A stretch of 64,000 bases of DNA from Amycolatopsis tolypomycina (GTDB taxonomy: Bacteria; Actinomycetota; Actinomycetes; Mycobacteriales; Pseudonocardiaceae): assembly GCF_900105945.1 (NCBI RefSeq), contig NZ_FNSO01000004.1, positions 5,456,001 to 5,520,000 on the forward strand, read 5' to 3'. The stretch's first letter is position 1. Each line of letters starts with the position of its first letter. A program made the translations under genes and the position numbers. The notes below the pieces were generated by a model. It made no database searches. It was given only the letters and a program-made list of their open reading frames with translations, and was not told the DNA's origin. Of the stretch, positions 1 to 64,000 are shown one piece after another.

Positions 1-2
1 TC

Positions 3-446
3 GACCTGCCGCCCACCGCCGCGGCCGCCGCCGGACGGCTGCGGGCCGCGGGCTTCGCCGACCGGGCGGGTGCGGTGCCCGGCAGCTTCTTCGACCCCCT
101 GCCGCGGGGAGCCGACGCCTACCTGCTGTCCGACATCCTCCACGACTGGGACGACGAGCACGCCCGCAGGATCCTGGTCCGCTGCCGCGAGGCCGCGGCG
201 CCGGAGGCGTCCGTCGTGCTGATCGAGCCGGTGCGCGGCTACGGGGCGAGCACCGCGATCGACCTGTTCATGCTGATGTGCTTCGGCAGCAAGGAAAGGA
301 CGGTCGAGGAGCTCACGGAGCTGGCCACCGGCTGCGGGCTCGTCTTCCGCGGCGCGGCCCCGGTGAGCGACGGCCGCTGGGCGCTGGAGTTCACGGTCGC
401 GCCTCCGGCGTGCGCAGCTACTTCCGCGCGGCCGCCCAGGGCATGA
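3..446 (+). CDS. O-methyltransferase, C-terminal part (5' end outside window)
   Basis: The reading frame is open from the window edge to TGA at 444-446, so this is the C-terminal ~147 residues of a longer protein. The motif LSDILHDWDDEHARRIL is the signature of class I SAM-dependent small-molecule O-methyltransferases (PF00891), in which the His of HDWDD is the usual catalytic base. It is followed by the family's VLIEPV strand and a conserved FMLMCFGSKERT segment. The SAM-binding glycine motif must lie upstream of the window. The substrate cannot be told; such enzymes often tailor aromatic or polyketide metabolites. The last 29 bases overlap the end of the convergent gene 418-1266. Confidence 0.85.
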   Translation, partial: DLPPTAAAAAGRLRAAGFADRAGAVPGSFFDPLPRGADAYLLSDILHDWDDEHARRILVRCREAAAPEASVVLIEPVRGYGASTAIDLFMLMCFGSKERTVEELTELATGCGLVFRGAAPVSDGRWALEFTVAPPACAATSARPPRA

Positions 447-1266
447 GCTGCTCGGCGAGCGCCCGGCTGTACGGACGGACCAGCTCCTGCAGCTCCGCGC
501 ACGCCGGCTCGCCGATGTGCGCGTAGGGCGCCACGCTGTTCTCGTCGGTCGCCTTCTCGAGCTCCGCCCGGCGGGCCGCCCCCTCGGGCGTGAACGTCGG
601 CGCGTCGTCACCGGTGAGCCAGTCCCGCTCGCGCAGGCCGGCGACGGCCCGGTTCCAGTCCTCTTCGGACCACGCACGGGACGTGCGCAGGGTTTCGGCC
701 GGGACGGCGCCGGACGCCGCGTGGGTGACGAGGGCTTCGATGCCGTTCAGCCTCGCCGTCAGGAGGGCGGCGATGTGCGCGTCGCCGCGGTATTCGCGGA
801 GCAGGGTCTGCGCGTGCCACAGCACCAGGTGCGGCTCCGCCGGCCACTCCAGGGCCGCGTGGGCGGCGAAGAGCGGGCGGCCGGTGACGTCCCCGGTCAC
901 GGCCTCGGCGGCCGCGCGCGCGAGCTCCGCGGCCCGGCGCATCTCCGGCGACTCGATCGCGTCGCCCAGGACCGCGCGCAGCGCCCGGTCGGCCGCCGCG
1001 TGGCGGGCGGCCAGGACCGCGGCCGGGTCGGTCGTGGACCAGGCCGTGGCGATCGACGCGTGCACGAGGGCCGGGTTGAAGTTGTAGAAGGTCGCGACCA
1101 CGACCGGGGCCGGGACCGCCCCGAGCGCCGCCGACCGCGAGGCGAAGTAGCCGGCGCGGCCGGTGAGGCCGAGATCCGCGTAGGCGGCCGCGGCTTCGGG
1201 GGCGAAGTAGATCATCCCGTGGTAAGGCTCGAGGATCCGCCAGGTCCGGCGCGCCGCTTCGATCAC
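418..1266 (-). CDS. SCO6745-family protein
   Basis: This is a 282-residue helical protein resembling the actinobacterial SCO6745 family (N-terminal pattern W-x-L-E-P-x-H-x-x-x-Y-F-A-P-E, then GYFASRSAALG, and FYNFNPALV about 50 residues on). Members are conserved but of uncertain function; some carry a C-terminal MarR-like winged-helix region, and the stretch EEDWNRAVAGLRERDWL fits that. I chose the GTG at 1266 because a TATGTT box sits 6 nt upstream, as expected for a leaderless mRNA. The frame is open further upstream to 1317, but that extension has no such signal. It is convergent with the methyltransferase and overlaps its end. Confidence 0.75.
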   Translation of the reverse strand: MIEAARRTWRILEPYHGMIYFAPEAAAAYADLGLTGRAGYFASRSAALGAVPAPVVVATFYNFNPALVHASIATAWSTTDPAAVLAARHAAADRALRAVLGDAIESPEMRRAAELARAAAEAVTGDVTGRPLFAAHAALEWPAEPHLVLWHAQTLLREYRGDAHIAALLTARLNGIEALVTHAASGAVPAETLRTSRAWSEEDWNRAVAGLRERDWLTGDDAPTFTPEGAARRAELEKATDENSVAPYAHIGEPACAELQELVRPYSRALAEQLMPWAAARK

Positions 1267-1409
1267 CCGGCCAACATACCATCCAGTCGGTACGGCGGGG
1301 GCGCGCGCCGGCGGCACCCGTCCGCAGCATCAAAACGGTTCCGCGTTCTGCGGAAACCCCCGGTCTCGCCGTGCACCGGCGGGCGGGCGCCGATAGCGTC
1401 ACGAGCGCC

Positions 1410-2924
1410 ATGACCAGCACTGTCCTTTTTGTACAGCAGTGGCTCAACGCCACCTATCGCGACGTCGCCGGGTACCAGCCGTGCCCCGAAGACGGCGTCC
1501 CCGGCCGGGCCACGACGTTCGCGCTGGTCCGCGCACTGCAGCACGAACTCGGGATCGCCCCGCTCGCCGACAACTTCGGCCCGTCGACGCTGGCCGCACT
1601 CGACCTTCGCGGCGGCGTGCGGCGCGGCGAACCGGCGTCGAACCTCGTCCGGATCGTCCAATCCGGACTGATCTGCCGGGGCTACGACGTCGCGGCGCTC
1701 GACGGCACCTTCGGCAAGGCCACCGACGCGGCGATCACGGCGTTCACCACCGACAGCGGCGCCGCCGCCCCCGCGGACGGCTCGTTCTCGCCAAAACTGC
1801 TGAAAGCCCTGCTGTCCCTGGATTCGTACCGGCTCGCCCACGACGGTGACCGGCAGGTCCGCGCGGTCCAGCAGTGGCTCAACGGGCAGTACCCGGCGCG
1901 CCGGGACTTCTTCGTCGGCGCCACCGACGGCCGGGTTTCCCGGGACCTCGTCACGGCGGTGTCCTACGCCATCCAGTTCGAGCTGGGCATGACCGACGAC
2001 AACGCCACCGGCACCTTCGGCCCGGCGACCCGCGCCGGGCTCAAGACGCACCCGGTCGCCGAGGGCGACACCGGCGTCTGGCCCCGGCTGTACACGGCGA
2101 GCCTGGTCATGAACGGCTACGGCTCCTTCACCGACGTGTTCGACCCGGGGATCGCCGCGGCGACCCGGCGGTTCCAGGAGTTCGCCGCGCTGGACGTCAC
2201 CGGACAGGGCGACTTCCCGACCTGGGCGCTGCTGATGGCGTCCAACGGGGACCCGGACGGCCCGGGCGCCGCCTGCGACTGCGCCACCACGATCACGCCC
2301 GCCCGCGCCCGGGCGCTGTACGACACCGGCTACCGGCTCGTCGGGCGCTACCTCGACCAGCGGCCGGAAAGCAAGCTGGACAAGAAGATCAAGCCGGGCG
2401 AGCTGGACGTCATCTTCGCCGCCGGGCTCAAGGTGTTCCCGATCTCCCAGTACGCCGGCGACAGCCTCGGCTACTTCACCCGCGAGCAGGGCCGGCGGGA
2501 CGCCGCGGACGCGCACCGGGCGGCCGCCGGGTACGGGTTCCCGCACGGCACGGTGATCTACTTCGCCGTCGACTTCGACGCGACCCGCGCCGACGTCGAC
2601 GGCAACGTCGTGCCGTACTTCGAAGGCGTCGCCGCCGGGCTGGCCGCGGCCGGGCACCGCTACCGCCACGGGGTCTACGGCGCCCGCGACGTCTGCACCC
2701 GGGTCAGCGAGCGCACGCACGCGTGCTTCTCGTTCGTCGCCGGGATGTCCACCGGCTACGCGGGGAACAAGGGGTTCCCGCTCCCGGAGAACTGGGCCTT
2801 CAACCAGGTCCAGACGCTCTGGGTGGGCGAGGGCGACGGCCGCATCCAGATCGACAAGAACACCCACCGGCCCGGGAGCGACCCCGGCGTCGCGTCGGTG
2901 ACGGCCCCGGGAGCGAACGCATGA
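1410..2924 (+). CDS. DUF1906 glycoside-hydrolase-like protein with four peptidoglycan-binding-like repeats
   Basis: This 504-residue protein has about four repeats resembling PF01471 peptidoglycan-binding modules in residues 5-275 (VQQWLN...DGVPGRATTFALVRALQ, then LDGTFGKATDAAI, TFGPATRAGL and DPGIAAATRRFQ). They are followed by a DUF1906 (Rv2525c-like, TIM-barrel) domain around residues 285-490, with the strand motif YFAVDFDA carrying the expected acidic residues. The likely role is binding or trimming cell-wall glycan; activity is inferred. The ATG at 1410 gives the start of the first repeat, and TAGCGT at 1394-1399 could be its -10. No signal peptide is visible, which is odd for a wall enzyme. 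It overlaps the next gene by ATGA and is probably translationally coupled to it. Confidence 0.85.
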   Translation: MTSTVLFVQQWLNATYRDVAGYQPCPEDGVPGRATTFALVRALQHELGIAPLADNFGPSTLAALDLRGGVRRGEPASNLVRIVQSGLICRGYDVAALDGTFGKATDAAITAFTTDSGAAAPADGSFSPKLLKALLSLDSYRLAHDGDRQVRAVQQWLNGQYPARRDFFVGATDGRVSRDLVTAVSYAIQFELGMTDDNATGTFGPATRAGLKTHPVAEGDTGVWPRLYTASLVMNGYGSFTDVFDPGIAAATRRFQEFAALDVTGQGDFPTWALLMASNGDPDGPGAACDCATTITPARARALYDTGYRLVGRYLDQRPESKLDKKIKPGELDVIFAAGLKVFPISQYAGDSLGYFTREQGRRDAADAHRAAAGYGFPHGTVIYFAVDFDATRADVDGNVVPYFEGVAAGLAAAGHRYRHGVYGARDVCTRVSERTHACFSFVAGMSTGYAGNKGFPLPENWAFNQVQTLWVGEGDGRIQIDKNTHRPGSDPGVASVTAPGANA

Positions 2925-3592
2925 CGACCTTGTCCCGGCGCAGCGTGCTGGCCGGCGGCCTCGGCGTGGCCGGCGCGCTCGGCGTGGCTTCCGGCGGCCT
3001 GCTCGGCACCGCGTCCGCCGACGCCGCCGAGCCCGGCTGGTCCGGTGCCGTCAGCCTCAACGGCTGGCCCGTGGTGCCCGCGGTGCCGTCGTTCCCGGTG
3101 GAGGGCACCGACCTCGCGGTGGCCGTGCTCCCCGGCGACGTCGCCACCACGCTGCTGCACTGCGCCCGGCGGTTCTGCTACGAACTCGGCGGTTCCCTCG
3201 CGCCGGGCGACATCACCGGGCACACGCCCGGCCGCGCGGTGGCGGCCGGGTACGAGAGCAACCACCTGTCCGGGACGGCCATCACGATCCGGCAGTCCGC
3301 CTACCCCCGCGGCGCCGCGGGCGGTTTCTTCCCCCAGGAGCTCGTGGTCGTCCGCGACATCCTCGCCGAGTGCGAAGGCGTCGTGCGGTGGGGCGGCGAC
3401 CTGAGCCCGGTGAAGGAGTCGCACCTGCAGATCGACGTGCCCCCGGGCGACGCGCGCCTGAGCCGGGTGGCGGCCAAGATCGCCGGCTGGAAGCTCGAGC
3501 CCGGGGCGGGCGCGGGCAGCGACCTGGACCCGTTCACCGAGCCCCGGCGGGCGACGGCCCGGCTGCTCGCCCGCGCCCAGGGCGCACGTTAG
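2921..3592 (+). CDS. Tat-exported M15-like peptidase homologue, key Asp replaced
   Basis: This 223-residue protein starts with a twin-arginine signal (SRRSVLAGGLGVAGALG, cleavage probably near residue 37). The body resembles metal-dependent D-Ala-D-Ala peptidases of family M15: SNHLSGTAITI around His115 corresponds to the S-x-H-x-x-G-x-A-x-D motif, and KESHLQID carries the second Glu-His pair (Glu166, His168). The Asp expected seven residues after His115 is Thr122, so one zinc ligand seems to be missing. The protein may be a non-catalytic wall binder or use another ligand. Its ATG overlaps the stop of the DUF1906 gene (ATGA, 2921-2924), so the pair likely works together on peptidoglycan. Confidence 0.75.
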   Translation: MTTLSRRSVLAGGLGVAGALGVASGGLLGTASADAAEPGWSGAVSLNGWPVVPAVPSFPVEGTDLAVAVLPGDVATTLLHCARRFCYELGGSLAPGDITGHTPGRAVAAGYESNHLSGTAITIRQSAYPRGAAGGFFPQELVVVRDILAECEGVVRWGGDLSPVKESHLQIDVPPGDARLSRVAAKIAGWKLEPGAGAGSDLDPFTEPRRATARLLARAQGAR

Positions 3593-3678
3593 AAATCGGT
3601 AACCGCGCGAGCGGCGCCGGATGGGTGTTTCGTCCCGTTGAATGGAGCCTCCCGAGAGCGACGACGGAGGAAGACGAG

Positions 3679-4251
3679 ATGAACCGCACCCGGCGCTGGA
3701 TCCTGGCCATCGCGGTGACCGGCGTGGTCGCCGTCGCGGCCGGGCTCTACTGGTTCCAGCCGTGGCAGCTGGTGGTGGACGAGACCGTGCAGGAGGACCT
3801 GCCCGCCGCCGCCCCGGTGGCCGCCGCGCCGTCGCCGCCCGCTCTGCCGTCGCCGTCCGCTCCGCCATCGACCTCTGCCGCGCCGGCCGCGCCGGCCGAA
3901 GTCGCGAGCGGCAGCCTGATCAGCCACGAGCACCGGACCACCGGCACGGTCCGGGTCCTGCGGGCCGCCGACGGGTCGCTCGTGCTGCGCCTGGAGAACC
4001 TCGACACCAGCAGTGGCCCCGACGTGCACGTCTGGCTGTCCGACGCGCCGGTGAAGCCGGGCAAGGACGGCTGGCACCTGTTCGACGACGGCAAGTACCT
4101 CGACGCGGGCAAGCTCAAGGGCAACAAGGGAAACCAGAACTACCCGCTGCCCGCCGGCACCGACCTCACCGCCTACACGAGCGTGAGCGTCTGGTGCGAC
4201 CGCTTCAACGTCTCCTTCGGCGCGGCGGAACTGGCCCGGCCCACGGTCTGA
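3679..4251 (+). CDS. Membrane-anchored DM13-domain protein
   Basis: This 190-residue protein has one N-terminal membrane segment or signal anchor (residues 6-24), a Pro/Ala/Ser-rich linker (about 37-72) and a DM13-type beta-sandwich domain (about 75-188). The domain shows HRTTGTVRVLRAADGS, GPDVHVWLSDAP and a final SVSVWCDRFNVSFGAAEL. The conserved Cys of VWCDRF is the residue proposed in DM13 proteins to take part in redox or haem chemistry. The role is probably extracytoplasmic; no partner is evident nearby. The start follows GGAGG at 3666-3670, 8 nt before ATG. It is transcribed alone and is convergent with the TetR gene. Confidence 0.85.
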   Translation: MNRTRRWILAIAVTGVVAVAAGLYWFQPWQLVVDETVQEDLPAAAPVAAAPSPPALPSPSAPPSTSAAPAAPAEVASGSLISHEHRTTGTVRVLRAADGSLVLRLENLDTSSGPDVHVWLSDAPVKPGKDGWHLFDDGKYLDAGKLKGNKGNQNYPLPAGTDLTAYTSVSVWCDRFNVSFGAAELARPTV

Positions 4252-4257
4252 CCCGCG

Positions 4258-4809
4258 TCAGTCCCCCGCCACCGAGGTGGCCGCCAGCATGTGGGGCCAG
4301 ATCGCCGCGCCCATCCGCTCGGGGCTACCGGGGCAGCCGCGGCGCAGCCAGTCGATGACCGTGCCGAGCACGGCTCCGGCGATGAACGCCGCCGCGGGGT
4401 CGTCTTCGTCCTCGGCGAAACCGCGCTTGGCGTGGGCGGCGGCCGTGATCCGCTCCAGCAGGTGGTTGATCACCCGGGCGCTGCCGTCCGCGCCGAGCAG
4501 CGCGCGGTAGAGGTGCGCGTTATCGGCGACGTGCGCGAAGAACCGGGGCAACGGGTTGGGCACCGGACCGCCGCCGGCCAGCGGGGCCGCCGCGACCAGC
4601 TCGTCGAACAGGGCCGTGCACGCACACGCGGCCAGCTCCGCCAGGTCGGTGTAGTGCTCGTAGAACGTCGAGCGGTTGACGCCGGCGCGCTTGGTGACGT
4701 CGGAGATCGAAATCTGCGGCAGGTCCCGGTCCGCGATCAGCTCGCGCAGCGCGGCCTCCAGGGCCGCGCGCGAGCGCCGGGTGCGGGGATCGACTGACGG
4801 TGCGGGCAC
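4258..4809 (-). CDS. TetR-family regulator
   Basis: This 183-residue protein has an N-terminal TetR helix-turn-helix (residues 10-56, including ISDVTKRAGVNRSTFYEHYTDLAEL) and an all-helical ligand domain resembling TetR_C proteins with a TVIDWLRRGCPG segment near the end. The start is GTG 4809, with TAGGAT 7 nt upstream (plus-strand 4817-4822), so the mRNA is probably leaderless. It is divergent from the P450 gene across a 217-bp spacer holding palindromes at 4828-4859, so it likely represses itself and the P450. The ligand is unknown. Confidence 0.88.
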   Translation of the reverse strand: MPAPSVDPRTRRSRAALEAALRELIADRDLPQISISDVTKRAGVNRSTFYEHYTDLAELAACACTALFDELVAAAPLAGGGPVPNPLPRFFAHVADNAHLYRALLGADGSARVINHLLERITAAAHAKRGFAEDEDDPAAAFIAGAVLGTVIDWLRRGCPGSPERMGAAIWPHMLAATSVAGD

Positions 4810-4827
4810 CCGCGCATCCTATATTTT

Positions 4828-4859
4828 CCGACACATGTTGGTTATCCGCCAGTTGTCGG
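4828..4859. promoter_or_regulatory. Candidate TetR operator between tetR and P450
   Basis: CCGACACATGTTGG (4828-4841) is an imperfect palindrome. A second half, TTGTCGG (4853-4859), pairs with the CCGACA at 4828-4833. The pair of dyads sits just upstream of the leaderless tetR -10 box, in the only divergent spacer of the P450 gene. The regulatory role is inferred from position and symmetry. Confidence 0.5.
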
Positions 4860-5026
4860 ATAGCCTGGCGCACACGTCGTGTCGGTTCTGGCGCGCACCC
4901 GCCGGGGAACGTCGGCTACGCGGTCACCCCGCGGCACCGGTTCCCCGCGCCGCCGAGCACCGGGCCCGCACGGCCTACGCCCCTCGTCGCGAGGCACCTC
5001 AAGACGGCCACCACCAGGGAGGAACC

Positions 5027-6223
5027 ATGACCACACCGCTTCCGGTCTACCCCGGGACCCGCTCCCCGCGCTGCCCGTTCGACCCGCCCGCCGCCTACGC
5101 GGACTGGCGGCGGGCCGACGGCCTGCAGCGGGTCACGCTGTGGAACGGCGCCACCGCCTGGGCGGTGAGCCGGTACGCCGACGTCCGGGCCGTGCTGGCC
5201 GATCCCCGGATCAGCGCCGACGCGCGCCGGTTCCCGGAGCTGAACCCGGGCGCCGGGCAGGGGCGGCCGCACGCCTTCCCGCGGATGGACGACCCCGACC
5301 ACGCCCGGCTGCGCCGCATGCTCACCGGCGAGTTCACCGTGAAGCGCGTCGCCGCGATGCGCCCGCACATCCAGGAGCTGGCCGACCGCTTCCTCGACGC
5401 GATGATCGCCCAGGGGCCGCCCGCGGACCTCGTGCGCGACTTCGCGCTGCCGATCCCGTCGCTGGTGATTTCGCTGCTGCTCGGCGTGCCGTACGCCGAC
5501 CACGAGTTCTTCCAGGCCCACAGCACCACGATGAACCGCGCGGACGCCTCCGCCGAGGAGAAGGGCGCCGCCGGCGCCGCGCTCTTCGGCTACCTGGCCG
5601 GGCTGGTGGAGCGCAAGCAGCGGGAGCCGGGCGACGACCTGATCAGCAGGCTGCTCGCCGACCGCGTCGCCACCGGCGAGCTCGCCCCGCAGGACGTCGC
5701 CATGAACGGCATGATCCTGCTGTTCGCCGGGCACGAAACCACCGCCAACATGATCGGCCTGGCGACGCTGGCCCTCCTCGAGAACCCGGCCACGGCCACC
5801 CGGATCCGGGACACCGACGACCCCGCGGTGATCGCGAACGCCGTCGAGGAGCTGCTGCGCTACCTCTCCATCGCCCAGGACATGATCCTGCGCGTGGCCG
5901 CCGAGGACATGACCATCGGCGGGCAGCCGGTCGAGGCCGGCGACCTCCTGACGATCAACCTGCCCGCCGCCAACCGGGACCCCGAGCTGCTCGAGGCGCC
6001 CGACACCTTCGACATCGACCGCGTCACCCGCGGCCACCTCGCCTTCGGCCACGGCGTCCACCAGTGCCTCGGCCAGTCACTGGCGCGGGCGGAGCTCCAG
6101 CTCGCGCTGCCCGCCCTGCTGCGCCGGCTGCCGACGCTGCGCCTGGCGATCCCCCTGGCGGAGGTCCGGCTCCGCCACGACATGTCCGCCTACGGCGTCC
6201 ACGAGCTGCCCGTCACCTGGTGA
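5027..6223 (+). CDS. Cytochrome P450
   Basis: This 398-residue soluble bacterial P450 has a Cys haem ligand at residue 347 in FGHGVHQCLGQ, an I-helix oxygen-activation motif LLFAGHETTANM (about residue 240) and the K-helix EELLRY with its ExxR pair. Its length and N-terminus are typical of CYP105/CYP107-like monooxygenases that hydroxylate small molecules using a separate ferredoxin. No ferredoxin gene is adjacent. AGGGAGGAACC lies just before the ATG at 5027 and sets the start. The divergent TetR gene is the likely regulator. The substrate is not predictable from sequence alone. Confidence 0.95.
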   Translation: MTTPLPVYPGTRSPRCPFDPPAAYADWRRADGLQRVTLWNGATAWAVSRYADVRAVLADPRISADARRFPELNPGAGQGRPHAFPRMDDPDHARLRRMLTGEFTVKRVAAMRPHIQELADRFLDAMIAQGPPADLVRDFALPIPSLVISLLLGVPYADHEFFQAHSTTMNRADASAEEKGAAGAALFGYLAGLVERKQREPGDDLISRLLADRVATGELAPQDVAMNGMILLFAGHETTANMIGLATLALLENPATATRIRDTDDPAVIANAVEELLRYLSIAQDMILRVAAEDMTIGGQPVEAGDLLTINLPAANRDPELLEAPDTFDIDRVTRGHLAFGHGVHQCLGQSLARAELQLALPALLRRLPTLRLAIPLAEVRLRHDMSAYGVHELPVTW

Positions 6224-6242
6224 GGGCGCGCGAACGCGGCGC

Positions 6243-6273
6243 TTGACCTTGACACTGTGACAAGGTCTTCACT
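6243..6273 (+). promoter_or_regulatory. MerR-type promoter and operator for the HEAT/MerR operon
   Basis: TTGACC (6243-6248) serves as -35 and TTCACT (6268-6273) as a candidate -10, 19 bp apart. The long spacer holds the perfect dyad GACCTTG / CAAGGTC (6245-6251 and 6261-6267). A 19-bp spacer filled by a palindrome is the hallmark of promoters that MerR proteins activate by twisting DNA. The downstream operon encodes a MerR protein, so autoregulation is likely. Confidence 0.75.
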
Positions 6274-6285
6274 GCGGGGGAGGAG

Positions 6286-6960
6286 GTGGTCACCATCAAC
6301 CACACAACGGACACCCGGCTGCTCGACGCCCTCGGCGCCGCGAACTCGTCCACCCGGCTCCAGGCGGCGCTCGCCGCGGGCACCCGGCCCGACCCCGCGC
6401 TTGCCGACGCGCTCGTGGCCCGGTGCGCGGTCGAGCCGGACTTCTTCGTCCGCGACATGCTGACCTGGGCCCTGACCCGCCTCCCGGCGGACGTCACCGT
6501 GCCCAAGCTCGTCGCGGAGCTCGGCTCGGGGCGGGCGCAGGCCCGCAGCCAGGCCCTGCACACGCTGTCCAAGATCGGCGACCGGTCGACGTGGCAGGCG
6601 ATCACCCGGTCGCTGCTGCACGACCCCGACGACGAGGTCGCGCGCAGCGCCTGGCGCGCGGCCGTCGTGCTCGTGCCGTCCGGCGCGCGGAGCGGGCTGG
6701 CCGAGGACCTGGCCACCCAGCTCGGCCGCGGTGACCGGGACGTGCAGCTGAGCCTCAGCCGGGCGCTGGTCGCGCTCGGCGACGTCGTCGAGCCCGCCCT
6801 GCGGCGGCGGTTCACGAGCGCCGACCCGGTGGTCCGGGCGCACGCCCGCGCCACGGAACGGCTCCTGCACGACCCGGACGCCGGCTTCGACCTGGCCGTC
6901 GACGAGGCGAAGCGGATCGTCGCGCTCGGCCCGGAACGAGCGGCGAACCCGGCGTGCTGA
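6286..6960 (+). CDS. HEAT-repeat protein, first gene of MerR-HEAT operon
   Basis: This 224-residue protein is made almost wholly of HEAT-like helical pairs (for example VPKLVAELGSGRAQARSQALHT and DPDDEVARSAWRAAVVLV). It has no catalytic motif or membrane segment and is probably a protein-protein binding scaffold in the cytoplasm. It follows a MerR-type promoter with GGGGGAGG a few bases before the GTG at 6286. Its last 7 bases overlap the start of the MerR-HEAT gene, so the two proteins should be made in step. Shared HEAT repeats suggest they bind each other, or that this protein titrates the regulator; this is inference. Confidence 0.8.
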   Translation: MVTINHTTDTRLLDALGAANSSTRLQAALAAGTRPDPALADALVARCAVEPDFFVRDMLTWALTRLPADVTVPKLVAELGSGRAQARSQALHTLSKIGDRSTWQAITRSLLHDPDDEVARSAWRAAVVLVPSGARSGLAEDLATQLGRGDRDVQLSLSRALVALGDVVEPALRRRFTSADPVVRAHARATERLLHDPDAGFDLAVDEAKRIVALGPERAANPAC

Positions 6961-7928
6961 TCGGCGAGGTGGCCCGCCGGTCCGGGGTGAGCACGCGGAT
7001 GCTGCGGCACTACGACTCCCTCGGGCTGGTGCGGCCGACCGGCCGGACCGTCGGCGGCTACCGCGAGTACTCCGAAGCGGACATCCGCCGGATCTTCCAC
7101 GTCGAAGGCCTGCGCTCGCTCGGCATGTCGCTGCGGCAGATCGGCCAGGCGCTGGCGGATCCGGCCTTCACACCGTCCACTTTGGTCGGTGACCTGATCC
7201 GGCGGACCGAAGACCGGCTGAAGCGGGAGCAGGAGCTGCTCGAGCGGCTGCGCGCGATCGACGCCTCGGAGCCGTCCGGCTGGGACGGCGTCCTGCACGT
7301 CGTCGGGCTCCTGCACGGGCTCGACTCCCCCGATCCCTCACGCCGTCAGCGGGCCGCACTGGCCCCGGTCGAGGACGTCCCGCTGCTGGCCAAGGCGGTG
7401 CTGAGCGAAGCGAACCCGAACGTCGCCGGCGCCCTGCGCTGGGCGCTGGCCCGCGCGGGCGCCGACGGCCTGGCCGGCCTGGCCGCCGGGCTGCGCTCGG
7501 ACGACGTCGACGTCCGGCGGCGTGCCGTGCTGGCCATCGCCGAGCTGCCCGGCGACGAGGCGACCGCGGTGCTCGCCGGCGCGCTCGCGGACCCGGACCC
7601 GGCGGTGCGCCGCCACGCCGCGCTGGCCGCCGGCGGCCGCGGCACGACCGCCGCCGTCCCGGTCCTCGTCGGCATGGTGGCCGACGGCACCAACGACGTC
7701 GAAGCGGCGGAAGTACTGGGCACCCTCGCGGGGGACGCCGGACTCGGCGAGCGGATCGTGCACGCGCTGGCCGACGAGCTCGCCGGGCCGCCGGCCGTGC
7801 GGATCCGCGTGGCGCAGGCCCTCGCCGAGCTGCCGGGAACCGCCGCTCAGGACGCCCTGCGGCGCCTCGGCGACGACGAGGACGCGGCGGTCGCGCTCAT
7901 CGCCTCGGCGCTGGCCGGGGAGCGCTGA
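6954..7928 (+). CDS. MerR-family regulator fused to HEAT repeats
   Basis: This 324-residue protein has a MerR DNA-binding domain in residues 1-70 (LIGEVARRSGVSTRMLRHYDSLGLV...GYREYSEADIRRI), a coiled dimerisation helix (about 75-105), and then HEAT repeats to the end (DDVDVRRRAVLAIAELPGDEAT, DPDPAVRRHAALAAGG). The usual metal- or drug-sensing C-terminus is replaced by a protein-binding solenoid, so the signal is probably a protein. The start GTG at 6954 lies inside the end of the upstream HEAT gene. The likely target is the operon's own promoter at 6243-6273. Confidence 0.88.
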   Translation: MLIGEVARRSGVSTRMLRHYDSLGLVRPTGRTVGGYREYSEADIRRIFHVEGLRSLGMSLRQIGQALADPAFTPSTLVGDLIRRTEDRLKREQELLERLRAIDASEPSGWDGVLHVVGLLHGLDSPDPSRRQRAALAPVEDVPLLAKAVLSEANPNVAGALRWALARAGADGLAGLAAGLRSDDVDVRRRAVLAIAELPGDEATAVLAGALADPDPAVRRHAALAAGGRGTTAAVPVLVGMVADGTNDVEAAEVLGTLAGDAGLGERIVHALADELAGPPAVRIRVAQALAELPGTAAQDALRRLGDDEDAAVALIASALAGER

Positions 7929-8468
7929 TCACCGCACCGCGGAATCCTTCGCTCGATAAGTCGACTTTTTCGCCTGGTTGCCGCACACCTCCATCGAGCA
8001 CCACCGCCGCGTTCCCGGGCGGGAGGTGTCCAGGAACAACGCCCCGCACCGCGGCCCCGCGCACCGCCGCACCCGGGCGAACTCCGGGGAGGTCACCAGC
8101 TCCAGCGCGTCCCGGGCCAGCAGGGCCAGCATCGCCGACGCGGGATCCGCGGCCTGCCACCGCAGTTCGCCCGACGGCGTGAGCGACGGCGCCGGGACCG
8201 GCAGTGCCGCGAACCGGTTGAGCCGTTGCCGCGTCGAGGGACGCACCGACGCCGTCAGCAGCTCGTGGATCGCCTCGCGGACCGCGCGGGCGTCCTCGGC
8301 CGACGCCGGGCGGACCGGGGTCGCGAACGGGCCGAACCGGTCGATCCACGCACCCCAGGCCGCCGCGTCCGGCAGTTCCTCCGTCTCCGACGGCGTCCCC
8401 CGGTACCGCAGTGTCCGGATGAAGTCGAGGCACCGGCGGCCCGCTCCCGAGCGGAATCTCTCCGTCAT
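7929..8468 (-). CDS. CGNR zinc-finger (ABATE) regulator
   Basis: This 179-residue protein has an N-terminal ABATE-like domain (motif CLDFIRTLRYRG) and a C-terminal CGNR zinc finger with Cys residues in RRCAGPRCGALFLD and RRWCSMEVCGNQAK, the last giving the family name. The family is presumed to bind DNA as stress-responsive regulators. ATG 8468 is chosen because TACTGT lies 7 nt upstream (leaderless). It is divergent from the MFS gene with two palindromes between them, so it probably controls that pump. Its stop abuts the stop of the MerR-HEAT gene. Confidence 0.85.
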   Translation of the reverse strand: MTERFRSGAGRRCLDFIRTLRYRGTPSETEELPDAAAWGAWIDRFGPFATPVRPASAEDARAVREAIHELLTASVRPSTRQRLNRFAALPVPAPSLTPSGELRWQAADPASAMLALLARDALELVTSPEFARVRRCAGPRCGALFLDTSRPGTRRWCSMEVCGNQAKKSTYRAKDSAVR

Positions 8469-8487
8469 ACGGGTCACAGTACGCGGG

Positions 8488-8527
8488 AACCAGTTTGACT
8501 GGTACCGTCGGGAACCGATCAAACCGG
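8488..8527. promoter_or_regulatory. Two palindromes between CGNR regulator and MFS pump
   Basis: ACCAGT-TTG-ACTGGT (8489-8503) is a perfect dyad, and GGAACC (8511-8516) pairs with GGTTCC about 6-8 bases further on. They fill the 79-bp divergent spacer, overlapping the leaderless promoter of the CGNR gene. They are plausible operators for that regulator. Confidence 0.5.
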
Positions 8528-8547
8528 TTCCACGATCTGGGGGCACG

Positions 8548-9717
8548 ATGACCGAGACCGAGCAGAAGGCCCCGCCCGGCTGGCTCGTGCTGCTGCTGGC
8601 CGTCTCCTGTGGACTGACCGTCGCCAACCTCTACTACGCCCAGCCGCTGCTCGCCGAGCTGCGGCAGACGTTCGGCGTCGGGGAGGCCGCGGCCGGCGGG
8701 GTCGTCACGGCCACCCAGATCGGGTACGCCGCCGGGATGCTGCTGCTCGTCCCGCTCGGCGACCGGCTCGAGAACCGCGGGCTCGTCGCGACGCTGCTCG
8801 CCGTCGCCTGCGCCGGGCTGGTCGGCACCGGGGTCGCGCCCGGGTTCGCCGTGCTGCTCATTGCCTCGCTGGCCGTCGGGGCGGCGTCGGTCGTCGTGCA
8901 GATCCTCATCCCGTTCGCCGCCGACCTCTCCCCCGACGCCATCCGCGGCCGGATCGTCGGGCGGGTCGTCAGCGGGCTGCTCTTCGGGATCCTGCTCTCC
9001 CGCGTGGTCGCCAGCCTGCTCGCCGAGGTGACCAGCTGGCGCGTGGTGTTCCTGATCTCGGCCGGGGCGATGGCCGCGCTCGCCGTCGTGCTGCGCTTCA
9101 TCCTGCCGCCCCGGGCACCCAAGACCGACGTCCGGTACGGCGAGCTGCTCCGCTCGACGTTCGCGATGGCCCGGAAGTACCCGGCCCTGCGCCACCGCGC
9201 CCTCTACCAGTCGGCGATGTTCGGGGCGTTCAGCGCGTTCTGGACGACCATCGCGTTCGTCCTCACCGCGCCGCCGTTCAACTACTCCCAGCTGGGCGTG
9301 GGTCTTTTCGCGCTGGCGGGCGCGGCCGGGGCGGCAGTGGCGCCGCTGGCCGGGCGCTGGTCGGACCACGGCCACGGCCGCCGGCTCACCGCGGGCGCGT
9401 TCGTGCTCTGCGCCGCCGCCTTCGCGCTGGCGGGGTTCGGCGCGCACAGCGTCATCCTGCTGGCGATCGCCGCGATCGCCATCGACACGGCGGTCCAGGC
9501 GACGCTGGTGACCGGCCAGCACGTGATCTACCAGCTCGACCCGGCGGCCCGCGCCCGCGTCAACAGCGTGTACCTGGGCACGTTCTTCATCGGCGGCGCA
9601 ATCGGTTCCCAGGCGGGATCGATCGCCTACCACCTGGGCGGCTGGACGGCGGTCGTCGTGTTCGCCGGCGTGCTGCCGCTGCTCGGCCTGGCCGGGATGA
9701 CCCGCACCCGCGTCTAG
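8548..9717 (+). CDS. MFS transporter
   Basis: This 389-residue integral membrane protein has about 12 hydrophobic segments. It begins GWLVLLLAVSCGLTVANLYYAQPLLAEL, matching the drug/sugar MFS subfamily of YgaY/YtbD-like exporters. The cytoplasmic loop between segments 2 and 3 carries the charged motif GDRLENRG (motif A variant). The start ATG 8548 follows GGGGGCACG. The gene is divergent from a CGNR regulator and overlaps the stop of the MerR gene behind it by 4 bp. Export of a small toxic compound is likely; the substrate is unknown. Confidence 0.88.
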   Translation: MTETEQKAPPGWLVLLLAVSCGLTVANLYYAQPLLAELRQTFGVGEAAAGGVVTATQIGYAAGMLLLVPLGDRLENRGLVATLLAVACAGLVGTGVAPGFAVLLIASLAVGAASVVVQILIPFAADLSPDAIRGRIVGRVVSGLLFGILLSRVVASLLAEVTSWRVVFLISAGAMAALAVVLRFILPPRAPKTDVRYGELLRSTFAMARKYPALRHRALYQSAMFGAFSAFWTTIAFVLTAPPFNYSQLGVGLFALAGAAGAAVAPLAGRWSDHGHGRRLTAGAFVLCAAAFALAGFGAHSVILLAIAAIAIDTAVQATLVTGQHVIYQLDPAARARVNSVYLGTFFIGGAIGSQAGSIAYHLGGWTAVVVFAGVLPLLGLAGMTRTRV

Positions 9718-10064
9718 CGCCGGTCGCCGATGATCGTGTCGAGGTTGGCGCGGGTGGTTTCCAGCTCGCCGATCGCCGCGTCGAGCCGGCTCCGCTGCTG
9801 CCGCAGCGCGTCGGCGAGCTCCGGGCAGTCCGGCGTCAACCAGCCGTCCTCGTCGACGAGGCACGGCAGGACCTCCAGGATCTGCGCGGTGTTCAGCCCG
9901 GCCGCGAGCAGGATCCTGATCCGCCGCACCGCCGCCACGTCGGCCTCGCCGTAGACGCGGTAGCCGCTGGGCCGCCGCTCCGGCGTCAGCAGGCCCTGCT
10001 TTTCGTAGTACCGCAGTGCGCGTTCGCTGACGCCCGTGCGCCGGGCGAGCTCCCCGATCCGCAT
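9714..10064 (-). CDS. MerR-family regulator
   Basis: This 116-residue regulator has the canonical MerR helix-turn-helix MRIGELARRTGVSERALRYYEKQGLL (residues 1-26), a wing with SGYRVYGEADVAAVRRI, and a C-terminal coiled helix (QQRSRLDAAIGELETTRANLDTI). It has only the Cys pair of CLVDEDGWLTPDCPELA in the effector region, so metal, redox or organic inducers are all possible. ATG 10064 starts exactly at the conserved MRIGEL; an upstream in-frame start exists but would add 12 unconserved residues. The divergent imine-reductase-like gene carries a MerR-type promoter, so it is the probable target. Confidence 0.88.
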   Translation of the reverse strand: MRIGELARRTGVSERALRYYEKQGLLTPERRPSGYRVYGEADVAAVRRIRILLAAGLNTAQILEVLPCLVDEDGWLTPDCPELADALRQQRSRLDAAIGELETTRANLDTIIGDRR

Positions 10065-10077
10065 CCGCACCCCCGGA

Positions 10078-10110
10078 CTTGACTCTGACGTCAATGTCAA
10101 GGTTTAGCTT
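10078..10110 (+). promoter_or_regulatory. MerR-type promoter of imine-reductase gene
   Basis: TTGACT (10079-10084) and TAGCTT (10105-10110) are separated by 20 bp. The spacer region carries the dyad CTTGAC / GTCAAG (10078-10083 and 10096-10101). TAGCTT is 7 nt from the ATG at 10118, so the activated mRNA would be leaderless. The long spacer and dyad match MerR activation, and the merR gene is divergent and adjacent. Confidence 0.75.
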
Positions 10111-10117
10111 AGCCGCC

Positions 10118-10987
10118 ATGACCTCCGTGACCGTCCTCGGACTGGGCCCCATGGGCCGCGCCCTCGCCGCCGCGTTCATCGCCGCCGGCCACCCGGCCAC
10201 CGTGTGGAACCGCAGTCCCGGCAAGGAAAACGGCCTTCGAGCCGCCGTCGCCGGAACTGCCGCCGAAGCGATCGCGGCCAGTCCGCTCGTCGTCGTCTGC
10301 GTGCGGGATTATGCCGCGGTGCACGCGATCCTCGACGTCGAAGCACTCAAGGGCCGCACCCTGGTGAACGTCACCGGCGGCTCGCCCGCGCAAGCCCGCG
10401 AGCTGGCTTGCTGGGCCGCGGAGCACGGAATCGGTTACCTCGACGGCGTGATTGTCGCGACGACCGACGCCATCGGCGGCCCGGACGCCACGCTGTTCTT
10501 CAGTGGCCCGGCCGACGTCTACGAAAAGCACCACCACACCCTCGCCGCGCTCGGCGGGAACCCGGCCCACCTCGGCGAAGACCCCGGCCGGGCCGCCGCG
10601 TTCGACGCGTCGCTGCAGGACATGCTGTGGACGTCGATGAGCGGCGTCGTCCACATGTTCGCCCTCGCCGAAGCCGAGCGCATCGACGCCACCGACATCG
10701 CCGGCCACGCGAAGGCGCTGCTCGGCTTCTTCCCGGACATGATCGACTTCCTCGCCGGCCAGGTCGCGGCCGGCAGCTACCCCGGCGACGCGGGCACGCT
10801 CGACGCCACCGCGGCCACGATGGACCACGTCCTCGCCGCCGCCCGGGCGAGGAACCTCGACAACGGCGTCCTGTCCGCGGCCCGCGCCGAAGTGCAGCGG
10901 GCCATCGACACCGGGCACGGCAGCGACGGCTTCGGCCGGCTCGCCGCGCTCCTGCTCAGTGACGCGGCCGCAGGGAGTGCTTCGTGA
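10118..10987 (+). CDS. NAD(P)-dependent imine reductase-like oxidoreductase
   Basis: This 289-residue protein has a Rossmann motif GLGPMGRALAAAF (residues 8-20) with VWNRSPGK after strand 2, which favours NADPH. The C-terminal helical domain has the imine-reductase pattern AFDASLQDMLWTSMSGVVHMFALAEAE. Asp168 occupies the position of the proton-donating Asp or Tyr of imine reductases. It is related to beta-hydroxyacid dehydrogenases but lacks their catalytic Lys context. It likely reduces a cyclic imine or similar C=N/C=O substrate, perhaps as detoxification given the MerR control. Its 3' end overlaps the convergent haloperoxidase-like gene by 32 bp. Confidence 0.85.
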   Translation: MTSVTVLGLGPMGRALAAAFIAAGHPATVWNRSPGKENGLRAAVAGTAAEAIAASPLVVVCVRDYAAVHAILDVEALKGRTLVNVTGGSPAQARELACWAAEHGIGYLDGVIVATTDAIGGPDATLFFSGPADVYEKHHHTLAALGGNPAHLGEDPGRAAAFDASLQDMLWTSMSGVVHMFALAEAERIDATDIAGHAKALLGFFPDMIDFLAGQVAAGSYPGDAGTLDATAATMDHVLAAARARNLDNGVLSAARAEVQRAIDTGHGSDGFGRLAALLLSDAAAGSAS

Positions 10988-12206
10988 TGTACTTGCCCAC
11001 GCCCGTGCCGAGCGTCGTGCCGTCGACGTCGGCGGAACGGAAGTGGATGCCCGCCCAGATACGGGCTCCGATCACTTCGGCGGTCGCCTGGGAGAAGCGC
11101 TCGAAGTGGCGTGTGGTGCCGCTGTCGACGCTGTAGGCGCTGAACGAAACCCTGTCCCGGCCGAAGAAGTGCTGGTACGCCGTCATCTGCGCGGCGGTGC
11201 GGCAGGTGTGGCCGGACGGGTAGTCGGGGTTCGGCGGGGTGACCACCAGCGGCGTCCAGCCCGGATCCGCCTCCGTGGCCGGGTTCCCGTCGGCCGCGGC
11301 GAGCCGGACGGCGGTGACCGGCCGCCAGAAGTGCCAGAACTCCTTGTCGTTCGCGCAGGCGATCGCGCCGTCCGTGCCGGCGAAGTCCGCCAATGCGTAG
11401 AGGCGCGCGGTGTCCAGCACGCCGAGCCGCTGGGTGACCGCGAGGTCGCGCTTCATCCCCCAGCTGACGGACCGCCGGTCGTGCCACCAGAGCGCCGCGT
11501 CGGTCTGGTCCGCGGTGCGGGCCGTGCTCGTCGCCGAGCCGAGCCGCTTGACCTCCTCGAAATCGCGGGTGTACGCCCGGCTCGTGAGCGACGGCGGCCC
11601 CGGCGTGCGGAACATCGTCGCGTCCGGAATGGCGAACGGCTTCAGGAAACCGACCCAGGCGCCCGTGTTCTCGAAGGCGGGCGGGGTCGGGCGGTACTGC
11701 CCCGGCTCGGTGCCGACGGTCCAGAGCCGCGGGTCGAAGGCCCCGTCGTGCTGCCGGGCGGCGAGCATCGCGGCGGCCGCCTCGGCGCCGACCCGGATGC
11801 CGCCGCGCTTCGCCGGCCCGTCCGGGAGGCCGGCCAGCCACTCGTCGTACTGGACGCGCAGCCTTTCCCGCTGTTCCGGGAAAATCGCGTCCAGCACGCG
11901 GTGGGCGGCCGTGCCGACGGCGGCGTCCGCCGACTCCCGGCCGGTGGCCCGCGGGGCGGTGAGGTAGGGCTCGTACGGCGTCCCCTCGATCGCGTTCACC
12001 GCGTCGTAGACCGCCCCGCTGACCATGGCGAACCCCCGCCCGGCGACCTGCGGCGGAGCCTGGTGCGCGACGTCCCAGATCGCCGTCTGCGCGTTGAGGT
12101 CCCAGACCACGACGGCGTTCGGTGCCGTGTTCGCGGCAGCGGCCGCCGCCGGTGGCGCGGTGAGAGTGAGAGCCGCGAGAACCGCGGCGCAGCGTGCCTT
12201 GACCAT
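10956..12206 (-). CDS. Secreted vanadium-haloperoxidase/PAP2-superfamily protein
   Basis: This 416-residue protein starts with a Sec-type signal peptide (residues 1-25, Ala-rich cleavage region). It carries the three phosphate/vanadate-binding motifs of the PAP2/vanadium chloroperoxidase superfamily: KEFWHFWRP (Lys288, Arg295), YPSGH (329-333, acid-base His333) and ARIWAGIH (Arg382, His388, the residue that bonds vanadate or phosphate). It could be an extracellular haloperoxidase or phosphatase; the long domain before the motifs favours the haloperoxidase-like group. ATG 12206 has GGGG 9 nt upstream; an in-frame ATG at 12218 is the alternative. It lies downstream of the NmrA gene on the same strand. 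Confidence 0.82.
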   Translation of the reverse strand: MVKARCAAVLAALTLTAPPAAAAAANTAPNAVVVWDLNAQTAIWDVAHQAPPQVAGRGFAMVSGAVYDAVNAIEGTPYEPYLTAPRATGRESADAAVGTAAHRVLDAIFPEQRERLRVQYDEWLAGLPDGPAKRGGIRVGAEAAAAMLAARQHDGAFDPRLWTVGTEPGQYRPTPPAFENTGAWVGFLKPFAIPDATMFRTPGPPSLTSRAYTRDFEEVKRLGSATSTARTADQTDAALWWHDRRSVSWGMKRDLAVTQRLGVLDTARLYALADFAGTDGAIACANDKEFWHFWRPVTAVRLAAADGNPATEADPGWTPLVVTPPNPDYPSGHTCRTAAQMTAYQHFFGRDRVSFSAYSVDSGTTRHFERFSQATAEVIGARIWAGIHFRSADVDGTTLGTGVGKYITKHSLRPRH

Positions 12207-12279
12207 AGTCAACCCCATGCGTTTCGCATCGACACCGCTACGCAACGTATCGCCACCCGTCCCGCGGAGGCAATCCCCC

Positions 12280-13110
12280 TTATGCGAAGACTGCCCGGTT
12301 CGCCTCGGCCCATTCGGCGTACGTCGTGCCCGGGCGGCCGAGCAGTTCTTCCACCACGCCGGTCGGCGCCTGCGGGTGCCGCAGCGTTTCTTCGAAGCCT
12401 TCGAGCAGCCATCCGACGGCGTCTTCCGGGACGCCGTAGGCAATCCACTGCGTGCGCTGCTCGTCCGGGCTCAGCTCACGGAACCGGATGTCCTTGCCCA
12501 GCACCGAAGCCAGGGTTTCGGCCTGCCCACGCTGGCTGATCGCCGCCGGTCCACTGAGGACATACGTGGCGCCGACGTGCCCGTCGGTCGTCAGCACCCG
12601 CGCGGCCACCGCGGCGATGTCGCCGAGGTCGATGGGGGTCGATGTCGCGTCGCCGTAGGCCAGCGCCACCTCGCCCGCCCGGACCATGGGCGCCCAGTCG
12701 AGCGTGTTGTTCATGAACATGCCGGGCCGCAGGAAGGTCCAGGCGAACCCGCCCTCCCGGACGGCCGCTTCGACGGCGGCGTACTCGTGGCCGCTCGACC
12801 CCTCGTGCTCGTCCCCGACACTGCTGCCCGACAGCGCGACGACCCGCTCGACACCGGCGTCGGAAGCCAGCTCGCAGAACCGCCGGACGGTCCGCGCCAT
12901 CGGGGCGAGGTACACCGCCGAGACGCCCTTGAGCGCCACCGGCAGGGTGGACGGCCGCGCCAGCGACCCGACGACCACCTCGGCTTCCGGTGGGAGTTGC
13001 GCGCGGTCCGGGTCCACGGTCAGCGCCCGCACGGCCACCCCCGCGGCCAGCAGTTCGTCGACCACCAGGCGGCCGACGCTGCCGGTCGCCCCTGTCACCA
13101 GGATCGTCAT
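12280..13110 (-). CDS. NmrA/SDR-type NAD(P)-binding oxidoreductase
   Basis: This 276-residue atypical short-chain dehydrogenase has the nucleotide motif VTGATGSVGRLV (residues 5-16) and the NmrA-like strands VVVGSLARP and VVALSGSSVG. There is no clear YxxxK pair, as in NmrA and quinone-oxidoreductase (QorB-like) proteins that sense NAD(P) or reduce quinones. The C-terminal half has LRPGMFMNNTLDWAP and a TYVLSGPAAISQ segment typical of the family. GAGGG precedes ATG 13110. A perfect 14-bp inverted repeat directly upstream implies tight repression, but no regulator gene is adjacent. It occupies the place after ftsQ where ftsZ is normally found. Confidence 0.88.
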   Translation of the reverse strand: MTILVTGATGSVGRLVVDELLAAGVAVRALTVDPDRAQLPPEAEVVVGSLARPSTLPVALKGVSAVYLAPMARTVRRFCELASDAGVERVVALSGSSVGDEHEGSSGHEYAAVEAAVREGGFAWTFLRPGMFMNNTLDWAPMVRAGEVALAYGDATSTPIDLGDIAAVAARVLTTDGHVGATYVLSGPAAISQRGQAETLASVLGKDIRFRELSPDEQRTQWIAYGVPEDAVGWLLEGFEETLRHPQAPTGVVEELLGRPGTTYAEWAEANRAVFA

Positions 13111-13126
13111 GAGCACCCTCCTCGTT

Positions 13127-13160
13127 CTCGTATGCCGTACGAGATAGTACGGCATACGAG
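13127..13160. promoter_or_regulatory. Perfect 14-bp inverted repeat upstream of NmrA gene
   Basis: CTCGTATGCCGTAC (13127-13140) and its exact complement (13147-13160) are separated by 6 bp, 17 bases before the start codon. The GC-poor core and long symmetry look like a TetR-, PadR- or MarR-type operator. It could also form a hairpin, but no T-run follows, so an operator is preferred. Confidence 0.75.
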
Positions 13161-13189
13161 AACTCCGGGGCACCCGGAAAACGGGAGAT

Positions 13190-14026
13190 TCAGGAAGTGA
13201 TCGTCGGCAGCTCAGGCGCCGCGACGTCGTAGACCTTGCCCTCTTGCGTCAGCAGCGCCGCCAGGACCTTGGCCTTGCGGTCCGTCTGCTCCGCGGTCCC
13301 CCAGCGGACGATCTTCCCGTTGGCCAGCGTGAACTCCACGCTCGCCGGCGTCTTCGCCGTCGCCGTCGTGACCTGCTTCAGCAGCTGCTCCGGGATCACC
13401 CCGAGCACCGCCGTCACCGCTCGGGTCACCGGGTCGTCCGCCGACACCTTCGGCAGCTTCAGCTCCGGCAGGCCCGGTGGCCGCGCCGGGATGGTCTTGA
13501 ACACCACGCCGCCGCCGTCGACGAGGTGAACTCCGTCGCCGCCGGGGCCGCTGTCGAAGAACGCGATCGCCGTGCGCTCGGTCACCGTGATCTCGACCGT
13601 GTTCGGCCACGAGCGCGACACCTCGACCGTCGCGATGCCCGGCATCGCCGCCACGCGGTCGCGGATCTCGTCGGTGCTCAGGCGCAGCATCGGCTTGTCC
13701 GCCGGGACCGCCGCCACCGTGCGGATCTGGTCGGCGGACACCGTGCGGGACCCGTTCACCGCGACGTCCCGCACGCCGAGCATCGAGCTGAAGAACAGCA
13801 GGTACACCAGCGCCACCACGGTGAGCACCGAAAGCAGCGCGACCCACCGGCGGCGGATCTCCACCTGCCGGTTGGGCCGGTTGCGCGGTGACGGCCGCGC
13901 GGCGGCGGCGCGGGTCCGGCGGCGCTCCTCCTCGGAGCGCCGCCCCCGCCGTTGCCGGGCCAGGGAGGCGCGATCCTCTTCCGCGGCGGAGGAGGACGGC
14001 GGGCGGCGTTCCCTGGTCGGACTCAT
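13190..14026 (-). CDS. ftsQ: Cell division protein FtsQ
   Basis: This 278-residue bitopic membrane protein has a basic cytoplasmic tail (residues 1-60, many Arg), one transmembrane helix (about 62-80, VALLSVLTVVALVYLLFF), then a POTRA domain (VRDVAVNGSRTVSADQI..., residues 85-155) and the FtsQ beta domain (SWPNTVEITVTERTAIAFF). It belongs to the divisome core with FtsL/FtsB and recruits FtsW/FtsI. It is the last gene of the dcw operon here, 4 bp after murC. Normally ftsZ follows; in this window the next gene is an NmrA-type oxidoreductase. Confidence 0.95.
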   Translation of the reverse strand: MSPTRERRPPSSSAAEEDRASLARQRRGRRSEEERRRTRAAAARPSPRNRPNRQVEIRRRWVALLSVLTVVALVYLLFFSSMLGVRDVAVNGSRTVSADQIRTVAAVPADKPMLRLSTDEIRDRVAAMPGIATVEVSRSWPNTVEITVTERTAIAFFDSGPGGDGVHLVDGGGVVFKTIPARPPGLPELKLPKVSADDPVTRAVTAVLGVIPEQLLKQVTTATAKTPASVEFTLANGKIVRWGTAEQTDRKAKVLAALLTQEGKVYDVAAPELPTITS

Positions 14027-14030
14027 GGCC

Positions 14031-15419
14031 TCAGCGCTTGTCCAGCTCGGCGAGGATCTCCGGGCCCAGCTGCGTGACGTCGCCCGCGCCCATGGTCACC
14101 ACGAGGTCGCCGGGCTTGGCCAGCCCGGCCGCCAGCGGCGCCGCGACGTCGAACGCCGGCTCGTAGTGCACCGCCGCGGTCACCTTGTCGGCGATCAGCG
14201 CGCCGGTGACGCCCGGCTCGGGCTCCTCGCGCGCGCCGTAGACGTCGAGCACGACGACCTCGTCGGCCAGCGACAACGCCTCCGCGAACTCCGTCGAGAA
14301 CGTCTTGGTCCGCGAGTACAGGTGCGGCTGGAAGACGACGATCACGCGCCCGGACCCGGCCGCCGTCCGCACCGCGCGCAGCTGGGCGGCCACCTCGGTC
14401 GGGTGGTGGGCGTAGTCGTCGTAGACGCGGACGTCGCCGGCCCGGCCCTTGAACTCGAAGCGCCGCCGGACGCCGCCGAACGCCGCGAGCCCCTCGACCA
14501 TGCCCTCGACCGGCGCGCCCAGCTCGATCCCGGCCAGCAGGGCCGCGACCGCGTTGAGCGCCATGTGCTCACCCGGCACGGCGACCCGCACCGACAGCTC
14601 CGAGCCGTCGAGCAGCAGCCGCACGACCCCGCCGTCCGGCGCCGGGGCGTAGTCCAGGACCTGCGCGTCGGTGGCCGTGCGCCCGTAGCGGCGGACCCGG
14701 ACGCCCAGCTCCGCGGCCTGCTTGCCCAGTTCGTCGGCCGCGGCGTCGTCGGCGCAGACGATGAGCAGCCCGCCCGGCACGATCCGGCTGACGAACTCGG
14801 TGAAGACCTTCGTGTAGGCCTCGGCCGTGCCGTGGTGGTCGAGGTGGTCGGGCTCGACGTTCGTCACGACCGCGACCGACGGCGAATACGTCAGGAACGA
14901 GCCGTCGCTCTCGTCGGCCTCGGCGACGAAGACGCCGCCTTCGCCGTGGTGGGCGTTGGCGCCGGACTCGTTGAGGTCGCCGCCGATGGCGAACGACGGG
15001 TCGAGCCGGCAGTGCTGCAGCGCCACGGTGAGCATCGACGTCGTCGACGTCTTGCCGTGCGTGCCCGCGATACAGGCGACGCGGTGGCCTTCCATCAGCC
15101 CGGCCAGCGCCTGGGCCCGGTGCAGCACCGGGATCCCGGCTTCGCGCGCCGCGGCCAGCTCGGGGTTCGTCTCCTTGATCGCCGTCGAGACGACGACCGC
15201 GGACGGCGGCTGCGAAAGCGCGGCGATGTTCGAGGCGGCCTGGCCGACGAACAGCTCGGCGCCCTGGGCCCGCAGCGACAGCAGCGCGCGCGACTCCTTG
15301 GCGTCCGAACCGGAGACGAAAGCCCCGCGCGCCAGCAGGATCCGCGCGATGCCGGACATCCCGGCGCCGCCGATCCCGATCAGGTGCGCCCGGCGCAGCT
15401 CTTCGGGCAACTCAGGCAC
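14031..15419 (-). CDS. murC: UDP-N-acetylmuramate-L-alanine ligase
   Basis: This 462-residue cytoplasmic Mur ligase adds L-Ala to UDP-MurNAc. It starts with the Rossmann motif [13 protein letters not shown] (residues 14-26) that binds the UDP-sugar. It has the ATP P-loop [12 protein letters not shown] (about residue 118), EADESDGS with the catalytic Glu region, [13 protein letters not shown] with the Mg2+-binding His, and a C-terminal [10 protein letters not shown] motif specific to MurC. The GTG start at 15419 lies 8 bp inside the end of murG. It sits between murG and ftsQ in the dcw order. Confidence 0.97.
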
Positions 15420-16536
15420 GGGCGGCCTCCAAAACGATCCGGGCGAGGGTTTCGTCGGCTTCGCGGTGGCCCATGCCGACCGCCGCCGCGCCCATCTTCG
15501 CGACGCGGTCGGCGTCGGTGACCAGCGGGACGACCAGCTCGGCGACCTTGGCCGGGCTGAGGTCGGCGTCGTCGATCATCAGCGCGGCCCCGGCGTCGAC
15601 GGCCGGCCGGCCGTTGGTGGCCTGCTCGCCGTTGCCGATCGGCAGCGGGACGAACACCGCGGGCAGCCCGACCGAGGTCACCTCGGCGACGGTCATCGCA
15701 CCCGAGCGGCAGATCGCGACGTCGGCGGCGGCGTAGGCCAGGTCCATCCGCTCCAGGTACGGCACCGGCACGTACGCCGGCTTGCCCGGGAACTCCTGCA
15801 CGACCAGCGTGTTCTTCGGCCCGTGCGCGTGCAGGACGCCGACGCCGGCGTCCGCCAGGTCCTTCGCCGCGCCGGACACGGCCGCGTTGATCGACTGCGC
15901 GCCCTGCGAACCGCCGAAGACCAGCAGCGTCGGCGCGTCCGGGTCGAGGCCGAAGAACTCGCGCGCCTCGGCCCGCAGCGCGGGCCGGTCCAGCGCCGTG
16001 ATCGACCGCCGCAGCGGGATCCCGACGACCTCGGCCTTCGGCAGCGGCGTCCCCGGGACGGCGACCGCGACCCGCGCGGCGAACCGGGCGCCGACCTTGT
16101 TCGCCAGGCCGGCCGACTTGTTGGCCTCATGCACGACGATCGGGACGCGCCCGCGCGCGGCCAGGTAGGCGGGCAGGGCGACGTACCCGCCGAAGCCGAC
16201 GACGACGTCCGCGCCGACTCGGTCGAGGACCTCGCGGGTCTTGCGCACCGAGTCGCGGACCTTCAGCGGCAGCTTGACCAGCTCCGGCGTCGGCTTGCGC
16301 GGCAACGGCACCGGCGGGATCAGCTCGAGGGGGTAGCCGCGGGCCGGGACCAGCTTGTTCTCCAGGCCGCGCTCGGTGCCGAGGGCGACGACCGTCGCGT
16401 CGGGGCGCAGCCGCATGACGGCGTCGGCCAGGGCGAGGGCGGGTTCGATGTGTCCTGCGGTGCCACCTCCGGCGACCACGACCACGGGCGCCTTGCCCGC
16501 GGCGGCTCGCTCGGTTCCCTTGACGGGCTTACTCAC
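15412..16536 (-). CDS. murG: UDP-GlcNAc:lipid I GlcNAc transferase MurG
   Basis: This 374-residue membrane-associated GT28 glycosyltransferase makes lipid II. The N-terminal loop [17 protein letters not shown] contains the His that contacts the acceptor. [14 protein letters not shown] and [12 protein letters not shown] follow, and the C-terminal domain has [13 protein letters not shown], binding UDP-GlcNAc, plus [28 protein letters not shown] overlap joins it to the end of ftsW (stop 16533-16535), consistent with coupled translation. Confidence 0.97.
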
Positions 16537-18035
16537 CTATGACCTCTCCGGTTCGCGGTACTCCGGGTACCACGGCTCGCTGTTGTCCGCGCGGCCCCGC
16601 CGCGAGACGTGGCCGTGCTCGTCCGTGCCGCGCTGCGGCGCACCGGTTCGCGGACCGACCTGCGTCGTTCCTGTGCCGGGGCGGGCCGGGCCGCACGGGG
16701 CGCCGGCCGGGCCGCCTTCGCCCCACTCCGCCCCGCCGCCTTGCGCGTGGCGGGCGGGCGGTACGGGTCGGGCGCGGGCAGCCGCAGCAGACGCCCGAAT
16801 TTACCCGGCCCCTGTGTGCGCAGCGCGGCCACCGCCTCCGGTTCGTGCCGGGCGGCGTTCGCGAGCACGCCCATGATGAGCATGGTGATCACCAGCGAGG
16901 TGCCGCCGTAGGAGATGAGCGGCAGCGTGACGCCGGTGACCGGCAGCAGGCCGACGACGTAGCCGATGTTGATGCCGGCCTGGGCCACCAGGAACACCGT
17001 CAGCGTGCCGGAGACGATCCGGATCCACGGGTCGATGTTGCGGGTGGCGATCCGCAGGCCCACGATCGCGACCCCGCCGAACAGGGCGAGCACGACGACG
17101 CAGCCGATCAGCCCGAGCTCCTCGCCGATCAGGGCGAAGATGAAGTCGTTCTGCACATTCGGCAGGTAGTTCCAGCTGGCCGCGCCCTGGCCGAGGCCCT
17201 TGCCGAGGACGCCGCCGTCGGCGAGCGCCAGCTTGGCCTGGTTGGCCTGGAAGCCCTCGGCGCTGACGTCGGCGTCCGGCGAGAGGAACGACATGACGCG
17301 GGCGAGCCGGTAGGGCGCGATGACGGCGAGCACGAGCACGCCGGCCAGGCCGCCGGCGAGGATGACGCCGAAGAGCCGTTTCGGGGCGCCGGCGAACCAC
17401 AGCAGCGCCAGCAGGACGACGGCGAGTGTCACCGTGCCGCCGAGGTCGGGCTGCAGCATGACCAGGGCGAACATCAGCAGCGCGATCGGCACCACGGGCA
17501 CCAGCAGGTGCCGCCACTGGTGGATCACGTTGTACTTGATCACCAGGATGTGCGCGCCCCAGAAGGCCAGCGCGACCTTCGCCGCTTCGACCGGCTGGAA
17601 GGTGAACTCGCCGATCTTGAACCAGCCCTGCGAGCCGTTGACCGTCGAGCCGAGCGGGGTGAGCACGAGCACCAGCAGGCCGAGGCAGATCACCGTCGCG
17701 GTGGCCGACATCCGCCGGATCCGCTCCAGCTTGACCCGCAGGCCGAGCCAGAACACGACCGAGCCGAGCGCGACGAACACCAGGTGCTTGATGAACAGCG
17801 AGTACACGCCGCTGCCGGTCTTCGGGTTGTAGGAGGCGACCGACGACGCCGACAGCACCATGACGATGCCGATGACGGTGAGCACGCCGGTGAGGGCGAG
17901 CACGAGGTGGAACGACGCCAGCGGCCGCGAGAGCCACGCGGTCAGCGCGGTCCGGAAGGCGACGAAGCCGCTCTCCTTGCGCTCGCGGCGCGGCCGCTTC
18001 GGCGGTGGTACGGGCTTCGGCTCAGCTGTCGTCAC
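16533..18035 (-). CDS. ftsW: SEDS peptidoglycan polymerase FtsW
   Basis: This 500-residue protein has about ten transmembrane helices and the SEDS signatures [28 protein letters not shown] and [15 protein letters not shown]. It polymerises lipid II at the septum together with FtsI. The N-terminal 45 residues are basic and cytoplasmic. The ~85-residue C-terminal tail is rich in Arg, Ala and Pro and looks disordered, longer than in E. coli FtsW but common in actinomycetes. The start GTG 18035 lies 14 bp inside murD; an upstream extension in the frame is antisense-like and not conserved. Confidence 0.95.
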
Positions 18036-19428
18036 TCGGCTCCCCCGCTGCGTCGTCGCGGAGGACATGCACGGCCGCGGCGAACGCGTCGCCGCGCTCG
18101 CCGTAGCTCGAGAACATGTCCAACGACGCCGCGGCGGGTGCCAGCAGCACCACGTCACCGGGTCGGGCCATCGCGCTGGCCGCACTCACCGCCGCAGTCA
18201 TGGGTTCATCGTCACCCGGACGGAGGCTGTTCACCGGGACATCCGGCGCGTGTCGCGCAACCGCGGCGGCGATCACGGGTGAATCGACGCCGAGGAGCAC
18301 GACCCCGCGCAGGCGGCCGGCGATGCTGCTCACCAGCTCGTCGACCGAGGCACCCTTGAGCTGGCCGCCGGCGATCCACACGATGCTTTCGTGGGCGCGC
18401 AGCGACCCGGCGGCCGCGTGCGGGTTGGTCGCCTTCGAGTCGTTGACGTACCGCACCCCGGCCACCTCGGCGACCTCGACGGCCCGGTGCGGCGCCGGCT
18501 GGTACTCGCGCAGGCCCTTCAGCACCGCATCGGCCGAGACGCCGTGGGCGCGGGCCAGCGCAGCCGCGGCCAGGGCGTTCGCGACGTTGTGCGGGCCCGC
18601 CGGGCGGACGTCCGAGAGCGTGGCGAGCTCCTCGGCGCTGTTCGCCGGGTCGGCGACGAAGGCGCGGTCGACCAGCAGGTCTTCGACCACGCCCAGCTCG
18701 CCGGCGCGCGGGGTGTCGAGCTGGAAGCCGACGCGGCGGGCGCTCTCGGGCGCGTGCTCGGCGGCGATCCGGGTGGACCAGTCGTCGTCGGCGTTGTGCA
18801 CGGCGACCTTGGCGCGGGCGTAGACCCGGCCCTTCGCGGCCGCGTACTCGTCCATGGAGCCGTGCCAGTCGATGTGGTCCTCGGCCAGGTTCAGCACCAC
18901 GGCGGCGTCCGGGGCCAGCGTCGAGGACCAGTGCAGCTGGAAGCTCGACAGCTCCACCGCGAGGACGTCGTAGCCCGCGCGGACCGCGTCGAGTGCCGCG
19001 TAGCCGATGTTGCCGCAGGCCACGGCGTTCGCGCCGGCCGCCTTGAGGATCGATTCGAGCATGCCGGCGGTGGTCGTCTTGCCGTTGGTGCCGGTCACCA
19101 CCAGCCAGCACGGCGGGTGCTCGCGCAGCTGCCCGACCCGCCAGGCCAGTTCGACGTCGCCGATGACCTCGACCCCGGCCTCGGCGGCGGCCACGAGCAG
19201 CGGCGACGTCGGCCGCCAGCCGGGGCTGGTCACGACGAGGACGACGTCCGACGGTGGCTCGGTCAGGCCCGGCACCAGCTCGGCGCCGAGGCCGTCCAGC
19301 TCGGCCAGGCGCTCGGCGTTGCCGTCGGTGACGGTGACGCGGGCACCCAGCTCGACCAGCACCGGCACCACGGACTTGCCCGTGACGCCGGCTCCGGCGA
19401 CGAGAACGTGACGACCCTCGACGTCCAA
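18022..19428 (-). CDS. murD: UDP-N-acetylmuramoylalanine-D-glutamate ligase
   Basis: This 468-residue Mur ligase adds D-Glu to UDP-MurNAc-L-Ala. It has an N-terminal Rossmann region (HVLVAGAGVTGKSVV), the P-loop VVTGTNGKTTTAGML (about residue 117), NLAEDHIDWHG with the metal-binding His, and the C-terminal NDSKATNPHAA motif with the Lys that positions the substrate. The start is an unusual TTG at 19428. GGAGG at the very end of mraY lies 6 nt upstream, and the mraY stop sits between them, so translation is coupled. A long open frame upstream is antisense noise over mraY. Confidence 0.95.
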   Translation of the reverse strand: MDVEGRHVLVAGAGVTGKSVVPVLVELGARVTVTDGNAERLAELDGLGAELVPGLTEPPSDVVLVVTSPGWRPTSPLLVAAAEAGVEVIGDVELAWRVGQLREHPPCWLVVTGTNGKTTTAGMLESILKAAGANAVACGNIGYAALDAVRAGYDVLAVELSSFQLHWSSTLAPDAAVVLNLAEDHIDWHGSMDEYAAAKGRVYARAKVAVHNADDDWSTRIAAEHAPESARRVGFQLDTPRAGELGVVEDLLVDRAFVADPANSAEELATLSDVRPAGPHNVANALAAAALARAHGVSADAVLKGLREYQPAPHRAVEVAEVAGVRYVNDSKATNPHAAAGSLRAHESIVWIAGGQLKGASVDELVSSIAGRLRGVVLLGVDSPVIAAAVARHAPDVPVNSLRPGDDEPMTAAVSAASAMARPGDVVLLAPAAASLDMFSSYGERGDAFAAAVHVLRDDAAGEPSDDS

Positions 19429-19430
19429 CG

Positions 19431-20513
19431 TCAGCCTCCGAGACCCAGCTGCTCGCTGTAGAACAGGCCGAGGCCGAACATGCAGCAGATCGCCGAGAGC
19501 AGCCAGAACCGGATGATCACCGTGGTTTCGGCCCAGCCGGCGAGCTCGAAGTGGTGGTGGAACGGCGCCATCCGGAACAGCCGCCGCCGGGTCGTGCGGA
19601 ACACCGCGATCTGCGCGACCACCGAGATCATCTCGACCATGAACAGGCCGCCGATGACGATGGCGAGCAGCTCGGTGCGGGTCGTCATGGACAGCCCGGC
19701 GACCAGGCCGCCGAGGGCCAGCGAGCCGGTGTCGCCCATGAAGATCTTCGCCGGGGCCGCGTTCCACCAGAGGAACCCGACGCAGGCGCCGGTCGCCGCG
19801 GCGGCGACCACGGCCAGGTCGAGCGGGTCGCGGACGTCGTAGCAGGCGGGGGCGGGCGCGTTCGAGCAGGACAGCCGCTCCTGCCAGAACGAGATGACGA
19901 CGTAGGTGGCCAGCACCATCGCCGCCGCGCCGCCGGCCAGGCCGTCGAGGCCGTCGGTGAAGTTCACCGCGTTCGACCAGCCGGAGATCACGATGTAGCA
20001 GAAGATCACGAAGATCACCGACGGGAAGGTGATCAGCGCGAGGTCGCGGACGTAGGAGAGGCTCTCCGACGCCGGCGTGATGCCGTGTTCGTTCGGGAAG
20101 TTCAGCACCAGCACCGCGAAGGCGATGGTGACCACGAGCTGCCCGACCAGCTTGGCGGTCTTGTTCAGCCCCAGGTTCCGCTGTTTGCGGATCTTGATGA
20201 AGTCGTCGAGGAACCCGACGATCCCCAGGCCCACCGCGAGCATCAGGACGAGCAGCCCGGAGGCCGTCGGCGCGCCGCTGCGGGAGTTGAACATCCAGTT
20301 GATCAGGTGCGCGGCGAAGTACCCGACGACCATCGCGATGATGATCGCGACACCGCCCATGGTCGGGGTACCGCGCTTGGACTTGTGTCCCTGGGGGCCT
20401 TCCTCGCGGATCTCCTGGCCGAAGCCCTGCCGGGAGAAGACCCGGATCAGGTAGGGCGTCAGCAGGATGGAGATCAGCAGGCCCGCCGCGGCCGCGATCA
20501 GGATGCTGATCAC
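19431..20513 (-). CDS. mraY: Phospho-MurNAc-pentapeptide translocase MraY
   Basis: This 360-residue polytopic enzyme transfers phospho-MurNAc-pentapeptide to undecaprenyl phosphate, giving lipid I. It has ten expected membrane helices. The catalytic regions are [13 protein letters not shown] with the substrate-loop residues, [15 protein letters not shown] carrying the Asp pair [14 protein letters not shown], and the cytoplasmic [13 protein letters not shown] with the His cluster. The GTG start overlaps the murF stop (GTGA, 20510-20513). Its last bases hold the ribosome site for murD. Confidence 0.97.
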
Positions 20514-22027
20514 GCGTCACCACCGTTCGAGCGATTCTCGGAGTTGTCGGTTTCCCGGGGTTCGAGCAGGGCTGGTTCGAGAAGGGCTTCCGCGACCCGC
20601 CAGAGGCCGGCGGCCTTGGAGGCCTTGACCAGCACCACGTCCCCGGGGCGGAGCTGATCATGCAGCAAGGCGACGGCGGCCTCGACGTCGGGTACCAAAG
20701 TGGATTCCTCGCCCCAGGAGCCTTCCTGGAACGCACCCTGGTGCATGGCCGCCGCCTCCGGCCCGATGACGACGAGCTTGGCGATGTTCAGCCGGACGAC
20801 GAGCCTGCCGATCTCGTCGTGGGCGTTGACCGAGTCCGCGCCCAGCTCGCCCATCACGCCGAGCACCGCCCAGGACCGGCGGCCGGTCTCCCGCGTCATC
20901 GCCGCGAGGGCCTTCAGGCCGGCCCGCATCGACTCGGGGTTGGCGTTGAAGGAGTCGTTGAGGATCGTGACGCCGTCTTCGCGCGTGACGACCTCCATGC
21001 GCCGCGCGGACCGCCGTTCGAGGCCGGAGAGCCGGGTGGCGATGTCCGCAGGGCGCACGCCCAGCTCCAGCGCCACGGCCGCGGCGGACAGCGCGTTGCC
21101 GACGTGGTGCTCGCCGTGCAGCGGCAGCCGGACGTCGGCCTCGCCGGCCGGAGTGATCAGCCGGAAGGACGCGCGGGCCTCGTCGTCGAGCGTGATGTTC
21201 TCCGCCCGGACCTGGGCGGAGGCGCTCTCGCCGACGAACACCACGCGGGCCTTCGTGCGGCTCGCCATGGCCGCGACCAGCGGGTCGTCGAGGTTCAGCA
21301 CCGCGACGCCGTCTTCGGGCAGGGCCTCGACCAGCTCGCCCTTGGTCTTCGCGATGCCTTCGCGCGAGCCGAACTCGCCGACGTGCGCGCTGCCGACGTT
21401 GAGCACGACGCCGATCTTCGGCGGGGCGATCTCGGCGAGGTGGGCGATGTGGCCCGGGCCGCGCGCGGACAGCTCCAGCACGAGGTGCTTGGTCTCCGCG
21501 TCGGCCCGCAGCGCCGTCCAGGGGTGGCCGAGCTCGTTGTTGAACGACCCGGGCGGCGCGATCGTCGGGCCGAGCGGCTCGAGCAGCTGCGCGATGACGT
21601 CCTTGGTCGAGGTCTTCCCGGAGGAGCCGGTGACGCCGACGACGGTCAGCTCGCCCTCGGCGAGGCGCTGCACGACGTGCCGGGCGAGCTTGGCCAGCGC
21701 GGCCAGCACGGCGGCGCCGGAGCCGTCCTTGTCGCCGGTCAGCGCGACCGACCGCTCGTGGGCCTCGCCCGCGGGCAGCGGCGGGACGACGATCGCGGGC
21801 GCGTCGACCTCGCGGGCGGCCAGCACGGCCACCGCGCCGGCCTCGATCGCCTGCGCGGCGAAGTCGTGGCCGTCGACCTTCTCCCCCGGCAGGGCGACGA
21901 ACAGGCCGCCGGGCGTGAGCTTCCGGGTGTCGAACTCCACGGTGCCGGTCACCTGCGCGCCCGGCTCGGCGCGGTGCAGCCGGCCGCCGACGACGTCGGC
22001 GATCTCGGCCAGGCTGAGCACGATCAC
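20510..22027 (-). CDS. murF: UDP-MurNAc-tripeptide-D-Ala-D-Ala ligase
   Basis: This 505-residue enzyme ligates D-Ala-D-Ala to the UDP-MurNAc tripeptide. Its features are an N-terminal UDP-binding domain ([19 protein letters not shown]), the P-loop [14 protein letters not shown] (about residue 137), [12 protein letters not shown] with the metal-binding His, and [13 protein letters not shown] plus VLGVMGELG in the C-terminal domain. The start GTG 22027 overlaps the murE stop by GTGA. It is cytoplasmic and provides the pentapeptide that MraY uses. Confidence 0.96.
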
Positions 22028-23610
22028 ACACTCACCTCGAGTTTGTTGCGGATGGCCGCGGCCAGCTCGTCGCGGTCGGAGAACGGGTGCACGACACCGC
22101 CGGCCTCCTGGCCGGACTCGTGCCCCTTGCCGGCGAGGAAGACGATGTCGCCCGGCTCGGCCAGCGCGACGGCGTGCGCGATGGCCTCGCGGCGGTCACC
22201 GATCTCGACGACCTCGCCGCCCTCGGCGGGCCCGACCGCGCGGGCGCCGGCCAGCATGGCGGCGCGGATGGCCGCCGGGTCCTCGGAGCGCGGGTTGTCG
22301 TCGGTGACGATCAGGACGTCGCTGCGGCGGGCCGCGGCCTCGCCCATCATCGGCCGCTTGGCGGTGTCCCGGTCGCCGCCGCAGCCGAGCACGGTGATGA
22401 TCCGGCCCTCGGTGCGGGCGCGCAGCGCGTCGAGGCCCTGGGCGACCGCGGCGGGCTTGTGGGCGTAGTCGACGACGGCGGTGAACTCCTGGCCGACGTA
22501 GACCCGCTCCATCCGGCCCGGCACCTGCACCTGGGCGAGCCCGGCGACGATGTGCTCCAGGCCCACGCCGGCGGTGCCGAGGATCGCGGCCGCGAGCACG
22601 GCGTTGGCGACGTTGAACTCGCCGGGCAGCGGGATCCGGGCCGCGGCGCGGGCGCCGTCCGGGCCGTGCAGGGTGAACGTCTGCTCGCCCTGCGGGGTGG
22701 CCTCCAGGTCGGTGGCCTTCCACGCGGCCTCGGTGCCGGGATCGGTCGTCACGGTGATCGTCTGCGGCGTGAGCAGGGCCTGGCCCCACGCGCTGTCGAC
22801 CACGACGACCTCGTGCGTCGAGCGGCCGTCGAACAGCAGCGACTTCGCGGCGAAGTACTCCTGCATGTCCTTGTGGAAGTCCAGGTGGTCCTGGGAGAGG
22901 TTGGTGAAGGCGCCGACGGAGAACCGGGTGCCGTTGACGCGGCCCAGCGCGAGCGCGTGGCTGGAGACCTCCATCGGCACGTGCGTGACGCCGCGCTCCA
23001 GCATCACCGCGAGCAGCGCCTGCAGGTCAGGCGCCTCCGGCGTGGTGAACCCGCTGACCAGGCGTTCGCCGGCGATCCGGGTCTCCACCGTGCCGATCAG
23101 GCCGGTGGTCAGGCCGGCGGCCTGCAGGCCGGCGTCGACCAGGTAGGACGTCGTGGTCTTGCCGGAGGTGCCGGTGACGCCGAGGACGGACAGTTTCAGG
23201 GACGGCTCGCCGTAGATCCAGGCGGCGATCTCGCCCAGTGCCGCGCGCGGGTCGGCGTGGACCAGGATCGGGACACCGGCGTCACGCAGGGCGGGCCGCT
23301 CGGCGCCGGCGGCGTCGGTGAGCACCGCGACGGCCCCGGCCGCGACGGCCTGGTCGCTGAAGTCGGCGCCGTGGGCGCGGGCGCCCGGGAGCGCGGCGAA
23401 GAGGTCGCCGGGCAGCACGTGCTGCGCGCGCAGCGTGGTGCCGGTGACGGTGAGCTCGGCCGCGTCGGGCGAGCCGGCGATGAGGCGGGCGTCCGCCCTG
23501 GCGAGCAGCGTCGCCAGCGGGACCGGGTCGATGCGCGCCGGGCGGGGCGGCGCGGGGACCGCTTTCACCGGGCTTTCCGGCACCTGGGAACTGGACGAGG
23601 ACACGGACAC
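22024..23610 (-). CDS. murE: UDP-MurNAc-dipeptide:meso-diaminopimelate ligase
   Basis: This 528-residue Mur ligase adds the third stem-peptide residue. It has the P-loop GVTGTSGKTTTSYL, FTNLSQDHLDFHKD with the metal-binding His, and VTDDNPRSEDPAAI. The DNPR tetrad marks meso-diaminopimelate specificity, so the wall is A1gamma type. GTG 23610 is chosen because TAGCCT (plus-strand 23618-23623) lies 7 nt upstream, a leaderless promoter signal. A further in-frame extension to 23682 has no support. A 157-bp gap separates it from ftsI, the only sizeable gap between rsmH and ftsQ, so transcription may restart here. Confidence 0.95.
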   Translation of the reverse strand: MSVSSSSSQVPESPVKAVPAPPRPARIDPVPLATLLARADARLIAGSPDAAELTVTGTTLRAQHVLPGDLFAALPGARAHGADFSDQAVAAGAVAVLTDAAGAERPALRDAGVPILVHADPRAALGEIAAWIYGEPSLKLSVLGVTGTSGKTTTSYLVDAGLQAAGLTTGLIGTVETRIAGERLVSGFTTPEAPDLQALLAVMLERGVTHVPMEVSSHALALGRVNGTRFSVGAFTNLSQDHLDFHKDMQEYFAAKSLLFDGRSTHEVVVVDSAWGQALLTPQTITVTTDPGTEAAWKATDLEATPQGEQTFTLHGPDGARAAARIPLPGEFNVANAVLAAAILGTAGVGLEHIVAGLAQVQVPGRMERVYVGQEFTAVVDYAHKPAAVAQGLDALRARTEGRIITVLGCGGDRDTAKRPMMGEAAARRSDVLIVTDDNPRSEDPAAIRAAMLAGARAVGPAEGGEVVEIGDRREAIAHAVALAEPGDIVFLAGKGHESGQEAGGVVHPFSDRDELAAAIRNKLEVSV

Positions 23611-23617
23611 GGCCAAG

Positions 23618-23623
23618 AGGCTA
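23618..23623 (-). promoter_or_regulatory. Candidate internal dcw promoter (-10) at murE
   Basis: On the minus strand TAGCCT is followed by 7 nt and then the murE GTG. The spacing equals that of the other leaderless starts in this window. It sits in the 157-bp gap after ftsI. No convincing -35 box is visible. Confidence 0.5.
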
Positions 23624-23767
23624 CCGGCGGGGTGTTCGGGCACCCGCACGCGGTACGGCGATTGCGTGCGGGCCGGGCACATGTGCTAAACGGCGATCTG
23701 GACCCTCTTGTCCCGCAACGGTTTCCCCCGCGCCGGCCCAAGTGGACTCTGCCGCGGCCGGTCGTGC

Positions 23768-25690
23768 CTACTGGATGACGAGCGGGACCTGCGGCGAAGG
23801 GCCGTCCGACAGCGGGATCTGGTACCGCTGCGTCAGGTACGAGGCGAGGTTGTGGAACAGCGGGCCCGCGGAGTGCCCCACCGGCAACGTCGTGTCGGGC
23901 GCGTCGAGCCGGATGGCGACCACGAACCGCGGGTGGTCGGCGGGCAGGATGCCGGCGAAGGTGATGTTGTACAGGTGGTCGCTGTAGGCCTTCGTCCGCG
24001 GGTCGACCTGCTGGCCGGTGCCGGTCTTGCCGGAGATCTGGTAACCCTCGACGGCCGCGGTGGGCGCGGTGCCGCTCTGCTGGCCCTTGCCCTTCTGCGC
24101 GACCGCGCGCATCATGTCGCGCACCGTCTTCGCCGTCTGCGGGCTGACCACCTGCACCGTCTTCGGCGCCGGCTCCGGCACGGTCGTGCCGTCCGGGTTC
24201 ACCTTCGCCTTGACGATCCGGGGTTCGACGCGCAGGCCGTCGTTCGCGATCGCCTGGTACATCCCGGCCATCTGCAGGATGGTCATCGACAGGCCCTGCC
24301 CGATCGGCAGGTTGCCGAAGGTGGTCGCCGACCACTGGCTGCGCGCGGGTACCGAGCCCGCGCTCTCGCCGGGCAGGCCGACGCCGGTGCGCTGGCCGAG
24401 GCCGAACTTCTTGAGCAGCTCCGCGTAGCGCTCCTCGCCGATCTTCTGCGCCAGCAGCAGGGTGCCGATGTTGGACGACTTCGCGAACACGCCGGTGGTG
24501 GTGAACGTCTGGGTGCCGTGGTTCCAGGCGTCGTGCACGGTCTTGTCGGCGATCTGCAGCGAGCCGGGCACCTGCAGCGTCGACTCCGGCGTCGCGATGC
24601 CGTAGTCGATCGCCCCGGTGGCGGTGACGATCTTGTTGACCGACCCCGGTTCGAACGGCGTGGTGACCGCCGGGTTGGCCAGGTCGTCGGTGGTCCAGGT
24701 GCTCTGGTCGTTGGGGTCGAACGTCTTGTCGTTGGCCAGCGCGTAGACCTCGCCGGTCTTGGCGTCCATGACGACGGCCTGCCCGCCCTTGGCGTGCGAC
24801 TGCTGGACGTAGTCCGACAGCTGCCGCTGCACCTCGTACTGCAGGTCGGAGTCGATGGTCAGCTCGAGGTCCGAGCCCGGGACGGCGGCCTGCAGGTCGC
24901 GCTCGGTGCCCGGGATGACGACGTTGTCGCTGCCGTTCTTGGTGTTGACCATCATCCGCCCCGGCGTACCCGCCAGGTCGTTGTCGCGCAGCAGCTCCAG
25001 CCCGACGAGGCCGTGCAGGTTGTGCTTGGACACGTCCTTGTCTTCGGACCGCCAGTTCGCGGCGCCGACGATGTTGGCCGCCAGGCTGCCGCCCGGGTAC
25101 TCCCGCAGCGCGCGCTTTTCGACGCCGATCCACGCGAAGTGCTTGACGATGTCGGCGGCGACGGACGGCTCGACGTTGTTCACCAGGTAGGTGAAGGACG
25201 CCTGCTTGTGGAACAGGTCGAGCAGCTGCTGCTCGGTGATCAGGGCGGGCACCTTGCCGGCGATGTACTTGGCGGCCGCGGCGGTTTCGCTGTCGAACGT
25301 CTTCTTGGTGCCGGGGTTCTTCACGGCGAAGTCGTCCATGCTCTTGTGCAGCGCCTTGAGGTTCACCGAGAGCGTGCGCACCTCGACGCTGAACGCCAGC
25401 TTCGCGCCGTTGCGGTCCACAATGGACCCGCGCTGCGCCGGGATGTCGATGGTCTGGGTGCGCTGCCGCTCGGCCGCCGCGGACAGCGCCGCGGCGTCGA
25501 ACCACTGCACCTGCACCAGTTTCACGCCGGCGACGAGCAGCACGGCCACGAGCAGCAGGCGCACGGCGGAGAACCGGCTGCGGTGCCCGCCGTTGCCGCG
25601 GCGGGCGGCCGCGCTGCGGGTGCCGGCGGCGTACGTCCGCCGGGCGCTGCCCGCGGCGCGCGCCCGGACCTGGCTGCGGCCCGAAGCCAT
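23768..25690 (-). CDS. ftsI: Septal transpeptidase FtsI (class B PBP)
   Basis: This 640-residue class B penicillin-binding protein cross-links septal peptidoglycan. It has a basic cytoplasmic tail, one membrane helix (about residues 43-62), a pedestal domain (IPAQRGSIVDRNG at the start), then the transpeptidase with SVNK (catalytic Ser in FEPGSVNKIV), SSN in FAKSSNIGT and KTG in ISGKTGTGQ. There is no PASTA domain after it. ATG 25690 shares its A with the ftsL stop (TGATG); the GTG one codon earlier is an alternative. It pairs with FtsW, encoded downstream. Confidence 0.96.
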   Translation of the reverse strand: MASGRSQVRARAAGSARRTYAAGTRSAAARRGNGGHRSRFSAVRLLLVAVLLVAGVKLVQVQWFDAAALSAAAERQRTQTIDIPAQRGSIVDRNGAKLAFSVEVRTLSVNLKALHKSMDDFAVKNPGTKKTFDSETAAAAKYIAGKVPALITEQQLLDLFHKQASFTYLVNNVEPSVAADIVKHFAWIGVEKRALREYPGGSLAANIVGAANWRSEDKDVSKHNLHGLVGLELLRDNDLAGTPGRMMVNTKNGSDNVVIPGTERDLQAAVPGSDLELTIDSDLQYEVQRQLSDYVQQSHAKGGQAVVMDAKTGEVYALANDKTFDPNDQSTWTTDDLANPAVTTPFEPGSVNKIVTATGAIDYGIATPESTLQVPGSLQIADKTVHDAWNHGTQTFTTTGVFAKSSNIGTLLLAQKIGEERYAELLKKFGLGQRTGVGLPGESAGSVPARSQWSATTFGNLPIGQGLSMTILQMAGMYQAIANDGLRVEPRIVKAKVNPDGTTVPEPAPKTVQVVSPQTAKTVRDMMRAVAQKGKGQQSGTAPTAAVEGYQISGKTGTGQQVDPRTKAYSDHLYNITFAGILPADHPRFVVAIRLDAPDTTLPVGHSAGPLFHNLASYLTQRYQIPLSDGPSPQVPLVIQ

Positions 25691-26421
25691 CACTGGCCGC
25701 CTCCCGGCTGGGCCGGCGGCTGCTCCTCGGCGGGCACGGCGGGCTGGTCGCCCTCGATCGGCGCGCCCTGCTGCGACTGCGTGCCGGCGGCGGGCGCGGC
25801 GGGCGGCGCGGCCGGCACCACGGGGGCGTCCGCCTTGGCCTTCTTGGGCTCGCCGACGAGCGAGGTCTTCCCGTCCGGGCCGACGACGATCCGCGCCGGG
25901 TCACCGCCGGGCACCATGCCGAGCTGCTGGGCCGCGGGGGCCAGCGAAGCGGGCGACTCCGCCTTGGCGACGTCGCGCTGCAGCTGTTCCTTCTGCTCGG
26001 CCAGGTTCGCGTTGGTGGTGCGCAGCTGCTCGAGCCGGTAGGAGTCGGCGATGGCCTGCGTGGTCAGCCAGAGGGTGGTCGCCACGCCGGCGGCCAGCAG
26101 CGCCATCATCATCAGCACGAACGACGCGCGCGACTTCGGCAGCAGCGACTTCAGCTTGAACTTCGGCTTCTCCACCGTCTCGGCGGGCCGGGCCTTCGGC
26201 TCCGGCCGCGCCTCGCGCTCCTTGAGCAGGTCGGCACGCTGGGCACGGCGGGCGTAGGCGCGCTCGGCCGCGGACGTGCGGCCCCGCGAACCCCGTCGCG
26301 ACGGGGCCTGCGCCGGCTGCTGGTCCGGCTCGACGGCGTCCGTCGAGGTGCGGGCGGCCTCGGTGCGCCCCCGCGTCGCCGGCGCGGCCCGGCGGCGGGA
26401 GGACTTCGCGGGAGCGGTCAT
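25690..26421 (-). CDS. ftsL: FtsL-like septum protein
   Basis: This 243-residue protein has a long, basic, disordered N-terminus (residues 1-95), one transmembrane helix (about 101-122, [19 protein letters not shown]), a short extracytoplasmic coiled coil ([29 protein letters not shown]) and a Pro/Ala/Gln-rich tail. Sequence identity to E. coli FtsL is not expected; the assignment rests on topology, the leucine-zipper-like coil and its exact place between rsmH and ftsI. It would form the FtsQ-FtsL-FtsB bridge that activates FtsW/FtsI. ATGA overlap with the rsmH stop. Confidence 0.88.
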
Positions 26422-27365
26422 CGCGGCTCTCCGATCCTCTCTGCGGCCCGCAGCCGCACCGAGGCGGCCCGCGGGTTCCGTTCGATCTCCTCTTCGCCGG
26501 CCTTCTCGGCGCCGCGCGTCAGGAGCTTCAGCTCCGGTCCGTGACCCGGCAGCTCCACCGGGAGCCCTTCCGGGGTGCGGGACTTCGCGAGCTCGGCCAG
26601 CGCCTGCTTGACCAGCCGGTCTTCCAGGGACTGGTACGACTCGACGACGATCCGGCCGCCCGTCTTCAGGGCGCCCAGCGCCGCCGGCATGGCGCGGCGG
26701 AGCACCTCGAGCTCGCCGTTGACCTCGATCCGCAGCGCCTGGAACGTGCGCTTGGCCGGGTGCCCGCCGGTGCGGCGGGTGGCGGCCGGGACGGCGTCGT
26801 AGAGCAGCTCGACCAGGCGTCCGCTGGTGGTGAACGGCTCCTGTTCGCGGGCTTTGACGACGCTCTTGACGATCCGCTGCGCGAAGCGTTCCTCGCCGTA
26901 GTCGCGCAGGATGCGGACCAGCTCGCCGGGCGCGTAGGTGTTGAGCACGTCGGCGGCGGTGAACCCGGTCGTCGGGTCCATCCGCATGTCGAGCGGCGAG
27001 TCCTTGGCGTAGGCGAACCCGCGCTCGGCGCGGTCCAGCTGCATCGACGAGACGCCGAGGTCGAACAGGATGCCGTCGGCGTGGCTCAGGCCGACGCTTT
27101 CGAGGGCTTCCGGGAGCCCGTCGTAGACCGTGTGGACGAAGTCGACGCGATCGCCGTGGCGCGCCAGGCGTTCGGCGGACTTCTCCAGCGCGGCGGGGTC
27201 GCGGTCGAGCGCGACCAGGCGCAGCCGCGGGAATGCCGTCAGGAGGGCGTCGGAATGCCCGCCGAGGCCGACCGTGGCGTCCACGAGGACGCCGTCGCGG
27301 TCGGTGAACACGGGAGTGAACAGCTCGACGATCCGGTCGAGCAGCACCGGGACGTGCTCGGTCAT
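26418..27365 (-). CDS. rsmH: 16S rRNA (cytosine1402-N4)-methyltransferase
   Basis: This 315-residue SAM-dependent enzyme (MraW/RsmH) methylates N4 of C1402 in the ribosomal P site. Its motifs are [11 protein letters not shown] at the N-terminus, the SAM site [42 protein letters not shown] and the C-terminal [12 protein letters not shown] and [14 protein letters not shown] 27365 follows a purine-rich GGGGGAGGGAACG. The upstream 214-bp spacer after mraZ holds a large hairpin that probably regulates it. Confidence 0.97.
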
Positions 27366-27411
27366 CGTTCCCTCCCCCTTTCTCGCCCGATCGGCCCGGG
27401 GGAAATATGGC

Positions 27412-27503
27412 GGATGCCGTCAGGTCCCTGTCCGCCCGCTGCGGACCTGGTACCGGGGAAGGTGCACCAGGGCTGTTGAGCGGACAGAGGCCTCACGGCA
27501 TCC
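27412..27503 (-). ncRNA. Structured leader before rsmH (probable mraW RNA motif)
   Basis: In the mraZ-rsmH spacer, 24-base arms at 27412-27435 and 27480-27503 are complementary at 21 of 24 positions (outer GGATGCCGT / ACGGCATCC, inner TGTCCGC / GCGGACA). The 44-nt loop holds CCTGGT / ACCAGG. One arm can also form the smaller hairpin GTCCGC-CCGCT-GCGGAC, so competing folds are possible. A conserved 'mraW RNA' has been described in the 5' leader of this gene in actinobacteria, and position and form agree; I could not compare it with the published consensus. Confidence 0.65.
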
Positions 27504-27579
27504 GGGTGGGCTTCCCCTCCACGCGCGGGCGGCGAACCTCTTCGTCCCCCGACGACGAAGGTGCACCGCGACCGCACGC

Positions 27580-28011
27580 CTAGAAGACGCCCGGCAGTAC
27601 TTCCTCTCGAGCCTTCGCGTAGCTGTCTTCGTGTTCCTCCAGGTACGCCTGCCACGCTTGGGCGTCCCAGATCTCCAGCCTGGTGATCGCCCCGATCACC
27701 ACGCACTCCTTGCTGAGCCCCGCGTAGCGGCGGAGCTCGGGCGCGATGGTGATGCGCCCCTGGCCGTCCGGACGTTGCTCGTCCGTGCCGGCGAACAGGT
27801 AGCGCTGGTAGGCCCGAACCGCCTCGTTCGTGAACGGGGCCTCGGCGACCTTGCGCGCCATCTGCTCGAACTCGGCGCGGGGGAAGACGAAGAGGCAGTG
27901 GTCCTGCCCCTTGGTGACCATCAGCCCACCCGCCAAGGCGTCACGGAACTTCGCAGGCAGCGCGAGCCGCCCTTTGTCGTCCAGCTTCGGGGTGTGGGTG
28001 CCGAGGAACAC
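27580..28011 (-). CDS. mraZ: Transcriptional regulator MraZ
   Basis: This 143-residue protein is of exactly the usual MraZ length. It has two SpoVT/AbrB-like swapped-hairpin domains ([23 protein letters not shown] near residue 2-24 and [18 protein letters not shown] near 85-102), with the conserved DxKGR and DxxGR cores. MraZ forms a ring that binds direct repeats in front of the dcw operon and represses it. GTG 28011 follows GGGAGGTGGAGG; the longer open frame to 28092 would start inside the promoter and is rejected. Its predicted operator is at 28073-28118. Confidence 0.95.
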
Positions 28012-28072
28012 GGCCTCCACCTCCCTACCGTCCACGGTGGCGAACCACCCCGGACGGCCACGGGGCTTCCCT

Positions 28073-28118
28073 TCCGCCCCACTGGCCACCACCGTACCCC
28101 ACTTTTCACCACAGTCAA
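28073..28118 (-). promoter_or_regulatory. dcw promoter with four-repeat MraZ box
   Basis: Reading the minus strand, TTGACT (plus 28113-28118) and TACGGT (28091-28096) form -35 and -10 boxes 16 bp apart. GTGGTG, GTGGGG, GTGGTG and GTGGGG begin at 28112, 28102, 28092 and 28082, exactly 10 bp apart, one helical turn. This direct-repeat pattern is how MraZ boxes look in other bacteria, and here it covers the promoter, so binding would block RNA polymerase. Confidence 0.82.
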
Positions 28119-28543
28119 CGCGACAAACGGGCAGACCACTCCGTCGTGTGTTCCGTTTGCGCAGGTCAGCCGCGTGGGGCCAGGTGGGGGGCGTGGTGGG
28201 GGACGGTGGCCAAGATCCCCCGCACCGGGTGCCCGAGCAACCTCAGCTGTAGCCCAGACGTCCGCATAACGGCCGCGAAAGAACCCTCCCGCCCCCAGCG
28301 GGGAGCCGGGTGGGTCCCAGTGGGGAACCGAGGTGGCAGGAAGTGGGGAGCGGGCTGAGCCCGAGTCGGAACACCGAAACCCCGGCCAACATGTCATGAA
28401 AGAGTCGTTCACTACGCCGGACGCCATGAAAGAGTCGTTCACGACGTCCGGAGTTGTCCACAGGCTGCACGTGATCACGCCGAGTAGTCCACAGATCACG
28501 AAATGGCCTGGTATCGCGTAGCTCAGCCGGTCACGATCGAACC
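28119..28543. other. Spacer between mraZ promoter and the divergent gene
   Basis: No supported gene lies in these 425 bases. It contains GTGG-rich tracts at 28174-28210, two copies of the 16-bp dispersed repeat at 28396-28441 and GTGGGG-rich DNA at 28320-28350. The short open frames here are not conserved-looking and have no ribosome sites. Confidence 0.6.
28396..28441 (+). repeat. Dispersed repeat ATGAAAGAGTCGTTCA, two copies
   Basis: ATGAAAGAGTCGTTCA occurs at 28396-28411 and 28426-28441, 30 bp apart, each followed by a CGCCGGACG- or CGTCCGGAG-like tail. The unit is almost its own reverse complement, so it can form a small cruciform. Two further copies lie at 29502-29548, on the far side of the next gene. 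Confidence 0.85.
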
Positions 28544-29527
28544 GTGAGCAGAGGATCTTGGAGACGTGACGCGGAGCTGATCTTCGCGGCCAGCAGGCGG
28601 GGCGTGATCACGGTGACGCAACTGGAGTCCCTGGGCGTGCCCCCGGCGACCAGCTACCGGCGCTGCCTCCCTGGCGGGCCATGGCAGCGGCTTCTCCCCG
28701 GCGTGGTGCTGCTGCGCACCGGCGCACCGACGCGGCGGCAGCTGGTCGAAGGCGCTCTGCTCCACTGCGGCGACCACGCGGTCATCACCGGGCTCGAATC
28801 GTGCCGCCGGCAAGGGCTGAAGCGCGACGCGCGCCCCGGCGAAGCGATCCACGTCCTTCTTCCGCTGCATCTGAAGACCACCAGCAGCGGCTATGTCCTC
28901 GTGGAGCGGACCAAGCGCATGCCAGTCCCGGTGCGGTCAGATGGGCTTCCCCTCGCCCCTGCCGTCCGAGCCGTGCTGGACGAGTGCCGGCGCATGCGCG
29001 AGCGCCCGCCGATCCGGGCTTTGCTCGCCGAAGCCGTTCAACAGCTGGGACTCGACCCCACCGACCTGAGCGGAGAACTGGAGACCGGCAGCCGCCGGGG
29101 TACCGCATTGCCCCGGGCTGTGCTCCGGGAAATCGCCGGCGGCGCCCGGTCGGCCGCCGAAGCCGAAGCCATGGCTGTGTGGCGCCGCACCGGCCTGCCC
29201 GAACCGGTGTGGAACTTCGAGCTCCGCGACGAGTGCGGCAACTACATCGCGATCCCGGACGCCTGGTGGGACAACGTGGCTCTGGCCTGGGAGATCGACT
29301 CGTACGAGTTTCATTTCGGGCAGCCCGGCTACGCGTCGACACTCGCCCGGAACAACCGGTACGCCGCCGCCGGTGTCGCGGTGGTGCAGACAGTGCCCAG
29401 CCGCCTGCGCACCGATCCTGCCGCGGTCGCCGACGACCTCGTCTCGGCTTATCGCGCGGCCGCCGGCCGTCCGCGTCCTCCGGTGGTCCTGACCGGACGT
29501 CATGAAAGAGTCGTTCATGACGCCTGA
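28544..29527 (+). CDS. AbiEi-like winged-helix / Vsr-DUF559-like nuclease-fold protein
   Basis: This 327-residue protein has an N-terminal winged-helix resembling the AbiEi antitoxin domain (GVITVTQLESLGVPPATSYRRC, then VITGLESCRRQGL). Its C-terminal part resembles very-short-patch-repair/DUF559 endonuclease folds: IPDAWWDNVALAWEIDSYEFH gives a D-x(n)-E-x-D acidic set and ARNNRYAAAGVAVVQ follows. There is no toxin partner next door, so it is not a complete AbiE system. GTG 28544 opens the winged helix. The last codons and the stop lie inside a copy of the dispersed 16-bp repeat, so the C-terminus is repeat-derived. Function is unknown. Confidence 0.65.
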   Translation: MSRGSWRRDAELIFAASRRGVITVTQLESLGVPPATSYRRCLPGGPWQRLLPGVVLLRTGAPTRRQLVEGALLHCGDHAVITGLESCRRQGLKRDARPGEAIHVLLPLHLKTTSSGYVLVERTKRMPVPVRSDGLPLAPAVRAVLDECRRMRERPPIRALLAEAVQQLGLDPTDLSGELETGSRRGTALPRAVLREIAGGARSAAEAEAMAVWRRTGLPEPVWNFELRDECGNYIAIPDAWWDNVALAWEIDSYEFHFGQPGYASTLARNNRYAAAGVAVVQTVPSRLRTDPAAVADDLVSAYRAAAGRPRPPVVLTGRHERVVHDA

Positions 29528-29548
29528 CGTTGTGAACGACTCTTTCAT
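29502..29548. repeat. Dispersed repeat, inverted pair
   Basis: A forward copy of ATGAAAGAGTCGTTCA (29502-29517) and an inverted copy (29533-29548) flank the stop of the 28544 gene. Together they can form a hairpin of 16-bp arms, which might end transcription between the two convergent genes. Confidence 0.85.
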
Positions 29549-29570
29549 GACGTCCGAGAGCGGGAACGGG

Positions 29571-30296
29571 TCAGGCGTCCGGGGTGAGGAGGGCGGTGAC
29601 GCGGGCCGCGAGGCGGGTGCTGTCGACCGGGCTGACCGTCACCCACTCCTGCCCACCCCGGCCCGGCGTCTTCGTCGCGCAGTACGCGCCGACGTCGGTG
29701 TCGAACCACGTCAACCCGCCGACCCGCTCGACCCGCCCCGACGCCGACCTGCGGCTCACGCTGAACTGTCCCGCCGCGTACACCGGCCGCGCCTGGATCG
29801 CCCGGACCTCCTCGAGCTGCCCCGACGCCGTCCCCGAGGCGGCGTCCGCAGCGAGCGTCGACGCCGGGAGGCTGATGCCGTACCCCGGGCCGGCCGTCAG
29901 CTCCGGCAGGACGTCGACGATCGCCGTGCCGAGCTCGCCCTCGCGGATGGAGTCCAGGCCGATCGTCTGCTCCGGCTGGGTCGCCAGCACCCCGCGGCGG
30001 CCGCGGGCGGCGGTGACCGCGCGGAACGGCGACGACGCCGTCATGTCCGCGAGCGCCTCACACGCCACGAAAACCTCCCCGGACGCGAGCAGGTCCAGCC
30101 GCGCCGAAAGCGCCGGCTCCAGCCGGGACCCGTCATAGAGGCCCCGCGAAGCCAGGTTCTCGTAGACGGCCTTGCGCACCTCGGCGCGTTCGGCGTCGGT
30201 GACACCCACGCTGCGGACGCTCAGCGGTTCCGGCGGGCGGTCGTGGCCGAGGTCGGTCCAGAGGATGTCGAACGCTGACGCCGAGACCCGGATCAA
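29571..30296 (-). CDS. EspG-family ESX secretion-associated protein
   Basis: This 241-residue cytosolic protein resembles mycobacterial EspG chaperones (ASAFDILWTDLGHDRPPEPL at the start, and VAGQ/WFDTDVGAYCATKTP-like end region). EspG binds the helical tip of PPE proteins and delivers them to the type VII secretion machine. The upstream gene encodes a PPE-like protein, which fits. The start is a TTG (30296) that overlaps the stop of that gene (TTGA). This gene contains no ESX ATPase or channel; those must be elsewhere. Confidence 0.8.
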   Translation of the reverse strand: MIRVSASAFDILWTDLGHDRPPEPLSVRSVGVTDAERAEVRKAVYENLASRGLYDGSRLEPALSARLDLLASGEVFVACEALADMTASSPFRAVTAARGRRGVLATQPEQTIGLDSIREGELGTAIVDVLPELTAGPGYGISLPASTLAADAASGTASGQLEEVRAIQARPVYAAGQFSVSRRSASGRVERVGGLTWFDTDVGAYCATKTPGRGGQEWVTVSPVDSTRLAARVTALLTPDA

Positions 30297-30850
30297 GCCC
30301 GCCCCAGCGCCGGCGGGGCGGGGAACGTCTCGGCCGGCACGTACCCGCGCAGGGCGGTGTCCCGCGTGCGGAGGACGTCGATGGCCTTCTGCCGCGCGGC
30401 CTCCGCCTCGGCGCGGCGAGCCGCCATCTCGCCGGCCAGCCCGGCCAGGGCGAACACGCTTCCGCTGGACGCGGCGTCGCGGATCATCGCCGCCGGGTCG
30501 TAGGCCACCGGCGGCGGCATGTCGGCCCGCGCCCGCGCCGCGACCTCCGCCTGCGCGCCGACCGCCTGCCCGACCGACGCCGAGACGGCGGCGGAGTGCG
30601 ACAGCCACCGCGCGGCCCGGCCCAGTGCCGCCCGCGCCGCGTCGCCCGCCTGGCCGCGCCAGTGCTCGTCCGACGCGGCGACCAGCGCGGCGACGTCGGC
30701 GGTGGACTCCTGCAGCCGTTTCGCCAGCCCGTCCCAGCGTGCGCCCGCCTCGCCCGCGGCGACCGGGTCGTTGCCGCGCTCGACCTCCGCGGCCATCGCT
30801 TCGTGGCTGTAGGCCTCGTACCGCGCGGTGGGCACGGGTGGTTCGGGCAC
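30293..30850 (-). CDS. PPE-domain-like ESX substrate
   Basis: This 185-residue, almost all-helical, Ala-rich protein has the pattern W-x(20)-W-x-G-x-A (RWDGLAKRLQES...EHWRGQAGDAARAAL) typical of the PPE/WXG helical hairpin. It ends in a helix and a Pro-rich tail. It is likely secreted through a type VII system with EspG (next gene) as chaperone. GTG 30850 follows AGGAGG. It sits with a WXG-like small protein and a DUF3558 lipoprotein, which is a recurrent ESX accessory set in Pseudonocardiaceae (recalled, not checked). Confidence 0.75.
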   Translation of the reverse strand: MPEPPVPTARYEAYSHEAMAAEVERGNDPVAAGEAGARWDGLAKRLQESTADVAALVAASDEHWRGQAGDAARAALGRAARWLSHSAAVSASVGQAVGAQAEVAARARADMPPPVAYDPAAMIRDAASSGSVFALAGLAGEMAARRAEAEAARQKAIDVLRTRDTALRGYVPAETFPAPPALGRA

Positions 30851-30864
30851 GGCGCACCTCCTGG

Positions 30865-31404
30865 TCAGGGCAGCTTGGGTTCGACGAGCCCGGCCACCGT
30901 GGCCGCGCGACGGCACGCGAGCGGGGTGTCCGAGAAGCCGCTGTTGCTGACGTCGATCTGGACGCTGGCGCCGTCGCCGACCCCGAGCAGCACGGCGCAG
31001 GTGCCGTCGGCGGCCTTCTTGTCGGCGACCTTCAGCGCCGGGTGGGTGCCGACCGTCGTCTTGGTGACGTTCTTCGTGGCGACGTCGAGTTCGGCGAGGC
31101 CGTGTTGTTCGTCGTAGGTGACGGTGACGCCGAATGTGCCGGGCACGGTCCAGTCGCAGGCCCGGGCCCCGGCGATGTCCTTGGATTTGCCGAGCACGGT
31201 GATGCCGGCGGTCGAGCGGTCCTGCGGGGAGAGCAGGGTGCAGAGGTCGGCGAGTCCGGTGGGCACGGCGGACGGCGGCGGCACGGCCGGACCGGAGGCC
31301 TGCGCGGAGGTGTGCCCGACGGCGGCCGGCGGGGCGCTCTGCTGCCCGCACGCCGCCACGAAGAAGAGGAGAAGCGCGCACGCCACCGGGCCCCGCGCAC
31401 CCAC
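30865..31404 (-). CDS. DUF3558 lipoprotein
   Basis: This 179-residue protein has a signal ending in a lipobox (LLFFVAAC, Cys19 with this start) and a DUF3558-type domain (LCTLLSPQDRSTAGI...ACDWTVPG...CAVLLGVGDGASVQI) with paired Cys. It would be anchored on the outer face of the membrane; function in ESX clusters is unknown. Three possible GTG starts at 31500, 31452 and 31404 are copies of one context made by a 48-bp tandem duplication. I chose 31404 because it gives a normal-length lipoprotein signal. Confidence 0.78.
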   Translation of the reverse strand: MGARGPVACALLLFFVAACGQQSAPPAAVGHTSAQASGPAVPPPSAVPTGLADLCTLLSPQDRSTAGITVLGKSKDIAGARACDWTVPGTFGVTVTYDEQHGLAELDVATKNVTKTTVGTHPALKVADKKAADGTCAVLLGVGDGASVQIDVSNSGFSDTPLACRRAATVAGLVEPKLP

Positions 31405-31501
31405 CGCACGGCGCCCCGCGGCCGTCCGCCCGGCACGCACCAGCTCACCCACCGCACGGCGCCCCACAGCCGTCCGCCCGGCACGCACCCGCTCACCCAC
31501 C
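31398..31501 (+). repeat. 48-bp tandem duplication at gene junction
   Basis: The sequence beginning CACCCACCGCACGG recurs at 31398 and 31446, and its first 8 bases again at 31494, a period of 48 bp. On the minus strand it encodes a 16-residue repeat (VRAGRTA-V/A-GRRAVGE) and supplies three in-phase GTG start codons for the lipoprotein gene. Confidence 0.85.
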
Positions 31502-31843
31502 GGTGCAGTCCACGCCTCGGGCCGCCTGCTCGTCCGCGTGCTGGTACTTCGCCAGCGCCTCCGCGATCCGCCGCTTGAGCGTCTCCAGCTCCTTGCCGAA
31601 CGCCGTCAGCTGCTGGACCGCCGAGCCCTGCCCGCCGATGCCGTACTCCGCCATGAAGTCGCCGATCTCGCCCGCGTACCCGCCGCCCAGCGGGACGCTG
31701 CGCCCCAGCACCTTGGCCTCGCGGACCATCTCGCCCACGACGTCCTGCAGCTGGCCGAGCTTCGCGTAGGCGTCGGTGGCCAGCTCGGGCGCGACCGCGA
31801 AACCGCGCACGTCGAACGGCAGCTGGGTTCGCAGCTCGCTCAT
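31493..31843 (-). CDS. WXG100-like small helical protein
   Basis: This 116-residue protein is predicted to be a two-helix hairpin (PELATDAYAKLGQLQDVVGEMVREAKVL and QQLTAFGKELETLKRRIAEALAKYQHADEQ) joined by a Gly-rich turn, which is the size and shape of ESX proteins. It lacks a clear WXG turn. Its place upstream of a DUF3558 lipoprotein, PPE-like and EspG genes supports a type VII role. ATG 31843; it is divergent from the MoxR operon. Confidence 0.65.
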   Translation of the reverse strand: MSELRTQLPFDVRGFAVAPELATDAYAKLGQLQDVVGEMVREAKVLGRSVPLGGGYAGEIGDFMAEYGIGGQGSAVQQLTAFGKELETLKRRIAEALAKYQHADEQAARGVDCTGG

Positions 31844-32115
31844 AAGCGGTTACGCCTCTCCGTAGCCGGGCGACCTCGAACCGCAGCATACGACAGAGCA
31901 GGGCGTCAGCGGGAGCACCCAGAATCGGGTGAATACTCACCCTTTCGAGGTATCGTCCCTGCTTGCGCAGTGTCATCGCGGGGTTCCAGCCCCCGGTTCG
32001 CCCGGGTTTGACACACTGGGTGGAAGGCTGGTCGCTGCGCGCGGACAGCAGCGAGGGGGCCGTTCGGCCCGGCCGGGCGCACAATGCGCGCGGCCATGCG
32101 CCACCAGGAGGTCGA

Positions 32116-33183
32116 GTGACGTCGAGAATCCAGTCTGCCGCGCCCGGATCGGGCGAGCAGGCATCCGGGCGGCCGCTTTATCCGGCGGAGCCCTCGGGCA
32201 ACGGCCGGGCCCACGGTCACCCCGGCAGAGTGCCGCTGGACGAACTGCACGACACCGCCCGGCGGATCGCCGCCAACGTGGAGCGCGTGCTGGTCGGCAA
32301 GCCCGACGTCATCCGGATCGCGCTGGTCACCCTGCTCGCCGAAGGCCACCTCCTGGTCGAAGACGTGCCCGGCGTCGGGAAGACGTCGCTGGCCAAGGCG
32401 CTCGCCCGGTCGATCGACTGCACGGTCAGCCGTATCCAGTTCACCCCCGACCTGCTGCCGAGCGACGTCACCGGCGTCTCCATCTACAACCGCCAGTCCG
32501 GCGAGTTCGACTTCCGCCCCGGCCCGGTGTTCGCGAACATCGTGGTGGGCGACGAGATCAACCGCGCCTCGCCGAAGACGCAGTCGGCGCTGCTGGAGTG
32601 CATGGAAGAGCACCAGGTCACCGTCGACACCTCGACGTACCGCCTCGAGCAGCCGTTCATGGTCATCGCGACCCAGAACCCGATCGAGATGGAAGGCACC
32701 TACGCCCTCCCCGAGGCCCAGCGCGACCGGTTCACCGCCCGCGTCTCCATCGGCTACCCCGACCAGCAGGCCGAGCTGGCCATGGTCGACGAGCACGCCG
32801 GCCACAACCCCCTCGAGGACCTGCAGCCGGTGTCCGACGGCGAGACCGTGCACAGGCTGATCGAGACGGTCCGCGGCGTGCACATCGCGCCGGAGGTCCG
32901 CCGGTACGCCGTCGACGTCGTCGCGGCCACCCGCGGTGTCCCGGAGATCCGGCTCGGCGCGTCCCCCCGGGCCACGCTGCACCTGGTCCGCGCGGCGCGG
33001 GCGCAGGCGGCGCTGTCGGGCCGCGACTACGTCGTGCCGGACGACCTGCACACGGTGGCGGTCCCGGTCCTGGCGCACCGACTGGTGCTGACCACGGAGG
33101 CCCACGCCGCCCGCCGGTCGGCCACCGACGTCGTGCGCGCGGTGCTGCACCGGGTGCCGGTGCCGCAGGGCACCCGGCCCTAG
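32116..33183 (+). CDS. MoxR-family AAA+ ATPase
   Basis: This 355-residue protein has a ~40-residue disordered N-terminus, then the AAA_3 core: Walker A EDVPGVGKTS (residues 82-91), Walker B NIVVGDEINR (141-150), sensor VIATQNPIEMEGTYALPEAQRDRF and the lid domain with RLGASPRATLHLVRAA. MoxR ATPases act as chaperones that mature partner proteins, usually encoded with DUF58/von Willebrand A proteins as here. GTG 32116 follows AGGAGGT. The operon continues with DUF58 and a transglutaminase after a 55-bp dispersed repeat. Confidence 0.95.
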   Translation: MTSRIQSAAPGSGEQASGRPLYPAEPSGNGRAHGHPGRVPLDELHDTARRIAANVERVLVGKPDVIRIALVTLLAEGHLLVEDVPGVGKTSLAKALARSIDCTVSRIQFTPDLLPSDVTGVSIYNRQSGEFDFRPGPVFANIVVGDEINRASPKTQSALLECMEEHQVTVDTSTYRLEQPFMVIATQNPIEMEGTYALPEAQRDRFTARVSIGYPDQQAELAMVDEHAGHNPLEDLQPVSDGETVHRLIETVRGVHIAPEVRRYAVDVVAATRGVPEIRLGASPRATLHLVRAARAQAALSGRDYVVPDDLHTVAVPVLAHRLVLTTEAHAARRSATDVVRAVLHRVPVPQGTRP

Positions 33184-33186
33184 CGG

Positions 33187-33241
33187 TGACATCCGGGGCT
33201 TCGCCCCAGGCCGGGGGCTCCGCCACCCGAACCCCCGAAAA
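33187..33241 (+). repeat. 55-bp dispersed palindromic repeat, copy 1
   Basis: The unit starts TGACA, then the hairpin GGGGCTTCGCCCC, then GGGGGCTCCGCCACCCG, and ends CCCCCGAAAA. Copies 2 (39626-39680) and 3 (53819-53871) match it with a few changes. This copy lies between the MoxR and DUF58 genes of one operon. Confidence 0.9.
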
Positions 33242-33271
33242 ATGTCTGTCGCCCAAGGGGAAGAGAACCGC

Positions 33272-34546
33272 ATGCTGCGTGCCCTGTCCGGCCTGACCAC
33301 CCGCGGCCGCTGCCTCCTGGCCGCGGGGATCGCCGCCGCGGTGTGCTCGTTCGTGCTCGACGAACGCGACTTGCTGCGAGTCGCGATCTTCGTGGTGGCG
33401 CTGCCGCTGCTGGTCGCCGCGTTCATCTCGGCGACCCGGCTGCGCATCGGCGCCACCCGCGCGCTGCGCCCGCAACGGGTCGCGGTCGGCGGCAACGGTG
33501 AAGTGCAGCTGGAGCTGTGGCGCAGCGGACGGCTGCCCGCCGGCGAAATCCTCCTCGAGGACGGCGTGCCGTACGCGCTGGGCTCGCGGCCGCGGTTCGT
33601 CGTCGAGCGCCTCCCGCACGACCGGCGCGTCGCCCTGCGCTACCCGCTGCAGCCGGTGCTGCGCGGGATCCAGCAGGTCGGGCCGCTGCGCGCGACGATC
33701 ACCGACCCGTTCGGGCTGTGCGAGTTCGAGCGCGAGCTGATCGGGCACTCGCGGCTGGTCGTGGTTCCCCGCGTGGTCGCGCTGTGGGGCCTCCCGAGCG
33801 GCGCGGGCATCGGCGTCGGCGACGACGGCACGGTCCGGCTGCACGCCGGCCAGGGCGAGGCCGACGTGATCGTCCGCCAGTACCGCCAGGGCGACGACCT
33901 GCGGAAGGTCCACTGGCGCTCGACGGCCCGCCGCGACGAGATCATGGTGCGCGTCGAGGAACGCCCGTGGCGCGGCGGCACGACGGTGCTGCTCGACCAC
34001 CGGGCGGCCGCCCACCACGGCAGCGGCCCGGCGGCGAGCCTGGAGTGGGCGGTGTCGTTCGCGGCGTCGGCGGCGTTGCACCTGCGCCGCTCCGGCCACC
34101 GCGTCCGCCTGGTCACCGAGCACGGAGTGACGCTGGCCGACACCCCGGGCGAGGGCGGCGACCACTACGACCACGTGGTGCTCGACGCCCTGGCGGCGCT
34201 GCAGCCGGCACACCAGCGCGACATCACCCTGGCCGGCGACCCGGCCGAGGGCCAGGAGCTGATCGCGGTGCTCGGCACGGTGAGCACGGAGGCGGTGCAC
34301 GAGCTGACCCAGTACCGCCCTCGCGGGATCCGGAGCCTGGCGGTCCTGCTGGACACGCCGACGTGGTCGGCCGGGGTGACGGCCCCAGAGCAGCGAGCGG
34401 CGGCAACGGAGGACTCGGCGGCCCTGCTGCGCGCGGCGGGCTGGGGCGTGATCGTCGCAGGGCCGGGGTCGCCGATGCCCCAGGTGTGGGCCGAGCTCTG
34501 CCGCAGCGGCGCCCGCCGGGGCACGCTGATCGGCGGGCCGCGATGA
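33272..34546 (+). CDS. DUF58 (vWA-like) protein
   Basis: This 424-residue protein has two N-terminal membrane helices (about residues 10-55), an extended beta-rich middle region and the DUF58 signature VIVRQYRQGDDLRKVHWRSTARRDEIMVRVEE (about 200-231), followed by a von Willebrand A-like fold with LLDHRA. The DUF58 proteins work with MoxR ATPases, perhaps assembling or activating envelope enzymes. The start ATG 33272 follows GGGGAAGAG; an in-frame ATG at 33242 lies right at the repeat edge. ATGA overlap with the next frame. Confidence 0.88.
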   Translation: MLRALSGLTTRGRCLLAAGIAAAVCSFVLDERDLLRVAIFVVALPLLVAAFISATRLRIGATRALRPQRVAVGGNGEVQLELWRSGRLPAGEILLEDGVPYALGSRPRFVVERLPHDRRVALRYPLQPVLRGIQQVGPLRATITDPFGLCEFERELIGHSRLVVVPRVVALWGLPSGAGIGVGDDGTVRLHAGQGEADVIVRQYRQGDDLRKVHWRSTARRDEIMVRVEERPWRGGTTVLLDHRAAAHHGSGPAASLEWAVSFAASAALHLRRSGHRVRLVTEHGVTLADTPGEGGDHYDHVVLDALAALQPAHQRDITLAGDPAEGQELIAVLGTVSTEAVHELTQYRPRGIRSLAVLLDTPTWSAGVTAPEQRAAATEDSAALLRAAGWGVIVAGPGSPMPQVWAELCRSGARRGTLIGGPR

Positions 34547-34782
34547 GCAGCTTCCGGCCTGGCCACCACCACGAGTCCGGGACCGCACCCGGCCCCACCG
34601 GCACCCGCGAGGGCACGCTGATCGGCCGGGCCGCGCCGACCGACACTGCTCGCCGCGACGGCTCCCGCCGGGGCACGCCGATCGGGCGGCCCACGCCAAC
34701 CGACACCGCACCCCGCCCCACCGGCACCGCGGCCCGCCGCACCGTCACCCGCCCCAGCACCTTCATCGGGGGTTCGCGATGA
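34543..34782 (+). CDS. Small repeat-derived ORF between DUF58 and transglutaminase genes
   Basis: This 79-residue frame starts with ATGA at the DUF58 stop and ends with ATGA at the start of the transglutaminase gene. Its sequence is built of degenerate copies of the DUF58 C-terminus (RRGTLIGGPR becomes REGTLIGRAA, RRGTPIGRPT, RPSTFIGGSR). Both borders read CGCGATGAGCA. It looks like an expanded gene junction that stayed in frame, translated at least by coupling. No known domain, no signal peptide; it may have no function beyond keeping the operon coupled. Confidence 0.45.
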   Translation: MSSFRPGHHHESGTAPGPTGTREGTLIGRAAPTDTARRDGSRRGTPIGRPTPTDTAPRPTGTAARRTVTRPSTFIGGSR

Positions 34783-37364
34783 GCACCGCCGCACCGCCGC
34801 GCACGTTCGAGCGGCCGGCTCCGCGTCCGGAACGTCCGCTTTCCGCCTGGCGCAGCAGCGTTCTCGCGCCCGTCGCGGCCGGCGTTGCCACCCTGTGCGC
34901 GGCGACCTCCGTCAGCAGCGTGGTCGCCGGGCTGGCCTGGTTCGGCTACCTGTTCGTCGCCGTCCTGCTGATCGGTGCCGCCGGGCTGGCCCTTCGCTCG
35001 CTGCAGGTGCCGACCGTCCTGGTCGGCCTCGGGCAGCTGCTCGTCCTGCTCTTCCTCATCACCGGTGCCTTCACCACGCACGGCATCCTGCAGATCATCC
35101 CCGGCCCGGAAGCGTTTTCCGAGATCGGCACCACGCTGACGGCCGCCGCCGAGCAGATCCGTGTCGGGCTGCCGCCGGTCGAGGGCAGCCAGCCGATCCT
35201 GTGCCTCGTCACCATCCTGATCGGGCTGGTCGCCGTCCTCGTCGACACGCTGACCGTGGCCGCCGCGGCTCCCGCGGCGACCGGGCTCGTGCTGCTCTGC
35301 GTCTACGCCGTGCCGGCCGCCTTGAGCGACGAAATGCTGCCGTGGTGGACGTTCCTGCTCGGCGCGGCCGCCTTCGCCGGCCTGCTCGCCGTCGACGGCA
35401 ACCACCGGCACCGGCGCTGGCGCACCCGGGAAGCGCCGGGCCGCAGCGGCAAGCCGGCCGTGCTGTCCGCGCCGGTCGCGGTCGTCTCCGCGGCCATCGT
35501 GCTCGGCCTGCTGGGCGGGGCGATCACGTGGGTCGGCACCGTCGGGAGCATGCCGTTCGGCGGCAAGGGAAACGGCGCCGGCGCGGGCTCCGGCGGCTTC
35601 GGCATCCAGCCGTTCACCGAGCTGCGCGGCATGCTCGACCAGGGCGCCGACCGCGAGCTGTTCAAGGTTCGCGGCCTCGGCACCGACCGGCGGCTGATGC
35701 GCGCGATGACGCTCGACACCTACTACCCCGACAAGGGCTGGGGCCTGCGCGACGACGGCCGTTCGCAGCAGGGCGTCCCGGTCTCGCCGCAGCTGCCGCC
35801 CGCCCCGGGCGACGACGGCACCGGCACCGCGCGCAAGATCGACGTCGAGCCCACGAGCTGGCGCGACAACTGGCTGCCGGTGTACGGCGCGCCGCGCGTG
35901 ATCGACGGCGCCACCAGCGGCTACCTCTACGACCAGGTCAGCGGCACGGTGTTCACCACCCGCAGCGAGGCGCCGCAGCCGTACACGGAATACGCGTCGC
36001 TGAAGGAACCGACGGCCGCGGAGCTGCGCGTGACCCCGCGGGTCAACGACCTGCCGCCGCGCTACACGCAGATCGACCAGGTCGACGAGCGCGTCCGCGC
36101 GAAGACCGAGCAGCTGATCGCCGGCGCGTCCAACGACTTCGACAAGGCTTCGGCGATCTGGCGCTACTTCACGGCGCAGAACGGGTTCGTCTACGACACG
36201 AAGACAGCGCCCTCGGACGGCGGCGACGCGCTCGCCGACTTCATCCTCAAGGGCAAGCGCGGCTTCTGCGAGCAGTTCGCCTCGGCGATGGGCGTGATGC
36301 TGCGGGTGGCGGGCATCCCGTCGCGGGTGGCGATCGGCTTCACCCCGGGCGTGCAGGTCAACGACTACCTGTCGATCAGCACCCAGGACGCGCACGCGTG
36401 GGTCGAGGCGTACTTCGGCACCAAGGGCTGGGTGACGTTCGACCCGACGCCCCTGTCCGACGGCCGCGGCATCACCCCGTCGTACCTGCAGGCCGGCCCG
36501 CAGGACGGCACCCAGCCGGACGACACCCAGGTGGCGCCGAGCACGGTCCAGTCGAGCGCGGCGCCGACCGGCGTCCCGCGTGACAACGAGCAGAACCTGC
36601 CGGCGCAGGCGCCCAAGGACGCCACGGGCAGCGACGAGTGGCTGGTCAACCTCGCCCTGCTGCTCGCCGTGCTCGGCGCGGGGGCGCTGTTCGTGGCGGC
36701 GCTGCTGCGCCGGATGCTCGACCGCGAACGCGCGAACGCCCGGAAGTCCGCGCAGCCGGAAACGGCCTCGTCGGCCGGACCGGCACCGGGTGACCGGAGC
36801 GAGGGCGCGCTGCTCGTGCGAGCCCCGGCACCGGTCCCCACGGCGACGCCGTCCCGGCCGCAGGCGCTGGTGGGCTGGCTGCCGCTGCTGGCGGTGGGGT
36901 TCTGGATCACCGCACTCGGCCTGCTGGCGGCGACGGTGGCCTGGTGGCTGGGGGTGCTGGTGGTGGCCCTGCTGCTCGTGGTGGCCGGCCCGGCCATCGT
37001 CCGCGAGGTGGTCCGCCGCCGCCGGCTGCAGCGCATCGTCCAGCAGCAACCGGGCGCGGCCGACGCGGCCTGGGCGGAGCTGCGCGCGGAGTGCGCGGAC
37101 CGCGGCCTGCCGATCCCGAGCAGCGACACGGTCCGCGTGGCGGGCCAGAAGCTGGCGGCCAAGCACCACCTCGACGACGACGGCCGCGAAGACCTCCGGA
37201 CGGTCATCGGCGCACTGGAGCGGTCCTGGTACGGCGGAGACGACGCACCTCGGCCGGAGCTCCCGCCCGCCTTCGAAGGAGTGCGGCGGAGCCTGCGCCG
37301 CAACGCGCCGCTGTCGTGGAAGGGCAAGCTCTTCCCCCGCTCGGTCTTCCGCAGCCGCACCTGA
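34779..37364 (+). CDS. TgpA-like membrane transglutaminase
   Basis: This 861-residue protein has about six N-terminal membrane helices (residues 20-240), an extracytoplasmic region with a transglutaminase-like core, one more pair of helices (about 630-660 and 700-750) and a cytoplasmic DUF4129-like tail. The triad is visible: Cys497 in RGFCEQFASAM, His539 in DAHAWVEAYF and Asp555 in VTFDPTP. It likely acts on cell-surface or periplasm-like proteins. It is the last gene of the moxR-DUF58 operon, a conserved trio in actinobacteria. Confidence 0.92.
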   Translation: MSTAAPPRTFERPAPRPERPLSAWRSSVLAPVAAGVATLCAATSVSSVVAGLAWFGYLFVAVLLIGAAGLALRSLQVPTVLVGLGQLLVLLFLITGAFTTHGILQIIPGPEAFSEIGTTLTAAAEQIRVGLPPVEGSQPILCLVTILIGLVAVLVDTLTVAAAAPAATGLVLLCVYAVPAALSDEMLPWWTFLLGAAAFAGLLAVDGNHRHRRWRTREAPGRSGKPAVLSAPVAVVSAAIVLGLLGGAITWVGTVGSMPFGGKGNGAGAGSGGFGIQPFTELRGMLDQGADRELFKVRGLGTDRRLMRAMTLDTYYPDKGWGLRDDGRSQQGVPVSPQLPPAPGDDGTGTARKIDVEPTSWRDNWLPVYGAPRVIDGATSGYLYDQVSGTVFTTRSEAPQPYTEYASLKEPTAAELRVTPRVNDLPPRYTQIDQVDERVRAKTEQLIAGASNDFDKASAIWRYFTAQNGFVYDTKTAPSDGGDALADFILKGKRGFCEQFASAMGVMLRVAGIPSRVAIGFTPGVQVNDYLSISTQDAHAWVEAYFGTKGWVTFDPTPLSDGRGITPSYLQAGPQDGTQPDDTQVAPSTVQSSAAPTGVPRDNEQNLPAQAPKDATGSDEWLVNLALLLAVLGAGALFVAALLRRMLDRERANARKSAQPETASSAGPAPGDRSEGALLVRAPAPVPTATPSRPQALVGWLPLLAVGFWITALGLLAATVAWWLGVLVVALLLVVAGPAIVREVVRRRRLQRIVQQQPGAADAAWAELRAECADRGLPIPSSDTVRVAGQKLAAKHHLDDDGREDLRTVIGALERSWYGGDDAPRPELPPAFEGVRRSLRRNAPLSWKGKLFPRSVFRSRT

Positions 37365-37390
37365 CCCACGCGGCCCGTGCGCCAACGGGC

Positions 37391-37530
37391 ATCACGCGTG
37401 CTTGGCGAGGCATCACGCGAGTCCCGGGCTGAAGCACGCGAGTCCCGGGCTCAATCACGCGAGTCCCGAGCTTGATCACGCGAGTCCCGGGCCCAATCAC
37501 GCGAGTCACGGGGCTGGGCACGCGGGTTCG
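37391..37530. repeat. 21-bp tandem repeat array (about seven units)
   Basis: Units such as ATCACGCGAGTCCCGGGCTGA repeat every 21 bp with drift, the core being ATCACGCGAGT. The reverse complement of this core (ACTCGCGTGAT) also builds the array at 48434-48585. Units follow without unique spacers. It sits just after the transglutaminase stop; the remainder of the 318-bp gap to DUF3040 holds a hairpin and nothing else recognisable. Confidence 0.9.
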
Positions 37531-37631
37531 AGCCTCGCAGGCCGCGGGTCACCCGTGTGGGGGTCACCCGCTGTCACTGCGGCCGACCACGGCCATCCAG
37601 CGGCGGCGGGCGGGTGGTTGAGCACACAAGA

Positions 37632-37667
37632 AGATCCGCGTCCCTCCGTTCGGCGGGACGCGGATCT
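37632..37667. terminator. Strong hairpin, likely bidirectional terminator
   Basis: AGATCCGCGTCCC (37632-37644) and its exact complement (37655-37667) form a 13-bp stem with a 10-nt loop. It lies 16 bases after the DUF3040 stop and between two convergent genes. There is no long T-run, as is common for actinobacterial terminators. Confidence 0.7.
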
Positions 37668-37682
37668 CGTCGTCGTGCGGCG

Positions 37683-38084
37683 CTACTGTTCCTCGAAGCG
37701 CTGGCGGAAGCGCTCTTCCATCCTCTGGGTGAAGGAACTCCGGCGGCCTGCTTGCTTGCCGCCCGGTCCTTGCCCACCGCCCTTGCCGTCTCCGTCGGCG
37801 CCGTGCCGAATCGATGTGACGGCCATCATGACTCCGAAGAACATCACGAGGAACCCGAGCACGCTGATCAGCGGGATGTCGGCCACCCGGAACTGCGGCA
37901 CCACCACGCCCAGCACCAGCAGGGCCACGCCCACTACGAACAGGGCAATGCCCTGAATACGCCGTCGGCGAGCGGGGCGACGCAACCGGGTGCCACGCAC
38001 CGTGGATGCGAACTTGGGGTCCTCGGCATAGAGCTCGCGCTCGATCTGATCGAGCAGCCGCTGCTCATGCTCGGAGAGTGGCAT
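37683..38084 (-). CDS. DUF3040 membrane protein
   Basis: This 133-residue protein has the DUF3040 start MPLSEHEQRLLDQIERELYAEDPKFA, an Arg-rich stretch, two transmembrane helices (about residues 43-60 and 68-90) and a Gly-rich, charged C-terminal tail. The family is found throughout actinobacteria, often near dinB, mraZ and psp genes; function is unknown. GGAGGAGG lies just before the ATG. Probably monocistronic, ending at the hairpin 37632-37667. Confidence 0.9.
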   Translation of the reverse strand: MPLSEHEQRLLDQIERELYAEDPKFASTVRGTRLRRPARRRRIQGIALFVVGVALLVLGVVVPQFRVADIPLISVLGFLVMFFGVMMAVTSIRHGADGDGKGGGQGPGGKQAGRRSSFTQRMEERFRQRFEEQ

Positions 38085-38350
38085 CTTTCCTCCTCCGGCA
38101 CAGCTGTCGCGGGCGCCGGGCCGCGCAACGTCCTGGACCCAACAGCCAACCCCAGGCGGGGTGGCACTGTCCAGGATACGAGGCCCGCGCCCGCACGACT
38201 ACCCGATCCCGCATCCAGAAGGGATCGAATTGGGCTAAATCGAGCCGGGCGGGCGTTGCAGACGGTCACCGTCACAGATCGTGACCATATTGCCGCCAAC
38301 TCGCCGTTGTGAGGGAACGCCGCGAGCCTCGACCATCACCGCCCGTGCCG

Positions 38351-39595
38351 TCACCCCTCTTTCGGCCCCAGTAACGACGCCGGCCGCACCGCCGCCGAGC
38401 CGAACTTCGACCGCGCGACGTCGGCCGCCACCTCCGCGTCCCGCCAGCGCGGTGCCGGCGAGTCGAACACCAGCTGCTCCCCCGCCTCCCCCGTGTCGAG
38501 CCCTTCGACGCGGACGCCGATCAGCCGCACCGCCCCGGTCGGCGCGTGCTCGGTGAGCAGCGCCACGGCCACCGCGTGGATCTCGCGCGCCACGTCCGTC
38601 GGCGAGACCAGCGTGCGGGCCCGGGTGATCGTGCGGAAGTCCGCGAACCGCACCTTGATCGACACCGTCCGGCCGCGCACGCCCCGCTCCCGCAGCGTCG
38701 CCCCCACCCGCGAGGACAGCCGCAGCAACTCGAGCCCGAGCGCAGCCCGGGAATGCAGGTCGACGTCGAAGGTGTGCTCCGCGCCGATCGACTTCTCCGG
38801 CGAATCGACCACCACCGGGCGCTCGTCCACGCCGTGCGCGAGCCGGTACAGGTGCTCGCCCACCGCGACCCCCAGCGACTTCTTCAGCCGCTCCGGCGGG
38901 AACGCGGCGACGTCGGCGATCGTGGCCAGGCCCAGGCGCCGCAGGTGCTCCTCGGTCCGCGCGCCGACGCCCCACAGCGCCGACACCGGCAGCGGGTGCA
39001 GGAACGCCAGTGTCTCCGCCGCGGGCACCACGACCATGCCGTCCGGCTTCGCCATGCCCGACGCCAGCTTCGCGACGAACTTGACCTTCGCCACCCCCAC
39101 CGAGCAGGTGATCCCGTGCTCGGCCGCGACCCGCGCGCGGATCTCCGCACCCAGCGACGCCGGTGTCGCGCCCAGCCGCCGCAACGCCCCGCTGACGTCC
39201 AGGAACGCTTCGTCGAGGCTGAGCGGCTCGACCAGCGGCGTCAGCTCGCGGAAGATCTCCATCACCCCGCGGGACACCGAGCCGTACAGCCCGGACGTCG
39301 GCGGGATGTTGATCAGGTGCGGGCACAGCCGCTTCGCCGTCGAGAACGGCATGGCCGAGCGCACGCCGAACCTGCGCGCCGGGTAGTTCGCCGCGGCCAC
39401 GACGGCCCGCGGCCCGCCCCCGGACACCACGACCGGCTTGTCCGCCAGCTCGGGCCGGGTCCGCAGCTCGACCGACACGAAGAACGCGTCCATGTCGACG
39501 TGCAGCAGCCCGCAGCCGGTGTCGTCCGGCACCGGCTCACCCGGCCGGACGCGGAACCGGCCCATTCCGCCCGGTAGTTCAGCATTTCGCCCCAC
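38351..39595 (-). CDS. dinB: DNA polymerase IV (Y-family)
   Basis: This 414-residue translesion polymerase has the catalytic motifs LLHVDMDAFFVSVE (first Asp pair), AANYPARRFGVRSAMP and PLSLDEAFLDVSG (Asp-Glu pair). The little-finger domain starts near GAEHTFDVDLHS. I chose GTG 39595 because TAGCGT (plus-strand 39603-39608) is 7 nt upstream, giving a leaderless mRNA; ATG 39565 would remove 10 residues without such a signal. No LexA box is seen upstream. A copy of the 55-bp repeat lies directly before the promoter. No clear beta-clamp peptide was identified at the C-terminus. Confidence 0.93.
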   Translation of the reverse strand: MGRNAELPGGMGRFRVRPGEPVPDDTGCGLLHVDMDAFFVSVELRTRPELADKPVVVSGGGPRAVVAAANYPARRFGVRSAMPFSTAKRLCPHLINIPPTSGLYGSVSRGVMEIFRELTPLVEPLSLDEAFLDVSGALRRLGATPASLGAEIRARVAAEHGITCSVGVAKVKFVAKLASGMAKPDGMVVVPAAETLAFLHPLPVSALWGVGARTEEHLRRLGLATIADVAAFPPERLKKSLGVAVGEHLYRLAHGVDERPVVVDSPEKSIGAEHTFDVDLHSRAALGLELLRLSSRVGATLRERGVRGRTVSIKVRFADFRTITRARTLVSPTDVAREIHAVAVALLTEHAPTGAVRLIGVRVEGLDTGEAGEQLVFDSPAPRWRDAEVAADVARSKFGSAAVRPASLLGPKEG

Positions 39596-39625
39596 ACCGA
39601 GGACGCTACCGGCCACCACCGACAT

Positions 39626-39680
39626 TTTTCGGGGGTTCGGGTGGCGGAGCCCCCGACCTGGGGCGAAGCCCCAGTTGTCA
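39626..39680 (-). repeat. 55-bp dispersed palindromic repeat, copy 2
   Basis: This is an inverted copy of the 33187 unit, with about three changes. It lies between the methyltransferase stop and the dinB promoter, so its two hairpins could insulate dinB from read-through. Confidence 0.9.
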
Positions 39681-39713
39681 CCGACAGTTTTGGGCAAAGA
39701 GCGAAACCGCAGG

Positions 39714-40439
39714 TCAGGCCGGGCGTGCGACCGCGTGCAGCCGTCCCGCGACGTCCCGCAGCGCCGGCGTGCCCGCCGCGACCTGTTCGAACTCCGCCAG
39801 CTCGTCGTCCCGGACGTCGCCGGAGACCAGGTCCGCGATCACCCGGTCGCCCTGCAGCAGCGTGACTTCCAGGCCGGCGGCCTCCAGGTCGGCGCGCAGC
39901 CCGGCGGCGGAGAAGCGGCGCAGCACCGTGTCGCCCGCGACGACCCCGTCGGCGCTCTCGAGCAGCCGTCGCGCCTCGCCGACCCGGCCCGCGAGCGCGC
40001 GGTGGAACACGGCCGCGTGCCGGTTCGCCACCAGCACCGACACCGCGCCGCCGGGCGCGACCGCCGTGGCCAGCGCCGAAAGCACCGCGGCCGGGTCGTC
40101 GACGATCTCCAGCAGCCCGTGCGCCAGCACCAGGTCGGCCGACCCGGCCGGGACGTGCCTGCCGAGCGCGTCGGCGTCGTCCGCGACCACCGTGATCAGC
40201 TCGGAGACGCCTTCCTCCTCGGCGCGCCGCTGCAGCGTGGCCAGCGCGTTCGGGCTCGGCTCGACGACCGTCACCCGGCAGCCCGCGGCCGCGAACGGCA
40301 CCGCCCAGCCACCGCTGCCGCCGCCCACGTCGACGACGCGGGGCTGCTCGGCACCCCGGGCGCGAGCGGCTTTCAGCTCGGCCTCGAGCACCCGGCGGAC
40401 GGCGCCCGAACCCCGGGCGGCCACGGTCTCCGTCTTCAT
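39714..40439 (-). CDS. SAM-dependent class I methyltransferase
   Basis: This 241-residue protein has motif I VVDVGGGSGGWAVPFAAAG (residues 35-53) with the acidic VTVVEPS of motif II, ADDAD for motif III and LVLAHGLLEIVDD for the post-motif region. The pattern fits small-molecule or tRNA/cofactor methyltransferases of the UbiE/Methyltransf_11 type; the substrate is unknown. TACCCT (plus-strand 40447-40452) lies 7 nt from ATG 40439, so the mRNA is probably leaderless. It is divergent from the ParA-like gene with only 106 bp between. Confidence 0.9.
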   Translation of the reverse strand: MKTETVAARGSGAVRRVLEAELKAARARGAEQPRVVDVGGGSGGWAVPFAAAGCRVTVVEPSPNALATLQRRAEEEGVSELITVVADDADALGRHVPAGSADLVLAHGLLEIVDDPAAVLSALATAVAPGGAVSVLVANRHAAVFHRALAGRVGEARRLLESADGVVAGDTVLRRFSAAGLRADLEAAGLEVTLLQGDRVIADLVSGDVRDDELAEFEQVAAGTPALRDVAGRLHAVARPA

Positions 40440-40545
40440 GTCGCACAGGGTAGTGCCCGCCCCCGCCCGCCCCCCGGCCTCCTCCCTTCGAGTGAACGGC
40501 CCTTGCCCGGCAGCGCCGCCCGCCCGCACCCGTAGGCTGGTGAAC

Positions 40546-41448
40546 GTGCACACGGTCGCCGTACTCAGCCTCAAGGGAGGCGTCGGCAAGACGACGGTCG
40601 CTCTCGGTATCGCGTCCGCCGCCTTGCGTAGGGGCACGCGGACGCTGGTGGTCGACCTCGACCCGCAGGGCAACGCCACCACCTCGCTCGACCCGCCCTA
40701 CACCGACGCCACCCTCGCGGACGTGCTCGAGACCCCGACCCGCGAGACGCTGGAACGCGCGATCGCCCCGAGCGTGTGGAGCGAGGACGTCGACGTCCTC
40801 GTCGGCACCGAAGAGCTGGAGCTGCTCAACGACCCGGACGCCGACAGCGAGCGCCTGGCGAACTTCTCGCGCGCGCTCGACGAGCTGCACCGCACGCCGC
40901 TGCGCGAAACGCCGTACGAGCTGGTGATCCTGGACTGCCCGCCGTCGCTGGGCCGGCTGACGAAGTCGGCGCTGGTCGCCGCGGACAGCGCGCTGATCGT
41001 CACCGAGCCGACGATGTACGCCGTGGCCGGCGCGCACCGCGCCCTGGAGGCGATCGAAAAGATCCGCAAGGAGCTCAACCCGGACCTGCGCCCGATCGGC
41101 GTCCTGGTCAACAAGCTGCGGGTGCGGTCCTACGAGCACCAGTTCCGGATCGCCGAGCTGCGCGAGAACTTCGGCTCCCTGGTGATGCCGACGGCGATCA
41201 CCGACCGGCTCGCGGTGCAGCAGGCCCAGGGCGCGTGCAGCCCGATCCACGAGTGGCACTCGCCGGGCGCCCAGGAGATCGCGCTGACGTTCAACATGGT
41301 GCTGGCGAAGATCCTGCGCTCCAACCGGGCGGGCCGGCACCGCATCGCCGGCGAGGACGCCGAGGGCCCGGACTGGCCCGAAGGCCCGGCGCCGGAGACC
41401 CCCGAGGCCCCGGACACGCCGGCCGAGGTGTCCGAATCCGCGGGGTGA
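40546..41448 (+). CDS. ParA-family ATPase
   Basis: This 300-residue protein has a deviant Walker A LKGGVGKTT (residues 9-17), VVDLDPQGNATTSL and ILDCPPSLGRLTKSAL, as in ParA/Soj/MinD-type ATPases. There is no ParB gene next to it and the origin is not nearby, so it is an orphan ParA, perhaps positioning a protein complex or involved in cell-cycle placement. The C-terminal 40 residues are acidic and Pro-rich. GTG 40546 is preferred, with TAGGCT (40533-40538) 7 nt upstream; GTG 40540 is possible. It probably forms an operon with the glycosylase gene 3 bp downstream. Confidence 0.88.
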   Translation: MHTVAVLSLKGGVGKTTVALGIASAALRRGTRTLVVDLDPQGNATTSLDPPYTDATLADVLETPTRETLERAIAPSVWSEDVDVLVGTEELELLNDPDADSERLANFSRALDELHRTPLRETPYELVILDCPPSLGRLTKSALVAADSALIVTEPTMYAVAGAHRALEAIEKIRKELNPDLRPIGVLVNKLRVRSYEHQFRIAELRENFGSLVMPTAITDRLAVQQAQGACSPIHEWHSPGAQEIALTFNMVLAKILRSNRAGRHRIAGEDAEGPDWPEGPAPETPEAPDTPAEVSESAG

Positions 41449-41451
41449 GCC

Positions 41452-42261
41452 GTGCCCGAAGGTGACACCGTCTTCCTGGTCGCCCAGCGTTTCGCGAACG
41501 CGCTGACCGGGAAGACGTTGCTGCGCGGCGATTTCCGCGTGCCCCAATTGGCCACTGTGGACCTTTCCGGGCGCGAGGTGCTCGGCGTCGGCACGGTGGG
41601 CAAGCACCTGTTCACCCGCTTCTCCGGCGACCTGACGCTGCATTCCCACCTGATGATGGACGGCATGTGGGACGTCTACCCGGCCGGCGCGAAGTGGCGG
41701 CGTCCCGGCCACCACGCGCGCGTGATTCTCACCGCGGCCGACGTCCAGGTGATCGGGTTCCGGGTCCACGACCTGAAGTTCGTGGCCACGAGCAAGGAAA
41801 CCGGCCTCGTCGCCCACCTCGGGCCGGACCTGCTCGATCCGAAGTGGACGGACGAGCACCTCGAGCGGGCGGTCGCGAACCTCACCGCCGACCCGGCCCG
41901 CGAACTCGGCCTCGCACTGCTCGACCAGCGCGTGATGGCGGGCGTCGGGAACCTCTACAAGTGCGAAATCGCCTTCCTGCTCGGGGTGACGCCGTGGACG
42001 CCGGTGTCCGAAGTGGACGCCGGACGCACGGTCGCGCTGGCCCGCAAGCTGTTGCTGGCCAACGCTCTCGCCGGGCGCTTCGACCAGAGCACCACCGGCC
42101 ACCTCGACCGCAACCGCAAGAACTGGGTGTACGAGCGCACCCGCCAGGGCTGCTTCCGCTGCGGCGGCAAGCTCCTGGTGCGCACGCAGGGCCACGACGT
42201 CCAGCGGCGGCCGACGTGGTTCTGCCCGAAGGACCAGACAGGCCCGTACCCGGCGCAGTAA
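41452..42261 (+). CDS. Fpg/Nei-family DNA glycosylase
   Basis: This 269-residue base-excision repair enzyme has the catalytic N-terminus PEGDTVF (Pro2 and Glu3 after Met removal), a conserved GKHLFTRF with the Lys of the family, the helix-two-turn-helix motif LLDQRVMAGVGNLYKCEIAFL that binds DNA, and a C-terminal zinc-finger region. The finger has CFRCGG and WFCPKD, only three Cys, with Asp in place of the fourth. It is Nei (endonuclease VIII)-like. GTG 41452 comes 3 bp after the ParA stop, so the two are likely co-transcribed. Confidence 0.9.
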   Translation: MPEGDTVFLVAQRFANALTGKTLLRGDFRVPQLATVDLSGREVLGVGTVGKHLFTRFSGDLTLHSHLMMDGMWDVYPAGAKWRRPGHHARVILTAADVQVIGFRVHDLKFVATSKETGLVAHLGPDLLDPKWTDEHLERAVANLTADPARELGLALLDQRVMAGVGNLYKCEIAFLLGVTPWTPVSEVDAGRTVALARKLLLANALAGRFDQSTTGHLDRNRKNWVYERTRQGCFRCGGKLLVRTQGHDVQRRPTWFCPKDQTGPYPAQ

Positions 42262-42271
42262 GCTGGGACAC

Positions 42272-42334
42272 GTGACGACGTTCAAGCTCCCGCTCTACGG
42301 GGCCGACACCGAACGCGGCGACCTCGCTCCCTGA
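42272..42334 (+). CDS. Possible 20-residue leaderless micro-ORF
   Basis: GTG 42272 to TGA 42334 encodes MTTFKLPLYGADTERGDLAP. TAAGCT (42259-42264), which includes the stop of the glycosylase gene, lies 7 nt before the GTG, the spacing of the other leaderless starts here. The deaminase gene starts 52 bp downstream after its own AGGGAG. It could be a leader peptide for that gene or a chance frame; I know of no named homologue. Confidence 0.35.
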   Translation: MTTFKLPLYGADTERGDLAP

Positions 42335-42386
42335 GCCGCGCGCTCCTTCCGTCACCTTCTCCGCAAGAGCAACAGGGAGCTCAGTC

Positions 42387-43433
42387 ATGCCCGGAATCCT
42401 GACCGGGCAGGCGCTGCGCGCGTTCGCGCACGCCCTGCCCAAGGTCGAACTGCACGTCCACCTGGTCGGCTCGGCGAGCCTGCCGACCGTGCTGGAGCTG
42501 GCCCGGCGCCGCCCGTCCGCCGGGGTCCCCACCGACGAACGCGCGCTCGCGGAGTTCTTCACCTTCCGCGACTTCGCCCACTTCCTCACCGTGTACCTCG
42601 CGGTCACCTCGCTGGTGCGCGATCGCCACGACATCCACACGCTCGTCACAGGGCTGGCGGCGGACCTCGCCGCGCACCACTGCCGCTACGCCGAAGTCAC
42701 CGTGACACCGTACAACCACCTGCTCGACGGCATGTCCGGCGACGACCTGCTGGCCGGGCTCGAAACCGGCCGGGCCCGCGCTGCCGAGCTGGGCGTGGAA
42801 CTGGCCTGGTGTTTCGACATTCCGGGCGAAAAGGGCATCCGAGCCGGGCAGGAGACGCTCGTGTTCGCGCTGCGCGAACGTCCCGACGGCCTGGTCTCGT
42901 TCGGGCTCGGCGGCCCGGAGCTCGGCGTCGGGCGCGCGCAGTTCGAGCCGTTCTTCACGCGGGCGCGGGAAGCCGGGCTGCACAGCGTCCCGCACGCCGG
43001 CGAGACCACCGGCCCGGCCACGATCTGGTCGGCGCTGCACGACCTCGGCGCCGAGCGGATCGGCCACGGCACCAGCTGCGCGGCCGACCCGGCGCTGCTC
43101 GAACACCTTGCGGCACAACGGATCCCGCTCGAAGTGTGCCCGACGTCGAACGTGCGGACCGGCCAGGTCGCGGACCTCGCGGCACACCCGGTGCGCCGCA
43201 TGCTGGACCACGGCGTCGTGGTGACGCTCAACACCGACGACCCGCCGATGTTCGGTGCCACGCTCACCGGCGAGTACGTCGCCGTCGCCGAGACCCTGGG
43301 CCTCACCGCGGCCGAGCTGGCCCGGCTCGCGGAGAACGCCGTCGACGCCTCCTTCCTTGACGAGCAGCGGAAAGCCGGTCTGCGGAGTGAGATCCGGGAA
43401 ATGACGTTGCACGGCACGGCCGACTTCACCTAG
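42387..43433 (+). CDS. Adenosine deaminase-family enzyme
   Basis: This 348-residue TIM-barrel metal enzyme has the zinc motif ELHVHLVGS (His23, His25), GLHSVPHAGETTGP with the catalytic His-Glu pair, IGHGTSC, CPTSNVRTG and VTLNTDDPPMF with the metal-binding Asp. It deaminates adenosine or a related nucleoside such as aminodeoxyfutalosine; sequence alone does not decide. CAGGGAGCTC lies before ATG 42387. A structured RNA gene follows the stop immediately. Confidence 0.92.
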   Translation: MPGILTGQALRAFAHALPKVELHVHLVGSASLPTVLELARRRPSAGVPTDERALAEFFTFRDFAHFLTVYLAVTSLVRDRHDIHTLVTGLAADLAAHHCRYAEVTVTPYNHLLDGMSGDDLLAGLETGRARAAELGVELAWCFDIPGEKGIRAGQETLVFALRERPDGLVSFGLGGPELGVGRAQFEPFFTRAREAGLHSVPHAGETTGPATIWSALHDLGAERIGHGTSCAADPALLEHLAAQRIPLEVCPTSNVRTGQVADLAAHPVRRMLDHGVVVTLNTDDPPMFGATLTGEYVAVAETLGLTAAELARLAENAVDASFLDEQRKAGLRSEIREMTLHGTADFT

Positions 43434-43700
43434 CGTGGCAGTACACGAGAAAGGAGGTGGTCCTAAGTTGTATTCCAACAGGACTCGTGAGGTGGCTGTC
43501 CGCTAGCGGATGGCACGTGAAGGACTTTGAGCAGCGATACAACCGAGCCACCTTCGGCTCATCGCCTGCTTCACGTGGTGCCTGATAGCGAATACCAGGC
43601 AGCCACCGTGCCCCCGGGGCTCCCGAGCACCAGTCCGGCTCGGGCTCAGGCGTTTGACGGCGCTTGAGAGCAACCCCGGGGGTCCCTTTATTTCGCTCAT
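43434..43700 (+). ncRNA. Structured RNA with 12-codon ORF and terminator
   Basis: A TAGCGT box at the deaminase stop could be its -10. AGAAAGGAGGTGGTCC (43448-43463) is complementary to nearly all of the 16S rRNA 3' tail. It precedes a 12-codon ORF. Nested stems follow: GGTGGCTG 43491-43498 with CAGCCACC 43600-43607; CACGTGAAG 43514-43522 with CTTCACGTG 43569-43577; GCAGCGAT 43531-43538 with ATCGCCTGC 43561-43569; GAGCC with GGCTC inside. A second module has CCCGAGC/GCTCGGG inside CCCCCGGGG (43611-43619) / CCCCGGGGG (43674-43682), followed by CCCTTTATTT, a terminator. I do not recognise the class; it may match a known one. Confidence 0.65.
43468..43506 (+). CDS. 12-codon ORF behind full-length Shine-Dalgarno
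   Basis: TTG 43468 to TAG 43504-43506 encodes MYSNRTREVAVR. It starts 4 nt after a 16-nt sequence matching the complement of the entire 16S rRNA 3' tail. Its end overlaps the outer stem of the RNA (43491-43498), so ribosomes on it would open that stem. This suggests a translation-sensing element. The peptide itself has no domain. Confidence 0.5.
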   Translation: MYSNRTREVAVR

Positions 43701-43800
43701 CTGTGCAGCTGGTGCCACCGGGCGTAGCAAGACGACCGTCCGGCGATCAGTGTTTCGGTGTCCTGTCCCCCGAACGGCTGACGCTCGCTAGCCTGGAGGC

Positions 43801-44361
43801 ATGCTCAGGCCCGACTACCCGATCACCACGGCCCGGCTGATCCTGCGCCCGTTCACGCCCGGCGACCTCGACGCGTTGAACTCCTTCCAGTCCCGCGCCG
43901 ACGTCGCCCGCTACCTGTACTGGGGGCCGCGCAGCCGCGCCGAGTCGGCGGCCGCGCTCGCGAAGCGCGTGCATAGCTCGACGTTGACGAAGGAAGGGCA
44001 GTTCCTGGCCGTGGCGGTCGAACTGGCCGCGACCGGCCGGCTGATCGGCGACCTGAACCTCGAGTGGCTGAGCGCCGAACACCGCCAGGGCGAGATCGGG
44101 TTCGTCTTCCACCCCGACCACCACGGCAAGGGCCTGGCCGCCGAGGCGACCACCGAGCTGCTGCGTCTGGGCTTCGAAGACCTGGGGCTGCACCGCATCA
44201 TCGGCCGCTGCGACGGCCGGAACACCGCGTCCGCCGCGCTCATGGAACGCCTCGGCATGCGCCGGGAGGCGCACCTCAAGGAAAACGAGATCGTCAAGGG
44301 CGAGTGGACCGACGAGCTGATCTACGCGATGCTCGAGGACGAGTGGAAGGACCGCCCTTAG
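43801..44361 (+). CDS. GNAT acetyltransferase (RimJ/RimL type)
   Basis: This 186-residue acetyltransferase has ITTARLILRPFTPGDLDALNSF at the start, GEIGFVFHPDHHGKGLAAEATTELLRLGF with the acetyl-CoA pyrophosphate loop (HHGKGLAAEA, about residue 105) and RCDGRNTASAALMERLGMRREAHL, as in ribosomal-protein and amino-terminal acetyltransferases. The acceptor is unknown. TAGCCT (43789-43794) lies 6 nt from ATG 43801 and GGAGGC fills the gap, so it could be leaderless. It is separated from the RNA gene upstream by that gene's terminator. Confidence 0.9.
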   Translation: MLRPDYPITTARLILRPFTPGDLDALNSFQSRADVARYLYWGPRSRAESAAALAKRVHSSTLTKEGQFLAVAVELAATGRLIGDLNLEWLSAEHRQGEIGFVFHPDHHGKGLAAEATTELLRLGFEDLGLHRIIGRCDGRNTASAALMERLGMRREAHLKENEIVKGEWTDELIYAMLEDEWKDRP

Positions 44362-44362
44362 T

Positions 44363-44386
44363 GGGCACTTTCACGTGAAAGTGCCC
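44363..44386. terminator. Perfect 24-bp palindrome after the GNAT gene
   Basis: GGGCACTTTCAC is followed directly by its exact complement, one base after the GNAT stop. As RNA it forms a strong hairpin and can act as a terminator; as DNA it might bind a protein. Its centre TTTCACGTGAAA equals the core of the ParB site parS, but the flanks differ. Confidence 0.6.
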
Positions 44387-44427
44387 GCTCGGGTAGCGGC
44401 GCGCGGGTGGTTTGGCAGCATAGGGGC

Positions 44428-45459
44428 GTGTTCTTCGACAAGATCGTCCGCCCGGCGCTGTACCGGCTGTCCGCCCACGACCCCGAGCTGGTGCACGAGC
44501 GCACGATCGCCGTCCTCGCTCGGCTCGGCAGGTTCGCCCCCCGCGGCGTTCTGCGTGTCGACGACCCGGCGACCCTGCTGGGTCTGCGGTTCCCCAACCG
44601 CGTCGGCCTGGCCGCCGGGATGGACAAGAACGGCCGCGCGCTGCCGGCGTGGGCCGCGCTCGGCTTCGGGTTCGTCGAGGTCGGCACCGTGACGCGGCTG
44701 GCCCAGCCGGGCAACCCGAAGCCGCGGCTGTTCACCCTGCCCGCCAGCGACGCGATCATCAACCGCATGGGCTTCAACAACGACGGCGCTTCGGCGCTCG
44801 CGGCGAAGCTCGCCCGCGACGGGAAACCGGGTGTGCCGCTGGGGATCAGCATCGGCAAGTCGAAGGTGACGCCGCTCGAAGACGCCGTCGAAGACTACCG
44901 GTTCTCGCTGCGCGCGCTCCACCCGTACGCGGACTACTTCGCGATCAACGTCAGCTCGCCGAACACCCCGGGGCTGCGGCAGCTGCAGGACCGCACGGCG
45001 TTGGCCGAACTGCTCGGCGAGCTGCGTTCGACGTCGCTCGAGCTCGCCGGCGCGAAGAATCCGACGCCGGTGCTGGTGAAGGTCGCCCCCGACCTCACCG
45101 ACGACGCGCTGGCCGAGCTGCTGGAAGTCGCGCTCGAGCACGGCGTCGCCGGGATCATCGCCACGAACACGACGTTGTCCCGCGACGGCGTCGCCGCAGC
45201 GGAAAGCGGCCTGGCCGGACAGGCGGGAGGACTGTCCGGCCGGCCGCTGACCACCCGCGCGGCCGAGGTCGTGCGGTTCGTGCACGACCACACCGGCGGG
45301 CGCCTGCCGATCATCGGCGTCGGCGGCATCACGGGCCCGGACGACGCCATCCGGCTCGTCGACGCCGGCGCGTCGCTCGTACAGCTCTACACGGGCTTCG
45401 CGTTGCACGGGCCGGGCCTGGTGCGCCGCGTCAGCCGGGGTCTCGCGGCCCGGCGGTAG
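44428..45459 (+). CDS. pyrD: Dihydroorotate dehydrogenase (quinone), class 2
   Basis: This 343-residue flavoprotein oxidises dihydroorotate to orotate in pyrimidine synthesis, passing electrons to membrane quinone. Its motifs are [13 protein letters not shown] at the membrane-associated N-terminus, [58 protein letters not shown] with the catalytic Ser of class 2, and [21 protein letters not shown] binding FMN. GTG 44428 matches the family start; the frame is open slightly further upstream. Its end overlaps the convergent amidase-like gene by 29 bp. Confidence 0.96.
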
Positions 45460-46837
45460 AGGCGAACCGGACGTACCCGCGCCAGGACTCGTAGCGGTCC
45501 AGACCTGGTCCCTCCGCGGCGAGGCATCGGACGGCCAGGGGCGCGGTGCCGTCGTCCAGCACGACGCGGTCGAGCACGAACGGCTCCTTCAGCGTCGCCG
45601 CGAACCGTTCGAACGCGGCCGGGGACAGGCGCCAGCGCTCGCCGTCGAGGGTCGTGGTGCCTTCGAGGACGCCCGGCTGCGGCGGTTCGGTGTCCAGGAG
45701 CACCAGCCGGTAGGCGTCGGTGGTCCGGACCGGCCCGGTGAAGCGGGCGCCGAGCTCGACGAGGTCGGCGTTGAGCGGCTGGCCGCGCAGGTGCGCGCCG
45801 AACACGACGACGTCCTCGCCCGGCTCCGGGTAGGGCGTCATCGGCTCGTCCGTGCAGACGGTCGCGAGGTCGAGGGCGATCTGGTCCTCGAACGCCCGCG
45901 TCAGGAAGGTGACGCCGAACGGGCGGCGGTCGCCGGGCAGCACCGGGACGGTGACCGCGGCCAGGTCGAGGAGGTTCGCGAAGGCCGTGCAGGAGGCCAG
46001 GCGGTGCCCCACGCCGACCGGGTCGGCCAGCGCTTCGGCGATCCCCGGGTGCTCCGGCACGGTCGGCACGATGAGCGCGTCGAAGCCGTCGAAACCCCGC
46101 TCGGGCAGGGAGATCGGGGTGAGCACGGCACCCGCCGCGGTCAGCCGGGCGACGACGATGTCGAGCGCGATGCGCGCCGCCTCGCCGAGCGGCAGGCCGG
46201 TGGGGTAGGCGATCCGCGGGTGCTCGCCCGCGCCGAGGCGGACGTCGGCGGGCCAGGTCCGGTCGCCGCCGGTCATCAGCGTGAGCGCGCGGTGGGCCGC
46301 GACCAGGCCCTTCGCGTACACGGAGACGGTGTCGGCGGCCGGCAGCAGGCCGCGCGTCGGCTTCACGGCGGCGACGGCGTTCAGCGCGGCCGGGACGGCG
46401 CCCCCGGTGCTCAGCGCCAGGTCGACGACGCCGAGCGCGACGGCGACCGCCGCGCCGTTGCCGCCGGCCTTGGTGCGGTCCCAGGCCCCGGAGATCGGGG
46501 CGGTACCGGTCTTGCCGAGCACGACGGCACCGGCGGCGGTGAGCCGGCCGACGACCGGGGCGCTGGTCTCCGGGACGGCGTGGCCGGACGGCTGCCCGGC
46601 GACGTCGATCAGGTTCTGGACGGCGATGACCGTGCCGGCCAGCGGGAGGTCTTCGCCGGCTTTGACGCGTTCGTCGACGGCCTTGGCGTCGACGAGGACG
46701 TCTTCGACGGCGCGGAGGGTGGTCCAGAGTTCGGGACGGCCGGCTTCGGTGAGGCGTTCGAAGGCCGCGATGACGCGCTGGGAGGCGGTGGGCGGGGTGA
46801 TCGGCACGGGGTCCGGGTCCGGCGGGAGCGTGTTCAC
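45431..46837 (-). CDS. Allophanate-hydrolase-like amidase homologue, catalytic residues lost
   Basis: This 468-residue protein aligns by eye with AtzF-type allophanate hydrolases: an amidase-signature domain (residues 1-~340) and the C-terminal AtzF domain ([24 protein letters not shown] onward). The Ser-cisSer-Lys triad is gone: the expected Lys of AVKDNID is Gln74 ([11 protein letters not shown]), the GGSSSGS loop reads GGNGAA (125-130), and the nucleophile loop DTAGSGRVPA reads STGGAVPA (143-150). It should be inactive as an amidase, yet the frame is intact. GTG 46837 follows GAAAGGACG. Urea-carboxylase genes are not adjacent. Confidence 0.82.
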
Positions 46838-47167
46838 GGGGCGTCCTTTCCTCGGCGGTCGAGAAAGTCCACTGTGTACGGTCGGCGCCGTCGAACCTCA
46901 GTCCACGGCGGGCCTCCCGGCGAGTGACACCTCGGCATGCATGACAGAAACGTTAGGGCGCGGACGTTTCCGTAGCCATCAGTTTCCGATTACGCGCGGG
47001 TTTCGGCACCGGGAGGTGAACAGGGCGCGACGCCGCGGTGAAACGCACGATCACGCACGCCGCGTGACGACGAGCCGGTACCCCCGGACGGCGGCACCCG
47101 AACGGCCGAGTTTCGAATCCCAATGGCCCAGCGAAGCCCGGATCTGCGTGATGGAGCCCGGAACTCG
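46838..47167. other. Gene-free spacer before the IS element
   Basis: No open frame in these 330 bases looks coding by conserved motifs or ribosome sites. The last ~25 bases (CTGCGTGATGGAGCCCGGAA) are a degenerate unit of the 21-bp array that continues on the other side of the IS. Confidence 0.6.
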
Positions 47168-47231
47168 TGGAGTTGCCCCGTGGGGCCGGACACCTTGATT
47201 CCAGACAGTGGTCTGGAGGGAGGATGTCCTG

Positions 47232-47522
47232 ATGTCTTCCAGGTCGAAATATCCGGAGCAGTTCCGACGGGACGCGGTCGAGCTGGTCAACTCGAGTGAC
47301 CGTCCGTTGCGGCAGATCGCCCGCGAACTAGGGGTCAACCACGAGACCCTGCGGGCGTGGGTCAACACCGCCAAGCAGGCCGCCGAGGCCGGGCCGCCGG
47401 CAGAAGACCCGGCGGAGGCCCTGGAGGTGACGCGGTTGCGGAAGCAGGTCGCTGAGCTGCAGAAAGAGAAGGAGATCCTGCGGAAAGCGGCCGCCTATTT
47501 TGCGCGCGAGATGGATCGATGA
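47232..47522 (+). CDS. IS3-family transposase OrfA
   Basis: This 96-residue protein has a helix-turn-helix (YPEQFRRDAVELVNSSDRPLRQIARELGVNHETLRAW, DNA end recognition) and a C-terminal leucine-zipper-like coil (LEVTRLRKQVAELQKEKEILRKAAAYFAREM). ATG 47232 follows GGAGGGAGGATG. It ends in ATGA overlap with orfB; IS3 elements usually make the active OrfAB fusion by frameshifting near this junction. Confidence 0.95.
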   Translation: MSSRSKYPEQFRRDAVELVNSSDRPLRQIARELGVNHETLRAWVNTAKQAAEAGPPAEDPAEALEVTRLRKQVAELQKEKEILRKAAAYFAREMDR

Positions 47523-48400
47523 CCTACCGCTACCGGTTCATCTCCGAACACCGCGCCATCTACGGCGTCAAGCGGTTGTGCCAGGTCCTGGGCCTGCGCC
47601 GGCAAGGCTTCCACGAATGGGTCGCCGCCGAAGCAGCCCGGATCCGCCGGGCGGAGGCCGAGGCCGAGCTGGTCAGGCTGATCACCGAGATCCATGCCGA
47701 ACACCAGGGTGCCTACGGCGTCCCCCGTGTCACCGCCGAACTGCACCGCCGCGGGATCGTGGTGAACCACAAGCGGGTCGAGCGGCTCATGCGCGCACAC
47801 GGCCTGGCCGGGATCACCCGCCGCAAACGCCGCACCACCACCCGGCCTGCGGCCGGCCCGGTCACCCCAGCACAGGACCTGATCCGCCGCGACTTCACCG
47901 CCGAGAAACCCGGGACACGGCTGGTCGGGGACATCACCTGCCTGCCCACCTTCGAGGGCTGGCTCTACCTGGCCACCGTCATCGACCTGCACACCCGGGA
48001 GGTCGTCGGTCACGCCATGGCCGACCACATGCGCACCGACCTGGTCTGCGACGCCATCGACCTGGCCACCGCCCGCGGTCTTGTCCAGCCCGATGCGGTG
48101 TTTCACAGCGACCGCGGCGTCCAATACACGAGCAGCCAGTTCCGGGCCGCCCTCGCCGAGCACCGGATCCGCCCGTCGGTCGGGCGGGTGGGGTCCTGCT
48201 ACGACAACGCCGTCGCCGAAGCCTTCTTCGCCACATTGAAGACCGAAATCGGTGTCTCGATCTGGCGCACCCGCGCCGAGGCGCGCCAGGACGTGTTCAC
48301 CTGGCTGCGCTACTACAACCACAACCGGCTGCACTCAACGGTCGGGCACAACACCCCAGCCGAAGCCCGAACCAGCTACCCTCAGGCCCTGGCTGCCTGA
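47519..48400 (+). CDS. IS3-family transposase OrfB (DDE integrase core)
   Basis: This 293-residue protein has an HTH_21-like region (YGVPRVTAELHRRGIVVNHKRVERLM) and the rve catalytic core with Asp138 (VGDITCLPT), Asp198 (FHSDRGVQYTS) and Glu234 (AVAEAFFATLKTE). The 35-residue spacing of the last two is the DD(35)E pattern of IS3. The tail has YYNHNRLHSTVGHNTPAE, also typical. The reading frame is intact. Confidence 0.96.
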   Translation: MTYRYRFISEHRAIYGVKRLCQVLGLRRQGFHEWVAAEAARIRRAEAEAELVRLITEIHAEHQGAYGVPRVTAELHRRGIVVNHKRVERLMRAHGLAGITRRKRRTTTRPAAGPVTPAQDLIRRDFTAEKPGTRLVGDITCLPTFEGWLYLATVIDLHTREVVGHAMADHMRTDLVCDAIDLATARGLVQPDAVFHSDRGVQYTSSQFRAALAEHRIRPSVGRVGSCYDNAVAEAFFATLKTEIGVSIWRTRAEARQDVFTWLRYYNHNRLHSTVGHNTPAEARTSYPQALAA

Positions 48401-48433
48401 AAACCCCGTGTCCGCCTCACCGGGGCAACTCCA

Positions 48434-48585
48434 CTCGCGTGATTGGAGGGTCGACTCGCGTGATTAGAGGGTCGACACGCGTGATCCGGAGGTCGACACG
48501 CCGCGCAGAGGGCCGGTTCGCCGTGTCGACCCTTCAATCACGCGTGTCGTCGCTTCAATCACGCGTGTCGACCTGCGGATCACGG
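48434..48585. repeat. 21-bp repeat array with inverted half
   Basis: Units such as CTCGCGTGATTGGAGGGTCGA run at 48434, 48455 and 48476, and inverted units (TCAATCACGCGTGTCG) follow at about 48533 and 48554. The core ACTCGCGTGAT is the complement of the core in the 37391-37530 array. The two halves could fold back on each other after the pspM stop and may end transcription. The IS3 element interrupts its left edge. Confidence 0.85.
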
Positions 48586-49566
48586 TCAGGAGAGTTCGCG
48601 GAGGGCCATGGCGAGGCCGGCGAGGCGGTCGGTGGCGTCGGTGAGGGCCTGCTTGGAGGTGACCAGGCCGTCGTCGGCGGCGGCGACCGTGTGGCCGGCC
48701 GCGGCGACCAGGCCGCGGTAGCCCTCGAGGCCGTCGTCGAGCTGCTCGCGGAGCTTGCGGACCGCGGCGTCGAGCGCTGCTTGCTCGCGGGCGGGTGCCG
48801 AGTCGCGGCCGCGCTCGATCGCCTGGATGCGGGCCGCCAGGCCGCGGAGGGCGGCGGCCGCCTCGGTCGCCGTCTGGCGGGCGTCCGCGACGGACACCTC
48901 CGAGACCGGCGGCGTGCCCACCGAGGACGGCACCGAAAGCTGGCGCAGCAGCTCGCTCAGCGACGCTTCGCACTCGGCGAGCCGTTCCATCGGCTCGCGG
49001 GCCGCCGAGCGGGCGGGCGGCAGCGGTGGCGGGCCTGCTGGGGCCGCCGGGATCGGGGTGCGCTTGAGTTCGCGCAGCTTCATGCCGGACCGGACGCTGA
49101 ACGTGCCGAAGATGACGACCCCGGCGAACGACGTGATCGCCTGCGGCATCATCGCCGCGTGGGTCGGGCTGATCCAGCCCAGGGCGGCCGCCACGGTGAC
49201 GACGCCGCACAGGATCGTCAGGATGATCCACAGCGTCAGGGCGCGGGACGTGCGGCGCTTGCGGCGTTCGAGCTTCGCGGCCGGGTGGTTCCAGCGGTCC
49301 CACTTGGCCCGGGCCTCGGCGAACGCCGGGACCTGGTTCGCCACGGACGACAACGACGCCGTGACGTCGGGCCGCCGGACCGGCGGCCGTTGCAAGGGGT
49401 TGGGACGTGCGGGCTTCCCGCCGGCCTGGTCGGCCGGCGGGAAGTACTTCTGCACCTTCTGGAGCTTTTCCTGGGCGCGCACGGCGTAGTCGGGCAGCTT
49501 CTCGATGTGCTTCTCCAGCTTCGCGCTCAGCTCGCCGAAGTCACGCCGCCTGCCCTGCTGCGCCAT
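48586..49566 (-). CDS. pspM: Phage-shock envelope-stress membrane protein PspM
   Basis: This 326-residue protein has a basic N-terminal cytoplasmic region, two transmembrane helices (about residues 107-130 and 138-155) and a long C-terminal coiled coil. It resembles mycobacterial PspM (Rv2743c), which works with PspA and ClgR to keep the membrane intact under stress. Position and order relative to pspA and clgR match the M. tuberculosis locus. It begins 23 bp after pspA, on the same strand. Confidence 0.85.
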   Translation of the reverse strand: MAQQGRRRDFGELSAKLEKHIEKLPDYAVRAQEKLQKVQKYFPPADQAGGKPARPNPLQRPPVRRPDVTASLSSVANQVPAFAEARAKWDRWNHPAAKLERRKRRTSRALTLWIILTILCGVVTVAAALGWISPTHAAMMPQAITSFAGVVIFGTFSVRSGMKLRELKRTPIPAAPAGPPPLPPARSAAREPMERLAECEASLSELLRQLSVPSSVGTPPVSEVSVADARQTATEAAAALRGLAARIQAIERGRDSAPAREQAALDAAVRKLREQLDDGLEGYRGLVAAAGHTVAAADDGLVTSKQALTDATDRLAGLAMALRELS

Positions 49567-49589
49567 GGTGCTCGCCCCCTCTGGAGTCG

Positions 49590-50432
49590 TCAGGCCGGGT
49601 TCTTGCCCTGCTCGGCCTGCACGCGCGCCTGGATCTCGCGCTGGATGTCGGCCGAGCTGCTCGCGGGCTGCTGGGCCGTCTTGCCGCCGTCGGTGACCTG
49701 CGCGACCGAGTCGCCCCGCATCGACGCGCGGATCTGCTCGAGCCGCGAGTGGCCGGCCAGCTGCGTGGTGGAGGCCTGGACCTCCATCATGCGCCCCTGA
49801 ACCGAGTTCTGGGCGAGCTCCGCCTGGCCGAGAGCCGTGGTGTAGCGCTTCTCGATCTTGTCGCGGACCTCTTCCAGCGACGGCGTGTTGCCCGGCGCGG
49901 CCAGCTGGCTCATCTGGTTGAGCGAAGCGGAGACCTGCTCCTGCATCTTCGCCTGCTCCAGCTGCGAGAGCAGCTTGGTGCGCTCGGCCAGCTTCTGCTG
50001 CAGCATCTGCGAGTTGCGCTCGACGGCCTGCTTCGCCTGCGCCGCGGCCTGCAGCGACTGGTCGTGCAGCGTCTTCAGGTCCTCGATGTTCTGCTCGGCC
50101 GTGACGAGCTGCGTCGCGAAGCTCTCCGCGGCGTTCTCGAACTCGACGGCCTTCTGCTCGTCACCCTTGCTGCGGGCTTCGTCCGCGAGGACGAGCGCCT
50201 GCCGGGTCGAGGCCTGCAGCTTCTCGACGTCGCCGAGCTGCCGGTTGAGCTTCATCTCCAGCTGCCGCTGGTTGCCGATCACGGAGGCGGCCTGCTGCGT
50301 CAGCGCCTGGTGGTTGCGCTGCGCCTCCTCGATGGCCTGCTGGATCTGTACCTTCGGGTCGGCGTGCTCGTCGATCTTCGACGAGAACGCCGCCATCATG
50401 TACTTCCAGAACTTCACGAACGGGTTGGCCAT
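49590..50432 (-). CDS. pspA: PspA/Vipp1-family membrane-stress protein
   Basis: This 280-residue protein is almost wholly coiled coil. The N-terminal amphipathic helix [30 protein letters not shown] binds stressed membrane, and [29 protein letters not shown] matches the ESCRT-III-like PspA/IM30 family. The mycobacterial homologue is the 35-kDa antigen Rv2744c. GCGGAGGAG lies before ATG 50432. A strong terminator-like hairpin (50616-50650) lies between it and clgR, so it may be transcribed partly on its own. Confidence 0.95.
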
Positions 50433-50615
50433 CTCCTCCGCCTGCCTTCTTGCGTCCCACGGGCCTAGGTACTCGGGGTGTGGGGCGTCGCTCCCCTGCT
50501 GCCTGTTCAACGCACCAACCCCGGCGTCGGGTTCCATCGTGTCAGGTCGGCCACGTCCATTCCAGGCGACCCGGCCGAATTCAGGGATCCCCCCGATCAC
50601 TACCCGTAGACAACG

Positions 50616-50650
50616 CCGACGGCCCCGGGCGGGTTGCCCGGGGCCGTCGG
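50616..50650. terminator. 15-bp perfect hairpin after clgR
   Basis: CCGACGGCCCCGGGC (50616-50630) is followed by a 5-nt loop and its exact complement (50636-50650), 16 bases after the clgR stop. The stem is entirely paired and GC-rich. It looks like the end of the clgR transcript, or a partial terminator that lowers pspA expression. Confidence 0.8.
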
Positions 50651-50665
50651 ACTTCTGCGCTGGGT

Positions 50666-51124
50666 CTACGCAGCGATGGTCGACGCCAGCTTGGGCTGGC
50701 CGATCGTCGTGCGCAGCGTCGTGTTCATCCGCGGTGCCGGGGAAACCCGCAGGTCGGCGAGGTCGTTGCCGATCAGCTCGGACATCAGGCGGCCGCCTTC
50801 GATGCCGGCTGCCGAGGCCTCGGCGCCCCGCTTCTCCCGGGGTGCGCCCTCCACGATCCGCTCGTCGACCGGTGCGACCTCGACGTTGTCGAGGGCCGAA
50901 ACGTCCGCCGCCACGTTGTGCAGCAGCTCGCCGAGCGGAAGGTCCAGGGCCTGGCAGATGGACGCGAGCAGCTCGCTCGACGCCTCTTTCTGACCCCGCT
51001 CCACCTCCGAGAGGTAGCCGAGGCTGACCCTGGCGGCGCGGGAGATGTCGCGCAGCGTACGACGCTGGTTGGTGCGGGCATGACGGAGCCGATCACCGAT
51101 CGCCTCACGCAACAGCACGGTCAT
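50666..51124 (-). CDS. clgR: Transcriptional activator ClgR
   Basis: This 152-residue XRE-type regulator has a helix-turn-helix at residues 7-62 ([48 protein letters not shown]), the exact pattern of actinobacterial ClgR, which activates clpP and psp genes. The C-terminus ends in Ala-Ala; in Streptomyces the two terminal Ala residues of ClgR mark it for ClpP degradation. GGGAGG precedes ATG 51124. A ClgR box lies 77-92 bp upstream, so it likely controls itself. Confidence 0.95.
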
Positions 51125-51200
51125 CACGCGCCTCCCTTCCGAACAAGTACCCCCTACGTTACCCAGAGCGGCGCCCCGGGCGCAGGAGTTGGTGTGCGCG

Positions 51201-51216
51201 TACGCCAAGGGCGAAC
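51201..51216. promoter_or_regulatory. ClgR binding box upstream of clgR
   Basis: TACGCCAAGGGCGAAC agrees with the ClgR consensus known from corynebacteria (CGC-Y-N-A-N-R-GCG flanked by A/T). It lies 77-92 bp before the clgR start and 7 bp from the cinA stop. This placement supports positive autoregulation. Confidence 0.6.
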
Positions 51217-51223
51217 GCGTGTT

Positions 51224-51685
51224 TCACGCCAAATGTTCCCCGAGCAGGGCAAACGCGGCCAAGACCGACTCGGTCCTGATCAAGTCACGATCGCCTTCCA
51301 AGGCCAGCGTACGGACTGTACGTGTTCCCGGCCCGATGAGCCCGACGTGCACGGTCCCCGGTGGGACGCCGTCCTGCGCCGACGGCCCGGCCACCCCGGT
51401 GAGCCCGAGGCCCCAGGTGGCCCCGCACCGGACGCGGGCGCCCTCGGCCAGCTGGGCCGCCACCTCGGGGTGGACGGCGCCGTGCTCGGCCAGCAGCTCC
51501 GCGGAGACGCCGGCCAGTGCGGCCTTCAGCTCGGTGGCGTAGACGACCAGTCCCCCGCGCAGCACCGCGCTCGCCCCGGGCACGCGCGCGAGGGTGGCGC
51601 AGACCAGCCCGGCGGTCAGCGACTCGGCCGCCGCGACCGTCTCGCCCCGCGCGGTCAGGGTCGCGACCAGGGCCTTCTCGTCCAC
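51224..51685 (-). CDS. cinA: CinA C-terminal-domain protein
   Basis: This 153-residue protein corresponds to the CinA/PncC nicotinamide-nucleotide amidase domain only, lacking the N-terminal MoCF-like domain. Family motifs are VAAAESLTAGLVCATLA, GGLVVYATELKAALAGV, VHPEVAAQLAEGARVRCGATWGLGLTGVAGP and PGTVHVGL. It would recycle nicotinamide mononucleotide to nicotinate mononucleotide. GTG 51685 begins 2 bp after the pgsA stop, so it is translated with pgsA. Confidence 0.93.
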   Translation of the reverse strand: MDEKALVATLTARGETVAAAESLTAGLVCATLARVPGASAVLRGGLVVYATELKAALAGVSAELLAEHGAVHPEVAAQLAEGARVRCGATWGLGLTGVAGPSAQDGVPPGTVHVGLIGPGTRTVRTLALEGDRDLIRTESVLAAFALLGEHLA

Positions 51686-51687
51686 CC

Positions 51688-52329
51688 TCAGCTCCCGGTG
51701 ACCCGGCGCCCGGCCGCCCGCAGCCGCACCGCGCGCACCAGGTAGTCGACGCCGGTCACGACGGTCAGCACCAGGGCCAGCCCCATCAGCGCCCACCGCA
51801 CCGGGTCCGCTTCCACCGGCAGCGGCAGCAGGTACGCCACGATCGCGGCGATCTGCGCCATCGTCTTGGCCTTGCCGCCCCGGCTGGCGGGGATCACGCC
51901 GTGCCGGATCACCCAGAACCGCAGCAGTGTGACGCCGATCTCCCGGACCGCGATGACGATCGTGACCCACCAGCCGAGCTCGCCCAGCACGCTCAGCCCG
52001 ACGAGTGCGGCGCCGGTGAGCGCCTTGTCCGCGATCGGGTCGGCGATCTTGCCGAAGTCGGTGATCAGGCCGTACTTGCGGGCCACCCAGCCGTCCAGCT
52101 GGTCGGTGGCCGAGGCGATGGCGAACAGCCCGGTCGCGAGCGCGCGCCAGGTCGTGTCGTGGCCGTCGCCGACGAACAGCGCGACGACGAACAGCGGCAC
52201 CAGGACCAGCCGCGACAGCGTCAGGAGGTTCGCGAGGTTGAGCGTCGGGACCGGGGTCGGCTCGGGGACCTGGGCGTGGGCTTCGTGGGTGAGGCCCTCG
52301 TCGGCGGCGTCGCTGGGAAGCGCACTCAC
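51688..52329 (-). CDS. pgsA: CDP-diacylglycerol-glycerol-3-phosphate 3-phosphatidyltransferase
   Basis: This 213-residue membrane enzyme makes phosphatidylglycerol phosphate. The CDP-alcohol phosphatidyltransferase motif D-x2-DG-x2-AR-x8-G-x3-D-x3-D is complete (Asp76, Asp79, Arg84, Gly93, Asp97, Asp101). About five to six transmembrane helices follow the ~28-residue soluble start. Its GTG overlaps the rimO stop (GTGA). The order matches the mycobacterial pgsA3-clgR neighbourhood. Confidence 0.93.
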
Positions 52330-53762
52330 CGGTCGGCGTCCGGTACCGCGCGGACGATCAGGTCCACGCCCGCCGAGTCGACGACCTCGCAGCGCAGGAA
52401 GTCACCGACCTGCACCTTTTCCGGCGCGTCGAGGATGACGCACTCGCCGTCGACCTCCGGCGCCTGGTGCGCGGCGCGGCCGGTGAGCTCGCCGTCGTCG
52501 TCCAGCTCCACCAGGACGTCGACGAACGTGCCGATCCGGTCCTCGGCGCGCTGCGCGGTCAGCTCCTCGACCAGCGCCGAGATCCGGGTGACGCGCTCGG
52601 CGACCACCTCGGGGTCGAGCTTGCCGTCGAAGGTCTCGGCCTCGGTGCCGTCCTCGTCGGAGTAGCCGAAGACGCCCACGGCGTCGAGGCGCGCGCCGGT
52701 CAGGAACCGCTCGAGCTCGCTCAGGTCGTGCTCGGTCTCGCCGGGGAACCCGACGATCACGTTGGTCCGGATCCCGGCCTCGGGCGCGTACTCGCGGATC
52801 TGCTCGCACAGGGCCAGGAACGAGTCGGTCGAGCCGAACCGGCGCATCCGGCGCAGCACCTGCTCGCTGGAGTGCTGGAACGACAGGTCGAAGTACTCGG
52901 CGACGCCCGGCGTGGTCGCGATGGCCTTGACCAGCTGCGGGCGCGTCTCGGCCGGCTGCAGGTAGGAGACGCGGACGCGCTCGATGCCGTCGATCTCGGC
53001 CAGCCGCGGCAGCAGCCGCTCCAGCGCGGTGGCGCCGTCGCGGCCGAAGTCCTTGCCGTAGGACGTCGAGTTCTCGCTGACCAGGAACAGCTCCTTGACG
53101 CCGTGCTCGGCCAGCCACATCGCCTCGGCGACGACCTCGTCCGGCTGCCGCGAGACGAACGAGCCGCGGAACGACGGGATGGCGCAGAACGAGCAGCGCC
53201 GGTCGCAGCCGGAGGCGATCTTCAGCGCGGCCACGGGCGAGTCGTCGAGGCGCGTGCGCAGCACCCGCGGGCCCCAGCCGTGCTGCGCGTGCCCCGGGAC
53301 CTCGACGGTCTCCGCGGCGGCGGGCCGCTCGACCGGGCTGATCGGCAGCAGCTTGCGGCGGTCGCCCGGCGTGTGCGAGGCGATCTTGCGGCCGGCGACG
53401 ACGTCGTCGAGCCGGGCCGAGAGGTCGGCGTAGTGGTCGAAGCCCAGCACCGCGTCGGCTTCCGGGAGGCTGTCGGCGAGCTCGTGCCCGTAGCGCTCGG
53501 CCATGCAGCCGACGGCGACGACCTTCTTGCCCGTGTCGGACGCGGCGAGCAGCGTGTCGACGGAGTCCTTTTTGGCCGATTCGACGAAGCCGCAGGTGTT
53601 GACCACCACGACGTCGGACTCTTCGGGATCGGCCGCCAGCTCCCAGCCGCCGGCCGCGAGCCGGCCCGCCAGCTCCTCCGAGTCGACCTCGTTGCGGGCG
53701 CAGCCCAGGGTCAGCAGGGAGACGCGTCGGGTGGCGGCTGGGTCCGTGGCAGGGGAAGGCAC
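52326..53762 (-). CDS. rimO: Ribosomal protein S12 methylthiotransferase RimO
   Basis: This 478-residue radical-SAM enzyme methylthiolates the conserved Asp of S12. It has the N-terminal methylthiotransferase domain with cluster Cys residues ([29 protein letters not shown]), the radical-SAM motif [17 protein letters not shown] and a C-terminal TRAM domain. The paralogue MiaB has different flanking sequence, so RimO is preferred. GTG 53762 has TACCCT 7 nt upstream (53770-53775), so it is leaderless. Confidence 0.95.
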
Positions 53763-53818
53763 AACGCTCAGGGTAGCCGCCGGTCCCGGGCGACCCGACG
53801 ACGGCGTAGCCCGGGCTG

Positions 53819-53871
53819 TGACAACCGGGGCTTCGCCCCGGGCCGGGGCTTCGCCACCCGGACCCCCGAAA
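53819..53871 (+). repeat. 55-bp dispersed palindromic repeat, copy 3
   Basis: The unit TGACAACCGGGGCTTCGCCC and its continuation match copies 1 and 2 with a few changes, one base or so shorter. It fills the divergent spacer between rimO and argA. Confidence 0.9.
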
Positions 53872-53919
53872 GCGGTCGTGTCGCTACGCGCACCGGACGA
53901 TGTGGCAGGGTGGACGATC

Positions 53920-54429
53920 GTGCCGTCCGACTCGCTTCCCCCGACCGTCCGCCGCGCCCGGATCGCCGACGTCCGCAAGATCAAGGCCCTGGTCGACTCG
54001 GACGCCGGCCGCGTCCTGCTGGAGAAGGACCTGGTCACGCTGTACGAGGACGTCCAGGAGTTCTGGGTCGCCGAAGCCGGTGACGAGGTGGTCGGCGCGG
54101 CCGCGCTGCACGTGCTCTGGGAGGACATCGCCGAGCTGCGCACGGTCGTGGTCGACAAGGCCGTCCGCGGCCAGGGTGTCGGCCGGGTGCTGGTCGCCCG
54201 GCTGGTCGACGAGGCGCGTGAGCTGGGTCTCAAACGGCTGTTCGTGCTGACCTTCGAGACGAGCTTCTTCGCCGGGCACGGGTTCGTCGAGATCGACGGC
54301 ACCCCGGTGTCGCACGAGGTCTACGAGGAGATGCGGCGCTCGCACGACACCGGCGTCGCGGAGTTCCTCGACCTGCCGTACGTCAAGCCGAACACCCTGG
54401 GCAACTCCCGCATGCTGCTCGAGCTCTGA
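53920..54429 (+). CDS. argA: N-acetylglutamate synthase (ArgA, GNAT type)
   Basis: This 169-residue GNAT protein closely resembles M. tuberculosis ArgA (Rv2747): [77 protein letters not shown] and [23 protein letters not shown]. It makes N-acetylglutamate from glutamate and acetyl-CoA, the first step of arginine synthesis. GTG 53920 gives the same N-terminal length as Rv2747; GTG 53902 is in frame too. It sits divergent from rimO, as in mycobacteria. Confidence 0.93.
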
Positions 54430-54559
54430 CGCAACCCCTAAGCAGGCCGGATTCAGGGGTGAAAAGCGCCCCACAACCTCCTTTCGGGCGGTGACGCGCG
54501 CCACGGCGCTGCCCGAAGCTGATCAGGCACTTGTCCCCCGATCGGCAAGGAAGTCATCG

Positions 54560-54994
54560 ATGCGCACGACACTGCGGAACCTGGGGGCCACCGTCACGGT
54601 GGCCGTTTCCGTCGGCGCGGGAGCCCTGCTGGGCACCGGCACCGCGGCCGCCGTCGACATCCCGGCGGTCACCGACCAGTACCTCTTCTCGACGTCCCTG
54701 TCCGGGTTCGAAACGATCCGGAACCAGGCGCCCTACTCCGGCCAGCTGGACTGGTCGTCGGACGGCTGTTCCTGGTCGCCGGACACCCCGTTCGGCTTCC
54801 AGTTCCTGCCCGGCTGCCACCGGCACGACTTCGGCTACCGCAACTACAAGAAGCAGGGCCGGTTCAGCGACGCGAACCGGCTGAAGATCGACGACAACCT
54901 GTACAAGGACCTGAAGAGCGTCTGCGGGTCCAACATCGCCTGCAAGGGCGCGGCCTGGACGTACTACCAGGCGGTCCGGAAGTTCGGCGGCTGA
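54560..54994 (+). CDS. Secreted prokaryotic phospholipase A2
   Basis: This 144-residue protein has a signal peptide (residues 1-31) and a compact helical domain of the Streptomyces secreted phospholipase A2 family. The catalytic helix is PGCHRHDFGYRNYKKQG with His89-Asp90. Four Cys (70, 86, 122, 128) would make two disulfides. It cleaves the sn-2 ester of phospholipids, with calcium bound near DGCSWSPD. The start is ATG 54560, preceded by AAGGAAG. Confidence 0.92.
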   Translation: MRTTLRNLGATVTVAVSVGAGALLGTGTAAAVDIPAVTDQYLFSTSLSGFETIRNQAPYSGQLDWSSDGCSWSPDTPFGFQFLPGCHRHDFGYRNYKKQGRFSDANRLKIDDNLYKDLKSVCGSNIACKGAAWTYYQAVRKFGG

Positions 54995-55031
54995 GTCGGC
55001 AGACCGCGCGGGCGGCACCACAATGGTGATC

Positions 55032-55643
55032 ATGGAGATCGATCACCTGCTCAGCACCACCCGCGCGGTCCGCCGCAAGCTCGACCTCGACCGGCCGGTC
55101 GAGCCCGAAGTCCTCGAGGAGTGCCTCGACCTGGCGCTGCAGGCGCCGACGCCCGGCAACGTCCAGGCGTGGCGCTGGCTCGTGGTGCGCGACCAGGACG
55201 TGAAGGACCGGCTTTCCGTGCTCTTCCGCGCGGTCGGCGAGGCCTACCTGGCGGAGCGGGCGAGCGCGGCGCCGTCGCGGATGCTGGCGTCCGGGCGGCA
55301 CCTCCTCGAGGTGATCGACCGGGTCCCGGTGTTCGTGATCCCGGTCCTGGCCGGCCGCCCGGCCGGGGACAACGCGGTCGACGCGGCCTTCTACGGCGGC
55401 ATCTTCCCGGCGGTGTGGAACTTCCAGCTGGCCCTGCGCTCGCGCGGGCTGGGTTCGACGCTGACGACGTACCACCTGGCGCGGGAGGCGGAAGCCGCGG
55501 CGATCCTCGGCATCCCGGAGGGGCACACCCAGGCCGGGCTGCTGCCGGTGGCGTACACGACGGTGCCGGACTTCAAGCCGGCCGCGCGCAGCCCGCTGGC
55601 CGAAGTGGCCTACCTCGACCACTGGGGCACGCCGCTCAGCTGA
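55032..55643 (+). CDS. Nitroreductase-family flavoprotein
   Basis: This ~203-residue FMN-dependent protein has the nitroreductase fold: TTRAVRRKLDLDRPVEPEVLEECLDLALQAPTPGNVQAWRWLVVRDQ at the N-terminus with the FMN-phosphate Arg residues, and GGIFPAVWNFQLALRSRGLGSTLTT near the middle. It reduces nitro, quinone or similar groups with NAD(P)H. The start is ATG 55032, with CACAAT 7 nt upstream, or ATG 55023. It overlaps the stop of the convergent gene by 8 bp. Confidence 0.9.
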   Translation: MEIDHLLSTTRAVRRKLDLDRPVEPEVLEECLDLALQAPTPGNVQAWRWLVVRDQDVKDRLSVLFRAVGEAYLAERASAAPSRMLASGRHLLEVIDRVPVFVIPVLAGRPAGDNAVDAAFYGGIFPAVWNFQLALRSRGLGSTLTTYHLAREAEAAAILGIPEGHTQAGLLPVAYTTVPDFKPAARSPLAEVAYLDHWGTPLS

Positions 55644-56070
55644 TCCGGACGGTGGCCTCCCCGCCGTCCTCGCTGACGGAGACGAGCTCGACCCGGCTGG
55701 CGGCGAACGACGTCGCCCGCGGGCCGGTGCGCGGGCCGCTGTGCAGCTCGGCCGTCGTGCTCTCGCCGCGGCCGGGCTCCTTCAGCAGGAAAGCGAGGGT
55801 GGCCTCCCCCTGCCAGAAGCACTGCATCCCGGCCCGGCACCGCGAGTCGGCGACCACCCGCAGGTAGCGCACGGTCAGGTCCTTCCCCTGCACGGCGGCC
55901 TCCTGCCCGAGCCGCAGGGTGACATCGTGCCCGGCGGGGGCGCTGACGGTGCCCGGGCCCGGCCCCGCCCCCGGCCCGGCGGCGGGCAGCCCGGCGGCGA
56001 CCGAGCTCCCGGCGCCCACCGTGACGACGGCGAAGGCGAACAGTCCGGCTACGAATCGCGGTAGGTCCAC
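55636..56070 (-). CDS. Secreted protein of unknown function
   Basis: This 144-residue protein has a signal peptide (residues 1-26), a Gly/Pro/Ala linker and a beta-rich domain. The two Cys (in DSRCRAGMQCFWQGEATLAF) likely form a disulfide. I do not recognise the family with certainty. GTG 56070; longer open frame upstream is antisense noise. It sits between a nitroreductase and the rloB gene but on the rlo strand, 42 bp downstream of rloB. Confidence 0.7.
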   Translation of the reverse strand: MDLPRFVAGLFAFAVVTVGAGSSVAAGLPAAGPGAGPGPGTVSAPAGHDVTLRLGQEAAVQGKDLTVRYLRVVADSRCRAGMQCFWQGEATLAFLLKEPGRGESTTAELHSGPRTGPRATSFAASRVELVSVSEDGGEATVRIS

Positions 56071-56111
56071 GCGGTCAGGACGGAAGGGACCGTGGCCGGG
56101 GTTGCACCGGG

Positions 56112-56687
56112 TCAAAGAACCTTCTGCACCAGAGCCCAGACTCCGGTCGCGGGATTGTGCTCGTGTTCGGTGGTCAACGTGTGGCCGGGCTTCAGGGCCC
56201 GTTCGACGGCCGCGTCGACGCCGCTCGCGTAGTCCGCGAAGTCCAACGCCGACTTGTCGTATCCGGGCACGTGCTTGCGAAGCCGCTTGGCCACGTCCGA
56301 GTAGCAGGTCAGCGGCGCGGTGCAGGCCTCGAAGTGAAGCAGGAGCCAGTATTCGAAGCACGGGTTCGAGATCGCCAGGTTGACCCGCGCCCGTCGAGCC
56401 GTGACGACCGCTTTCGCCAGGTCGAACTCATCCACGTCGACGACGCACCAGACCTCGTCGTAGCTGTCCGCGGCGGCGTCCCGCAGGCGGGCCGCGTGCC
56501 GCACGACCGTGTCGGGATCGGCGGGTTTCGCCTTCACCTTGATCGTCACGGCCGGGTTCCGCCTCGCCTGTTTGAGACCTTGCAGGTAAGCAGGCTCGGT
56601 CGCTTCCGCGCCGCACACGACGAGGAGGCACGATCTCGGTTCCCGGAACGCACTTCGCCGGCGACCGGTGTTCTCCCGTCGCGTCAT
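56112..56687 (-). CDS. rloB: RloB-family protein (TOPRIM-like effector)
   Basis: This 191-residue protein has the RloB signature [13 protein letters not shown] (residues 107-119). The upstream motifs [14 protein letters not shown] (Glu31) and CVVDVDEFD (Asp84, Asp86) give the E...DxD acidic set of a TOPRIM-like nuclease. RloB/AbiLi-type proteins act with an ABC-type ATPase in abortive infection. The ATG overlaps the rloA stop (ATGA), so the two are co-translated. No restriction-modification genes lie nearby. The nuclease role is inferred from family. Confidence 0.85.
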
Positions 56688-57895
56688 TCGCGGCCGACCG
56701 CCGCCACGAAGTCACCCAGCACGGGCACGGCACCGTAGCTGCCGCTGAGATAACGCCGCTCCGTGTTCTGGTCCTTCCGCGGCTTGAAGTCGGTGAGCGG
56801 GTACAGCCGGCTCGCTCCTTCCGAGTCCTTCTCCACGAACCAGATCTGGTCTCGCTCCAGCACCTGGTCGCCGAGCATTGTGCCCAGCAGACTCGTGTCG
56901 TGCGTCGTGAAGATCAGCTGGGCTTCGTTCGGGTTGGTCTCGCGGTTCTGGAAGATTCCCACGAGCTGAGCCGTCAAGAGCGGATGCAGGCTCGCGTCGA
57001 TCTCGTCGACGACCAGTACCTTTCCGTAGTCGACCGCGTCCAGCACCTGCGGCAGCAGTGCCAGCCAGTTCAGCGTGCCCGACGATTCGTCTCCGAGAGG
57101 GAAAGCTTCACGTCCGGTTCCGTGCAGAAGCTTGAGTTTCTGTTCCCGTCGGAGTGGTGTCTCGCCGGGGCGGTCGGCCGTCAGCTCCCGGCCGTCCTCG
57201 ACGACCAGGTCGACGACGCCGACGTCGGCAGCCCCGAGCAGGGAAACCAGCCGGGATACCTGCTCCGGCCTCCGCGACAGGTACCGCCCGACACGGTCGC
57301 CGACGAACGAAGGAGAAGTTTGCCCGCGGAGTCTCCGCACGGTCAACCCGCGGGCGAACCACTGGTACACAGGCATCAACGGACCGATCGAAAGGTTGTC
57401 GCAGGCACTGAGCAGGAGCCGATCCGGCCTGATGAGCTCCTCCAGCACCTCGAACTTCGCCTTGGAGTCCACCACCGTGCCGCCGACCTTGAACTCGGCG
57501 TCTGACCGCTCGAAAAGGATGCGCTTGCGCTTCGCCGGATAGGCGTACAGCCATTCATCGACCACAGCGCGCTCGGTCAGCGTGAAACCGTAGGTGTAGG
57601 GAACGTCATCCACGACGATTTCCACCACGAACACCGACTGTTCCTGGATCGGCCCGGCACCCAGCTTGTACGGGCAGACCTCGAACGCCGCCGCGGGGGA
57701 CATCGACCGCCCGAGAACCAGCATCTGCATGAAGGCGAGGCCGTCCAGCAGATTCGACTTGCCGGAGGCGTTGGCCCCGTAGATGGCAGCCACCGGTACC
57801 ACCGGCCGCTCGTCACCGGGCAGTGCGGGCATGAGGAGCAGCTCCTGCTCGTCCCGGAACGAGCGGTGATTGCCCAGCCGGAAGCTGCGCAGCAC
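56684..57895 (-). CDS. rloA: RloA/AbiLii-type ABC ATPase
   Basis: This 403-residue AAA_15/AAA_21 ATPase has Walker [15 protein letters not shown] (residues 39-52), signature [15 protein letters not shown] (267-281), Walker [11 protein letters not shown] (293-302) and the H-loop TTHD (330-333), like SMC/RecF heads without a long coil. With RloB it forms a two-gene antiphage module. GTG 57895 is 7 nt after AGGGAGG; the codon at 57904 would place the ribosome site inside the gene. It lies between argA and ftsK, where mycobacteria have no insertion. Confidence 0.9.
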
Positions 57896-57917
57896 CCTGA
57901 CCACCTCCCTGGCGACG

Positions 57918-57962
57918 CTTCGAGCCGTTCCGTACCAGTAAACCGCACAGAACGGCTCGAAG
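57918..57962. terminator. 13-bp inverted repeat between ftsK and rloA
   Basis: CTTCGAGCCGTTC (57918-57930) and its exact complement (57950-57962) are 19 nt apart, starting 22 bases after the ftsK stop. It could end the ftsK transcript or act as an operator just before the rloAB genes. The ribosome site of rloA lies directly after it. Confidence 0.6.
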
Positions 57963-57983
57963 CACCAACCAGGGGTCTGCCTG

Positions 57984-60470
57984 CTATTCGTCCTCGTCGC
58001 CCGCGTCGGCGTCCACCGGGCCGCCGCCGCGGATCATGAACAGGACCGACTCCAGTTCCTCCGGCTTGATCAGCACGTCGCGGGCCTTCGAGCCCTCCGA
58101 CGGGCCCACCACGCCCCGGCTCTCCAGCAGGTCCATCAGCCGGCCCGCCTTGGCGAACCCGACCCGCAGCTTCCGCTGCAGCATCGACGTCGAGCCGAAC
58201 TGGGACGTCACGATCAGCTCCGCCGCCTGCAGCAGGACGTCGAGGTCGTCGCCGATGTCCGGGTCGATCTCCTTCTTCTCGCCCGCCTTGGCCGCCGTCA
58301 CGCCGTCCTGGTACTCCGGCTGCGCCTGCTCCTTCGCGTAGTTGACGACCGCCGCGATCTCTTCGTCGCCGACGAACGCGCCCTGGATGCGGACCGGCTT
58401 GCCCGCACCCATCGGCAGGTACAGCGCGTCGCCCATGCCGATCAGCTTCTCGGCGCCCGGCTGGTCCAGGATGACCCGGGAGTCGGTCAGCGACGACGTC
58501 GCGAACGCCAGCCGCGAGGGCACGTTGGTCTTGATCAGGCCGGTCACGACGTCGACCGACGGCCGCTGCGTCGCCAGGACCAGGTGGATGCCCGCCGCGC
58601 GGGCCTTCTGGGTGATGCGGACGATCGCGTCCTCGACGTCGCGGGGGGCGGTCATCATCAGGTCGGCGAGCTCGTCGACGATCGCCATGATGTACGGGTA
58701 CGGCCGGTACTCGCGCTCCGAGCCCGGCGGCGCGGTGATCTCGCCCGAGCGCACCTTCTTGTTGTAGTCGTCGATGTGCCGGACCTTGTTGACCTGCATG
58801 TCCTGGTAGCGCTGCTCCATCTCCTCCACCAGCCAGGCCAGCGCGGCGGCCGCCTTCTTCGGCTGGGTGATGATGGGCGTGATCAGGTGCGGGATGCCCT
58901 CGTACGGCGTCAGCTCGACCATCTTCGGGTCGATCAGGATCATCCGGCACTCGTCCGGCGTCGAGCGCGCGAGCAGCGACACCAGCATCGAGTTGACGAA
59001 GCTCGACTTACCGGACCCGGTCGAACCCGCGACCAGCAGGTGCGGCATCTTCGTCAGGTTCGCGGTGACGAAGTGGCCCTCGATGTCCTTGCCGAGGCCG
59101 ATCACCATCGGGTGGTTGTCCTTGACCGTCGACGGCGCGCGCAGGACGTCGCCCAGGCGGACCATCTCGCGGTCGGAGTTGGGCACCTCGATGCCGACCG
59201 CGGACTTGCCGGGGATCGGCGCCAGCAGCCGGACGTTGTCGGTCGCCACCGCGTAGGCGATGTTCTTGGTCAGCGCGGTGATCTTCTCGACCTTCACGCC
59301 CGGGCCGAGCTCGACCTCGTAGCGGGTGACCGTCGGGCCGCGGGTGAAGCCGGTGACCTGCGCGTCGACGTTGAACTGCTCCAGCACGCCGGTGATCGCC
59401 TCGATCATGGCGTCGTTGGCCTTGCTGCGGGACTTCGGCGCGTCGCCGAGCTTCAGCAGGTCGGGCGGCGGGAGCTGGTAGTCGCCCTCGACCGTCCGGG
59501 TGACGGCGAGCGGCGGTTCGACGGCCTTCTTCGGCTTCTTCTCGACGACCTCGGGCGCCGGCTTGGGCTTGGGCGGCTTGATCGGCGTCGGCGCCTCGGC
59601 CAGCATCGCGTCGATGTCCAGCTGCTCGGGCGCGGCTTCGCTGGCCTGGCGGCGCCGGGACGGCTTGCGCAGCCGCGCGGCCTTCGGGTCGGCGTCGGTG
59701 ACCTTCTCCTCGTCGGTCGCGAAGCCCGACCGCTGCGCCTCGGCCTCGGCGATCTCCTCCTCGTCGAGGCCCCAGTTCCGCAACCGGTTCGGGATCTCGC
59801 GGACCGGCGTGCCGGTGAACACGAGCACGCCGAAGAACAGCGCGAGGATGAGCAGCGGCACCGCGACCCAGGTGGTGACGCCCATGGTGAGCAGGCCGCC
59901 GGAGAAGGCGCCGACGATGCCGCCGGCGTACATCCGGCCGTCGTTGGTCTCCGGCAGCGCGGTGAAGATGTGCAGCATCCCGAGCACCGACAGGACGACC
60001 ATGATCGTGCCGACGACCATCCGCGGCCGCGTCTCCGGGTGTGGCTCGGACCGCATCAGCGCGACGGCGACGACGACGAGCACCAGCGGGAGCGTGACGG
60101 CCCCGGCGCCGAGGACGGTCCGGGTGGCGATCTCCACACCGGTGCCGATCGGCCCGGCCGCCCGCCACCAGACGCCGACGGCCGCGACGATGCCCAGGCC
60201 GATCAGGCCCAGCGCGAGGCCGTCGCGGCGGTGTTCCGGCTCGAGCTCGCGGGTGCGGCCGACCGTCCTGGCCAGCGTGCCCAGGCCCTTGGCCAGCAGG
60301 TTCCAGGTGCCCCGGACGCCCTTCCCGAAGATCCCCGGCGTCTTGCGGCGAGCGCGGGGCGCGGGCTTGCGAGCGGCCGGACGTGACTTCGCGGGTGTGC
60401 GCGGCTTACGCGCCGCCGCCCCCTTCGCGCCGCTTCCCGTGCTTCTCTTCCTCGTCGCCGACCCAGCCAT
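57984..60470 (-). CDS. ftsK: DNA translocase FtsK
   Basis: This 828-residue translocase has a basic N-terminus, four transmembrane helices (about residues 80-235), a linker rich in Lys/Pro/Ala, and the motor domain with Walker A VAGSTGSGKSSFVNSM (about residue 487), Walker B MAIVDELADLMMTAP, and the FtsK signature ATQRPSVDVVTGLIKTNVPSRLAF. The C-terminal winged helix (gamma) that reads polar DNA motifs has STSMLQRKLRVGFAKAGRLMDLLE. It moves chromosome ends through the closing septum. ATG 60470 has TACCGT 7 nt upstream (leaderless). Confidence 0.97.
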   Translation of the reverse strand: MAGSATRKRSTGSGAKGAAARKPRTPAKSRPAARKPAPRARRKTPGIFGKGVRGTWNLLAKGLGTLARTVGRTRELEPEHRRDGLALGLIGLGIVAAVGVWWRAAGPIGTGVEIATRTVLGAGAVTLPLVLVVVAVALMRSEPHPETRPRMVVGTIMVVLSVLGMLHIFTALPETNDGRMYAGGIVGAFSGGLLTMGVTTWVAVPLLILALFFGVLVFTGTPVREIPNRLRNWGLDEEEIAEAEAQRSGFATDEEKVTDADPKAARLRKPSRRRQASEAAPEQLDIDAMLAEAPTPIKPPKPKPAPEVVEKKPKKAVEPPLAVTRTVEGDYQLPPPDLLKLGDAPKSRSKANDAMIEAITGVLEQFNVDAQVTGFTRGPTVTRYEVELGPGVKVEKITALTKNIAYAVATDNVRLLAPIPGKSAVGIEVPNSDREMVRLGDVLRAPSTVKDNHPMVIGLGKDIEGHFVTANLTKMPHLLVAGSTGSGKSSFVNSMLVSLLARSTPDECRMILIDPKMVELTPYEGIPHLITPIITQPKKAAAALAWLVEEMEQRYQDMQVNKVRHIDDYNKKVRSGEITAPPGSEREYRPYPYIMAIVDELADLMMTAPRDVEDAIVRITQKARAAGIHLVLATQRPSVDVVTGLIKTNVPSRLAFATSSLTDSRVILDQPGAEKLIGMGDALYLPMGAGKPVRIQGAFVGDEEIAAVVNYAKEQAQPEYQDGVTAAKAGEKKEIDPDIGDDLDVLLQAAELIVTSQFGSTSMLQRKLRVGFAKAGRLMDLLESRGVVGPSEGSKARDVLIKPEELESVLFMIRGGGPVDADAGDEDE

Positions 60471-60625
60471 GCCCTCAACGGTAACCGGCCGTCGCCGATC
60501 GCCTCGTGCGCCACTCTCGGCCCACGGTGAACTTCTGCCTCACACCGGCGGTTGAGCGGCCATCCGGGTGAACCGATCCGGCCAGTGCGCAAACGGGTGA
60601 AATCGGCGTCTGCCATGCTCTGCCC

Positions 60626-61441
60626 ATGGTCGCGCTGAACTCCGACAACACCGCTCGCCGGGCGCCCGCCATCTGGCGGACCATGCTCAACATCGACCGC
60701 GGGCTGGTGAACCTCGTCGGACGGCTGACGGTCACCGGCCGGGTGCCCGCGCAGCTGCGGGGCAAGCCGCTGCTGATGGCCGCGAACCACATCGGCGTGT
60801 TCGACGCGTTCGTGCTGATGGCGGCGTGCAAGCGGATCGGCATCAACCCGCGGTTCATGCTGGCCGGCGGCATCCTCGACGCGCCCGTCATCGGGCCGGC
60901 GCTGCGGGTCAGCGGGCACCTGCGGGTCGACCGCAAGCACGCCGGGACCGCCGTCGGGCAGTTCGCCGAGGCCGTCGAGGCCATGAAGACCACGCGCGAG
61001 CCGATCATCGTCTACCCGGAGGGCCGCATCAGCCACGACCCGGGCCTGTGGCCCGAGCGCGGCAAGACGGGCGCGGCGCGGCTGGCGCTCGCGGCGGGCG
61101 TGCCGGTGATCCCGATCAGCCAGTGGGGCGCGCACGAGGCCGTGTACTGGGGCACCGAGACGGTCAACGGCCCGGCGGACCTGGTCCCGCTGGCCCGGTC
61201 GGGGCTGAGCGCGCCGCTGCGCCGCCCGCGGTTCCGCGTGCACTTCGGCGACCCGGTGGACCTGTCGGAGATCGAGCCGGAGCGGCCGGGCGCCGGGGTG
61301 CGCGCGCACGCGAAGATCATGCAGGCGATCACCGACGGTCTCGTGCCGCTGCGCCGCGACGAGCTCGACCGGCCCCGGTTCCACGACCCGACGCGGCCGA
61401 CCGACACGGTCAGCCCGTGGAAGCCGAAGTCCAGCCTCTGA
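60626..61441 (+). CDS. PlsC-type lysophospholipid acyltransferase
   Basis: This 271-residue protein has the acyltransferase motifs MAANHIGVFDAF (H-x4-D), a substrate block with RFMLAGGIL and YPEGRISHDPG (P-E-G motif). It likely transfers an acyl chain to a lyso-phospholipid or a glycolipid. It is divergent from ftsK. CATGCT (60614-60619) lies 6 nt before ATG 60626, so it is probably leaderless. Confidence 0.9.
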   Translation: MVALNSDNTARRAPAIWRTMLNIDRGLVNLVGRLTVTGRVPAQLRGKPLLMAANHIGVFDAFVLMAACKRIGINPRFMLAGGILDAPVIGPALRVSGHLRVDRKHAGTAVGQFAEAVEAMKTTREPIIVYPEGRISHDPGLWPERGKTGAARLALAAGVPVIPISQWGAHEAVYWGTETVNGPADLVPLARSGLSAPLRRPRFRVHFGDPVDLSEIEPERPGAGVRAHAKIMQAITDGLVPLRRDELDRPRFHDPTRPTDTVSPWKPKSSL

Positions 61442-61475
61442 GACACCTCGGGCGGCACGCCTAGAGTCGGCGGAC

Positions 61476-62090
61476 GTGAGCACACGGATACTCGTCGTCT
61501 ACTACAGCTCGACCGGGAACACCGCCGCCCTCGCCGAATCCCTCGCCGCCGGTGCGCGGGAGACCGGTGCCGACGTGCGGGTGCGGACCGTGCCGGAGAC
61601 CGTGCCCGCCGACGCCATCGCGCGGAACCCGCGCTGGCAGGCCTGGGTGGACTCCGGGCCGCACCACGAGCTCGTCACGCTCGGCGACCTCGAATGGGCC
61701 GACGGGCTCGCCGCCGGCAGCCCGACCCGGTTCGGCGGGCCGGCCGCCCAGCTGAAGTCCTTTTTGGACAGCACAGGTGGCTTGTGGGCACAGGGAAAGC
61801 TGGCCGACAAGGTCGCCACGTCGTTCACGACGGCGTCCACCGCGCACGGCGGCCTCGAGTCGACCCTGCTGGCGATCAACAACATCTTCTACCACTGGGG
61901 CGCGATCGTGGTCCCGCTCGGCTACACCGACCCGCACCTGAAGGAGTCCGGCAACCCGTACGGCGGCTCGTTCGTCTCCCGCAAGTCGGCGGCCCCGGAC
62001 GACGTCGCCCTCGACGCCCTGCGCCTGCAGGGCCGGCGCCTGGCCACCATCACCACGCACGTCGCCACCGGGCTGAAACGCGCCGGGTGA
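61476..62090 (+). CDS. WrbA-like flavodoxin/NAD(P)H:quinone oxidoreductase
   Basis: This 204-residue FMN-binding protein has the flavodoxin loop VYYSSTGNTAALAESLA (residues 7-24), the second FMN loop AAGSPTRFGGPAAQLKSFLDSTGGLW, and STAHGGLESTLLAINNIFYHWGAIVVPLGYTD, all typical of WrbA. It makes two-electron reductions of quinones and guards against redox cycling. TAGAGT (61462-61467) lies 8 nt before GTG 61476. Confidence 0.93.
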   Translation: MSTRILVVYYSSTGNTAALAESLAAGARETGADVRVRTVPETVPADAIARNPRWQAWVDSGPHHELVTLGDLEWADGLAAGSPTRFGGPAAQLKSFLDSTGGLWAQGKLADKVATSFTTASTAHGGLESTLLAINNIFYHWGAIVVPLGYTDPHLKESGNPYGGSFVSRKSAAPDDVALDALRLQGRRLATITTHVATGLKRAG

Positions 62091-62128
62091 CCGGGGGTGC
62101 CACCCTGGAGTGGCACCCGGACATCGGT

Positions 62129-62731
62129 TCAGCGCCTGGCCGCCGCCCGGCGGCGCAGGACCACGGCGCCACCCGCGCCGACGAGCAGGAGCGCGCCACC
62201 CGCGACGAGCGCCGGGACGGCGGAGTCGTCGTCGGCCGGCCCACCGCCGGTCTGCGGCGCACCCTGCGGCTTCACCACGACCTGCGGCGCGGGCTTCGGC
62301 TTCGGCTTGGTGGGTTTCGGTGCCGGCTTGGTCGGCGTCGACCCGGCGACCCCCGCCGCGTCGTCCCACCCCGGAATCGGGGGTACCCCGACCCTGAAGC
62401 GCCGGATGGCGTGGCCATTGCTGCCGTCGAGGCAAACCATGATGGCCTGCCAGTAATCGGGCGCCACATTGGTGAACGTGCGGGTGTACACCTTCCCCTT
62501 CTTGGTCATCAAACCCAGTTGCTTCGGCATCTGGCCGCGGTAAATGTCGTAACTCGCTTCGGCCTCGACGCCTTCAGTGGGACACGTACCTGTGACGGTC
62601 ACGGTGGTTCCCGACACCGTGACCTTCATCGACGTCGGATTGCCCGGCTGCGGCGCGCCGGCCGAAGCCACGGCCGGCAACAACAGCACGCAACCGGCGG
62701 CCACACCTGCGGCGGCAGTGGATCTTCGCAT
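62129..62731 (-). CDS. Secreted surface protein with degenerate sorting signal
   Basis: This 200-residue protein has a signal peptide (residues 1-24), a single beta domain with paired Cys (TGTCPTEGVEAEASYDIY, MVCLDGSNG), a Pro/Lys-rich linker (PTKPAPKPTKPKPKPAP), then APQTGGGPADDD followed by a hydrophobic helix and RRRAAARR. The end resembles a sortase (L-A/P-x-T-G) signal but lacks the Leu, so it may be a simple membrane anchor. Function unknown. ATG 62731 is the start; the open frame runs further upstream. Confidence 0.75.
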   Translation of the reverse strand: MRRSTAAAGVAAGCVLLLPAVASAGAPQPGNPTSMKVTVSGTTVTVTGTCPTEGVEAEASYDIYRGQMPKQLGLMTKKGKVYTRTFTNVAPDYWQAIMVCLDGSNGHAIRRFRVGVPPIPGWDDAAGVAGSTPTKPAPKPTKPKPKPAPQVVVKPQGAPQTGGGPADDDSAVPALVAGGALLLVGAGGAVVLRRRAAARR

Positions 62732-62894
62732 TGTTTTCCCTCCGGATCGTTCGCAAGGTTTCAGGGCATTTCGGAAGACGCCCGCCACCGTGCCCGGTTG
62801 CGGGCCGAACGTAACGAAACGGGCGGCATCGGCCAGGCCGGATAACCGGGAAAACCACTTCGGCGGTGACGTCGAGATCGCCTACAGTCCGACC

Positions 62895-63842
62895 GTGACC
62901 ACCGAACTGCCCGTCGTCGCGCCACCCCGGGTGGCCCACCGCGGCCGCGGCACCTCCTACGTCCTGCTCGCCGCGCTGTTCTTCAGCACCTCCGGCACCC
63001 TCGGCAAGGCCACGATGTCGGCCGGCATCACCCCGCAGCAGGTGGCCGCCGCGCGGATCGCGCTGGCCGGGCTCGTGCTGCTCGCCGTCGTCGCCGTGGT
63101 GGCGCCGCGGAAGCTGCGGGTGCGCCGGGCGGACCTGCCCGTGCTGGCCGGCTACGGCCTGCTCGGCGTGGCCGGCGTGCAGCTGCTCTACTTCGTCGCC
63201 GCGGGCCGGATCCCGGTCGGGATCGCCATCCTGCTGGAGTTCGTCTCGCCCGTGCTCATCGCGCTGTGGGTGCGGTTCGTGCGGCGGCACCGGCTGCCGC
63301 GGGCGGTCTGGGGCGGCATCACGCTGGCCATGATCGGCCTCGCGCTCGTCGCCCAGGTCTGGGAGGGCGTCACCCTCGACGGGCTCGGCCTGCTCGCCGG
63401 CTTCGGCGCCGCGCTGTGCTCGGCGGCCTACTTCCTGCTCGGCGAACGCGCGGTGGCCGGCGTCGAGCCGCTGGGCCTGGTCACCTGGGGCATGGTGATC
63501 GGCGCGGTCGCGATCAGCTTCGTCGCGCCGCCGTGGACGTGGCCGGCCGGGCTGCTCGGCGTCCCGGTCGGATTCGGGACCTGGCACCCGCCGGTGTGGC
63601 TGCTGCTGACCCTGCTGGTGCTCGTGGCGACGGTCCTCGCCTACGCCTGCGGCATTTCCGCGCTGCGGCACCTGCCCGCGTCCGTGGCGAGCGTGCTCGG
63701 GCTGGTCGAACCGGTGATCACGACGGTCGCGGCGTGGGTGCTGCTCGGCGAGCAGCTCGCCTGGCCGCAGCTGCTGGGGTCGGCGATCCTGCTGGGCGGC
63801 GCGTACGTCGTGCAGCGGAACTCGGAGATCCTCACCACCTGA
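62895..63842 (+). CDS. EamA/RhaT-family transporter
   Basis: This 315-residue protein has ten predicted transmembrane helices in two EamA repeats (first starting SYVLLAALFFSTSGTLGKATM, second LAGFGAALCSAAYFLLGERAV). The family exports amino acids, metabolites or drugs. TACAGT (62883-62888) lies 6 nt before GTG 62895, so it is leaderless. The ending LGLVEPVITTVAAWVLLGEQL is typical. It probably stands alone; a palindrome follows its stop. Confidence 0.9.
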   Translation: MTTELPVVAPPRVAHRGRGTSYVLLAALFFSTSGTLGKATMSAGITPQQVAAARIALAGLVLLAVVAVVAPRKLRVRRADLPVLAGYGLLGVAGVQLLYFVAAGRIPVGIAILLEFVSPVLIALWVRFVRRHRLPRAVWGGITLAMIGLALVAQVWEGVTLDGLGLLAGFGAALCSAAYFLLGERAVAGVEPLGLVTWGMVIGAVAISFVAPPWTWPAGLLGVPVGFGTWHPPVWLLLTLLVLVATVLAYACGISALRHLPASVASVLGLVEPVITTVAAWVLLGEQLAWPQLLGSAILLGGAYVVQRNSEILTT

Positions 63843-63843
63843 G

Positions 63844-63853
63844 GTTGCGCAAC
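63844..63853. promoter_or_regulatory. Lrp/AsnC-like palindrome
   Basis: GTTGCGCAAC is a perfect 10-bp palindrome between the EamA stop and the amino-acid permease start. Its centre TTGCGCAA is like Lrp/AsnC-type operators. A regulator gene is not in the window. Confidence 0.4.
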
Positions 63854-63919
63854 TTCTGCGTCGGCCGTCGCGCGGGTGGAGAATTTCCGCGATCGACGTC
63901 CACCCGGGGAGGAAGCACC

Positions 63920-64000
63920 TTGGCGACGAAGTCCGGGCTGCGGCCCGAGTTGCGGCAGCGGCACGTCCGGATGATCGCCCTCGGCGGCATCATCGGCGCG
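63920..64000 (+). CDS. Amino-acid permease, N-terminal fragment (3' end outside window)
   Basis: The TTG at 63920 follows GGGGAGGAAG and opens a frame of 27 codons to the window edge. The peptide PELRQRHVRMIALGGIIGA is the hallmark of amino-acid/polyamine/organocation (APC) permeases: an RH-rich start followed by the first helix with the GGIIGA substrate loop. The substrate cannot be told from this piece. Confidence 0.85.
   Translation, partial: MATKSGLRPELRQRHVRMIALGGIIGA

Follow-up and report, generated by a model that had tools for sequence, protein, structure and literature searches.

Closest described systems

RF02471 (Ms_IGR-5) is known as an actinobacterial small RNA, typed 'Gene; sRNA', without a catalogued function. 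The name Ms_IGR-5 comes from Mycobacterium smegmatis, probably from a study of its small RNAs. The host phylum of the family includes antibiotic producers and major pathogens. The Rfam model pairs the Shine-Dalgarno (SD) segment with a part of codons 9-11 of the ORF described below, beside and within a strand of the helix termed P1 here, leaves CAGUCACC unpaired and contains neither P1 nor a pseudoknot. Papers cited here by PMC number report transcript support for the family in Streptomyces lividans (PMC8079986), S. avermitilis (PMC8780764) and M. smegmatis (PMC10454040), together with significant ribosome reads on MS_IGR-5 in Ribo-seq of M. abscessus and M. smegmatis (PMC4974804), with the caution in the latter paper that noncoding RNAs can also be protected and that the large majority of characterized Escherichia coli ncRNAs show footprints. 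The ORF, the ribosomal tail match and the pseudoknot of the family were not met in the text reached by full-text literature searches; the original M. smegmatis description might mention some of them.

The nearest mechanism, by analogy, may be that of the start-proximal extended SD helices of Staphylococcus aureus. At the infC, ccpN and cvfC1 sites presented in PMC13009471 the SD helix is likewise extended toward the start, with longer spacing and weak starts. Those sites belong to ordinary genes, whereas the RNA studied here is an autonomous small RNA with possible pairing to the whole 16S rRNA tail and with an ORF that folds on itself. 6S RNA and Ms1 provide a works-like analogy of a small RNA engaging a central machine, as outlined in PMC9130861; they bind RNA polymerase whereas the putative target here is the 30S subunit, and no sequence relation is claimed. 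Leader-peptide attenuators (trp, leu, ilv) likewise carry a short ORF whose translation chooses between folds. In contrast to them, the present RNA has neither a conserved downstream gene nor a run of regulatory codons, and it ends in its own terminator-like hairpin. To RF02471 the comparison adds a revised fold, an ORF that is conserved and, in the copies compared, nearly complete complementarity to the 16S tail.

Identity, transcript and genomic setting

The window, a 64,000-nt stretch of the Amycolatopsis tolypomycina genome, contains a full-length RF02471 match (Infernal/Rfam) at 43443-43691 on the + strand, covering model positions 1-184 of 184 with 83.7 bits (E 4.9e-17), above the gathering score of 45. 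It is the sole match in the 10.36 Mb genome. This full-length match, together with the shared P2 region and terminator, places the RNA in the same family and supplies the name that the initial annotation could not give when it suspected a described actinobacterial RNA. Upstream of the RNA lies an adenosine deaminase gene (42387-43433, PF00962); downstream come genes for a GNAT acetyltransferase (43801-44361, PF13302) and then a dihydroorotate dehydrogenase (44407-45459). The transcription signals of the RNA are the following.

43407-43412, + strand: -35-like hexamer TTGCAC, 18 nt before the -10 box
43431-43436, + strand: -10-like box TAGCGT, its TAG being also the adenosine deaminase stop codon
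43443, + strand: predicted transcription start, placed from its position 7 nt past the -10 box, at the A of ACAC
43443-43694, + strand: whole RNA, about 250 nt (RF02471 match 43443-43691)

The -10-like box had been noted at the deaminase stop and indeed overlaps it; the -35-like hexamer, the RF02471 identity and a pseudoknot (43481-43485/43632-43636) are additions to that first description.

Homologous loci were assembled to a total of 324 including the window, from 204 covariance-model (CM) matches and 120 matches to a pattern with GGAGGTGRTCY and GGACDYGTGAGGTGRCTG as obligatory parts. Among them 315 are distinct (window included), and the CM-derived subset counts 201. A further 78 loci from outside the class comprise 18 RF02471 matches and 60 chosen by motif from a pattern search of the phylum. 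Loci preselected by motif are thus 120/324 and 60/78, respectively; the rest were located by a tolerant motif or by the best match to 16S.

The promoter-like signals recur at these loci. TANNNT is found near the expected place in 201/201 CM-derived homologues, and a TTG lies 15-20 nt from it in 161/201, the spacing being 17-18 in 159. ACAC at the predicted start is conserved at 81-87% per base. An A-rich tract precedes the -35 in these homologues, and 54-52 nt before GGAGG the three places have 62-80% A in the 201 CM-derived loci. Conserved A-tracts of this kind occur in strong promoters that carry an UP element.

Across the 324 loci, the closest gene downstream that has relatives at other loci shares the strand of the RNA in 129 cases and is on the opposite strand in 148, with 47 cases unassigned. 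A recount with a codon-composition filter, prompted by a large neighbour cluster that resembled an antisense frame, gave 119, 156 and 49. The strand of this cluster (27 loci) is doubtful, and moving it changes the first count to 146 same and 129 opposite. These downstream genes belong to many families, one of which, found on the opposite strand at 57 loci, encodes a THAP4-like heme-binding protein (Pfam, one representative). Such varied neighbours on either strand indicate an autonomous transcript rather than a leader.

RF02471 is present in 79/100 sampled genomes of the family Pseudonocardiaceae, 71/81 of the order, 131/197 of the class and 27/119 of the phylum. These absences are soft, because the search filters were strict and the model fits distant members poorly; in the phylum sample, 18 of the 27 positive genomes lie outside the class and the gathering score is reached in 5 of these 18. 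A plain DNA pattern matched 108/296 phylum genomes, in part by chance as the control columns were not empty. By eye, genomes below about 2 Mb in the phylum sample seldom match the pattern, as if the RNA were lost with genome reduction. One genome of the class sample (G251), with a listed contamination of 5%, has two RF02471 matches where the other listed positives have one.

Complementarity to the 16S rRNA 3' tail

43448-43463, + strand: AGAAAGGAGGTGGTCC, complementary to the 16S tail at 16/16 positions, one of them G-U

All three 16S genes of the genome end in GGATCACCTCCTTTCT, which we take to be the mature 16S 3' end, and AGAAAGGAGGTGGTCC pairs with the entire tail 5'-GGATCACCTCCTTTCT-3'. 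The 16-nt match with one G-U that was proposed from the sequence is confirmed, and it is conserved across the 315 loci. Sites pairable at 16/16 positions, wobble allowed, number four in the 10.36 Mb genome, namely the three 16S 3' ends and the window RNA, against 0 in the backward control. Other genomes of the class have further 16/16 sites as well as control matches, at most six of the latter on one strand, in one of 59 genomes. The predicted duplex of the RNA with the 16S tail amounts to -27.8 kcal/mol versus -8.7 for GGAGG alone.

Pairing extends over 16/16 positions in 283 of the 315 distinct loci and 15/16 in the remaining 32; for the CM-derived subset the figures are 186/201 and 15/201. 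The RNA base facing a 16S C is G in 315/315 loci at all six places, one of these invariant G residues standing among neighbours that vary between A and G, and the base facing a 16S A (two places) is T in 315/315. Opposite a 16S U the RNA has A or G, other than at the outermost place in 28 loci and at three further places in one locus each, and opposite a 16S G it has C or T with a single exception. The pairing ends at the last base of the tail, as 314/315 loci have G, A or C at the next position of the RNA, which the start site may also constrain. Outside the class, 16 positions pair in 73/78 loci and 15 in 5/78; the bases 5' of GGAGG, left free in the search pattern, are all compatible except the first base in the five 15-position loci. 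By this comparison, the 5' end of the RNA, a few nucleotides past the predicted start, is shown to be under selection for pairing with the whole 16S tail.

A conserved short ORF

43468-43506, + strand: 12-codon ORF with a TTG start and a TAG stop (43504-43506), product LYSNRTREVAVR (residue 1 Met if initiated)

An ORF finder allowing 9-15 codons and demanding an in-frame GAG detects an NTG-started ORF with an in-frame stop in 315/315 distinct loci. The start is TTG in 201, ATG in 70 and GTG in 44 of them, and it lies 10-13 nt from GGAGG. TTG, the predominant codon here, makes up 3.9% of annotated starts in S. lividans in the data quoted from PMC8079986. ORF length is 12 codons at 298 loci, 13 at 15, and 11 and 14 at one each, while the stop codons exchange among TAG (275), TGA (25) and TAA (15). 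Distinct loci anchored on GGAC (n=231) have TTG, ATG or GTG exactly 13 nt upstream in 230 cases, the lone exception having an 11-codon in-frame ORF, and a stop at a fixed place in all 231 (TAG 196, TGA 22, TAA 13).

The encoded peptide behaves differently. Codons 2-4 vary freely, codon 5 is limited to R, W and G, and the residue at codon 6 changes to M in loci with GGATG instead of GGAC. Codons 8-9 (GAG GTG) are invariant at all three codon positions among the 184 twelve-codon ORFs of the CM set, so that what is kept there is RNA sequence, as an RNA constraint would do. Codon tables of the ORF contain no run of one regulatory codon. Peptide conservation, which had been put forward as a check of the ORF, therefore gives a split answer: start, frame and stop are kept in 315/315 loci and the peptide sequence varies. 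It is the act of translation that is conserved.

Outside the class, a script finds an ORF of 10-15 codons in 75/78 loci, starting with TTG (31), ATG (23), CTG (6), ATC (5), GTG (4), ATT (4), ACG (1) or ATA (1); the near-cognate starts are weaker evidence because several codons were allowed. The remaining 3/78 show, by eye, a 15-codon TTG ORF at closer spacing. In 7/78 loci the conserved GGAGGTGG falls in a different reading frame of the ORF, which still ends in an in-frame stop. An overlapping frame opened by the GTG at 43487 was rejected, since this GTG is found in 297/315 loci but the length of the frame is not conserved.

A revised fold built on the ORF

The segment 43443-43695 has a minimum free energy of -120.2 kcal/mol (z -4.79), a value as low being reached in 0/200 shuffles. 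With its own promoter-like and terminator-like signals, this bears out the proposal of a self-contained structured RNA. The elements of the fold are listed below.

43481-43485, + strand: pseudoknot 5' strand GGACT, within ORF codons 5-6 (covariation)
43491-43498, + strand: helix P1 5' strand GGTGGCTG, ORF codons 8-11 (covariation and minimum-energy fold)
43501-43505, + strand: helix P2 5' strand CGCTA, spanning codon 12 and two bases of the stop codon, its first and second (covariation; in the minimum-energy fold)
43507-43585, + strand: variable stem or stems, differing in length and sequence among homologues
43586-43590, + strand: helix P2 3' strand TAGCG (covariation)
43591-43599, + strand: AATACCAGG, unpaired but conserved, forming the 3' side of the internal loop between P1 and P2 (conservation)
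43600-43607, + strand: helix P1 3' strand CAGCCACC (covariation and minimum-energy fold)
43611-43682, + strand: terminator hairpin with outer stem CCCCCGGGG/CCCCGGGGG and two inner hairpins, followed by TCCCTTTATTTC
43632-43636, + strand: AGTCC, the 3' strand of the pseudoknot, looped out by the terminator's first inner hairpin (43622-43644; covariation)

The overlap of the end of the ORF with the outer stem, seen from the sequence alone, corresponds to the 5' strand of P1, and the expected terminator is found as the stem reaching 43682 and the TCCCTTTATTTC tract after it.

Covariation was assessed in an alignment of 146 sequences picked for diversity from the CM set and aligned by MAFFT from sequence only; double-change cells count sequences, not independent events. 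P1 has 34 such cells, 300 shuffles giving 8 at most; 96.8% of its cells are paired, and its score is weak in 6/315 loci. P2 has 26 against a shuffle maximum of 17, with 80.3% paired and a weak fifth pair (44/136). The double changes that had been sought in the stems are thus present in both. For the pseudoknot, GGACN/N'GTCC, 55 double-change cells compare with a shuffle maximum of 39 and 93.7% of cells pair, the fifth pair holding in only 104/146. A first count of the pseudoknot used 219 of 231 rows, 12 having been dropped for lack of a clear P1 3' strand or GTCC and 64 having more than one GTCC; the variable base was paired in 154/219.

Exchanges at individual loci add to this picture. The seven GGATG loci have the exact partner CATCC in five cases (L079, L250, L251, L257, L290) and pair by wobble with CGTCC in two; by eye, GGAACG is accompanied by CGTTCC in L304 and CGACC by GGTCG in L329. 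A GTC[CG] filter failed to pick up a pseudoknot partner at many of the 78 loci outside the class, where one group uses GGTCAC instead: an ORF with GTGACC is accompanied by downstream GGTCAC in 15/16 loci, versus 1/62 of the others. The design is met again in these 78 loci, 60 of them chosen by motif. At two places of the AATACCAGG loop side, A occurs in 286/309 and C in 281/309.

A hairpin GGTCC/GGACN that would sequester the SD is part of the minimum-energy fold, yet it has 2 double-change cells and is 88.5% paired versus a shuffle mean of 88.3%; it shows no covariation and is not supported. Rfam helix 1, in which the SD segment pairs with GCTGTC, is pairable in 94.5% with 3 double-change cells, a count taken without a shuffle baseline, and it competes with P1 (3 versus 34). 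Placing the 3' strand of P1 by the terminator alone agreed with a complementarity anchor in 204/292 rows and disagreed in 84; it gave 2022 paired cells versus a shuffle maximum of 1985 and was replaced by the 146-row alignment. P2 and the terminator hairpin with its GUCC loop are present in the window RNA as in RF02471, and P1 and the pseudoknot appear from their covariation as two long-range pairings missing from the Rfam structure. The comparison shows that bases of the ORF itself form strands of P1, P2 and the pseudoknot. Translation of the ORF must open both P1 and the pseudoknot.

Possible function

The anatomy of this RNA is well supported; its function we infer. Tail complementarity, ORF and fold are all, as shown by comparison among loci, under selection. 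A match to nearly the whole tail, combined with a 10-15-codon ORF that competes with the fold, suggests that the RNA probably senses or occupies ribosomes, close to the sensing or titration that the initial annotation had proposed. We favour the hypothesis of an autonomous mini-mRNA that would dock 30S subunits and thereby read out or titrate initiation, to which we give a probability of about one half. Strong docking upstream of a weak start, mostly TTG, would make the RNA report or occupy 30S subunits: the subunit would dock very stably yet start slowly. The initiating ribosome would cover the pseudoknot strand and the translating ribosome would open P1 and P2, so that the RNA might switch, depending on the capacity for initiation, between two states, one folded and free of ribosomes, the other opened and ribosome-bound. 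It would then act in trans, whether by retaining 30S subunits or through binding of the folded state to something else, for which the conserved AAUACCAGG loop is a candidate site. If docking is real, the RNA would be to the ribosome a dedicated RNA as 6S RNA is to RNA polymerase; even without docking, the ORF, P1 and the pseudoknot offer exact changes for testing the family.

In a bolder and rather improbable extension, the family would mask the anti-Shine-Dalgarno sequence throughout the phylum. Under slow initiation the RNA would occupy the 16S tails of free 30S subunits, so that SD-led mRNAs would be suppressed and leaderless ones spared; the latter are common in these bacteria, making up 17% of the primary start sites of S. 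lividans as given in PMC8079986. If true, the family would offer a counterpart, made of RNA and reversible, to the MazF-cut 'stress ribosomes' that PMC4633059 describes from E. coli, and would be a ribosomal analogue of 6S RNA.

The strongest competitor to 30S docking, somewhat unlikely in our view, is a dual-function base-pairing sRNA, of the known kind of sRNAs doubling as mRNAs discussed in PMC10339803. Its folded body would pair with mRNAs and translation of the ORF would merely switch or destabilise it, making the ribosome the signal and not the target. The mutual exclusion of ORF translation and fold, the conserved unpaired AAUACCAGG loop and an ORF that comparative evidence and published ribosome reads indicate to be translated all agree with this view, but taken alone it leaves the complementarity to the entire 16S tail unexplained.

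Clearly less probable is an ordinary tiny peptide gene, in which the extended SD would make up for a weak start and for structure within the coding region, with the peptide as the product. Start, frame and stop are conserved, and extended SDs with weak starts are described in S. aureus, where in the account of PMC13009471 they also serve ordinary regulated initiation. It sits badly with the free variation of codons 2-4, the choice of R, W or G at codon 5, the M at codon 6 in GGATG loci, the shift of GGAGGTGG to another frame in out-of-class loci and the retention of codons 8-9 as RNA sequence.

That the RNA acts in cis on the next gene, as a leader or attenuator, is very unlikely. This reading is compatible with the window, where the GNAT acetyltransferase and dihydroorotate dehydrogenase genes share the strand of the RNA, but across the 324 loci the neighbours are of many families and split 129 to 148 between strands, with 47 unassigned; the ORF has no regulatory codon run and a strong terminator-like hairpin intervenes. 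Of the earlier idea of a leader whose fold depends on translation, the part that stands is that an ORF strand belongs to the fold; the leader itself does not. Lastly, purine-rich tracts in GC-rich DNA are often SD-like and a few chance 16/16 sites exist in other genomes of the class, but the window site is unique in its genome outside the 16S genes with a control of 0, and a chance origin of match and ORF is refuted because both are conserved in 315 loci and in 78 more.

Other features of the window

Two further features were noticed in the window.

27402-27509, - strand: mraW RNA (RF01746), matched in Rfam with 67 bits (gathering score 50)
47208-48400, + strand: a short ORF and, after it, a transposase-like protein (domains HTH_21 and rve)

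The layout of the second is presumably that of an IS3-like element.
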